From an uncultured Chthonomonas sp. (GTDB taxonomy: Bacteria > Armatimonadota > Chthonomonadetes > Chthonomonadales > Chthonomonadaceae), in NCBI GenBank assembly GCA_903859705.1, contig CAIONQ010000087.1, positions 1 through 39,852 on the forward strand: DNA of 39,852 nucleotides, read 5' to 3'. Made by a program: the position numbers and the translations under genes. Below are positions 1-39,852 of the stretch, in pieces. The notes under the pieces were generated by a model that saw only the letters and a program-made list of their open reading frames with translations, was not told the DNA's origin and did no database searches. Positions within the stretch are counted from its first letter, which is position 1; every line of letters begins with the position of its first letter.

Positions 1-658
1 CGGAAACGATGATCCCTGATCGTTGCACCACGCATCTCAGCCGCAGCCCAGTTCTCCATTTAACATCCCCCTAAATCATATCCGATTAAGAAGGAGCAAA
101 GATTCCCCGGTATGAGTTAAAAGATATGAATCATTGTTAGGATCGAGGAGGGGGATGGTACCAGTGGGTATCACACAATATTTGGGCTTCGCAGGGATAT
201 TTGCGGATGGTAGTTTTCGGGCCGCACTAACCAATCGTCCGGCAGGAGAGCATCTTGACTCCCGCCCCTGGCGGGCGGGCCGGGGAGGGGGATGGTTGTC
301 GTTTTGAACTCACCTCCGGGCGGCACAGGGAACCTGGGAGATGGTAGTTTTCGGTCAACCTGAGCCTTTGGCGATGCATATGCTGTCGTCATTGGATACG
401 TCGTTCACAGTTATCCGTTGATTCCTCAGAGACTGTTTACTTGTAAGTTCTGTAGCCAAGCCGGCGCTTTCGGTATCGAGGTAGCGATGCCCCGGTGAAG
501 GAACCGTTTAGGAGGCTTGCTGCCGTTGGCATGCAGACTGGCTTTTCGAACTCTTTAACCCATTCTAACTCTATCTGAGACACAGGAAATACCAGATATG
601 GTTGTAGCAGCCCAACGGTATAGGAAATTCAACACTTGTACTGGCCTCGTAGTTGGGC
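1..658. other. gene-free segment with short direct repeats
   Basis: I see no convincing gene in these 658 bases. The segment holds a 15-bp direct repeat GATGGTAGTTTTCGG at 206-220 and 340-354. The second copy is preceded by CAGGGAACCTGGG (326-338), which contains the inverted repeat CCAGG-GAA-CCTGG. Two further GGGGGATGGT cores lie at about 152-161 and 287-296. A 73-codon minus-strand frame across 171-392 is built from these repeats, is rich in Pro, Arg and Gly, and is not credible as a protein. A 7-bp inverted repeat (GCCCAAC 610-616, GTTGGGC 652-658) sits just past the stop codon of the next gene but has no T-tract. Confidence 0.6.
206..354. repeat. 15-bp direct repeat pair, related copy at 15125-15162
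   Basis: GATGGTAGTTTTCGG occurs at 206-220 and again at 340-354. The second copy is immediately preceded by CAGGGAACCTGGG (326-338). On the opposite strand at 15125-15162 the same two blocks recur in the same relative order (CAGGGAACCTGGG, then GATGGTAGTTTGC), with a longer spacer. Conservation of both blocks suggests a dispersed element rather than chance. Its nature is unknown. Confidence 0.55.
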
Positions 659-1789
659 CTATTCCAGTCCGTCGGGTACCGTTAGCGCTAAATCTTCTTG
701 GGCAGCTTTTGCATATATTTCGGCTGCAGTGAGGTATTGGCTGTAAATGCTTGCTTCAATATCGCCGCCATCATTGCCTGGCCGAAGTCTCCTAACGGCA
801 AAATCGTTTATTAGTGTGTCAGGGCTTCGCCCTTGGTTGTATTGGCTAACAAAGTCTGATAACAGCAACGAATGAACTGAAGGGTGTTCAGGTTTATTAG
901 CGCGTACCGCCTGACTGGCCCTGTACTCAAAAATCGGCATTTGTCCGCCTGTTATTGAGGGAAGGTAAGGTTCATAGAAGAGGGCGTAATCTGTGATTAA
1001 GCATGAATAGGAGGGTGCAGTGTTGAGCAAGCGAACCCTGAAATCGCAAGTCGGCAGCATATGCCCAAGGCGCGCGGCCAGATCTAGGACTGTACTTCGG
1101 TTGTCGTATCTATGCTTGTCTGCGACACTCACTCGCTTAAGCGTCGCGAGTTCTTTCGCAAACCCGGAATCTGTAGAGAAACCATCGGCCAACAGTGCTC
1201 TAAATCGATAGCCCTTCTTTTGCAGTTTAGTTTCGAGCGTCTTCATCAGCCAGCCAGGCTCTCCACCATCGCTTACAAGCATATGCCTGTGTGTTCTCGC
1301 CATCGTAAAGGTAAACGTTTCCGCCTGATTGACTGCAGCAATAATTCTTGATTTAAATTTGCTATCGCGGTGATGAATGGCCACGATCCCATACGACCTG
1401 CACGTTTCAAGGAGCGCAATAACGCGTTCTTCCACCGCAATCGAAAACTCTTCCGAATCTATGGGTTTTAACGATGGAGCCGAAATGGTGTGGGCTGCTG
1501 GGTCGATACCGATTATGTTCTGAAGGAAGGCGAGGTCGACTCGCGGTTCAACATTCCGACTTAACGAGAGTAAGCTGTCATGAATGTTGCATACGGTTTT
1601 CCGCAGTACAGGCGCGCCTCGTAGCAGCTTGGAAATTGTGAGTGCACTGGTAGCAGTTAATTGTGAGAGAATCTCGACCGCGATTGTTCGGTCTGTGATC
1701 GTATCCTTGCCACTTAGCCTGCCAACAATCTCAATAAGATCTCTCACGTCCGAATTCTGCAGGACAATGTCATTTCGCCGCCTCGGCAT
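659..1789 (-). CDS. conserved-looking protein of unknown function, possible regulator
   Basis: This 376-residue soluble protein has no signal peptide or membrane segment, and I do not recognise a named family. The start ATG at 1789 follows a good ribosome binding site (AAGGTGA, five bases upstream), so start and frame are well supported. The N-terminal ~70 residues look helical. The stretch around residues 255-290 (core FRVRLLN, then LFYEPYLP and MPIFEYR) resembles the loop-strand pattern of PLD-like C-terminal domains found in some bacterial regulators; this is a weak impression from memory. The base composition is AT-richer than the right half of the window. The gene is isolated, and three ACCCATT motifs, two of them in one palindrome, lie within 120 bp upstream, which would fit autoregulation. 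No catalytic motif is obvious. Confidence 0.6.
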   Translation of the reverse strand: MPRRRNDIVLQNSDVRDLIEIVGRLSGKDTITDRTIAVEILSQLTATSALTISKLLRGAPVLRKTVCNIHDSLLSLSRNVEPRVDLAFLQNIIGIDPAAHTISAPSLKPIDSEEFSIAVEERVIALLETCRSYGIVAIHHRDSKFKSRIIAAVNQAETFTFTMARTHRHMLVSDGGEPGWLMKTLETKLQKKGYRFRALLADGFSTDSGFAKELATLKRVSVADKHRYDNRSTVLDLAARLGHMLPTCDFRVRLLNTAPSYSCLITDYALFYEPYLPSITGGQMPIFEYRASQAVRANKPEHPSVHSLLLSDFVSQYNQGRSPDTLINDFAVRRLRPGNDGGDIEASIYSQYLTAAEIYAKAAQEDLALTVPDGLE

Positions 1790-1805
1790 TTAATCACCTT
1801 ATCAA

Positions 1806-1905
1806 CCCATTATGGGATCATTTCGCACATGGAATAATCTGTGTCACAGGTCATTTTGTAACATGTTTGATATTTTTAATGGGTAACAACGCATAGTTAC
1901 CCATT
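1806..1905. promoter_or_regulatory. repeated ACCCATT operator-like sites
   Basis: CCCAT-T-ATGGG is a perfect palindrome at 1806-1816. AATGGGTAAC (1878-1887) and GTTACCCATT (1896-1905) form a perfect 10-bp inverted repeat with an 8-base spacer. All share the core ACCCATT. They lie 16-116 bp upstream of the minus-strand gene start at 1789, where a repressor or activator of that gene would bind. The binding protein is unknown; the product of the adjacent gene is the simplest guess. Confidence 0.5.
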
Positions 1906-1922
1906 GATTGCATTCACTGATG

Positions 1923-1950
1923 TTGACAAGCATTCCTTCAATAGGATACA
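1923..1950 (+). promoter_or_regulatory. putative sigma70 promoter for the 2167 gene
   Basis: A perfect -35 TTGACA (1923-1928) is followed after 16 bases by GATACA (1945-1950) as the -10. Transcription would run right through a leader of about 210 bases that contains an 8-bp inverted repeat, GGGGTTGA 1976-1983 and TCAACCCC 2002-2009. Confidence 0.4.
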
Positions 1951-2166
1951 CTTAATCTGTGTTTGAGCCGAAACAGGGGTTGACTAACGCACTAACGTTA
2001 ATCAACCCCATTATTCACCAGTTGGCGCAATGCAGTGTTACGCAACTTCGCAGGTCAGCAACACCTTTGCGCACTCATCAGCAGTCTCCACTAACATGAC
2101 GACTGTGCACTTGAGTTTTGGCACATAGTCACTGTCCTGTCAAGTGGTAGACCGCACGGAGAAGCC

Positions 2167-2571
2167 ATGATTCGCAGAAAAGGAACAGTGTCGATAGTTT
2201 CTGGTTTAGTGTTTGCTACCATTAGCCAGTTGGGTGCGTCAAGGGCAAGGGCTGATGTCTTAGAGTCCATCACAGTCCTGAATGAATCGCCTAACACGAC
2301 GATGTCTGTATCCGTCGGATTTCCGGTGCAGCGTTCGGCACAAATCGCCCCTAACAAGGGTCTGACTTTCAGCCGCCAGGGTTCTGATAACATGTATCAG
2401 TATTGGATACCAGTAACCATCAGCTACGTCGTCAATGGGCGAACTAACAGACTTGGTGCTAATGTGCCAGCTAAGTTTCGCTGGCAGCTTGACAATCTTT
2501 TCGTATACGATGGGACTTGTCATGTTGTCCGAGTATCACCTGGCATTTATAGGATCGTGGTGGACTACTAA
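2167..2571 (+). CDS. small secreted protein of unknown function
   Basis: This 134-residue protein starts at an ATG eight bases after a GGAG ribosome binding site. It begins with a typical Sec signal: RRK, a hydrophobic core around residues 8-20, and a likely cleavage after the Ala-rich ASRARA at about residue 29. The mature ~105 residues are rich in beta-strand-forming and polar residues, with a single Cys late in the chain (CHVVRV). This suggests a small extracytoplasmic beta domain. No family is recognised. It stands alone with its own promoter candidate and an intrinsic terminator about 100 bases downstream, so it is probably monocistronic. Confidence 0.65.
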   Translation: MIRRKGTVSIVSGLVFATISQLGASRARADVLESITVLNESPNTTMSVSVGFPVQRSAQIAPNKGLTFSRQGSDNMYQYWIPVTISYVVNGRTNRLGANVPAKFRWQLDNLFVYDGTCHVVRVSPGIYRIVVDY

Positions 2572-2666
2572 TAAGCCATAGGTTCAATACACAAGTTTGA
2601 GTTTTAGCTATCGCTTGCCTACTTAAATGGTAGGCCGAGATACGGTGAATTCAACTCATATAGTCT

Positions 2667-2714
2667 AAGCTCCCATTGAATGAAAGCTTGATTTCATTGG
2701 ACGGGAGCTTTTTT
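2667..2714 (+). terminator. intrinsic terminator after the small secreted gene
   Basis: AAGCTCCC (2667-2674) pairs with GGGAGCTT (2703-2710), and AATGAAA (2679-2685) pairs with TTTCATT (2692-2698) around the loop GCTTGA. A short internal loop separates the two helices. A run of six T ends the element at 2714. Confidence 0.75.
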
Positions 2715-2784
2715 CTTACTCCCCTCGTGCGATGTTTCCGCTAATGCCGGGGAGGCGCTGGCCTGCAGATGACATAGAACATAA

Positions 2785-2816
2785 AATGGGGAGCATGGTT
2801 TCCCATGCTCCCCATT
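2785..2816 (-). terminator. intrinsic terminator of the lipase gene
   Basis: This is a perfect 14-bp inverted repeat: arms 2785-2798 and 2803-2816 with a four-base loop. Read on the minus strand, it follows the lipase stop codon by about 24 bases and ends in TTTTAT. It faces the terminator of the convergent gene. Confidence 0.75.
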
Positions 2817-2839
2817 GGACTCATGGCCTTAAAGGGAGC

Positions 2840-4921
2840 CTATTTAGCTACCCACTTAGCCGCATCAACACCAATCATAGTGCTTGCATAAGACTCGCCA
2901 GTTTGATCAATGATCCGGAGATACCCACTGGACCCGCTGTTGAATGCGTAGGTTCCCAGACTTACCCAGGCATCGCTATAACTCAGTTGATTAATAACAA
3001 CATCATGCCTGCCATCAGCTGCATACACCTGGTAATGCGCATCGCGTGTGGTTGCATAATTACGGGGAATCCAGACGAACACCTCGTAATTCCGCGTATC
3101 AGGCAGATTGGGCCTCCAGTCCGCCATGTTGTCAACACCATGTGCTGCGTCGTTATTGTACGTCCAGTACATATGGCCGCCATCGCCAATGCCATTTACA
3201 TCATGCCAGTAGGCTGCAGTGCCATACTTCCAGAAGCCAACAGCTCCCGCGCCGGTTGCTACGTCGGCTGTTTCGGAAATGAACGTCTTTGTGGAGTTAG
3301 CAACAACGGTTACTTTTACCCACACCCTATCTCCAAATTTCTGACCGTTCGGCGCCTGCATTTTCCAGAATCCCTGATAGTTGCCAGGCGTCGAGGGCGC
3401 TGTTAAGTTAACAGAGAGGTCGAGAGTTGAACCCGGCCCTGTGCTGGAGACATCAATGCTGTTTGGGCCACCCATCTGGTCCCCGCCATCAAATGTCCAC
3501 TTATAACCAGAGCCCCAGGTTGAAGTGCCCGTGTTTTTCACACGCCAGGTTTTTGTGTAGCCCTGAGAGACATTAATGGACGTGCCATCGGGAATTGTAA
3601 CATCGCTAACATAGGCAAGCCCATCTGTAAGAGCGGCAGGCACAGTGATCTTAACCCACACACGGTCTCCAAATTTATTTCCATGTTGGTCCTGCATCCG
3701 ATAATAGCCTTGATACGTGCCCGGTTGGGCAGGAGTTGTCATATTTATCGATGCGTCCCACGTGCTTCCAGGCGCTGTGATTGGAACATTAATATAGTCG
3801 GGCCCACTCATTTTGTCGCCACCATCGTAAACCCACTTGTATGCATTGCCCCAATGGGACTGGCCAGTATTTTTGATTTTCCAGATTTTGTTGAAAGGTT
3901 TGGTTGCTGTAATGGATGTCCCGTCGGGAATAGTTACGTCGGAAACGAAACTTGCCTTATCTGCCGCTTGTGGCCCATAGAACCGGTTGACCGCTTTATC
4001 AACATACTTTTCTACAACATCCGTACCCGCTTTAACTTGCAAAATGCTGACGTGGTTGTAGCCAGCTACGATTTCACGTGCCGGGCCATTGAACTGTGAC
4101 GGGTCAGTACCTGTTAACAGAGCGCTTGTAGATGGGACCAAGCCATCGTTTGGTCCCAAATTGTCACTTGCCAGAATAAGACTTAAGTTGCTAAGCCACG
4201 GTTTGAGCGCGCTCTTAGGAGAACGATCGTCTGACGCGGTTATCTGACCGGTTATCAATGCATACTGTGAAAGGAGATCAGACTGATGGTTCAGTACGGA
4301 ATTCATAAGGCTGATTTCTACATTACGGTTGTTGTCGTCAGGCAACAGGAAATATTGATCCCAACCCAAATCGGCTGTATTGGTGAAGGTTTGGATATCT
4401 GCCGCTATGTTTCCCAGAACACAAAAGTGGGTTGCCAGCCATGTCGAGTCTGCCACAGGGGAACCATGATGAGGCGTACCTACTGTGATTAATTGAATAA
4501 GATTGTTGTTGCCGCCAAATTCCTCAATAAAGCTCCTTGCAACCAGCCCGCCCTTGCTGTGCCCGATTAGTATAAGCTTCGCATCGGGATTATTTGCGAG
4601 TATATTCGAGTTGATTTTGTTGCCGAGGTTTGCAGCAATCGACCTATATGACTGGTGCACTGAGTCGGCAGGATTATATCCGAACCTGTAAACTCGGCAC
4701 TTCCCAACGAGCAGTGGATCAACTTTTAACGTGTTGTTGACGAAGTTTTCCCAGGTATCCGGCCAGGATAGCATGCCATTAATCAATATGATGTTCAGGC
4801 TTCCGTCGGCGCGCGCACCAGGCAATACATCTTCCTGCCATGTTCCATTGTCAGCAAGTACCACTACTGGCGCAGAAGATAGCACGAGTAGAGCAGATAC
4901 AAAACCGAGAACGTTCTTCAA
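2840..4921 (-). CDS. secreted lipase-like alpha/beta hydrolase with NBR1-like Ig and golvesin-like domains
   Basis: This is an exported multidomain hydrolase of 693 residues. I chose the TTG at 4921 because a strong AAGGAG site lies six bases upstream and the product then opens with a clean Sec signal (Lys2, hydrophobic core, LADNG). The longer ATG at 4963 lacks such a site. The catalytic domain carries the lipase elbow GHSKGG (nucleophile Ser at about 122), a later DGLVP Asp and a GYNHVS His, as in triacylglycerol lipases and PGAP1-like esterases. Two tandem ~105-residue modules follow, both with VSDVTIPDGTS and a KNTG/W pattern, which I read as NBR1-type Ig domains. The last ~150 residues resemble the golvesin/Xly domain (WTYNND, YEVFVWIP). 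The substrate is unknown; the added domains probably bind a surface or polymer. Confidence 0.85.
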   Translation of the reverse strand: MKNVLGFVSALLVLSSAPVVVLADNGTWQEDVLPGARADGSLNIILINGMLSWPDTWENFVNNTLKVDPLLVGKCRVYRFGYNPADSVHQSYRSIAANLGNKINSNILANNPDAKLILIGHSKGGLVARSFIEEFGGNNNLIQLITVGTPHHGSPVADSTWLATHFCVLGNIAADIQTFTNTADLGWDQYFLLPDDNNRNVEISLMNSVLNHQSDLLSQYALITGQITASDDRSPKSALKPWLSNLSLILASDNLGPNDGLVPSTSALLTGTDPSQFNGPAREIVAGYNHVSILQVKAGTDVVEKYVDKAVNRFYGPQAADKASFVSDVTIPDGTSITATKPFNKIWKIKNTGQSHWGNAYKWVYDGGDKMSGPDYINVPITAPGSTWDASINMTTPAQPGTYQGYYRMQDQHGNKFGDRVWVKITVPAALTDGLAYVSDVTIPDGTSINVSQGYTKTWRVKNTGTSTWGSGYKWTFDGGDQMGGPNSIDVSSTGPGSTLDLSVNLTAPSTPGNYQGFWKMQAPNGQKFGDRVWVKVTVVANSTKTFISETADVATGAGAVGFWKYGTAAYWHDVNGIGDGGHMYWTYNNDAAHGVDNMADWRPNLPDTRNYEVFVWIPRNYATTRDAHYQVYAADGRHDVVINQLSYSDAWVSLGTYAFNSGSSGYLRIIDQTGESYASTMIGVDAAKWVAK

Positions 4922-5411
4922 AGTTATCTCCTTGAGCCTGCGGGTTTGTGCCGTAAGGCTCATACCTGAAACTTAGATGCGCATTTCCCCCCGAGTATCA
5001 TGTTCTGGGCCGGCGCTTGTGGCGTTTGTTGTACTGCCGCAGCTTAATGCGCAAGTGTTGAGTTACCGCATAGCGCGGCATACGGTGGGTTGATGATTCG
5101 TGCCACCCAATCACATATCTCCGACTATGTGACCGAATTAAGGACGATGGTCTAGCCTAAACTGAAATAGGGTGAAGCTGTTTATTAACGGCGGGGCATC
5201 TACAGTGTTTCATTGCACAACCTTTCACCTTCACATACACGGGAGTGATGTTCCAATTTATCAGCTTGAAGAATTCATCACTGACAGCTGCTTACAGCCC
5301 GCCAGTTAGGTTATTTCTAAGCTACAAAGGTAGTATATAGGACGTCCGTTTGAGTGTCGATGCAGGATATGGCTAGGTTAATCCAACTTAACGTGTACAG
5401 GAGTCGTTTAG
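4922..5411. other. divergent intergenic region with a palindrome
   Basis: This 490-base gap lies between the lipase and the STAND regulator, which diverge. It contains a perfect 7-bp inverted repeat TCACATA (5111-5117) and TATGTGA (5126-5132) with an 8-base spacer, a plausible dimer-binding operator. An AT-rich TAGTATATAG stretch lies about 80 bases before the regulator start. I see no gene. Confidence 0.5.
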
Positions 5412-7841
5412 ATGGCGCATGCTTCTGGTGGTAAGAGAGCAAGGTCGTACATATTAACGCGGCAAGCACTTGATCTTGTTCGTAACACTCTACAATTGAA
5501 ATGGAACAAGAAAGTCACATACCTTGGTGGGGGCAAAGTGGCAGGGCGGCTGACTCGCGAAAAAATATCCCAACAACTTGAGATCAACATACATACTTGG
5601 GACAATATTAGCCGTAAGAAGGGCGTAGATAAGGATACGCTTGCACGTGTATTTAAAAGTCTTAATCTGGTATTGAAGGAAGAGTATTATATCCGTGCAG
5701 ATCAAGCATCGAAAACTGAAACTTCAGACAGTCTTTCACCGACATCAGATAACCAACCACTATTCGGCCGTGAAAAGGATATTGAGAAGGTTATAAACGC
5801 GGTCAATGAATACCGTTGCGTCACATTGACTGGGGCTCCGGGCGTTGGGAAAACCCAATTAGCGATCGCTGTTGGAAAGCTTCTCCAGGACAAGTGCCAG
5901 AACAAAGCCTGGTTTGTTGACCTGAGCACATTAAAACCCCGCGCATCGGTCGCCAATTTAGTAGCATCCGAATTTAATATCAAACAAGACGTTATAGTTG
6001 ATGAACTGCAGGCACATAACGAAGACGCAAGCATAGAAACAATTGTCAACGCGTTAAAGAATCGACAGTTGTTATTGATATTAGACAACGCCGAACATGT
6101 GTTAAAAGAGTGTGCAGCCTTAGTGCGCAAGCTACTGACGTCCAAGAGTGTTTACATATTGATTACAAGCAGAGAACCGCTTGCAAACGTCGAGGCCAAA
6201 AGCATACGTATTCGACCTTTGGACCTCCCGAAGAGAGCCGATATCGATGAATGCAGCTGCGAACAGCTCTTGGAATATCCATCCGTAGCACTATTAGTAA
6301 GCCGAATCCGCTTCCATGACGATCGTGATTGGTTCCGTTTTAGTGACGACAATAAACAATCTATTGTAACCATATGTGAACAGTTAGAGGGGCTTCCCTT
6401 GGCTCTAAAGTTAATGGCAGCCAATTGCGGAACGGTACCAGTACAACTGGACCACGTTGCCCGACAGCTCTACAGCAAAATCTATCGACCAAGCGTAGGC
6501 GATAAGCAACTGAAACGTCAGGATACATTGCAAGCAGCGATCGACTGGAGCTTCAACCTTCTCGAAGATCAACAGAAGATCCTTTTCGAAAGGTTGAGTA
6601 TTTTTACCGCTGGATGGACGCTGGAAGCAGCACACACAATATGTTGCTCTGAAGACCTAAACGCGGACGACATTGAAGACGCGCATGAAGCTCTACTTAA
6701 GAAGTCTCTCATTGAAGCGGACACTTCAATAACGCCGTTCAGGTATCGTTTTTTGAAACCTATACAAGAGTACGCAGTAAGGCTGCTCCGGCCCAAGGAT
6801 AAAGAGCTGGGTGATTTGCAGCTTGCTTATGTGGCGCATTATGCAGATTGGTCAGCTTCAGCTGAAAACGGACTTCGCTCTGCAGAGCAGGATTGTTGGA
6901 TTACAGTTCTGCACTCGGAATACCGCAATTTATGTACCGCGCTTGAGTTCGCCCTAGATCGAGACATGATTAGAGATGGCCTCAGCATTGCAGGTTCGCT
7001 AAGACGATTCTGGGACCGGTCCGGATATGTTGGTGAAGCTCGGGAATGGCTTGTAAAGCTTTTGAACGCTGCTAATGGCCAACTAACCGTTGAGCGTGTT
7101 CGCGCTACGTTGGCTTTGAACGAAATTCTATTCTGGAATCTCGAATATGCAGATATAGAAGACACCCTACGCTATTGCATCACGTATTTTGACGACCATG
7201 CATACCGGGCAGATGCCATCGAGGCAACGATCCTTTTGGGTTTGTCCACACAACTTCGTGGCGAAACCGATACCGGACTGAAAATACTTGATGAGACCTT
7301 AGACCGCTCATTGAATCTCAAAGACAAGTGGCTGGAGGCATATGCTAAATACAACCTCGCTCTGCCTTACTTTATGCAAGGACAGCTGGCGAAGGCGCTC
7401 TCTCTCGCGGAGGAAGGCACAGCCCTTTTTGAGCAATCAGACGACAAATGGTTCATAACGCACTCGCTTGCTGCCAGCGGCACAATCGCAATGGCGAGTG
7501 CAGATTCTGATAAGGCGATAGAACTCATAAAAAGAAGTCTGCATTATTGCGAGAAGTTTTCAGATTATTTCACCATGACATGGTGTTTTGATATCGTCGC
7601 TTTCGCATGGCATGCTAAAGGCGACGCTTTCCGTGCCCTGCAGACAATACGGATGGGCGATAACGTAAGGCAACAGTTGAACATCGAACGACCGCCGTTT
7701 TTGCAGGAGGGCTATGCACAGGCATTAGCAAACGCTATGGACTTATTATCGCAAGCCGACATTGAAATAGCCACTCGTGAAGGCCAGCGCATGACACTGG
7801 AGCAGGCATTTGAGTTCGCGATGCGGCCGCTTGAAGCATAG
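5412..7841 (+). CDS. STAND NTPase regulator: HTH, NB-ARC-like ATPase and helical repeats
   Basis: This 809-residue cytoplasmic signal-transduction NTPase belongs to the COG3903-like STAND group. The ATG follows an AGGAG site. Residues 1-95 hold an XRE-like helix-turn-helix (LTREKISQQL...TWDNISRKKGVDKDTLARVF). The ATPase core starts at FGREKDIE (~118) and has the P-loop GAPGVGKT (141-148), Walker B LLLILDNAEHV, a TSREPL sensor, GLPLAL, and a winged-helix segment after DTLQAAIDWSF (LSIFTAGWTLEAA). The C-terminal ~350 residues are tandem helical hairpins of TPR type. Such proteins use the repeat domain to sense a ligand and the ATPase to switch oligomeric state. Output here is probably DNA binding by the N-terminal HTH, since no nuclease, protease or TIR effector is visible. 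Its neighbours are a secreted hydrolase and a restriction operon, so it may regulate either or act in defence. Confidence 0.85.
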   Translation: MAHASGGKRARSYILTRQALDLVRNTLQLKWNKKVTYLGGGKVAGRLTREKISQQLEINIHTWDNISRKKGVDKDTLARVFKSLNLVLKEEYYIRADQASKTETSDSLSPTSDNQPLFGREKDIEKVINAVNEYRCVTLTGAPGVGKTQLAIAVGKLLQDKCQNKAWFVDLSTLKPRASVANLVASEFNIKQDVIVDELQAHNEDASIETIVNALKNRQLLLILDNAEHVLKECAALVRKLLTSKSVYILITSREPLANVEAKSIRIRPLDLPKRADIDECSCEQLLEYPSVALLVSRIRFHDDRDWFRFSDDNKQSIVTICEQLEGLPLALKLMAANCGTVPVQLDHVARQLYSKIYRPSVGDKQLKRQDTLQAAIDWSFNLLEDQQKILFERLSIFTAGWTLEAAHTICCSEDLNADDIEDAHEALLKKSLIEADTSITPFRYRFLKPIQEYAVRLLRPKDKELGDLQLAYVAHYADWSASAENGLRSAEQDCWITVLHSEYRNLCTALEFALDRDMIRDGLSIAGSLRRFWDRSGYVGEAREWLVKLLNAANGQLTVERVRATLALNEILFWNLEYADIEDTLRYCITYFDDHAYRADAIEATILLGLSTQLRGETDTGLKILDETLDRSLNLKDKWLEAYAKYNLALPYFMQGQLAKALSLAEEGTALFEQSDDKWFITHSLAASGTIAMASADSDKAIELIKRSLHYCEKFSDYFTMTWCFDIVAFAWHAKGDAFRALQTIRMGDNVRQQLNIERPPFLQEGYAQALANAMDLLSQADIEIATREGQRMTLEQAFEFAMRPLEA

Positions 7842-7920
7842 AATTATAGCCACGCGCATACAGTTAGTCAGGCACACGATTTGCTTAGAACGCATCCTGC
7901 GGATTACTTAATTAACCCCC

Positions 7921-10900
7921 TCACGCCGCGTTCTTTGTAAAGCTGATCACTTTTGCGATGAGTTCGGTAACGTCGTTGTCGTTGAAGATGCCTTCTACAC
8001 CTGTGTTTGAGAAGTAGGTAAAGGGCTGATCGTAGAGTTTGCCGGGCTCCATTACGCCGTTGGCGGTAAGGTAATCAATAATGTTTAGTACAAAGTGTAT
8101 CTGGTTGGCATTGTAGCGCGATGTGTCTAAGAAGGTGGCGAATGCCTGCTGCACGGCCGCCATTTCGAGCCCGACTAAGCTTCTTACCAGTTTGCCGAGG
8201 CTTTGCTCCTGCCCGTATATGCTCAGGAACTGCTCTTTTGTGCCTTCGCCACCCAGGTTGTAGAGCATGTCTTCCAGCGTGTTAAGGTCTTCTGCAGTTA
8301 ATGGTACGTTTGTGCGCAGCTTTACGATTACGGCTTCGTTTTCATGCTGCCGCAGAAATGCCTGTACCTTCTTTTTGTACTGCGCCACATCTATTGCCGT
8401 GCCAAGGCCTTGCAGTACCAGTTCGTCTCCTGCACCTATGGCGTCTTCAAAATCGGTGTACAGCGATTTGCGGCCGTGCCTATCTATAAATTTCACAAGA
8501 TCGCGCAGGCGCCTGCGGGCTATTTCAAGGATGTCTACCGTTACATCCTGCCAGTATTCATCGCTCTGGATCTCCTGAATAAGCGGCATCTGTACTGCCA
8601 CCACCGGGATGGAGTGTTTTTGTTCCAGCAGGGCGGCTATTTCACAGGTCTGTTTCTGCAGGTTCGGCAGCGATCGGCCACTGTGCAGTACTGCCAGCTG
8701 TAGGTTAAGTATCAGCAGATCAAACTGGCGGGCCGTTATATCTTCCGGGTCCAGATCGGCTGGCAAAGATGCAAGGTTATCGGCAATCTCTTCTGCCTGC
8801 TGGCTGCTGAGTTTGTTCCAGGCTTCGCGGGCAGAGTAGGTTTCTACGTATTTGCGTTTGGGCCGCACTATAAAGTTGTTGAGGTTCATTGCGGCAACAG
8901 TTTTGTGCAGTGTGGTTGCAAGGTCTTCTGCAAGGCTTACGTATCCGCCGCCGGTTTCTGCCACCTTCTTTGCTGGCAGCGGTGCCGGTTCCTCTGGCCG
9001 GGGAGTAACCTCCTGAAGCAGCTCTAATCTGCGTAAAAACAGTTTTTCTGATAATCCGGCCTGGGCCGGCGCCTCCACTCCCTGCGGCATCGCCTGGAAG
9101 TACTCAAAGTTCTGGCAGTAATCAAAAACCGTAAAGTACTCTTTGTGCTGGCCGGGGCCAAATATATCTTTGCACAGGCGTGTGCCCCGGCCTATCATTT
9201 GCCAGAACTTGGTTTTGGAGCGCACCATTTTGAAAAACACCAGGTTCAGCACCTCGGGCACGTCGATGCCAGTATCGAGCATGTCTACGGAGATGGCGAG
9301 GTGTGGCGCGGAGTTTCGATCTGAGAATGCATCGATGAGACTCTGTGCATACTTTTCCTGATTATCGATAACGCGTGCGAAGGTGCCTTTTAGATGGGGA
9401 TAATTGATATCGAAGCGCTCTTGAATGAACTGAGCGTGGTTGTGGTTTTTGGCGAAGAGGATGGTTTTGCCCAGCCTGTCTCCGCCATCCACCTTCTGCC
9501 CATGCCGCATCAGGTGTTCCAACACTTTATCCACGGTGTCTTCATTAAATAGCCATTGGTTGAGGGCTGCCGCCTCTACCTTATCCGGCACGGTGCCTTC
9601 TTCATCCCAATCCAGCTCTTCCCACTGTTCTTTGTCTTCTTCGCTGAGTTCTGCATAGGTTATGCCCTCACGCTGAAATTTGAGAGGTACGGAGATTGCG
9701 CGGGGCGGCACCAGGTATTGCTCTGCAACTGCTTTTTCCAGCTCGTATGCGGCGGTTGGCACGCCAGTTTCCAGATCAAACAGCCGGTAGGTATTTTTAT
9801 CGATATCGGATTTTGGGGTTGCCGTGAGGCCAACCAGCAGCGAATCAAAATAATCAAAGATGGCACCGTACTTCTGGTAAACCGAGCGGTGCGCCTCATC
9901 AATAACCACCATGTCAAAATGGCCAGGACCAAAGCGGCGGCGGCCGCTCTTAAGGTCATCTATCATGCCCATAATGGTTGGGTAGGTAGATACATAAACG
10001 CGGCTGGTGGCCTCCTCCTGTTCCAGCACCAGGTTTACCGCATTGCAGCCGGGTAAGAAGGTTTTAAAGGCGTTGGTGGCCTGCTTTACCAGTGCAACGC
10101 GATCTGCCAGAAACAGAACGCGTTTTACCCGGTTGGCCCGCATTAACAGATCTGTGAGGGCGACCACGGTGCGGGTTTTGCCTGCGCCGGTTGCCATAAC
10201 AATGAGGGACTTTCGGTGGGCGGCTTCAAATGCATCACAAATCGCCCGGATCGCCAGATGCTGGTATGGGCGCTCTGCAATGGTGGTGTTGATAGCAAGG
10301 GATGCATGGGCGCGCCCGCTGTTGCGGCGCTGAATTAGCAGCTCCAGCTCGTCCTTTTTATAAAATCCTGCCACCGGGCGGGGCGGATAGTTGGTATCAT
10401 CCCACAGCCAGTGTTCATAGCCGTTGGTGTAGAAGATGATTGGGCGGCGGTCGAACTGCTTTTGCAGGCAATCCGCATACAGGGCTGCCTGCTGGCGGCC
10501 GATGCGGGCATCCTTTTTGGTGCGTTTGGCCTCTACCACTGCCAGGGGCAGGCCATCATCTCCCCAGAGCACGTAATCAACAAAGCCAATGCCTTTGTTG
10601 TTTGGCATGCCAGCAACCTGGTATTCGCGGTCTTCCGGGTTATCCAGCGGCCAGCCCGATTCGTGCAGAAGCAGATCTATAAAGAAGTCTCTGGTTTGCG
10701 CTTCGGAGTAATCGTGGGTATCTGGCGTGGCCGCATTTTGCTGCTTGATGCTCGCAATTTCGGCCCGCAGCTTATTAATCTCCGCATCCAGTTCGTCCGC
10801 CGTTTTGCTGGAATCTTCCAGCGCCTTTGCCTGGGCACGCATGGCGGCATCGCGCGCCTCCAGCTCTGCCTGCAGCTTCTGCATCTCTTGCTGGGTGGTG

Positions 10901-11358
10901 GCCCGTTGGGCGGCAGCACGCTTTGCCCCGGCAGAGAGCAGGCTGGGATCAAAGGCAATATCGGCTGTGGGCAGGGTGCCCACGGCAGAGTAGGTGCGGG
11001 CCAGCCAGTACAGGATGTGAAAAAGCTCTTTCACGGCCTGTTCGCTATCCGCTTGCTTGATGCTGCGGTTACTGTGCACAGCCTGGTTGCCCAGATCTTT
11101 TACCAGGCGGCATTTGGCAAAAATGGCCGGGCCTGCCAGATCTTTGAAGCTCTGTTCATGAATGAGCGCACTCAGCGAATCATCGTAAGGCCATTTCAGG
11201 GTTTCGTCACTCTCGTAAAGCCACTGCACCGCCAACTCCAGCGTGCGCCGGGCATAGAAGCACGAAGCCCGCGGGTCCAAAAGCGCGAGCGACTCGGTGC
11301 GCAGGGCATCTGCAGCAAGCTGCGGCCAGCTGGTTTTCAGGAAAGTGAAGTTGGACAT
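7921..11358 (-). CDS. hsdR: Type I restriction enzyme, motor/nuclease subunit HsdR
   Basis: HsdR joins HsdM and HsdS to translocate and cut DNA lacking the host methylation. The 1145 residues show an N-terminal DUF4145-like helical domain (1-140), a coiled coil (~150-207), and an HSDR_N nuclease with Asp261 and ExK (Glu276, Lys278). An SF2 helicase follows with Walker A ATGAGKT (389-395), the DEAH motif in VVIDEAHRS, and GLTATP. Motif VI lies in QMIGRGTRL. The C-terminus is the EcoEI_R_C-like helical region. The DUF4145 plus HSDR_N plus helicase order is typical of the EcoEI-like subgroup. The ATG lies six bases after the hsdS stop, in one operon. All catalytic motifs are intact, so the enzyme should be active. 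The operon is GC-richer than its neighbours, consistent with transfer. Confidence 0.95.
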   Translation of the reverse strand: MSNFTFLKTSWPQLAADALRTESLALLDPRASCFYARRTLELAVQWLYESDETLKWPYDDSLSALIHEQSFKDLAGPAIFAKCRLVKDLGNQAVHSNRSIKQADSEQAVKELFHILYWLARTYSAVGTLPTADIAFDPSLLSAGAKRAAAQRATTQQEMQKLQAELEARDAAMRAQAKALEDSSKTADELDAEINKLRAEIASIKQQNAATPDTHDYSEAQTRDFFIDLLLHESGWPLDNPEDREYQVAGMPNNKGIGFVDYVLWGDDGLPLAVVEAKRTKKDARIGRQQAALYADCLQKQFDRRPIIFYTNGYEHWLWDDTNYPPRPVAGFYKKDELELLIQRRNSGRAHASLAINTTIAERPYQHLAIRAICDAFEAAHRKSLIVMATGAGKTRTVVALTDLLMRANRVKRVLFLADRVALVKQATNAFKTFLPGCNAVNLVLEQEEATSRVYVSTYPTIMGMIDDLKSGRRRFGPGHFDMVVIDEAHRSVYQKYGAIFDYFDSLLVGLTATPKSDIDKNTYRLFDLETGVPTAAYELEKAVAEQYLVPPRAISVPLKFQREGITYAELSEEDKEQWEELDWDEEGTVPDKVEAAALNQWLFNEDTVDKVLEHLMRHGQKVDGGDRLGKTILFAKNHNHAQFIQERFDINYPHLKGTFARVIDNQEKYAQSLIDAFSDRNSAPHLAISVDMLDTGIDVPEVLNLVFFKMVRSKTKFWQMIGRGTRLCKDIFGPGQHKEYFTVFDYCQNFEYFQAMPQGVEAPAQAGLSEKLFLRRLELLQEVTPRPEEPAPLPAKKVAETGGGYVSLAEDLATTLHKTVAAMNLNNFIVRPKRKYVETYSAREAWNKLSSQQAEEIADNLASLPADLDPEDITARQFDLLILNLQLAVLHSGRSLPNLQKQTCEIAALLEQKHSIPVVAVQMPLIQEIQSDEYWQDVTVDILEIARRRLRDLVKFIDRHGRKSLYTDFEDAIGAGDELVLQGLGTAIDVAQYKKKVQAFLRQHENEAVIVKLRTNVPLTAEDLNTLEDMLYNLGGEGTKEQFLSIYGQEQSLGKLVRSLVGLEMAAVQQAFATFLDTSRYNANQIHFVLNIIDYLTANGVMEPGKLYDQPFTYFSNTGVEGIFNDNDVTELIAKVISFTKNAA

Positions 11359-11363
11359 AGGCT

Positions 11364-12515
11364 CTAATTCATGAAAAATGTATCATGTAGAGAGTGTATG
11401 AGCTCATCGAGGGCGGACAGTGAAGCGCTTAGCTGTTCGCGGGTTGCCTGAAAGGAGTTCTTGATCGCTACCCATTCACTTTGCACACGTATGGGCGGCG
11501 TTGGAATCTTTATTTCCCGGATGTCGACAAGGTGTAAGTTGGTCACGGTACCCGTTTTTGAATGCGCCCTTGCTTGCTTTAGGGCAAGGTCACTTTGGAG
11601 AAATGATTCGAGATATTCTCCCAAAATCACTCCTGGTTTCGGCTTTAAGAGGCACAGGCTTACAAAAATGCTGAATTCTTGTTGCCAATTTATGTACTTG
11701 GCGATGCCAATTGTTCCGTTTTTAGAATACAGAACGTCACCGGGTTCAGGTTTGCACCTTGCCGTAAGTGCAACATGCTCCTGCAACGGGATTCTCTTAA
11801 CCCTTGACCAGTCGATAGCAGCAGACTGGATGTCCGTAACCCTCAAAAATGGCACACCGTCTTCGACGTAGGTTGGAGTAAGGTGTGCTCCATCCGTGAT
11901 TTTGTCACACACGTCTGCCAGGCGCATTACTGTCCCGCCTGCAATGCTTGGATCGGGCAGCTTGCCGAGGAATACCGCCGTTTGCAGTTCCTCCAGCAGT
12001 TCGATGGTTCTCTGGCGCTTCTTGCGGAGCTCCTCGGCTTTATCGAGGATATCGGCGATGCGGCGCTGTTCTTCGAGGGGTGGGAGGGGGATCTCCATTC
12101 CCAAAAAAACGTCAACAGGCAGCGTCCGTCTTCGCGCGGTCGTGCCTCTGAGTTTGCTCTTGTAAAATTGTAGTGCATAAGGTGATCGCAGGACACGCTC
12201 TACGTATGGTGCGTGTACAACGGTTGGTGCGCATATATCCCAGATATCGTAAGCCGGGCTTACGATTGCTTCTGAGTACTTACGCTGAAATGCCAGGACA
12301 CCTTCATCGATTGGAAAGCTGACAACTAACTGATCCCATTTAACCACCTTGTACTGACTGGTATCGACACTGGCTATTCGCTTCTTGAACTTTGTGGCTT
12401 GATCAACTAACCCTTGATGCATTGTCATTGAGAGAATTGGGTATATTCCGTTCGCCGCACGGACGGACTTAGCGGGCCTTATTATTTCTTTAAGTCTCAC
12501 AGCGTACGGCTTCAT
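11364..12515 (-). CDS. hsdS: Type I restriction-modification specificity subunit HsdS
   Basis: HsdS recognises the bipartite DNA target for the methylase and the nuclease. The 383 residues show the usual two-fold layout. The first target-recognition domain is at about 1-150. A central conserved helix follows (PLPPLEEQRRIADIL, then a Lys/Arg/Glu-rich coiled coil to ~190). The second recognition domain (about 195-345) begins with RLADVCDKITDG, and the closing helix follows IPTPPIRVQSEW. The first half lacks the classic N-terminal WxxxxLG motif seen in many HsdS proteins, though it keeps the fold-level pattern. The ATG overlaps the hsdM stop by four bases (ATGA), which indicates translational coupling. 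The recognition sequence cannot be predicted from the protein by eye. Confidence 0.93.
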   Translation of the reverse strand: MKPYAVRLKEIIRPAKSVRAANGIYPILSMTMHQGLVDQATKFKKRIASVDTSQYKVVKWDQLVVSFPIDEGVLAFQRKYSEAIVSPAYDIWDICAPTVVHAPYVERVLRSPYALQFYKSKLRGTTARRRTLPVDVFLGMEIPLPPLEEQRRIADILDKAEELRKKRQRTIELLEELQTAVFLGKLPDPSIAGGTVMRLADVCDKITDGAHLTPTYVEDGVPFLRVTDIQSAAIDWSRVKRIPLQEHVALTARCKPEPGDVLYSKNGTIGIAKYINWQQEFSIFVSLCLLKPKPGVILGEYLESFLQSDLALKQARAHSKTGTVTNLHLVDIREIKIPTPPIRVQSEWVAIKNSFQATREQLSASLSALDELIHSLHDTFFMN

Positions 12516-14035
12516 ATTAGCCCCTCCAGCTGTTTTAGCGCGGTTGTTATCTCTACCTCCATGACCTGAAGCTCAGCGAGAATTTCCGATGGACTTCGGG
12601 CCTGCACTTGCAAGTTAGCGGTCACTTTGTATCTGCTAATGCTCAGGTCGTATTGGTTCTCGATGATCTCAGTGCGAGGAATTGAAAAGCTCTGTTCAGT
12701 GCGGGCGTGCGAACGTTCAGTGGTGTTACGCCCTGTCCACCGACGGACGATGTCTGGCAGGTTGTTTTTTGCGTGCTCCTCTTCCGAAAGCTCCGGTCTG
12801 TTGGGGCCGAGCTTCTCTTCTGGAAGCAGGGGTTGGCGCTTATCGTCCAGGCTCCAGCCATCGGCGCGCATATCGTAAAACCATACGTAATCGGTGCCGC
12901 CAGAGTTGGTTTTGGTGAAGATGAGGATGGCGGTGGATACCCCGGCATAGGGTTTGAATACGCCGGATGGCAGCGAGATAACGGCCTCGAGCTTATGATC
13001 TTCCACCAGTTTCTGGCGCAAGGTTTTGTGCGCGTTAGAGGAACCGAAGAGCACACCATCCGGAACGATGACGGCGGCGCGGCCACCTGTTTTGAGCATC
13101 CGAATAAACTGCGCCAGAAACAGCATCTCCGTTTTCTTTGTTTTTACGATGCGCTGCAGCTCTTTGGAGCAGCTTTCGTAATCCAGAGATCCCGCGAAGG
13201 GTGGGTTTGCAAGCACAACCGAGTAGTTTTCTTCATCGCCCGCATGGTCTTGTGCAAGGGAATCTCTGTAAACGATGTTCGGGTTTTCAATGCCGTGCAT
13301 CAGCAGGTTCATGCTGCCGATGCGGAGCATGGTTCTATCAAAATCGTAGCCGTTGAGCAGCGTGGAGTTGAAGTGCTTTCGCTTTTGCTCATCGTGGAAA
13401 AGGCCGGGGTGGTTGTGCTGTAGGTACTCTGCGGTGGCAACCAGGAAGCCTGCGGTGCCACAGGCGGGATCGCAAACGGTATCGGCCGGGGTTGGGCTCA
13501 TCAGCTCCACCATAAGCTTAATGATGTGGCGAGGGGTGCGGAACTGGCCATTTTGCCCGGCAGAGGCGATTTTGCCGAGCATGTACTCATAGAGATCGCC
13601 CTGCGTATCCCTATCCTCCATGGGGATGTGATCCAGCATATCCACCACGCGTGAAAGCAGGTTGGGTGTGGGAATGGTAAAACGGGCATCCTGCATGTGA
13701 TGCGAGTAGGTAGAGTTCTGGGTATCTGCCTGCAGATTACGTATAAAAGGGAACACCTTCTCGGCAACTACGGTGTACATTTCGCCGGGCTCAAAATGCT
13801 TAAAGTGCGACCAGCGCAGCATCTGCCCTTCTGGGCCAGCCGGGAAGATCTGCCGCGCAATGGGAGTACCCAGTCGGTTTGCTTTACGCTCCTCCAGGGT
13901 GAACAGATCATCCAGCCGGCGGATAAAGAGCAAAAACGTCATCTGCTCCACCACTTCCAGCGGATTTGCGATTCCGCCCGCCCAGAAAGCATCCCAGATC
14001 CGATCAATTTGGTTCTTAAGCTCGCCAGTTATCAT
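12512..14035 (-). CDS. hsdM: Type I restriction-modification DNA methyltransferase HsdM
   Basis: HsdM is an N6-adenine methyltransferase that protects the HsdS-defined sites. The 507 residues contain the N-terminal HsdM helical domain (1-150, with FLLFIRRLDDL), AdoMet motif I DPACGTAGF (189-197) and catalytic motif IV NPPF (277-280), with GYDFD between them. The C-terminal part carries the usual LPSGVFKPYAGVSTAILIF segment. It is first in the operon hsdM-hsdS-hsdR. The upstream region lacks an obvious strong promoter; a TAAAAT about 30 bases before the ATG is the best -10 candidate. The start is preceded by a weak GGAA. Confidence 0.95.
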   Translation of the reverse strand: MITGELKNQIDRIWDAFWAGGIANPLEVVEQMTFLLFIRRLDDLFTLEERKANRLGTPIARQIFPAGPEGQMLRWSHFKHFEPGEMYTVVAEKVFPFIRNLQADTQNSTYSHHMQDARFTIPTPNLLSRVVDMLDHIPMEDRDTQGDLYEYMLGKIASAGQNGQFRTPRHIIKLMVELMSPTPADTVCDPACGTAGFLVATAEYLQHNHPGLFHDEQKRKHFNSTLLNGYDFDRTMLRIGSMNLLMHGIENPNIVYRDSLAQDHAGDEENYSVVLANPPFAGSLDYESCSKELQRIVKTKKTEMLFLAQFIRMLKTGGRAAVIVPDGVLFGSSNAHKTLRQKLVEDHKLEAVISLPSGVFKPYAGVSTAILIFTKTNSGGTDYVWFYDMRADGWSLDDKRQPLLPEEKLGPNRPELSEEEHAKNNLPDIVRRWTGRNTTERSHARTEQSFSIPRTEIIENQYDLSISRYKVTANLQVQARSPSEILAELQVMEVEITTALKQLEGLI

Positions 14036-14288
14036 GGTAATTCCAATTCTGTAGTGGCAATTTTACAGCTACCTGTTCGACAGCGGGAGTGGGTTTTACT
14101 GCGTGGGTGGGGGTGCAAGTCAGAGGAAATTGGGAAGAGAGTGGGAGGAGCCGTGTGCCGGATGGGTTCGCGCTGACCCATGAACCGCATTATTGCTTCG
14201 CACTGTGAGTTCATGCCAAAGCCCGCCGTGCCCTGCCTGGCAGTGGATACTCGGTAGCACCCCTCAAACTTGGTCGTGACTCCACCGG
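14036..14288. other. hsd operon upstream region
   Basis: I find no gene in these 253 bases. They should hold the promoter of the hsd operon, but no clear -35/-10 pair is visible beyond TAAAAT just upstream of hsdM. Confidence 0.4.
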
Positions 14289-14744
14289 TTAACCTGCTGT
14301 AGACGGAATGAATTCTCGTATGTCATTGTACATTTTAAGAAGAGTACACTCGCCTTCGACTGAATTCTTTTCTATCAGTTGATCAAGTGTAAAGCGTTTG
14401 AGAGGTTTCCACGTTTTTGGAAGGTCGGCGATCTTACGGACAACGACATGACGCTCTTCTTTCGGAAACTGGTCAGCTGTAATATCTATAGCCCAATCTA
14501 GGACGTATATGAAGTCATGGTTGATCATCTTCTCCCGGTGAACTCTATAGTTTAATAGTTCCGCGCCATCAATACCTTCGTCGCGCAGATACCGCAAAAG
14601 TGCCTCAGACGCCAGAGTACAGCATCCACGCGGGAAGTATTTCATCGAGGCAAACGGGTACTCATGCTCGTCTCGGTACTTCTCGCACGCATACCGGAAC
14701 TGACTGGCACGGTCAATGAGCATCAATTTAGTGTCCTGGTCCAT
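14289..14744 (-). CDS. small protein with papain-like Cys/His/Asp pattern
   Basis: This 151-residue cytoplasmic protein has no signal or membrane segment. I chose the ATG at 14744 (MDQDTK). A TTG ten codons upstream (14774) is possible, and neither start has a convincing ribosome site. The sequence shows FPRGCC at 37-42, NHDF with His76, and AIDITADQF with Asp87. Together these match the Cys-His-Asp order of papain/transglutaminase-fold proteins, in which a Cys heads a helix and the Asp strand follows the His strand. The fold assignment is my inference from the pattern and no named family was matched. It sits alone between a restriction operon and an ATPase-nuclease pair, so a role as amidase, protease or deamidase in defence is possible but unproven. 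Confidence 0.6.
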   Translation of the reverse strand: MDQDTKLMLIDRASQFRYACEKYRDEHEYPFASMKYFPRGCCTLASEALLRYLRDEGIDGAELLNYRVHREKMINHDFIYVLDWAIDITADQFPKEERHVVVRKIADLPKTWKPLKRFTLDQLIEKNSVEGECTLLKMYNDIREFIPSTAG

Positions 14745-15584
14745 AGAATACGCACTTGATGGGGAGTATAGCAAACGCCTGTATTACTCCCAAAGGGCCG
14801 CTTGAGAGTAATACAGATTACCCGACGACGTGGAAAGGGCGAATGATTGCCAGCCTCAGTTACTGCATAATTTAGTCATTGTTATCGCGACATGTCGATA
14901 TTTTCCTCGCTGTTGTTTGCTTGCCGTAGGGCAAGGTGTAGATGCCAATACGGCCTCACAATTCCAGAAACTGTACCCCACGTTAGCGGTCAGACTTTTT
15001 ACCTTGGCCCCAGCGCACAGCGACAAGCCAACTGCCCGAGGCTCATAGGCTGTGCGTTTGGGTAAAGCTGGTTCAGACTGGGAGCAACCAGCCGTCGTTC
15101 CAGGGATGTTTGCTTTGATTGAAGCGCAAACTACCATCCCCCGTCTTGACCCAGGTTCCCTGGCACGCCGCGTAGCGGAAACAGTGCTGAGGTGCGCCGG
15201 TGGAGAGAGTCGATGCGCGCCCATCGGATGGGGGCTGAATTCAGAAAGGCAGCTTTCCATACGCTCACGCAAGGCCATAAGTTTTGATGCGAGGCTGGTC
15301 TGGTTATAATTGCAGATCGTTTCTGGCTTGAAACTCATCATGCGCATCATTTTATGCGGCAGAAGGCAGTTGGATATGGCGTGAAGTACTCATCGCTGCC
15401 ACGGGCGGCTAGGCATTCATTCGCAGTGGCTTTTGAGTTCTGCTGGAGCAAAATCCGGTAGGCAGCATTTTCTTTGGGCCCAGTGTCTTTGCGTGCTTCC
15501 GCCCCCCCGCCAAGTACCGGCACTCAGGCGACAGAATAACGAGTACTCAGGCTGCACGGTTATCGGTTTGCAATGGACTGTACA
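14745..15584. other. 840-base gap without a credible gene
   Basis: Frames on both strands here have low-complexity or atypical composition and lack ribosome binding sites, so I call none. The segment includes the related copy of the dispersed repeat (15125-15162), a hairpin GCTGGTT/AACCAGC (15067-15073, 15086-15092), and two ACTCAGGC motifs near 15526 and 15545. It probably holds decayed or non-coding DNA. Confidence 0.45.
15125..15162 (-). repeat. third copy of the GATGGTAGTTT / CAGGGAACCTGGG repeat
   Basis: Read on the minus strand, CAGGGAACCTGGG (15150-15162) is followed 11 bases later by GATGGTAGTTTGC (15125-15137). The same two blocks occur in the same order at 326-354 near the left edge. 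The copies lie at opposite ends of the restriction/STAND region and in opposite orientation. Confidence 0.5.
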
Positions 15585-16223
15585 TTAAGGCGCAAGCGAC
15601 ACCGCGGCCGGTTTGTCAGATTTCTGTCGTTGATTTATTTTCAACGCTCCAAAATGAACGTTGTAATGGTCTTTCACTAAATGGTTCGGGTCTGTATAAA
15701 TGAAGATAGGATCGTCTGGCGTTGATTGAGTTGGTTTACGACTCCATCCTATAGGCCGCTTTTCCAAAGTGTTTATCTTCGACTTGGTGATGATTACATA
15801 GAAATACTTGGTGATGGCTGCGTTTATATTAGCCAAGGACGTGACGATATCTAACGTGTAACGTATCGCACACGCTGCACCTATGAACTGTGCCTCTGAA
15901 CCTGAAATACTACCTGATTTGAGCTCAATAATGTAGCAATGGTATGTGCCATCGCGTACCTCATGGAGCAGGACATAATCCGCCAGTGAATGATAATTTG
16001 CAATAGATGTTCTAAGGATTGACATCACACGCGTTGATTTCTGCTTGCATTTACAGGTAATATTTCGCGCCGTATCAATGTCCACTACAATAGATTTAGT
16101 GGGTAGTGCCGAAAGCAATATCTTCGGTAGCGTAGACTTATTGTCTTTTTCCTCCAGCAAGACAGCATCCTGCGCATAGACGAACTGCTTATCGAATACG
16201 GGCTGAATATCGCTAATCGCCAT
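15585..16223 (-). CDS. PD-(D/E)xK nuclease-like partner of the ABC ATPase
   Basis: This 212-residue cytoplasmic protein has the catalytic signature of a restriction-endonuclease fold: Asp82 in ADYVLL, a hydrophobic strand, then Glu100-Leu-Lys102 (YIIELKSG), followed by a helix with Gln112 (SEAQF). This D-(E-x-K)-Q order is usual in PD-(D/E)xK nucleases. I chose the ATG at 16223 because an AGGA site lies just upstream, whereas the ATG six codons earlier has none. The gene overlaps the 3' end of the ATPase gene by 11 bases, so the two are translationally coupled and probably made in fixed ratio. As in other ATPase-nuclease conflict systems, the ATPase would sense an invader and license cleavage. 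The target (DNA or RNA) is unknown. No named family is matched. Confidence 0.8.
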   Translation of the reverse strand: MAISDIQPVFDKQFVYAQDAVLLEEKDNKSTLPKILLSALPTKSIVVDIDTARNITCKCKQKSTRVMSILRTSIANYHSLADYVLLHEVRDGTYHCYIIELKSGSISGSEAQFIGAACAIRYTLDIVTSLANINAAITKYFYVIITKSKINTLEKRPIGWSRKPTQSTPDDPIFIYTDPNHLVKDHYNVHFGALKINQRQKSDKPAAVSLAP

Positions 16224-17628
16224 CGGGTCCTCGCTCGGCATGACTTAGAATATCGTATTGTAGATTGTTCATGTCCATAATCGTTTTATTGAAGGTTGTG
16301 TCTGCGATGCCTTCGCATTGAGTTATCTCAGATCGGCGTATGCGTACGCGTTCCAATCGGCTGGCACGTGCTTCGCCAGAGGCTTTAAAGCGGGCGCTTT
16401 CAATCGTATATAAACTAACTGTTTGTACATCTAAAAGGTCATTGTGGCTGTAACCATGTTCCTTGTACAAGGTATCACCGTTATTATCAAGTCCCTTCAG
16501 TAGAATTAGGCTATTGATTTCACGAACAATATAATCGCTGTGAGTTGTAATGAATACATTTAAGCCTGCGTTTACCAGCCTTGCGAGCAGCTGCGCGAAC
16601 CTCCGCTGCTTCGACGGGTGTAAATTTTGTTCAGGCTCGTCGACGATTAACATGTCTCCGGGCGCGGCGAGATGCTTCAAGTAACACGCAATTATCACAA
16701 GTGAGCGCACAGAGCTTGAACTCTCAGGCATTCCCAGGCGGACATTTGGTGATGAGCTAGGACTGAACGTTACGTTGCCCGAATTCTTGTCGACAGCTAT
16801 TCCACCTCCCATAAGATCGGAAAAGTCTTTAATGATCTCTGGGTACTTTTGGGCGATTTCAGAACGTCGTTCTTGTATCGTTCCCAACGTCGTAAGAAAG
16901 TCCAGATTATAGCGAATCGGCAGAGGATAAGAACTCTTTTGGAGCTCTTCAAGCAGACGGATAGGATTTTTCAGATAATCAGTATCTGAGGTGAAAGCGA
17001 CATCCATCAGCCGATTTTTCGTCAGATTGAGCTCATTACGAAATATAGCAGCGCCAGATCTTTCAATACTTGCTATAAACAGGCGCCGGAGATCTGTGCT
17101 GAGACAATTACGTATCACCATTTTGGACAACCATTCCCTGACGACCTGAGAAGGGATGTGCTCTACATCTGAGTTAATTCTCTTTATTCGTATAAATCTG
17201 TCATGAGATACCTTCACTGCACTGTACGCCACAACATCTGAAATGGATAGGTGGCTCTCAAACGCCTTGGCTATGTAATCTTCGTCAACGTTAAGCTTTA
17301 TAAACAGTTTGGTTTTGTTAAACCTGCCCTCTGTAGCGGCAAGATCAAGATGGAGGCGATGGTCAACGTAATGAATTAGGTTTGTCTCAAGACGCTCTGG
17401 CAACATTCCTATTACCTGCTCAATGTCCAGATTGTACCCGTCAGCCAAATCTTGAGTGAGACTATTGCCGATCGCATCCAAGCGTTCAGTAAGGTAGCTC
17501 AACAAGCCAAAAAGAGTGTGAGCCAGATAAGTTTTACCGGTGTTATTATCTCCCGTAACTATAGTCAGCTTTGTTAACTCAATATCGCCTTCCCGGATAT
17601 TCCCGAGATTCCTTACCTGCAGTCGCAT
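16213..17628 (-). CDS. ABC/SMC-type ATPase of a predicted conflict system
   Basis: This 471-residue cytoplasmic ATPase is of the RecF/OLD-like AAA_15/AAA_21 group. Residues 1-40 give LGNIREGDIEL and Walker A GDNNTGKT (26-33). A long helical insertion follows (~50-290). Then come a signature-like ESSSSVRSL (302-310), Walker B MLIVDEPEQNLHP with catalytic Glu331, and the switch His363 in FITTHSDYIV. All ATPase residues are present. There is no TOPRIM domain in the chain, so it is not a canonical OLD nuclease; the nuclease activity appears to be supplied by the next gene, which it overlaps by 11 bases. The ATG follows GAGGG by 8-10 bases. This arrangement recalls PARIS, Septu and RloA-type systems without matching any of them clearly. 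An antiphage role is an inference from architecture and location. Confidence 0.88.
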   Translation of the reverse strand: MRLQVRNLGNIREGDIELTKLTIVTGDNNTGKTYLAHTLFGLLSYLTERLDAIGNSLTQDLADGYNLDIEQVIGMLPERLETNLIHYVDHRLHLDLAATEGRFNKTKLFIKLNVDEDYIAKAFESHLSISDVVAYSAVKVSHDRFIRIKRINSDVEHIPSQVVREWLSKMVIRNCLSTDLRRLFIASIERSGAAIFRNELNLTKNRLMDVAFTSDTDYLKNPIRLLEELQKSSYPLPIRYNLDFLTTLGTIQERRSEIAQKYPEIIKDFSDLMGGGIAVDKNSGNVTFSPSSSPNVRLGMPESSSSVRSLVIIACYLKHLAAPGDMLIVDEPEQNLHPSKQRRFAQLLARLVNAGLNVFITTHSDYIVREINSLILLKGLDNNGDTLYKEHGYSHNDLLDVQTVSLYTIESARFKASGEARASRLERVRIRRSEITQCEGIADTTFNKTIMDMNNLQYDILSHAERGPDGD

Positions 17629-17655
17629 AAGTGTTTTCCCTCAAATTGGTCTGAG

Positions 17656-17865
17656 CTATCTCTGCTCATTATTGCCATAGCCTTCAAAATCTGATCCATG
17701 TAGGGCCAGGTGCATACTGGCCATAACTGGCAGTGGCTCTGTCATATCATACAATGCCGCCGAACCGCGAAGAATGCGCTTTACGTTGCGAAGTGAACTG
17801 GATTTCAAAGTGACTTCCCCGGGGTCCAGTATGTACTCGTTTAGCGTGATGCGCTGTTGTTGCAA
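17656..17865 (-). CDS. possible small ORF upstream of the ATPase, maybe a truncated gene
   Basis: The open frame is longer upstream, but the protein-like part begins near a TTG at 17865 and gives 69 residues ending FEGYGNNEQR. The stop lies 27 bases before the ATPase start, in the same direction, so it could be the first gene of that operon. The segment FEGYGNNE recalls the F-x-G-F-D-G-N-N-E signature that I remember from YfbU-domain proteins; if so, the frame is cut off within the domain and is a remnant. The start codon is not supported by a good ribosome site (only AGTAGG nearby). Function unknown; it may not be translated. Confidence 0.3.
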   Translation of the reverse strand: MQQQRITLNEYILDPGEVTLKSSSLRNVKRILRGSAALYDMTEPLPVMASMHLALHGSDFEGYGNNEQR

Positions 17866-18187
17866 GGCGGCACCTACTTCATTTATACTTTTATTATGCC
17901 GCAAAGTGCCGCAAAATTTGCGCGGACATTTTCCACGTTCTCCGTGAGAGAAGAAAGAAAACTTTCCAACAGGTACAACCAACCACCGGTGATGAGGGGG
18001 ACAGGAGAAAGTAAGGCTAAAACCAGCCTCGCGCCGAAGGCGCATATGCGCAGCACATCTCTCCTCGCTCCCGGCCGGCCTTCTCACATTTCTTTTGTGT
18101 CCATCAATCTGGCGTGCAAAACACAGTTAAACACGCCGGTCGTACCGAGTAGTGGTAGTACGAGTCATAATTCCCGGGCTCACTTAA

Positions 18188-18342
18188 TCCCAGATGCAAA
18201 CTTAGGCGAGAAACATGCGATCTTAACAGAGAAAAATGCAATCTTAGCAGCGGATTCAGCCATTTTTATATCAACAAATATCAATAAATGTTACATGCTG
18301 TCAGAATCATGGGGGATCATGCACAAACATGCAATCTTAGGC
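18188..18342. repeat. degenerate ~21-bp repeats with core ATGCNATCTTA
   Basis: Two adjacent 21-base units (18208-18228 and 18229-18249) begin GAGAAA and carry ATGCGATCTTA or ATGCAATCTTA. A more divergent unit precedes them (ATGCAAACTTAGGC, ending 18207). A separate copy lies at about 18322-18342 (ACATGCAATCTTAGGC). The spacing is that of two DNA turns, which fits multiple binding of one protein, but the units lack the uniform repeats and unique spacers of a CRISPR array. Confidence 0.55.
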
Positions 18343-18532
18343 GCTTAGCACTTCGGCAGCCTGCTAACGTCGGCGATTAATAGCCAGATTGCGGGTTCCG
18401 GTTGGCGGTTTGATTTCCGATATCAGCTCACTTTGGCCGCAACCATGCCTGGATCCCGTTGTACAGTTTGGTGGTGTGTTCGCCCCGTTCTCGGCTCGAT
18501 ACCCTTACCGGGCGCTGTGTAATATGGTGAAC

Positions 18533-18561
18533 TTGCTTAAGTGGCATCCGTCCTCTATTAT
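18533..18561 (+). promoter_or_regulatory. putative sigma70 promoter of the hydrolase/peptide-import operon
   Basis: TTGCTT (18533-18538) and TATTAT (18556-18561) are separated by the optimal 17 bases. The predicted transcript begins near 18568 and has a leader of about 180 bases that starts with a strong GC hairpin (18581-18595). Confidence 0.45.
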
Positions 18562-18749
18562 CGGCTCAGTAACCATTCTTGCGCGCGGAGCGCGCTTCCG
18601 CACCTAAACCCCACTCCCCAGCCCCGCGCGGGTACGCGCACCTCAAGCAGGATCAAGCGCTGCCTCTGGCGAATTCGGCTCTACAGATTTCCTCTATTAC
18701 TGCGGCCTTCCGCATTTCCGCTGCTCTCGGGCTTTACCTTAAACAAACT

Positions 18750-20321
18750 ATGACTAGTTATTCTCCTAATATCACCCGGCGTGCTCTGTGCCAGGCCGCT
18801 CTTTCTGGCGCGGCGGCCTGCGCTACTGGAGCCTTTTTGGAAATGGAAGGCAGCAACGCTATGGCAGCAGCAATTGCCCCGGGCGCCATTAAGCTCCCAC
18901 GCGTTAATCCCGGTGAGGTTGGCATTTCTGCGGCCGCTATCTCCGCCTTTATTAACGGGGTACAGCAAAAAGTTCAGGGCCTGCACAGTTTTATGCTGCT
19001 GCGCCATGGCAAAGTTGCCGCGGAGGGCTGGTGGGCACCCTATAGCCCACAGCACCCGCATATGCTGTACTCGCTAAGTAAGAGCTTTACCTCTACCGCC
19101 GTGGGGCTTGCCATTAGCGAAGGCCACCTTACGGTGGAAGACCCGGTGCTTAAATTTTTCCCGGAGAGCGCCCCCGCAAACCCTTCTGATAACCTGCGCG
19201 CCATGAAGGTTAAGCACCTGCTTACCATGTCTACCGGGCATGATAAGGATGCCACAGGCCCAACCACGGCCGCACCGGATGGCGACTGGGTGAAGGCATT
19301 CCTATCTCTGCCTGTAGAGCATGATCCCGGCACCCACTTTGCCTATAACAGCGCTGCCACCTATATGCTCTCGGCCATTGTGCAAAAGCTCGTTGGCCAA
19401 CCGATAGTCGCGTACCTTACCCCGCGCCTCTTCAACCCCCTGGGAATAAGCGGCCAAACCTGGGAAACGTGCCCCAGGGGCATTAACACCGGTGGCTGGG
19501 GCCTTATGGTTAAAACCGAGGACATCGCTCGCTTCGGTCAGCTCTATCTGCAAAAGGGGCAGTGGGCCGGCAAGCAGATTATCCCTGCGGCCTGGGTGGA
19601 AGAAGCAACCACCAAAAAGATATCGAACGGCGATCCCACAACTCCCAGCGATTGGGCTCAGGGCTATTGCTATCAGTTCTGGCGCTGCCGGCACAACGCC
19701 TTCCGTGGAGACGGCGCTTTCGGGCAGTACTGTGTTGTGCTGCCAGAGCTGGATGCTGTGCTTGCCATTACCAGCGGCGTGGGGGATATGCAGGCCATTC
19801 TGAATTGCGTGTGGGATCAACTTCTGCCCGGAATTGCCCCCGGAGATAGTGCAACGGAGGAGGGCCAGGAGGAGCTTCGAAAGCAGATTGCAGCCCTGCA
19901 AATTGCTCCACCAACCGGCGAGGCCTCCTCGGCCATGGCGCACTCTGTTTCTGGCAAAATGTATGTTTTTGATGCCAATGCGTACCACCTGAAATCGATG
20001 CATATCGATTTTCATGGGGCAGAGGCTATGCTTACCCTTACCGGCGAAACCGAAACCCAGCAGATAAAAGCGGGCCACACCCGCTGGGTTGCAGGCCATG
20101 GCCGGCTGCCAGGCGTGGTAAGCACATCGGCCGCAGGCAAAGGCGTGTGGAAATCGGCAGATACCTACGAACTAAAGGTGGTGTTTAACGAAACACCGTT
20201 TATAGAAACCATCACCCTCAAGTTTGGTGCCGATTCTGCCACCCTTACTGCTGGCACAAACTACTCTTTTGGCCCCCCATTAAAGGTAGAGCTTACCGGC
20301 CATGCCACAGGCGGCAAATAG
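18750..20321 (+). CDS. exported beta-lactamase-family serine hydrolase
   Basis: This 524-residue protein is of the class C beta-lactamase / D-aminopeptidase / esterase superfamily (COG1680). I chose the ATG at 18750 because an export signal follows at once: Thr-Arg-Arg-Ala-Leu-Cys (9-14) and a long Ala-rich hydrophobic stretch, which looks like a twin-arginine signal. The nucleophile motif is Ser108-Leu-Ser-Lys111 (SxxK). The second motif is Tyr199-Asn-Ser201, the Y-x-S/N position. The region after residue ~390 is an added C-terminal domain of ~130 residues, mostly beta-strand. It is the first gene of an operon whose next gene begins 31 bases later and which encodes a peptide ABC importer. 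It therefore probably hydrolyses D-amino-acid peptides or esters outside the membrane for import, rather than serving in antibiotic resistance. Confidence 0.88.
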   Translation: MTSYSPNITRRALCQAALSGAAACATGAFLEMEGSNAMAAAIAPGAIKLPRVNPGEVGISAAAISAFINGVQQKVQGLHSFMLLRHGKVAAEGWWAPYSPQHPHMLYSLSKSFTSTAVGLAISEGHLTVEDPVLKFFPESAPANPSDNLRAMKVKHLLTMSTGHDKDATGPTTAAPDGDWVKAFLSLPVEHDPGTHFAYNSAATYMLSAIVQKLVGQPIVAYLTPRLFNPLGISGQTWETCPRGINTGGWGLMVKTEDIARFGQLYLQKGQWAGKQIIPAAWVEEATTKKISNGDPTTPSDWAQGYCYQFWRCRHNAFRGDGAFGQYCVVLPELDAVLAITSGVGDMQAILNCVWDQLLPGIAPGDSATEEGQEELRKQIAALQIAPPTGEASSAMAHSVSGKMYVFDANAYHLKSMHIDFHGAEAMLTLTGETETQQIKAGHTRWVAGHGRLPGVVSTSAAGKGVWKSADTYELKVVFNETPFIETITLKFGADSATLTAGTNYSFGPPLKVELTGHATGGK

Positions 20322-20352
20322 CCTTTAAATACGAAAGCGAGCCGCGCACGCC

Positions 20353-21375
20353 TTGGCCCAACCCACACCGCTTATTGAGATACGGAACCTGCATATTCAG
20401 TTTCCGCTGGAGTATGGCATTGTGAACGCCGTTCATGATGTTAGCTTCTCTATACCTGCCGGCCGCACCGTTGGCCTGGTGGGCGAAAGCGGCTGCGGTA
20501 AGAGCATGACGGGCCTTTCGCTGCTGCAGTTAACGCCGCCGCCCGGCAAAGTGCATGCAGGCCAAATTCTGTATCACCCACCCAACACCACGGGGGAACC
20601 GGTGGATATCGCCGCGCTGGATAGGGTTGGAGAGCGCATTCGGCGTATTCGCGGCAAAGAGATCGCTATGATCTTTCAGGAGCCAATGAGCTCCCTCAAC
20701 CCGGTTTATACCATTGGCAACCAGATTGTGGAGATGATACTTACCCACGAATCGGTTACCCGTAAAGAGGCGAAGAATCGCGCCATAGAGATGCTGCGCA
20801 AGGTGGGGATACCGGATGCCGCCCAGCGTGCCGATGAGTACCCGCATCAACTATCGGGAGGTATGCGACAGCGCGCTATGATTGCCATGGCGCTGGCCTG
20901 CAGCCCTCGCCTGCTTATTGCCGATGAGCCAACCACCGCGCTGGATGTAACGGTGCAGGCACAGATACTGGACCTCATGCGCAGCCTCCAACAAGAGATG
21001 GGCATGGCAATTCTGCTTATTAGCCATGATCTGGGCGTAATTGCCGATCTGGCCGAGCAGGTTGTGGTTATGTACGCCGGCAAAGTGGTGGAGCAGGGCA
21101 CCGCAGAAGATCTGTTTTATAACCCGCAACACCCCTACACACGTGGGCTGCTGCGCGCCGCCCCTGTTCTTGGCCAGCCCGGCACCGAGCGCCTCTACTC
21201 CATCCCAGGCACCGTTCCTGCGCCGCTTGCAATGCCAAGGGGCTGCGCATTTAGACCCCGCTGCGATGAGCGGTTTGAAAAATGCCTTGTGCAGCCAGAA
21301 CTGAAGCCAGCAGGAACTTCCCCACAGCACCTGGCCCGCTGCTGGGCCCGTGAGGAGGTTCAGCATGATGGATAA
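20353..21375 (+). CDS. peptide ABC transporter ATPase, OppD/DppD type
   Basis: One of two ATPases powering a dipeptide/oligopeptide importer at the inner face of the membrane. The 340 residues carry Walker [10 protein letters not shown]-loop, signature LSGGMRQR, Walker [14 protein letters not shown], switch HDLG, and the oligopeptide-transporter C-terminal domain ([12 protein letters not shown]), whose cysteines mark the OppD/OppF group. The start is a TTG (20353), the first plausible codon before the conserved [11 protein letters not shown]; its ribosome site is weak (GCGAG), so translation may depend on coupling with the upstream gene. The 3' end overlaps the start of the next ATPase by 11 bases. 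Confidence 0.93.
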
Positions 21376-22396
21376 AATTACTGCGAGCCCCCTGCTGGAA
21401 GTGCAGGATCTTGTAAAGCACTTCCCCATTCGCAAAGGCCTTATTTCGCACACGGTGGGTGCGGTGCGCGCCGTGGATGGCGTTAGCTTTACCGTTAACC
21501 GGGGAGAAACACTGGGCGTTGTGGGCGAAAGCGGATGCGGCAAAACCACCGTTGGCCGCACCCTGCTACGGTTGATAGAACCAGATTCCGGGCGCATTTT
21601 GCTGCACCCCTCTGTGCCCGGGGGCGCCCCCGTGGATGTTGCCGCGCTCAATAATCGCGATCTTAAGAAGATTCGGCCGCGCATTCAGATGGTGTTTCAA
21701 GATCCGCAGGCATCGCTTAACCCGCGTATGACGGTGCAAGACATCATCTCCGAACCCATGGCCGTTAACGGCATTGGCACCGCTACCGAGCGTGAACAGC
21801 GCGTTGCTGAGCTGCTGGAATCTGTTGGGCTGCGCGCGCTGGATAGGCGCCGCTACCCGCATGCATTTAGCGGTGGGCAGCGGCAGCGTATCGGCATTGC
21901 AAGGGCCCTGGCGCTGCGCCCAGAGCTGATAGTTGCCGATGAGCCAGTATCTGCTCTGGATGTTTCTGTACAGGCGCAAGTGCTTAACCTCATGGCCGAT
22001 TTGCGGGCACAACTGGGTTTATCCTATATCTTTATTTCGCATGGCCTGGGAGTGGTTGAGCATATAGCGGATAGAGTTGCGGTTATGTACCTTGGCCGTA
22101 TTGTAGAAACTGGCCCCACACGGGAGCTCTTTCTTACACCGCGCCACCCCTACACCGAGGCACTGCTTTCCGCCGTGCCCGTTGCCGACCCCAGAGAACA
22201 GCGCAAACGGGAGCGCATCCGCCTTTCAGGCGATGTTCCTTCGCCAGCAAACCCACCTTCTGGCTGCCGTTTTCACCCGCGCTGCATCTACGCAAAACCC
22301 ATCTGCTCTACGCAAGAGCCCGCCCTGGAAGAGACCACCCCGGGCTGCTTCTCGGCATGCCACTTCTCTCGAGAATTGAGGTTGGCAGGGGTATGA
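21365..22396 (+). CDS. peptide ABC transporter ATPase, OppF/DppF type
   Basis: The second ATPase of the importer, 343 residues. I chose the ATG at 21365 because GAGGAGG lies six bases upstream, inside the end of the preceding gene. Motifs are Walker [10 protein letters not shown], signature [15 protein letters not shown], Walker [14 protein letters not shown] and switch SHGL. The C-terminal [14 protein letters not shown] cysteine domain follows. The switch reads [10 protein letters not shown] where the usual form is SHDL, a minor change. It overlaps the following lipoprotein gene by four bases (ATGA). Confidence 0.94.
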
Positions 22397-24375
22397 AGAA
22401 ACCTTTCGTCAACATTCTGAAATCGGCACAAAGCTTACTGCCATTAGCCGCTGCCACCCTGCTTGTAGCTGGCTGCAAGGCCCCACCTTCTCCCACGTCG
22501 CTGCCATCCCCCCGGGGAGGTATGGATGCGAAGGAGGCACCGCCCGTTACCGATATGGTTGCCGCAGGCAAGCTGCCCCCGTTGGCGCAGCGCCTGCCGG
22601 AGCACCCGCTGGTTGTGCAGCCCTACGAAGCGCCCGGATATTATGGCGGCACCTGGAAAATGATGGTGGATAACCCGGATCTTGGCATGTACAAGATGAT
22701 TGCCGGGTATGCGCCGATGATGCGCTGGAAAGCGGATTGCTCTGGCCTGGAGCCTGGCACCGCCGAAAAGTGGGAATACAATGCAGATGGCTCAAAGTTA
22801 ACGGTGCACCTGCGCAAAGGCCTGAAATGGTCGGACGGGGTGGAGTTTACCTCCGAAGATTTTGCCTACTGGGCGCAGCTAACAATCGAAAAGAATCAGC
22901 AGCTTACTCGCCCGGTGTGGTCGATAACCAATGGCAAAGATATGACGGTGGAAACACCGGATAAGTACACCATTGTGATGAATTTTGGCGGGCCAAACTG
23001 GTTTGTACCATTGAACCTGGCAACCGGCTTCTGGAACTCGGACGATTACAACATGCCGAAGCACTACCTGAAGCAGTTTGATCCGCACTTTAGCCCGAAG
23101 TACAAAGATTACAGCGTTTTTGATAAGAAAAACAGCTCGCACTTTAACGCGGATAGGCCAACGCTGTGGCCCTGGAAGCTGAAGCAGATTACCGATGGCG
23201 GCTTTAAGATGGTAATGGAGCGCAACCCCTACTACTACATGGTAGATAACCTGGGCCGCCAGCTGCCTTACATCGATCAGGTGATATGCACCTATGTTCC
23301 AGATGCTCAGGTACGCGTGCTAAAACTGCTATCTGGTGAAATAGATGCGCAGTTCCGGCTTGTGGAGCTGCGGGATATTGGCCTGTATATGGATGGCCGG
23401 GATAAGGCAGACTACCGCGTTATTCGGTGGCTGGAAGCCTCTGGCGGTGAAACATCGCTGCTGGTGAACTGGTCGCCCCCGGATCCGGGTGTGAAAGAAC
23501 TGCTTCGAAACTTCAAGTTCCGGGCCGCCCTCTCGCTTGCAGTAGACCGCGAAAAGTGCAACGAGGTTGCCTGGCGCGGCCTTGCCCACCCTCAGCAGGC
23601 AACCATTAGTCGGGAAGCATGGCACTTTCAAACACCGGAAGGCAAGAAAGTATTTGAGGAGTGGGCACAGAGTTATGCCCAGTTCGACCTCAAAAAGGCC
23701 AATGCCCTGCTGGATGAAATGGGGCTTACTCAGCGTGATAGCGAAGGCTACCGCCTGCGCAAGGATGGCAAGCGTGTTGCTTTAATGATTGATACGCCTC
23801 CGCAGAACGTTTCTGGACCAGAAACCGATGAATCGCTCATCGTTGCAGATGGATGGCGCAAACTCGGCATTGATGTGCTACTAAAAAGCTGGCCATCAGC
23901 AGAGTACACCATGCGCCAGGGCATGGGCAAGTTTGAAATATCCATGCATGGCGAATCGGAAATGGATCTGTTTACATATCCGGACTGGGTGTTTCCCACC
24001 GGCGACAGGTACTGGCACGGCCAGATTGGCCGCTGGTACAAATCGCATGGCGAAAAAGGGGAAGCGCCAGATGGAGTAATGAAGGATTTGCTGGATATCT
24101 ACGGCAAGATTCTGAACGAAAAAGATATTGAGAAGGCCCACAAACTGGTGCACGAAGCCGTTAAAATTCACACGCGTTCGGGCCTGTTTGCCATTGGCAC
24201 CGCAGCCAACCCGCCCATACTTGTAATTGTGAAAAACAGCTTCCGCAACGTACCGCAGGAACCGCGAATTATGGGGCCGTGGGCTCCGGCAGGCCCTGCC
24301 ACCAGCTACCCGGAAACTTTCTTCTTTGCACCAAAAGGCTGGAAGCCACCGGTTAGAAAGGGGGCTGCACAGTGA
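22393..24375 (+). CDS. extracytoplasmic peptide-binding lipoprotein of the ABC importer
   Basis: A solute-binding protein of the SBP_bac_5 family, 660 residues, that delivers peptides (or a related solute) to the permease. The ATG at 22393 overlaps the previous stop and gives a standard lipoprotein signal with lipobox LVAG-Cys28. The typical lobes are recognisable, including [22 protein letters not shown] and the hinge-region [21 protein letters not shown]. The protein is longer than Escherichia coli OppA/DppA by about 110-120 residues, mostly as an N-terminal linker and insertions, a form I associate with environmental lineages. It follows the two ATPases rather than leading the operon. The ligand cannot be read from the sequence. 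Confidence 0.93.
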
Positions 24376-25361
24376 GAGATTATCTGATTCGGCGGATATT
24401 GCTTGCCATCCCCACGCTCATCGCAATTTCGGTGCTTTCGTTCATCATAATTCAGCTGCCACCCGGCGACTATCTGGATCAGAAGATAGCTCAACTGGAG
24501 CAGCAGTATGGCGATAGCAGCTCGGTGGCTCAGGCCAGCGCGTTGCGGCACCGTTATGGTCTGGATAAGCCGGCCCCGCAGCGCTACGTTAAATGGGTTA
24601 CCGGGTTTGTTCATGGCGATTTTGGCGAATCGTTTCGGTATGAGCGAGAGGTTAAAGATCTTATTTGGGAGCGGTTGGGCTTTACCGTTCTGCTCTCTGT
24701 GGGCTCCCTGCTGCTAACCTACCTCCTGGCCATTCCGCTGGGCATCTACTCTGCAACACACAAATATCAGTGGCAGGATAATCTGCTAACCCTGCTGGCA
24801 TTTGTGGGCATGAGCCTGCCCGCATTCCTGATTGCACTAACACTCATCGTGCTGATGTATCGCGTGTTCGGTGTGCCGCTTTTCGGGCTATTTTCGCCCT
24901 ACTACCAGTCCCAGGTGGAGTGGAGCTGGGGCAAAGTGGGAGATCTGATAAGCCACCTGTGGGTACCCATTATCGTTATATCGCTCAATGGAGTGGCAGG
25001 CCTGGTACGCGTGATGCGCGGCAACTTGCTGGATGTGCTGGGAGAGCCCTTTGTGCGCACGGCGCGAGCCAAGGGCCTTAAAGAATCGGTGGTTGTGGTG
25101 AAGCATGCTGCAAGAATTGCCATCAACCCGCTTATAAGCATGATAGGCATGAGCCTGCCAGATATCGTTTCTGGCACCACCATCCTCAGCATTGTTGCCA
25201 ACCTGCCAACGGTGGGCCCGCTGCTGCTGCAGGCATTGCAGGATAAAGATATGTACCTGGCGGGCACTATTTTGCTGCTAATGAGCGTGCTGTTGATTAT
25301 CGGCAACCTGATTGCTGATCTGGCTCTGGCCTGGGCAGATCCGAGGATCCGCTATGAGTAA
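24372..25361 (+). CDS. peptide ABC transporter permease, OppB/DppB type
   Basis: Integral membrane permease of the importer, 329 residues, with about six transmembrane helices. The start is a GTG overlapping the previous stop as GTGA. The N-terminal RRILLAIPTLIAISVLSFIIIQLPPGDYLD is the conserved first helix and PPGD loop of the DppB family. The inner EAA-like loop is VRTARAKGLKESVVVVKHAARIAINPLISMIG, which contacts the ATPases. It overlaps the next permease by eight bases. Confidence 0.94.
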   Translation: MRDYLIRRILLAIPTLIAISVLSFIIIQLPPGDYLDQKIAQLEQQYGDSSSVAQASALRHRYGLDKPAPQRYVKWVTGFVHGDFGESFRYEREVKDLIWERLGFTVLLSVGSLLLTYLLAIPLGIYSATHKYQWQDNLLTLLAFVGMSLPAFLIALTLIVLMYRVFGVPLFGLFSPYYQSQVEWSWGKVGDLISHLWVPIIVISLNGVAGLVRVMRGNLLDVLGEPFVRTARAKGLKESVVVVKHAARIAINPLISMIGMSLPDIVSGTTILSIVANLPTVGPLLLQALQDKDMYLAGTILLLMSVLLIIGNLIADLALAWADPRIRYE

Positions 25362-26490
25362 TCTGGAACCCGGAAAACTGGCCGCTGCAGAGCTGGAAGA
25401 AGAGAACCTCACTGGCCCGGATTTGGGCAGCTTGAGCTACCGGCAGCTGGTTTGGCGCAGCTTTAGAAAAAGCCGCCTTGCAATGATTGGCGCCATTGTG
25501 CTGGCTGTGCTATATACGGTTACCCTGTTTGCAGACTTTTTTGCGCCCTACAACTACACCACCGATAACATGCTGATGCGCTATGTGCCGCCCACGCAAA
25601 TTCACATAAAGGCAGCAGATGGCCTGCATTTGCCGTTTGTGTATGCCCTGCGCCGCACCCGCGATCCCGAAACTCTGGAACTGAGCTATGCCGAAGATAC
25701 CAGCAAAAGGTACTCGGTAACGCTGTTTCACAGGGGCGATTCTTACCGGTTGTTTGGTGTGCTGCCGGGCAGCATACGGCTTATTGGCTCGGATGGCCCG
25801 TTCTACCTGGTAGGTACCGATCGTATGGGGCGCGATCTGTTTTCGCGCATTCTATACGGGGGCCGCGTTTCGCTTACGGTTGGCCTTGTTGGCGTGTTTA
25901 TCAGCATCATTCTCGGCTCTTTGCTGGGTATCTACTCCGGGTACCGTGGCGGTGTTGCCGATGTTGTTATACAGCGCGTTATCGAGCTATTAAGCGCCTT
26001 CCCCAGCATACCTTTGTGGATGGCGCTGGCCGCCAGCCTGCCCGCCACTTGGACGCCGATACAGGTGTATTTTGGCATTACGGTAATACTCTCCATGCTT
26101 GGCTGGGGTAACCTGGCGCGGCAGGTGCGCGGAAAAATACTCTCCTCTCGCGAGGCAGATTATGTGCTTGCTGCCCGGGCATCCGGCGCAAGCCACTGGC
26201 ACATCATAACCCGGCATCTGGCGCCTACTGCCTACAGCCACATTATTATTGTGGCCACTCTGGCCATACCGGGAATGATACTGGGCGAAACGGCACTTAG
26301 CTTTCTTGGGCTGGGCATACGCCCACCCATGACCAGCTGGGGAGTGTTGTTAGAAGAGGCTCAGCGCGTAACGGTGGTGCTGCACAACCCATGGCTGTTA
26401 ACCGCATCGCTGCCAGTTGTGATGGTGGTAATTGCGTTTAATTTTGTGGGGGATGCCCTGCGTGATGCCGCAGACCCATACTCTGCATAA
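25354..26490 (+). CDS. peptide ABC transporter permease, OppC/DppC type
   Basis: The second membrane permease, 378 residues. The ATG at 25354 has a GAGG site seven bases upstream within the previous gene. After the first helix there is an unusually long periplasmic segment (roughly residues 60-140) before GTDRMGRDLFSRILYGGRVSLTVG, the conserved DppC start of the transmembrane core. The EAA loop is ADYVLAARASGASHWHIITRHLAP. It ends the operon. No T-rich terminator is visible before the tRNA promoter about 60 bases downstream. Confidence 0.94.
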   Translation: MSNLEPGKLAAAELEEENLTGPDLGSLSYRQLVWRSFRKSRLAMIGAIVLAVLYTVTLFADFFAPYNYTTDNMLMRYVPPTQIHIKAADGLHLPFVYALRRTRDPETLELSYAEDTSKRYSVTLFHRGDSYRLFGVLPGSIRLIGSDGPFYLVGTDRMGRDLFSRILYGGRVSLTVGLVGVFISIILGSLLGIYSGYRGGVADVVIQRVIELLSAFPSIPLWMALAASLPATWTPIQVYFGITVILSMLGWGNLARQVRGKILSSREADYVLAARASGASHWHIITRHLAPTAYSHIIIVATLAIPGMILGETALSFLGLGIRPPMTSWGVLLEEAQRVTVVLHNPWLLTASLPVVMVVIAFNFVGDALRDAADPYSA

Positions 26491-26548
26491 ATTCAAAACC
26501 CGGCCGTAATGGCTCAAGCCACCGTTCTGATTCCAATTGAGCTCACCC

Positions 26549-26578
26549 TTGCGCGCAGGCAGGGGGCTGTGGTAGAAT
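26549..26578 (+). promoter_or_regulatory. putative promoter of the tRNA-Met gene
   Basis: TTGCGC (26549-26554) and TAGAAT (26573-26578), spaced 18 bases apart, lie about 12 bases before the mature tRNA 5' end. This arrangement allows a short leader that RNase P would remove. Confidence 0.5.
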
Positions 26579-26589
26579 AAACGCGTTTC

Positions 26590-26666
26590 GGCAGAGTAGC
26601 TCAGTTGGTTAGAGCACACGGTTCATACCCGTGTTGTCCAGAGTTCGAGTCTCTGCTCTGCTACCA
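26590..26666 (+). tRNA. tRNA-Met (anticodon CAT)
   Basis: The 77 bases fold into a full cloverleaf. The 7-bp acceptor stem has a terminal G-T pair (26590-26596 with 26656-26662). The D stem is GCTC/GAGC, the anticodon stem CACGG/CCGTG with loop TTCATAC, and the T stem CAGAG/CTCTG with loop TTCGAGT. A73 and an encoded CCA follow. The anticodon stem lacks the three consecutive G-C pairs of initiator tRNA, so this is an elongator. A lysidine-modified tRNA-Ile with the same CAT anticodon cannot be excluded by eye. Confidence 0.95.
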
Positions 26667-26681
26667 ATTCACAGCAAACAG

Positions 26682-26707
26682 GCGTGGGCATAAGCCCACG
26701 CTTTTTT
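26682..26707 (+). terminator. intrinsic terminator of the tRNA gene
   Basis: GCGTGGGC (26682-26689), loop ATAA, GCCCACGC (26694-26701), then six T residues. It lies 15 bases past the CCA end. Confidence 0.9.
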
Positions 26708-26725
26708 GTTATTCTGAGTGATTAA

Positions 26726-26743
26726 AAGTGCCCCTCAGTCCCC
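26726..26743 (+). repeat. left copy of the 18-bp direct repeat flanking the primase-helicase gene
   Basis: AAGTGCCCCTCAGTCCCC is identical at 26726-26743 and 29229-29246. The two copies enclose one gene and almost nothing else. This copy lies 59 bases past the tRNA and 33 bases before the ATG of the enclosed gene. No third copy was noticed in the window. Confidence 0.85.
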
Positions 26744-26776
26744 GAAAATTTGAGTTGCGTATCCACACATGCTGCC

Positions 26777-29224
26777 ATGGATAACCCATCCGATCCTAAA
26801 GAGGTTCTGGTTCGAATAGAGGAGCTCAAGTACCGGCTTGAGACACTCGACTTTGAACGTACCAACATTCAGCGGCAATTAGAGCTGCTTACGAATCTCT
26901 TGAACGCCCCGGCTCCCATAAAACCCGCGCAGTCAGAGTTATCTCCAGACGCCAAACTCACTCTGTTTCGAAGGCTTTTTCGTGGGCGTGAAGATGTTTA
27001 TGCTCGCCGGTGGGTAAGTGCTAAAACTGGCAAGGCGGGTTATTCCCCTGTATGTGAGGGCGGATGGCAGGCACATACGCAACCGATAGCCGAACGCAAA
27101 TACCTTCCATTAGATGATGCTATCATTCGTGCTCACCTTCGTGGTGATGATCCAGATTGGCGTGGACGTGACTTTGTAGTGGGTGTTTACCCGCTGCTTT
27201 TGGATGAGACTTGCTGGTTTGTAGCGGCCGATTTTGACAAAGCTGGTTGGCAAAAGGATGCCCGTGCTTATGCAGATACATGCGCTTTGCTTGGAATCTC
27301 TGCCGCAGTTGAGCGATCAAGATCTGGGAATGGGGCACATGTATGGGTCTTCTTTGAACAACCTGTTCCCGCCGTGCTTGCCCGCAAACTGGGCACGCTG
27401 GTACTAACCAGGGCAATGGAAATGCGACCGGATATTGGCCTTGATTCCTACGACAGGCTGTTTCCTAACCAGGATACGATGCCCTCTGGCAATTTTGGCA
27501 ATCTCATTGCCCTGCCGTTGCAGGGGCTCGCTCGAAAACATGGCAATAGCGTTTTTGTGGATGCAGAATTCAATCCATATCCAGATCAAATTGCTTTCCT
27601 TGCAACCGTTGAACTAACTCCCCTGAACCGTTTATGCCGCATCGTAGAAGAAGCCGGCAAAAACGGACAAATAGTTGGCGTTAGAATGGTTTACACCGAT
27701 GAGGATGCCGCTGAGCCCTGGAATGCGCTGCCTACAGCTATCTCAAAGAAGCTAACGATTTCTGAGCCCCTTCCAGAGAAGATATCTGTAGTTATCGGAA
27801 ATCAGATTTATGTAGACAAAACAAACTTGCCGCCACGCCTCATCAATGCTCTTATCCGCACGGCAGCATTTCAAAACCCAGAGTTTTATAAAGCACAGGC
27901 AATGAGGTTTCCAACATTTGGTAAACCCAGGGTCATCGCATGCGCAGAAGACTTTCCGGGGCATATTGGGCTACCTCGTGGCTGCCAGGATGAAATAAGT
28001 CATTTGTTTTCAGATCTCGGAGTAGCTGTAGATTGGATGGATGAACGTTATCCTGGCCAGCCGATAGATGTACAGTTTCTTGGAACGCTGCGGCCCGAAC
28101 AGGAAGCAGTATGCGAGAAGCTATTGGAGCACGAAACTGGAGTACTGGCAGCAACTACAGCATTTGGGAAGACAGTTATTGCAGCAAACTTAATTGCTGC
28201 CCGCAAAGTAAACACGCTTATTTTGGTGCACCGCCAGCAGTTGATGGATCAGTGGGTAGAACGATTGGCAGAGTTCCTATCTATAGAGCGTAAGCAGATT
28301 GGCACAATAGGTGGTGGTAAACGCAAACCATCAGGCATTGTTGATGTTGCGCTGATACAATCTATGCATCCTGGTGGCACGGTAGATAATATCATTAGAG
28401 ATTACGGTCACCTTGTAGTGGACGAGTGCCACCACCTTTCAGCACATAGTTTTGAGCAAGTGGCTCGAGCCTGCAGGGCAAGGTTTATAACTGGCCTCTC
28501 GGCTACAACAACGCGTAAAGATGGGCACCATCCAATAATCTTTATGCAGTGCGGCCCAATTCGTTACACAGTAGATGCCCGGCAGCAGGCTGCCGAGAGG
28601 CCATTTAACCACAGAGTAATAGTGCGTTCCACACGCTTTGCAGAAGGTGTTGAACTTACCGACACGTCAATCCAGGCCATCTATAACCAGTTATCCCGAG
28701 ATCAGCGGCGCAACCAGCAAATAGTTGATGATGTATGCACGGCCCATAAGCAAGGCAGATCTGCGCTGGTGCTTACAGAGAGAACAGAACACCTGGATAA
28801 CCTGTTGGAACTGCTACAACCGCACATTCCGAACCTTATTGTAATGAAAGGCGGAATGGGTCGGAAGCAACGCCAGAGCATAAAAGAGCAAATAGATGCG
28901 CAACCCGAGGGGCAGCCACGCCTGATACTTAGCACCGGAAAATATGTGGGCGAGGGCTTTGATGATGCAAGGCTTGATACCCTTTTCCTGGTTATGCCAG
29001 TGTCATGGCGCGGAACATTGGCCCAGTACGCTGGCCGCCTGCACAGGCTTCATCACAACAAAACAGAAGTCCAGGTCTACGACTATGTAGATTCTAATCT
29101 GCCGATGCTGACCCGTATGTTTGAGCGGCGTGTTAAGGGTTACAGGGCAATAGGATATCAAGTTGCCCCGATGTTGAATGATCTGACACTTGAATCGGAC
29201 CTGCAATTAACTGCCCCACAGTAA
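26777..29224 (+). CDS. archaeo-eukaryotic-primase / SF2 helicase fusion, TOTE-conflict type
   Basis: A large cytoplasmic fusion of 815 residues. Residues 8-45 form a coiled coil. About 55-300 are an archaeo-eukaryotic primase domain with DFD (Asp152, Asp154), SGNGAHVW (183-190) and FPNQD (229-233), the metal and nucleotide motifs of that family, as I remember them from the TOTE conflict-system primases. About 435-790 are an SF2 helicase: Walker A TTAFGKT (460-466), DECH box (549-552), LSATTTR, and motif VI in YAGRLHRL. All motifs are intact. I chose the ATG at 26777; a TTG at 26750 would add nine residues. No good ribosome site is visible for either. TOTE proteins are proposed to act in conflicts between mobile elements and hosts. 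Here the partner endonuclease of the classical system is absent. The gene is less GC-rich than its neighbours. Confidence 0.9.
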   Translation: MDNPSDPKEVLVRIEELKYRLETLDFERTNIQRQLELLTNLLNAPAPIKPAQSELSPDAKLTLFRRLFRGREDVYARRWVSAKTGKAGYSPVCEGGWQAHTQPIAERKYLPLDDAIIRAHLRGDDPDWRGRDFVVGVYPLLLDETCWFVAADFDKAGWQKDARAYADTCALLGISAAVERSRSGNGAHVWVFFEQPVPAVLARKLGTLVLTRAMEMRPDIGLDSYDRLFPNQDTMPSGNFGNLIALPLQGLARKHGNSVFVDAEFNPYPDQIAFLATVELTPLNRLCRIVEEAGKNGQIVGVRMVYTDEDAAEPWNALPTAISKKLTISEPLPEKISVVIGNQIYVDKTNLPPRLINALIRTAAFQNPEFYKAQAMRFPTFGKPRVIACAEDFPGHIGLPRGCQDEISHLFSDLGVAVDWMDERYPGQPIDVQFLGTLRPEQEAVCEKLLEHETGVLAATTAFGKTVIAANLIAARKVNTLILVHRQQLMDQWVERLAEFLSIERKQIGTIGGGKRKPSGIVDVALIQSMHPGGTVDNIIRDYGHLVVDECHHLSAHSFEQVARACRARFITGLSATTTRKDGHHPIIFMQCGPIRYTVDARQQAAERPFNHRVIVRSTRFAEGVELTDTSIQAIYNQLSRDQRRNQQIVDDVCTAHKQGRSALVLTERTEHLDNLLELLQPHIPNLIVMKGGMGRKQRQSIKEQIDAQPEGQPRLILSTGKYVGEGFDDARLDTLFLVMPVSWRGTLAQYAGRLHRLHHNKTEVQVYDYVDSNLPMLTRMFERRVKGYRAIGYQVAPMLNDLTLESDLQLTAPQ

Positions 29225-29228
29225 CTGC

Positions 29229-29246
29229 AAGTGCCCCTCAGTCCCC
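29229..29246 (+). repeat. right copy of the 18-bp direct repeat
   Basis: Identical to 26726-26743. It begins four bases after the stop codon of the primase-helicase gene. It also contains the stop codon (29238-29240, minus strand) and last codons of the neighbouring 73-codon gene. The last 14 coding bases of the primase-helicase end contain TGCCCCACAGT, a near match to TGCCCCTCAGT of the repeat itself. Confidence 0.85.
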
Positions 29247-29459
29247 ATGCCGCCATATTTCAGAACCAGCCAGGTAGGTAATAATATCTGGAACCGGTTT
29301 GCCTATTTTATCAGAACACTCTTTAATCCTGTTTGCCAGGGCCCAAATTGAGAGGAAGCAGGCCGCTATTTCGTCTGAATCTTCTGCCTCTGGAGACTCT
29401 TTTACGTAACTTACGCCTATCTGGGGCCTTACAATATTACAGATCACCTGTTCTGCCAT
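29238..29459 (-). CDS. small hypothetical protein ending inside the 18-bp repeat
   Basis: This 73-residue protein begins at an ATG preceded by AGGGAGA with good spacing. It is helical, acidic in the middle (PEAEDSDE) and has no signal peptide or membrane segment. No family is recognised. It follows the next upstream gene by 13 bases on the same strand, so the two probably form an operon. Its stop codon TGA and last two codons lie within the right copy of the 18-bp repeat, so its reading frame survived the neighbouring insertion unaltered. Confidence 0.65.
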   Translation of the reverse strand: MAEQVICNIVRPQIGVSYVKESPEAEDSDEIAACFLSIWALANRIKECSDKIGKPVPDIITYLAGSEIWRHGD

Positions 29460-29472
29460 CTCGCTCTCCCTG

Positions 29473-29898
29473 TTAAATTGCGCGCATGCGGTTGTTCTTA
29501 GGGTTGCTCTCTACCTCTGCCAGGCCAAGGTGTTTCAGAACGGGTGGCACGTACATGCCGAAGCGCCCTCGAAAACCTTTTTTAATGCCGTACCAGCCGC
29601 CAACGGGGTTGTCTTCTGCGCGCCCCCATGCCTCAACGGTGCCAGGGGCAGCAGGTTTTTGCTCATCGGCGCTACCAAGCAGCATCCAATCGCCATGCTC
29701 TTTTAGCATGGCATGCAGGTCTTCAATACATCGCAACTGATACAGCAACTTTGTGCTGCCAACCTGCACAACCAGCGCGGGCGGATCCAGAGTTTCATCT
29801 CGATACGCCGTGTACTCGGATGATCCGGGGGGCGTTTTCAATACCCACGGGCTTGTTTTGGTACCTTCGCCAGTAACGGTGGATTCTTCTTGCGGCAT
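29473..29898 (-). CDS. conserved hypothetical protein (recalled as DUF6855)
   Basis: A soluble 141-residue protein. I recognise the family from memory by its strict pattern: GTKTSPWVLKTPPGSSEY near residue 12, DPPALVVQVGSTKLLY, IEDLHAMLKEHGDW, GTVEAWGRAEDNPVGGWYG and a terminal LGLAEVESNPKNNRMRA. I recall it as DUF6855, unverified. It is found as a stand-alone small protein in many soil bacteria, and no function is known. The ATG at 29898 has no strong ribosome site. It heads the two-gene operon with the 73-codon gene. Confidence 0.8.
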   Translation of the reverse strand: MPQEESTVTGEGTKTSPWVLKTPPGSSEYTAYRDETLDPPALVVQVGSTKLLYQLRCIEDLHAMLKEHGDWMLLGSADEQKPAAPGTVEAWGRAEDNPVGGWYGIKKGFRGRFGMYVPPVLKHLGLAEVESNPKNNRMRAI

Positions 29899-30013
29899 GC
29901 CGTATGCTCCATTTCTACAAAATCATGGTTGATTGCAGCAATAACTAAACTGTTATTAACCGTGCTATTCCATAGCTCTGCACAAGAGTCCTGTTCTTAC
30001 CCACAAGCTGGCA

Positions 30014-31489
30014 TCAGGCAATTATCTCTTTTATTATCTTACTGGGTTCAACGCCACTGAGGCGGGCATCCAACCCCAAAAACTTAATGGTAAACCGCTC
30101 GTGATCTATGCCACACAGCCGAAGCATGGTGGCATGCAGATCATGCATGGTTACCACATTTTCTACCGAGTTGTATCCCAGTTCATCCGTTGCACCGTAG
30201 GTTATACCGGGCTTTATTCCGCCGCCCGCCATCCAGATAGAGAAGCTCTTAATGTGGTGATCGCGGCCGGTGCCCTGGCCCATTGGCGTGCGGCCAAACT
30301 CGCCGCCCCATATCACCAGCGTATCTTCCAGCATCCCTCGCCGCTTCAAATCTGTAATTAGCGCCGCGCTGGCGCGGTCGGTTTCTTCGGCAGCATTGGG
30401 GATGCCATGCTCAATATCGCCATGGTGATCCCAGCCGCGATGGTACAGCTGTATGAATCGCGCTCCGCGCTCCGCAAGCCTGCGGGCCAGCAGGCAGTTG
30501 GAGGCAAAAGTGCCATCTCCCGGGCGCTTTACTCCGTACAGATCCAGTACCTCTTGCGGCTCTTTGGACATATCTGTAAGATCAGGAATGCTGCTTTGCA
30601 TTCGGAAGGCCAGCTCGTACTGTGCAATACGAGTCTGCAATTCTGGATCGTGCTTCTCTGCATTTAGCATGCCGTTCAGCCGCTTTATTTCATCCACCAC
30701 CAGGCGCTGTGTGCTCTGGCAAACGCCTTCCGGGCTGCCCACATAGTGAACCGCATCTCCCCGGGTTTGAAACTGTACGCCCTGATACCGCCCGGGTAGG
30801 AAACCGCTGGACCACTGCCTGGCGCTAACCGGCTGGGCGCCACCGCGCCCCTGGCTTACCATAACCACGAAGCCGGGCAGATTATCGGATGCGGCACCCA
30901 GCCCGTAAAGAAGCCAGCTGCCCATACTCGGCCGACCCTTTAGGATGGAGCCAGAGTTCATAAAGGCCTGCGCAGGATCGTGGTTTATCTGCTCTGTAAT
31001 CATCGATCGCAGGATGCAGATATCATCTGCAACCCCGCCAATATGTGGGAAGTAGGTGGATATCTCCTGGCCAGATTTGCCCCACTTCTGAAACGTTGCC
31101 TTAGAGCCAAAGCACTTAAGCACGCTGCCCTGCAGTTGGGCAAGCTGCTGCCCCTTTGTTAACGATTGCGGGAAGGGCTGGCCGTGGAGCTCGTTGAGCT
31201 TTGGCTTATAATCCAGGGTTTCGAAGGCGCTGGGCCCGCCAGCCATGCACAGGTGAATAATGCGTTTGGCCCTTACGGGGAACTGTGGCTTTAAGATGGC
31301 TCCGTTGCCGGTCCAGCTCTTCTGAGCATCCGCCATTGCTGGCCCGCCAATGCTGCCCAGTGCGATGCCACCCAAACCGTAGGCGCTTTGCTGTAAGAAA
31401 GATCGGCGGCTGATGCTGCGCACAAACTCCTCTTCCGTTTCCAATTGTGGGTTTGCTTCGCTATTAAAAGGAAATACTGGCAGGTTCAT
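30014..31489 (-). CDS. DUF1501 Tat-exported protein, partner of the DUF1549/DUF1553 protein
   Basis: A 491-residue exported protein of the DUF1501 (sulfatase/phosphatase-like fold) family. I chose the ATG at 31489 because a GGAG site lies 12 bases upstream; a TTG at 31543 is the alternative and would sit against the previous stop. Arg28-Arg29 in ISRRSFLQQS followed by a Gly/Ala-rich hydrophobic stretch is a textbook twin-arginine signal. Typical family motifs are FIQLYHRGWDHHGDIEHGI, LVIWGGEFGRTP and RDHHIKSFSIWMAGGGIKPG. It is encoded downstream of the PSCyt/DUF1549/DUF1553 gene, the arrangement repeated many times in Planctomycetes and Verrucomicrobia. The pair is thought to act on polysaccharides at the cell surface, but the reaction is not established. 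Confidence 0.92.
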   Translation of the reverse strand: MNLPVFPFNSEANPQLETEEEFVRSISRRSFLQQSAYGLGGIALGSIGGPAMADAQKSWTGNGAILKPQFPVRAKRIIHLCMAGGPSAFETLDYKPKLNELHGQPFPQSLTKGQQLAQLQGSVLKCFGSKATFQKWGKSGQEISTYFPHIGGVADDICILRSMITEQINHDPAQAFMNSGSILKGRPSMGSWLLYGLGAASDNLPGFVVMVSQGRGGAQPVSARQWSSGFLPGRYQGVQFQTRGDAVHYVGSPEGVCQSTQRLVVDEIKRLNGMLNAEKHDPELQTRIAQYELAFRMQSSIPDLTDMSKEPQEVLDLYGVKRPGDGTFASNCLLARRLAERGARFIQLYHRGWDHHGDIEHGIPNAAEETDRASAALITDLKRRGMLEDTLVIWGGEFGRTPMGQGTGRDHHIKSFSIWMAGGGIKPGITYGATDELGYNSVENVVTMHDLHATMLRLCGIDHERFTIKFLGLDARLSGVEPSKIIKEIIA

Positions 31490-31543
31490 CTTCTCTATTT
31501 GCTCCTCTGCGCACCGGCTGGTGCGCGGGATACTTAAAGGCAA

Positions 31544-34500
31544 TCAGTACCGGGTAATGGTTTCGTGCAGGTTAAGCACCACGCGGCAAACGCTGCTCCA
31601 TGCCGCCAGCGTAATGGCATCGCATCCGGCTGGATCCGAAGCATTGCCCACCTTTATCAGCTTATCGGCATCCTCTGGGCGGTCTTTATAAGCTGTGGTA
31701 ACCTGCTTAAGAAAGGCCAGCAGAGAGCTTTTTTCTGCGGGTTTAGGAGAGCGTGCAACTGCCCGCTGGAAGAGCGCCTCTATTCGGGCATCATCCGAAG
31801 CGTACTTGCCCTGAAGCAGTCCGATGGCTGTAATGCGCGCCGCCTCTACAAATTCGGGATCGTTTAGCAGGGTAAGCGCCTGCTGCGGGGTGTTTGCGTT
31901 GGCGCGCTGGCCCACACAATCTTCTCGCGAGGGGGCATCGAAGTTGGCAAGCATGGGGTGCAAAAAAGTGCGCTGCCAGTGCATGTAAACGCCTCGGCGG
32001 TACTGCCTGTCGTTAGGGTCGGCAATATAATCCCTATCTGGAAACTGGATGTTGGTGTAGTAACCAGCTGGCTGATATGGGAAGCAAGAGGGACCCCCAA
32101 GCTCCGGGTTAAGCGCGCCGGCTATGCTCAGAGCGTTATCTCGCACCAGTTCTGCCTCCAATCGGCGGGCATTCTGGCTGGCAAGCAGGCGGTTGGCCGG
32201 GTCTATGTTCTTAAGCTCCTGGCGAGGCTGGCTGGATTGCCGGTAAGTAGAGCTGGTAACAATCAGCTTTACCATATGTTTTACATCCCAGCCGTTGGTT
32301 CTAAACTCGTTCGCAAGCCAATCCAGCAGTTCGGGATGGGTGGGCCACTCACCCTGCACACCCAGGTCTTCTCCCTGCCCGCTAATGCCAATTCCAAAAT
32401 ACTGCTTCCAGAGGCGGTTAACAAACACTCGTGCTGTCAGCGGATTTTCGGGAGATACCAGCCATTTTGCAAGATCCAGGCGAGTTAGTCTGCGGCCAGT
32501 AGGCACCGAGGCATGCGGCAGAAACTGCGGCACTGCCGGCTCTACAATGGGGCCAGATTCATCTTGCCAGTTGCCGCGCGCAAGTATGCGCATTACCAGC
32601 GGCTCCTTCTTGGCTTCGGTTACCATTACCGGGGTAATGCCTTCGCGGCAGTTAAATATCTGTTGATCCAGCCTGGTTAGCGTATCGTAACAGGCAGAAT
32701 CTGCGGCAGTGCCCTCTACGTATTGAACAGCGGCGCGCCTAATTGCCGGATTGTGCGCATCTGCCCCTGCCTGCAGCGCCTGCAGATCTTGCTTGAGAGT
32801 TGCCGGGATGGCACCCGTTCCGCAGTGATCTGGAACAAATGGGGAGAGGCTAACACTAAACTGCGTTACAGCAATTCGGGGCAGTGAAATGGAAACGGTA
32901 TCCTGCTCGGCAAGTTTGATGGGCTTTGCCAGCAGCCATGTGGAGGTGGCGGGCTGCGCCTCTTTATTAAGTGGAATGCGCCAGCCGCGCTGAACGCCAA
33001 TTTGGTCGTACCCATTTGCGTATCTTGGTTCCCAGCAGCTTGCGCTGGCATACCGTATGGCAATTTGCTCTCGTTTGCCGTCTACATGGTTAACGGCCAC
33101 AGCCAGCGCCACATCGGCATAGGGCATGCCCGCCCTCTTCAGGGTTGGGGCAGGCTGCCTGCCACCCAGCAACTGCAGTTTGACGGCGGCCACGCCGGGG
33201 GCGGTGGGTTTAAGCGTAAGGGTTACATCCCCGGCAAGGGCATCTTTAGTGGTAAGCACATTATCTTCCGAGCAATCCACTTGCGGGGCAGGTGTTGCGG
33301 CATCTACCACACCCCTGGCGTTGCGCCCAACCGTTTTTAAAGTGGGAAGCGGGCGCTCCCACCCATCCGGGTGGGCTACCACAAACGCAGAGGCCTGCTT
33401 AATCCACTCTGCCAGCTCTCTGGTTGCAGTGCCATCCCCTCGGCGGGCCTGTGCCACAGATGCCACGGCGGCATCCTGCTTCAGGCTCTGCTCTTTTGCG
33501 ATGCGCTGAAGCAAGTAGGGGCTGGTTACGTAAATCTCAGGCGAAAAGGGAGAATCGTTGGTAGTGCCTTTAAGATCCGGGTTGGGTGTGTAGCCGTAAT
33601 CCTCATACACTCCCCACTGTTTCATATCAGCAAAAAAGCAGCCCAGAGAGTAGAAATCGCGGGTGGTAATGGGATCGTACTTATGATCGTGGCACTCTGC
33701 GCAGGCAAACGTAGAGCCTAAAAATGCGAGGCTAACGGTTCGTACCCGATCGGCCTGGTACTTTGCAAGGTACTCCTTTGGCTGGGCACCACCCTCCCGG
33801 GTTACCATGTTCAGCCTGTTAAAGCAGGTGGCGGTTAGCTGCTCTGGTGTGGGGTTTGGCAGTAGGTCGCCGGCAATCTGCTCTATGGTGAACTTATCGA
33901 AAGGCTTGTTGTTGTTGAATGCGTTTATAACATAATCCCGATAGGGCCATGCATTCATGTTTTGATCGCCATGAAAGCCAACCGTATCGGCATAACGCAC
34001 AGAATCCAGCCACGGAATAGCCATGCGCTCGCCATAATGCGGCGATGCCAGCAGGCGGTTAACCAGCCTATCGTATGCATCTGGCCGGTTATCGTTTACA
34101 AAGGCTGTAACTTCGGCAGGGGTGGGCGGCAGGCCAATAATATCCAGAGATACGCGGCGGATGAGGGTGCGCCTATCTGCCTGAGGCGATGGCTTAATGC
34201 CCTTTTCGGATAGGCGCGCTGCAATAAAGTTATCGATAGGGCTGCGCAGCACAAAGCCAGGTGCCGAGGTGATGCGGGGTGTTGCCGGCTTTATTATGGG
34301 CGCATACGCCCAGTAGGGCTGATAGGGCGCCCCGGCCTCTACCCATTTCCGCAGCAGAGACTTCTGTTCTGCAGTAAGCGTTTTATGCGTGGATAGCGGG
34401 GGCATAACGGGTCCGTTGCCATTAATGCGCTGAATAAGGCTACTTTTATCCGGTTTGCCAGCAACTACCGCGCCGGTTTGCAGAGCAGAAGAGCGCTCAT

Positions 34501-34687
34501 CCAACCGCAAGCCCGCCTGCCGTGCACTTTTGTTTGGGCCATGGCAGGCAAAGCAGTTTTCGGAAAGAATGGGCCGAATGTCGCGGTTAAACTCGAGGGC
34601 ACGGGGCTTTTGTGCGCTGGCAGGCAGGGCAGAAGGCACAAGAGCAAGGCACAGGGCCACAGAAGCAATCGGAAGGCTGAATCGCAT
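31544..34687 (-). CDS. PSCyt1-DUF1549-DUF1553 cell-surface protein
   Basis: A 1047-residue exported protein. I chose the ATG at 34687 because the product then opens with a Sec signal (RFSLPIASVALCLALVPSALPASA) and GAGG lies about nine bases before it. Domains in order: a planctomycete cytochrome c domain with heme motif CFACH near residue 42; DUF1549 from about residue 150, including RVSLDIIGLPPTP, WLDSVRYADT and a second CAECH motif in HDHKYDPITTRDFY; a middle beta-rich insert; and DUF1553 from RLTRLDLAKWLVSPENPLTARV to the end. The partner DUF1501 gene follows on the same strand. These pairs are abundant in Planctomycetes-like genomes. Electron transfer coupled to polymer breakdown is suggested by the heme domain. 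Confidence 0.93.
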   Translation of the reverse strand: MRFSLPIASVALCLALVPSALPASAQKPRALEFNRDIRPILSENCFACHGPNKSARQAGLRLDERSSALQTGAVVAGKPDKSSLIQRINGNGPVMPPLSTHKTLTAEQKSLLRKWVEAGAPYQPYWAYAPIIKPATPRITSAPGFVLRSPIDNFIAARLSEKGIKPSPQADRRTLIRRVSLDIIGLPPTPAEVTAFVNDNRPDAYDRLVNRLLASPHYGERMAIPWLDSVRYADTVGFHGDQNMNAWPYRDYVINAFNNNKPFDKFTIEQIAGDLLPNPTPEQLTATCFNRLNMVTREGGAQPKEYLAKYQADRVRTVSLAFLGSTFACAECHDHKYDPITTRDFYSLGCFFADMKQWGVYEDYGYTPNPDLKGTTNDSPFSPEIYVTSPYLLQRIAKEQSLKQDAAVASVAQARRGDGTATRELAEWIKQASAFVVAHPDGWERPLPTLKTVGRNARGVVDAATPAPQVDCSEDNVLTTKDALAGDVTLTLKPTAPGVAAVKLQLLGGRQPAPTLKRAGMPYADVALAVAVNHVDGKREQIAIRYASASCWEPRYANGYDQIGVQRGWRIPLNKEAQPATSTWLLAKPIKLAEQDTVSISLPRIAVTQFSVSLSPFVPDHCGTGAIPATLKQDLQALQAGADAHNPAIRRAAVQYVEGTAADSACYDTLTRLDQQIFNCREGITPVMVTEAKKEPLVMRILARGNWQDESGPIVEPAVPQFLPHASVPTGRRLTRLDLAKWLVSPENPLTARVFVNRLWKQYFGIGISGQGEDLGVQGEWPTHPELLDWLANEFRTNGWDVKHMVKLIVTSSTYRQSSQPRQELKNIDPANRLLASQNARRLEAELVRDNALSIAGALNPELGGPSCFPYQPAGYYTNIQFPDRDYIADPNDRQYRRGVYMHWQRTFLHPMLANFDAPSREDCVGQRANANTPQQALTLLNDPEFVEAARITAIGLLQGKYASDDARIEALFQRAVARSPKPAEKSSLLAFLKQVTTAYKDRPEDADKLIKVGNASDPAGCDAITLAAWSSVCRVVLNLHETITRY

Positions 34688-34910
34688 CGCTGCATACCTC
34701 ATCGAACGTAAGGCGGCCACTTTTATGTGCCGCCGCCGATAAACTGGTAACTCTGCGTATACTCCTTCAGGCAGGGGGCACATTCCTGCTGATGATGTGG
34801 ACGTGAGGTGTGGCGGGTGCAACAGGCACAGGGCAATCACAACTCCGCACCCTGCAGGAAACCGCCACACCAACTCGCAAATTAGCAGGCAGCACAAAGG
34901 GGATATGCTT
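34688..34910. other. divergent control region with a long hairpin
   Basis: GGTGTGGCGG (34807-34816) and CCGCCACACC (34862-34871) form a perfect 10-bp inverted repeat enclosing 45 bases, which carry a further GTGC/GCAC pairing. It would fold in the leader of the amidohydrolase gene about 40 bases before the ATG, so it may be a structured cis-acting RNA. It does not match a riboswitch class that I know. Confidence 0.4.
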
Positions 34911-35675
34911 ATGAAACTGGCTCTGATTCAAATGCGGGTAGAGGGCGGAGATCCGGAAGCGAACCTCGCAAGGGCGGCCGAAAGGCTGCAGCAGGCGGCA
35001 GAGGCAGGGGCCGAGATTGCGCTGCTGCCTGAGTGCATGGATCTGGGTTGGACCCACCCGGCCGCGCAAACCATGGCGGGCAGAATTCCAGATGGTTGGA
35101 CCTGTGAATCGCTGCGTACTCTGGCCCGGCAGCTGCCTATGTGGATATGCGCCGGGATTGTAGAGCGAGATGGAAACTCCGTTTATAACGCAGCAGTGCT
35201 CATAGATTCTGAAGGGGAAGTACGGCTGAAACATCGCAAAATAAACGAACTTGAAATTGGGCACCCCTATTATTCCCGTGGCGATCGGCTTAATGTGTGC
35301 AACACCCCGTTTGGCACCGTGGGGTTAATGATTTGCGCAGATGCCTTTGCTGCCGATAACGTTCTCACCAGATCTCTCGGCCTTATGGGCGCTAATATCA
35401 TTCTTTCTCCCAGCGCATGGGCTGTACCAGCCGATCATGATAACATTGCCAACCCGTATGGCGCCCTCTGGGATGATCACTACTCCCTGGTTTGCCGCGA
35501 GTTTGCACTGTGGATTGCCGGGGTTTCCAACGTTGGCCCCATTACAGCGGGGCCCTGGCAGGGCAGAATATGCATAGGCTGCTCTCGAGTGGTTAACCCG
35601 CAGGGCACAACCACAACTGTGCTGCCGTATGGAGAAGACGCTGACTGCGTGCAGATTGTGGAGATAGCACATTAA
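34911..35675 (+). CDS. nitrilase-superfamily amidohydrolase
   Basis: A cytoplasmic 254-residue carbon-nitrogen hydrolase. The ATG at 34911 is eight bases after AAGGGG; an ATG two codons earlier is too close to it. The Glu-Lys-Cys catalytic triad is visible: Glu41 in LLPECMDLG, Lys110 in KHRKINELE, and Cys142 in LMICADAF. Such enzymes hydrolyse the amide of small N-acyl or N-carbamoyl compounds, or amides of dicarboxylates. The substrate cannot be named here. The gene is convergent with the MFS gene (19 bases apart). Confidence 0.9.
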   Translation: MKLALIQMRVEGGDPEANLARAAERLQQAAEAGAEIALLPECMDLGWTHPAAQTMAGRIPDGWTCESLRTLARQLPMWICAGIVERDGNSVYNAAVLIDSEGEVRLKHRKINELEIGHPYYSRGDRLNVCNTPFGTVGLMICADAFAADNVLTRSLGLMGANIILSPSAWAVPADHDNIANPYGALWDDHYSLVCREFALWIAGVSNVGPITAGPWQGRICIGCSRVVNPQGTTTTVLPYGEDADCVQIVEIAH

Positions 35676-35694
35676 CAGCCGTGGCAGATGCCAG

Positions 35695-36963
35695 CTACCC
35701 TTTGTTGCGGGCAGATGCCCGCAAATGAAACAGAAGCGCGATGCTTAACAATGTAATGCCGGTGCCGCACACGCCCTTCCAACCATAAATCCCCCAGGCC
35801 GCGGCACCCAGCCAGGCACCCATAGATCCGCCAAGCGAGTAGGCTGCCCGGTAAACGGTGTAGTACCGGCTATGTGCATGGGATGGCAGGCTGTAAACAC
35901 TGGCCTGGTTACTGATGGTCGCCGATTGAGCGCACAAATCCAGCACGATAACCGCCATTATCAGCCCGGGCAGGTGGGTTCCAAATCCAAACAGCATTAC
36001 ATAAGCAATCAGCATTCCGGTTGCTGCAATGCCCACCAACAGGCGTGGGCTGTAGGCATCTGCCAGGCGGCCAACATGCGGCGCCAGGGTTGCGCCGCCC
36101 GCCCCCACAAGCCCAAACAGCCCGGCAGCTGCAGGCCCGTAATGGTAGGCCGGGCTCTCCATTAAGAATGCCAGGGTAGCCCAGAAGGCGCTGAGCGCCG
36201 CATAAAGCAAAAAGCCATTGAGTGTAGCCTGTTTTAAAATGGGTTCGGTGCGCAAAAAGCCCAGCATGGTGCGCAGCAGGTGCGGATATGGCATGGATGC
36301 CTGGGGTGCCGAACGCGGCAGCAGAGCCCGCATGGTTATGGCAAGCGCCACCATAAACACCGCCGCAACGGCATACACGGCGCGCCAGCCAAGGTACTCG
36401 CCCACCGCCCCACTCAACGTTCTGGAAAGTAGGGTGCCTATCAGCATTGCGCTGGAGAGAACACCCACGGTGGCTCCCCGCTCATCCGGGCGGGCAAGCG
36501 CCACAGCAAATGGCAAAACCAGCGTGCTTATTACGCTGGTAACCCCCACAGCAAGCCCACACAGGCCCAGCACACCCATATTGGGTGCCAGCGCCGTTGC
36601 CACCAGAGATACAGAAACCAGGCCAAGCATGGTGAGTATTAGTCGGCGGCGCTCCAGCACATCTCCCAGGGGCGCGATAAAAAACACGCCGCAGGCAAAG
36701 CCCATCTGCGTGAGAGAGGGCAAAATACCTACTTCCCTATGAGATACATGCAGGCTGGCGCTAATCTGCCCCAGCAGCGGCTGATTATAAGCCACATTGG
36801 CAATGGCAAGCCCGCATGCCAGGGCCATAGTAAAAAGCAGGGGGCGCGTCAGCTCCGGCTGTGCCGTTTCTTCACCCACCTCTGTGGGCAAAACAGGCGC
36901 CGAAGCCGACTGTTGTAACGATCCATCGGTATCCAAAAGCGTAATTCGCAGCAAGGCACACAT
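35695..36963 (-). CDS. major facilitator superfamily transporter
   Basis: A polytopic inner-membrane transporter of about 422 residues from the ATG at 36963 (a TTG at 37008 is also open; neither has a clear ribosome site). About twelve hydrophobic segments are visible. The first pair of helices is ALACGLAIANVAYNQPLLGQIS. The inter-helix loop GDVLERRRLILTMLGL is the MFS motif A (G-D-x-x-x-R-R). A second copy, GRLADAYSPRLLVG, starts the C-terminal half. Drug-efflux or sugar/organic-anion transport are both possible. The gene is divergent from the SPFH operon and shares its 200-base control region, which suggests joint regulation. Confidence 0.9.
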   Translation of the reverse strand: MCALLRITLLDTDGSLQQSASAPVLPTEVGEETAQPELTRPLLFTMALACGLAIANVAYNQPLLGQISASLHVSHREVGILPSLTQMGFACGVFFIAPLGDVLERRRLILTMLGLVSVSLVATALAPNMGVLGLCGLAVGVTSVISTLVLPFAVALARPDERGATVGVLSSAMLIGTLLSRTLSGAVGEYLGWRAVYAVAAVFMVALAITMRALLPRSAPQASMPYPHLLRTMLGFLRTEPILKQATLNGFLLYAALSAFWATLAFLMESPAYHYGPAAAGLFGLVGAGGATLAPHVGRLADAYSPRLLVGIAATGMLIAYVMLFGFGTHLPGLIMAVIVLDLCAQSATISNQASVYSLPSHAHSRYYTVYRAAYSLGGSMGAWLGAAAWGIYGWKGVCGTGITLLSIALLFHLRASARNKG

Positions 36964-37111
36964 TAATCTGGCGGGCGCTGCGCTTTCTATACCTATTATT
37001 ACGCCCAATGCGGCCAGGCGGTGTGCGCTTAGCCTTGCTCAATGTGCAGTTGGTGCCCACCGTGTGGAGTTTTGCATATGCCCGGCACTTCCATACAAAC
37101 AACTCCGTAAT

Positions 37112-37152
37112 TAGTGTATAACAAACACATATATAGTGTATAATACACACTA
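37112..37152. promoter_or_regulatory. double palindromic operator overlapping a -10 box
   Basis: Two sites begin TAGTGTATAA, at 37112 and 37134, 22 bases apart (two DNA turns). The second contains a perfect palindrome GTGTAT-A-ATACAC (37136-37148), flanked as TAGTGT...ACACTA. Inside it lies a perfect -10 TATAAT (37139-37144), so a protein bound here would block RNA polymerase. The site lies 20-60 bases upstream of the SPFH start and between it and the divergent MFS gene. The cognate regulator is probably the Nudix protein of the operon. Confidence 0.7.
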
Positions 37153-37173
37153 ATAAAGGACAGGAGGAAGATC

Positions 37174-38043
37174 ATGCTGGGATTGTACTTATTCCGAAGC
37201 GCTGGTACCACCGGCCAGGTGTTCACCATATCCGGCAAAACGCCACGCAACCGCGGTATTGGTTGGAGCGGTTGGATTGGCCCAACCACCGTATTGGCCG
37301 TGGTGCCAACCATTCCTCAGGTAATTCACTTTAGCCAGGAGGTGTACACGCAAGATAGGCAGATGGTGCGCGTAACCGGCAATGTGCAGGTGCAGCTTCA
37401 GCCAGAAGTGGTGCGCAGTGTTTTTGATTTCACCGTAAACCGCTACAAAGGCAACTACGAGGCCAACTGGCAGGCAGATTTACAGTCGATACTGGTGGAG
37501 CAAACACTCAGCCCTATTCGTGAGGCGGCCCGCGTGCGCACCCTGGCAGATGCCGTAGTATCGCAGGCTCAATTCGAGGCGCTGCTGCAGGCGGCCATCG
37601 CTGCACAGGGCGGTGTGCTGGCCAACCGCGGCATTCAGGTTACCAACTGCAGCATCTCTCAGGTGGCGCCCGCCCATTCCGATCTTGCCGAGGCCGTTGG
37701 TGCGGTAGAAAGAGAAAAACTACTGGCGGAAGCCGATTCGGCTAGAAGCCGCAGACGCCAGGAGGCGGCAGCCAACGAGCGCAGCCTGAAGCAGTATGAA
37801 GCCGAAACTCGGCTAAAGCTGGAAGAGGCGCGTGCCGCTTTGGTGGCACAGCAGGGAGAAAATGACGTTGCTGCTGCAGGCTATGAGGCCCGGGCCACCG
37901 ATACCCGGCTTGCCCCCATGGCCGCCATGCAGCCCGCATCCTCTATGGCTGCCGCGCTTATTCTCTCGGCAGAAAAGGGTGCCCTCAGCAATGTATCGCT
38001 CACCACCGATCTGCTTACGATTCTGAATGGCGGTGACGCATGA
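37174..38043 (+). CDS. SPFH/Band 7 domain protein
   Basis: A 289-residue SPFH-type protein. The ATG is preceded by a strong AGGAGGA site. Residues 25-190 fit the SPFH fold: VPTIPQVIHFSQEVYTQD, RVTGNVQVQLQP, and TLADAVVSQAQFEALLQAAI. A charged coiled coil (about 190-230, rich in Glu, Ala, Arg) precedes a Met/Ala-rich tail. There is no N-terminal transmembrane helix, unlike flotillins and stomatins, so membrane contact, if any, must be by another means. The stop overlaps the start of the next gene by four bases (ATGA). Confidence 0.88.
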   Translation: MLGLYLFRSAGTTGQVFTISGKTPRNRGIGWSGWIGPTTVLAVVPTIPQVIHFSQEVYTQDRQMVRVTGNVQVQLQPEVVRSVFDFTVNRYKGNYEANWQADLQSILVEQTLSPIREAARVRTLADAVVSQAQFEALLQAAIAAQGGVLANRGIQVTNCSISQVAPAHSDLAEAVGAVEREKLLAEADSARSRRRQEAAANERSLKQYEAETRLKLEEARAALVAQQGENDVAAAGYEARATDTRLAPMAAMQPASSMAAALILSAEKGALSNVSLTTDLLTILNGGDA

Positions 38044-38966
38044 GCGCCGATCGTGTGGTTGTGGTGACGCGCCCCACCCGGTTAGAGGAGCTTACCGATA
38101 AGTACCTTACCGAAGGTGGAGCGGAGTTTGAACTGGAGAGCCGGGGAGGCGATATCGCTCCGTTTCGCAGGGAGCACGATACCTACGTGCAATCTCTGGA
38201 AACGGTGCTGGGCCACATTCCTAAAGATCTGCCCGTAACCATCGTGCCCCGGCACGATCTGCCGTATTTTCTGTTTCGTCCAGAAGATCTCGTAATTGTA
38301 TGCGGTCCAGATGGTCTGCTTGTAAACACGGCACGGTTTCTGGGCAATCAGCTGGTGCTGGGGGTAAATCCAGACCCCTCGGTAAACGCCGGGGTGCTAA
38401 CATCCTGCCCACCAGAGAGGGTGCGCAGGGCGCTAACCGCCGGAATCGCGGGTGATGCCTACTACCGTCCCCTGCCGTTTGTGAAGGCGGTTACCGATAG
38501 GGGCGATACACTGTGGGGCCTTAACGAGATATTTGCTGGCAGGTTGGATCATGTATCTGCCAGATACTCCATTCAATATGCCGGCAAAACAGAGAGGCAT
38601 GTAAGCAGCGGCGTAATCGCGGCCACAGGGGTTGGGTGCGGTGGGTGGATCCGTTCGATAGTCGCCATGATAGAGGGGCTCGGTTCCGAAGGAACCAGGC
38701 AAGATCATTTGCTGATGAACCTCCCGGCAGATACCGCGCGTGAGGTAGTGTTTGCTGTTCGGGAGCCCTTTCCTTCGCCAGATACGGGCACCAGCATGGT
38801 AACGGGCAGGCTGGTGGGCGATGCCGCGCTGGAGCTAACTTGCGAAATGCCGGAGGGCGGGGTAATACTATCTGATGGGCTGGTAGATCGCGCAGTGGAA
38901 TGGGCCGCAGGCAGCGCAATAATCATAACCTGCGGCGAGCGAACCTTGCGCCACATAATAGCCTGA
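38040..38966 (+). CDS. NAD-kinase-like protein with altered GGDG motif
   Basis: A 308-residue protein of the NAD kinase fold. The N-terminal domain shows a D-x-V-I-V-C-G strand followed by GPDG (89-92), where true NAD kinases have GGDG. VLGVNPDPS stands for the usual LGIN. The second domain has RYSIQYAGK and ATGVGCGGWIRS, the position of the NAD kinase ATP-TG-S-TAY segment, and SDGLVDRAVEWAAGSAIIITCGER near the end. A Gly-to-Pro change in the phosphate-binding motif could lower or abolish kinase activity, so the protein may be a nucleotide sensor. It is coupled to the SPFH gene (ATGA overlap). Confidence 0.82.
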   Translation: MSADRVVVVTRPTRLEELTDKYLTEGGAEFELESRGGDIAPFRREHDTYVQSLETVLGHIPKDLPVTIVPRHDLPYFLFRPEDLVIVCGPDGLLVNTARFLGNQLVLGVNPDPSVNAGVLTSCPPERVRRALTAGIAGDAYYRPLPFVKAVTDRGDTLWGLNEIFAGRLDHVSARYSIQYAGKTERHVSSGVIAATGVGCGGWIRSIVAMIEGLGSEGTRQDHLLMNLPADTAREVVFAVREPFPSPDTGTSMVTGRLVGDAALELTCEMPEGGVILSDGLVDRAVEWAAGSAIIITCGERTLRHIIA

Positions 38967-38980
38967 ACACAGAGGAACCC

Positions 38981-39643
38981 TTGAACCCCTTACCAGATCA
39001 ATCTGGCAACCCGCAGCCAGCAGCAGGGCTGCGAGTTGCCATAACCGCTGCAGATGTAGCGCTGCTAACCATAATGCAAGAGCAGTTGCATGTGCTGCTA
39101 ATGCCTGTAGATTTGCCTCCGCACTACCCGCACATGTTTGGGCTGCCCGGCGGAATACTGCATGCAGAAGAGACAGCCAGGGAAGCGGCCGCACGCAACC
39201 TTCTGCTAAAAGCCAGCGTAAGTGGCGTTTACATGGAGCAGTTGCATGCGTATAGCGATCCGGCAAGAGATCTGCGCAGCAGATCCGTATCCATCGCGTA
39301 CCTGGCCCTGATACCGGGTGAAGATGCCGCTGCTCTGGATATCGGTACATGCCAATGGTGGCCCATCAGCACCCTGCCAAAGCTCGCCTTTGATCATGAG
39401 CAGATGATAAAAGATGCCGCCGCCCGCCTGGCGGTACGGCTGCAGATAACCACCCTGGCATCGCACCTGTTGCCCAGGCAGTTTACGCTGGCCCAGTTGC
39501 AAACGGTGCACGAAATAGTGCTTGGCAAACCCATGGATAAACGCAACTTCCGGAAAAAAATTACCGAGATGGCGGTGTTAAAAAGCGCAGGCACCTACCG
39601 TGGCGCCGCCGGCCGGCCTGCAGAGCTGTTTGAGTTTGAGTAA
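38981..39643 (+). CDS. NrtR-like transcriptional regulator with a degenerate Nudix domain
   Basis: A 220-residue protein with an N-terminal Nudix fold (~17-145) and a C-terminal winged helix (~160-220, with MDKRNFRKKITEM and AGRPAELFEF). I chose the TTG at 38981 because AGAGGAA lies a few bases before it; longer frames have no site. The Nudix box keeps Gly58, Glu64 and the helix start, but the catalytic REUxEE becomes RNLLLK (72-77), so it should bind but not hydrolyse a nucleotide. This fits the NrtR family, which senses ADP-ribose or related NAD metabolites and represses NAD genes. It is the last gene of the SPFH operon and the likely binder of the double operator upstream. Confidence 0.88.
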   Translation: MNPLPDQSGNPQPAAGLRVAITAADVALLTIMQEQLHVLLMPVDLPPHYPHMFGLPGGILHAEETAREAAARNLLLKASVSGVYMEQLHAYSDPARDLRSRSVSIAYLALIPGEDAAALDIGTCQWWPISTLPKLAFDHEQMIKDAAARLAVRLQITTLASHLLPRQFTLAQLQTVHEIVLGKPMDKRNFRKKITEMAVLKSAGTYRGAAGRPAELFEFE

Positions 39644-39852
39644 GCGCTGGAGAGCAAAACAACCGTTGCGGCAGGCACGCGCATCGGCTACCTCCACTGG
39701 CGAGAGGGCTGGGGCTAACAATGTATCATATCTCTGCCGTCGATTTTGCCTTGCTGTTTCCTTGCCAACTGAAGCCCAAGCGCTATGTCTTGTAGTCGTC
39801 GCAGTCCGATCCAGAGCCGCTTTACTCCCGGTGGAGGCGCGTTCTTGTAATA
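39644..39852. other. right-end segment without a gene
   Basis: No gene, RNA or terminator is visible in these last 209 bases. Confidence 0.4.

Follow-up and report, generated by a model that had tools for sequence, protein, structure and literature searches.

The genome of an uncultured Chthonomonas sp. contains a solitary gene for an AEP-TOTE primase with an XPB-like SF2 helicase (26777..29224 on the plus strand of the window, that is, of the whole 39,852-nucleotide stretch of contig CAIONQ010000087.1 that was analyzed), which alone fills the interval between two identical 18-bp direct repeats. The locus has the look of a tiny genomic island that is probably immobile, not of a new kind of mobile element. 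The explanation that we prefer, and consider reasonably probable, is a horizontally acquired, minimal, integrase-less island, probably fixed by now, in which the 18-bp repeat is the scar of an insertion at the 3' end of the 73-codon gene on the right.

The reading frame is open from position 26750, has its first in-frame ATG at 26777, and runs for 815 codons from that ATG to a stop codon that ends at 29224. Its product was identified by Pfam profiles, PDB sequence matches and alignment: an AEP-TOTE domain (PF22548, E=4.5e-87) is followed by an SF2 helicase (ResIII, DEAD, Helicase_C), the second half of the protein matches XPB/RAD25 helicases in the PDB, and part of the AEP half matches chains 7nqd/7nqf, which we take to be structures of CAPP, the CRISPR-associated prim-pol. 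With the PrimPol_Msp model the score is 84.7, below the cut-off of 200. The motifs DFD, SGxGxHVW, AFGKT, DECHH and QYAGRLHR are present, and the conserved columns of a 25-sequence alignment are kept with few, conservative exceptions (V158, I281, V454), which indicates that the gene is intact; in its domain order and intact catalytic motifs it has the class features of an AEP-TOTE primase-helicase (the non-CRISPR CAPP_A helicase type). No cas genes were found among the genes scanned around it. Its base composition deviates, with a GC3 of 0.453 where the opp operon has 0.595 and the DUF1501/PSCyt genes have 0.616, and the two small genes on its right, the 73-codon gene (29238..29459, minus strand) and a DUF6855 gene (29473..29898, minus strand, recognized by profile search), have a GC3 of 0.482. 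The primase-helicase gene and these two small genes both look acquired, to judge by sequence. The accessory DUF6855 gene is present in 5 of the 61 genomes searched, its own genome included, and no relatives of it were found in viral contigs.

The 18-bp sequence AAGTGCCCCTCAGTCCCC occurs at 26726..26743 and, identically and in the same orientation, at 29229..29246 (both plus strand), with a spacing of 2503 bp; the likeness of the two copies extends to 27 nt at 85%. The left copy lies 59 bases past the end of a tRNA-Met (CAT) gene (26590..26666, plus strand, predicted by ARAGORN), the upstream neighbor of the putative insertion, which has a terminator hairpin at 26680..26703 on the same strand. 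The primase-helicase gene fits tightly, its ATG 33 nt past the left copy and its stop codon 4 nt short of the right copy, and no second gene lies between the repeats. An earlier note on this DNA had reported a TOTE-type primase-helicase as the only gene within a perfect 18-bp direct repeat, 2503 bases from repeat to repeat and 59 bases past a tRNA gene with its terminator, and this description proved accurate in domain call, gene content and both repeat coordinates.

The repeat pair is well beyond chance. Genome-wide (6.24 Mb assembled in 179 contigs, 95.7% complete), AAGTGCCCCTCAGTCCCC has exactly two copies, both at the primase-helicase gene, which rules out the common dispersed motif that the same note had raised as an objection to its own reading. 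When 3 mismatches are allowed, two further background places are found, which does not exceed the yield of a reversed-pattern control. In 20,000 Markov resamples of the flanks, no common word was longer than 15; an exact repeat of at least 16 bp in the 100-bp flanks was found for 0 of 592 control ORFs (at least 150 aa, from 604 kb of the same genome); and exact direct repeats of at least 18 bp at 0.3-6 kb spacing occur at about five places in 669 kb of the genome, these base rates being taken from a 604-669 kb sample. One of the others (L159, copies 1.9 kb apart) was set aside as, by eye, a repeated terminator-like hairpin.

The last two codons and the stop codon (GGG GAC TGA, minus strand) of the 73-codon accessory gene, the presumed target according to homolog comparison, lie within the right copy. 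The family of this 73-aa protein has no Pfam match; 7 further genomes of the phylum have a homolog (at best 39%), and the best one, in genome G023, is also 73 aa long. Since the gene in the window thus has the normal length of its family, the right copy reads as resident sequence and the left copy as the duplicate. The 18-bp repeat would then be a duplicated target or attachment core, and the left copy is what integration at the 3' end of a gene, or a staggered-cut insertion, would leave behind. Near another homolog of the small gene (1489-1710 of locus L107) lies an ATPase-like ORF that appears defense-related by eye.

The sequence of events that we propose is that an acquired, solitary primase-helicase gene would have settled in an accessory spot between tRNA-Met and the small gene; that this insertion would have created a second copy of 18 bp at the 73-codon gene's 3' end, either by site-specific integration (leaving an attL/attR core) or by staggered-cut insertion; and that the delivering recombinase may have acted in trans or may since have been lost. 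The predicted junction of the empty site would join the flank ...GAGTGATTAAAAGTGCCCCTCAGTCCCC directly to ATGCCGCCATATTT...

In each 18-mer, two AGT(G)CCCC half-units stand about 10 bp from each other, and one copy lies where a promoter is expected, the other directly after the stop codon, features also compatible with a duplicated regulatory or protein-binding site that flanks the gene by accident and is not an insertion scar. The gene's own 3' end, which resembles the right copy (CTGCAATTAACTGCCCCACAGT / CTGCAAGTGCCCCTCAGT), could be counted in favor of such a site, but no sigma-70 promoter match was found in the region, the 18-mer overlaps the coding end of the neighboring gene, and homologs have no such site beside them; we regard this explanation as quite unlikely. 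The resemblance at the 3' end (window 29197-29246) is perhaps an old local duplication.

Several origins of the repeat were considered and discarded. Comparison ruled out the 3' end of a tRNA as its source. Terminal inverted repeats were sought just inside the duplication and not found, the best ungapped inner match lying below the null median, which rules out the ends of a DNA transposon or IS. No hairpin or attC-like fold was found in the repeat. As the repeat has neither identity to a tRNA 3' end nor a fold nor inner inverted repeats, and by eye its surrounding bases show no likeness to dif (28-bp dif-like sites), the class of recombinase cannot be named.

The single-gene interval contains no recombinase gene, and a search of the genome for tyrosine recombinases found full-length ones of the XerC/XerD kind only, along with a 145-aa fragment on another contig. 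With no evident recombinase candidate in the present genome, the island is probably fixed, and independent movement is unproven. Because the gene fits so tightly, little room is left between the repeats for a lost recombinase gene, and this counts against our preferred explanation, as do the featureless repeat, the lack of such a repeat at nearly all other homologous loci, and the fact that neither an empty site nor an excised form was seen.

That perfect and unique repeats hug a single intact gene might suggest a genuinely mobile one-gene unit, as the earlier note had considered. Such a unit would move between its two 18-bp sites by means of a recombinase supplied from elsewhere, or would circularize, with a predicted circle junction of ...CAGTAACTGC-AAGTGCCCCTCAGTCCCC-GAAAATTTGAG...; in Thermus, two elements are known to share one integrase (PMC7693054). 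Against this stand the single copy in the genome, the restriction of full-length tyrosine recombinases to the Xer type, the lack of any homolog with a comparably tight repeat, and the rarity of the site: in a 257-Gb genome collection, AAGTGCCCCTCAGTCCCC was found in 3 other stretches, which is not above the roughly 7 matches estimated to occur by chance (2 x 257 Gb / 4^18). The protein has a weak, partial counterpart in two of these three genomes (E=8.6e-67 and 3.2e-15). We therefore consider a mobile one-gene unit very improbable.

The survey of repeats at homologs comprised 60 TOTE primase-helicase loci with usable flanks, supplemented by wider and gapped searches. Only the window locus (1 of 60) has an exact repeat of more than 11 bp no farther than 300 bp from the gene, and a recurrent one-gene mobile version is not supported. 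A tRNA gene lies within about 300 bp of the primase-helicase gene at 4 loci, the window included. The wider and gapped searches yielded three more islands bounded by direct repeats: a 4.7-kb island (L214, 5554-10269) in which the TOTE gene and a DUF4062/HATPase_c_4 gene lie between two copies of a tRNA-Leu 3' end that are identical over 20 bp; a 3.4-kb island (L210, 808-4835) of a TOTE gene and a PIN-type pair inserted where a MobA-like gene ends, the 3' end of that gene recurring on the far side as a diverged copy (140 bp at 77%); and a TOTE relic (L063) between 105-bp, 87% identical copies of the 3' half of tRNA-Lys with its terminator, 2.5 kb apart. No integrase was found among the proteins scanned in these three islands (the other small ORFs of L063 were outside the scan); as parallels to the window they count in favor of the explanation that we prefer. 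Two further repeats near homologs look like something else: an IS110 transposase gene is annotated near one (L119), and the other, 532 bp at 76%, probably represents paralogous genes (L093). As a side observation, at L158 (13402-18063) the 34-bp word ACTCGCGCTGTAACTCTGAGCTTGCGAAGAGTGT is repeated around a stretch of about 4.5 kb, with a 29-bp partial copy nearby.

A truncated TOTE gene joined to an N-terminal (SAM-domain) piece of an integrase lies beside tRNA-Gln in genome G055 (L061), which has two further TOTE relics. Besides being a parallel to the island in the window, it could be read in favor of another origin for that island, namely the decay of a larger integrative element: a tRNA-adjacent island with an integrase would have lost all but the primase-helicase gene by internal deletion. 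AEP genes are indeed documented on integrative elements and islands with att repeats at tRNA genes (PMC5862659). We nevertheless think such decay unlikely here, because the gene fills the interval (with 33 nt and 4 nt to spare) and both ends of the deletion would have had to fall exactly at the repeats, and because no integrase remnant was seen between them. In all, G055 has three TOTE copies or relics (L061, L062, L063), two of them beside tRNA genes; observed in passing, these sequences suggest repeated gain and decay of TOTE genes in that genome.

The distribution of the gene is consistent with the acquisition that we prefer. No full primase-helicase homolog is present in one same-genus genome and 15 other genomes of the family that were sampled, and the gene is therefore not a fixture of this place, with the same repeats, among these relatives, an outcome that the note had named as refuting its reading. 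The upstream opp operon shows good conservation in several relatives (identity roughly 62-87%), yet the surrounding stretches that were retrieved contain neither a tRNA gene nor a primase-helicase gene; the same-genus genome has tRNA-Met in another setting, and linkage of the opp operon to tRNA-Met is absent in every relative examined. Synteny is thus broken in the relatives, and no syntenic one was found that could show the empty site. In the phylum as a whole the gene is patchy, with a homolog in 8 of 291 genomes.

Elsewhere on the same contig, 12 kb from the primase-helicase gene, is a defense-like cluster that consists of a type I restriction R-subunit-like gene (7921-11358, minus strand; ResIII, HSDR_N, EcoEI_R_C), two further large ORFs behind it (stretch 7921-14035, minus strand), and an adjoining STAND/NB-ARC-TPR ATPase gene (5412-7841).

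Outside the phylum the family is common. Homologs were found in 45 of 395 genomes of another phylum and on 98 plasmids at E<=1e-60, and 1,714 of 5,426 E. coli genomes have a match, mostly partial, with 681 covering at least 80% of the gene. Two of the short E. coli matches that were opened are annotated as frameshifted or partial, and NCBI names the E. coli homologs after TOTE. Phage matches all cover less than 80%, and the listed ones comprise the helicase half only. The neighbors vary from locus to locus, the single primase-helicase gene being the constant unit: some homologs adjoin TniB/TniQ transposon genes, others three tyrosine recombinases in a row, AbiEi/AbiEii or other toxin-antitoxin genes, and those of E. 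coli are found in AlpA/YfjI/Gp2 islands. The protein is thus of a known, widespread accessory kind that rides on plasmids, Tn7-like transposons, satellites and tRNA islands. When CAPP-type primases occur outside CRISPR loci, they mostly have a helicase domain and reside on mobile and transposable elements (PMC8211822). Mobile elements with a solitary PrimPol-helicase gene are thus on record, as are AEP genes in islands with attachment repeats at tRNA genes (PMC5862659), and the note's suggestion that the unit is possibly undescribed is not supported.

The locus is of interest because a widespread, hardly studied primase-helicase has been placed in very small islands, and because islands without a visible recombinase recur (four loci), a recurrence that makes it testable whether the protein is a passive defense cargo moved by the integrases of other elements. 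A more adventurous proposal, which we rate as extremely improbable, is a one-gene unit whose primase-polymerase would help it to insert (microhomology-primed synthesis at a break is one example, with target duplications of variable length) or that would be moved at an 18-bp site by the host Xer or a trans recombinase. If that were true, the three other small recombinase-less TOTE islands could be larger forms of the same habit, and a one-gene unit shown to move would be among the smallest integrative elements known.

Comparison with known systems places the gene more closely. TOTE, which PMC12458937 expands as TPR, OB, TBP, Effector, has in common with the window the AEP-TOTE primase domain (PF22548). 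The window differs in that its genome has no TBP gene (PF00352) by a search that was positive in 4 archaeal controls, and in that no TPR-OB (TPR-cold-shock) partner and no effector operon were found among the adjoining genes (opp operon, tRNA-Met, 73-aa gene, DUF6855). With no TBP in the genome, what is shared is the primase domain and not the system; the gene is not a complete TOTE conflict system, and the "TOTE-type conflict unit" of the earlier note reduces to that domain. The architecture of an AEP domain followed by a helicase is the same as that of non-CRISPR CAPP_A type 3 (PMC8211822), from which the gene in the window differs by standing alone between 18-bp direct repeats with no element backbone adjoining; unlike CRISPR-associated primase-polymerases, it has no cas1/cas2 among the genes scanned around it.

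The three islands found in the survey (L214, L210 and L063) differ from the window in that their repeats are the 3' ends of tRNA or target genes and that they carry one or more other genes, L063 being a relic only, but they resemble it in having the same primase-helicase family bounded by direct repeats within 2.5-4.7 kb, with no recombinase seen. Ppol/Hel of the Thermus element ICETh2 (PMC7693054) and PrimPol-PV1 (PMC5862659) are likewise primase-helicases carried by repeat-bounded integrative elements at tRNAs; ICETh2, in contrast to the window, carries an integrase and other genes, and the types given for its helicase domains are other than the XPB-like SF2 type of the window. Ppol of ICETh2 limits the uptake of environmental DNA, its loss raising transformation 100- to 1000-fold without impairing replication of the element (PMC7693054), and by analogy this makes a defense-type role the leading guess for the gene described here. 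To judge from its family and neighbors, the protein is most likely an accessory, defense-type enzyme that acts on invading or stalled DNA by priming or extension and by unwinding, and not an integration enzyme.
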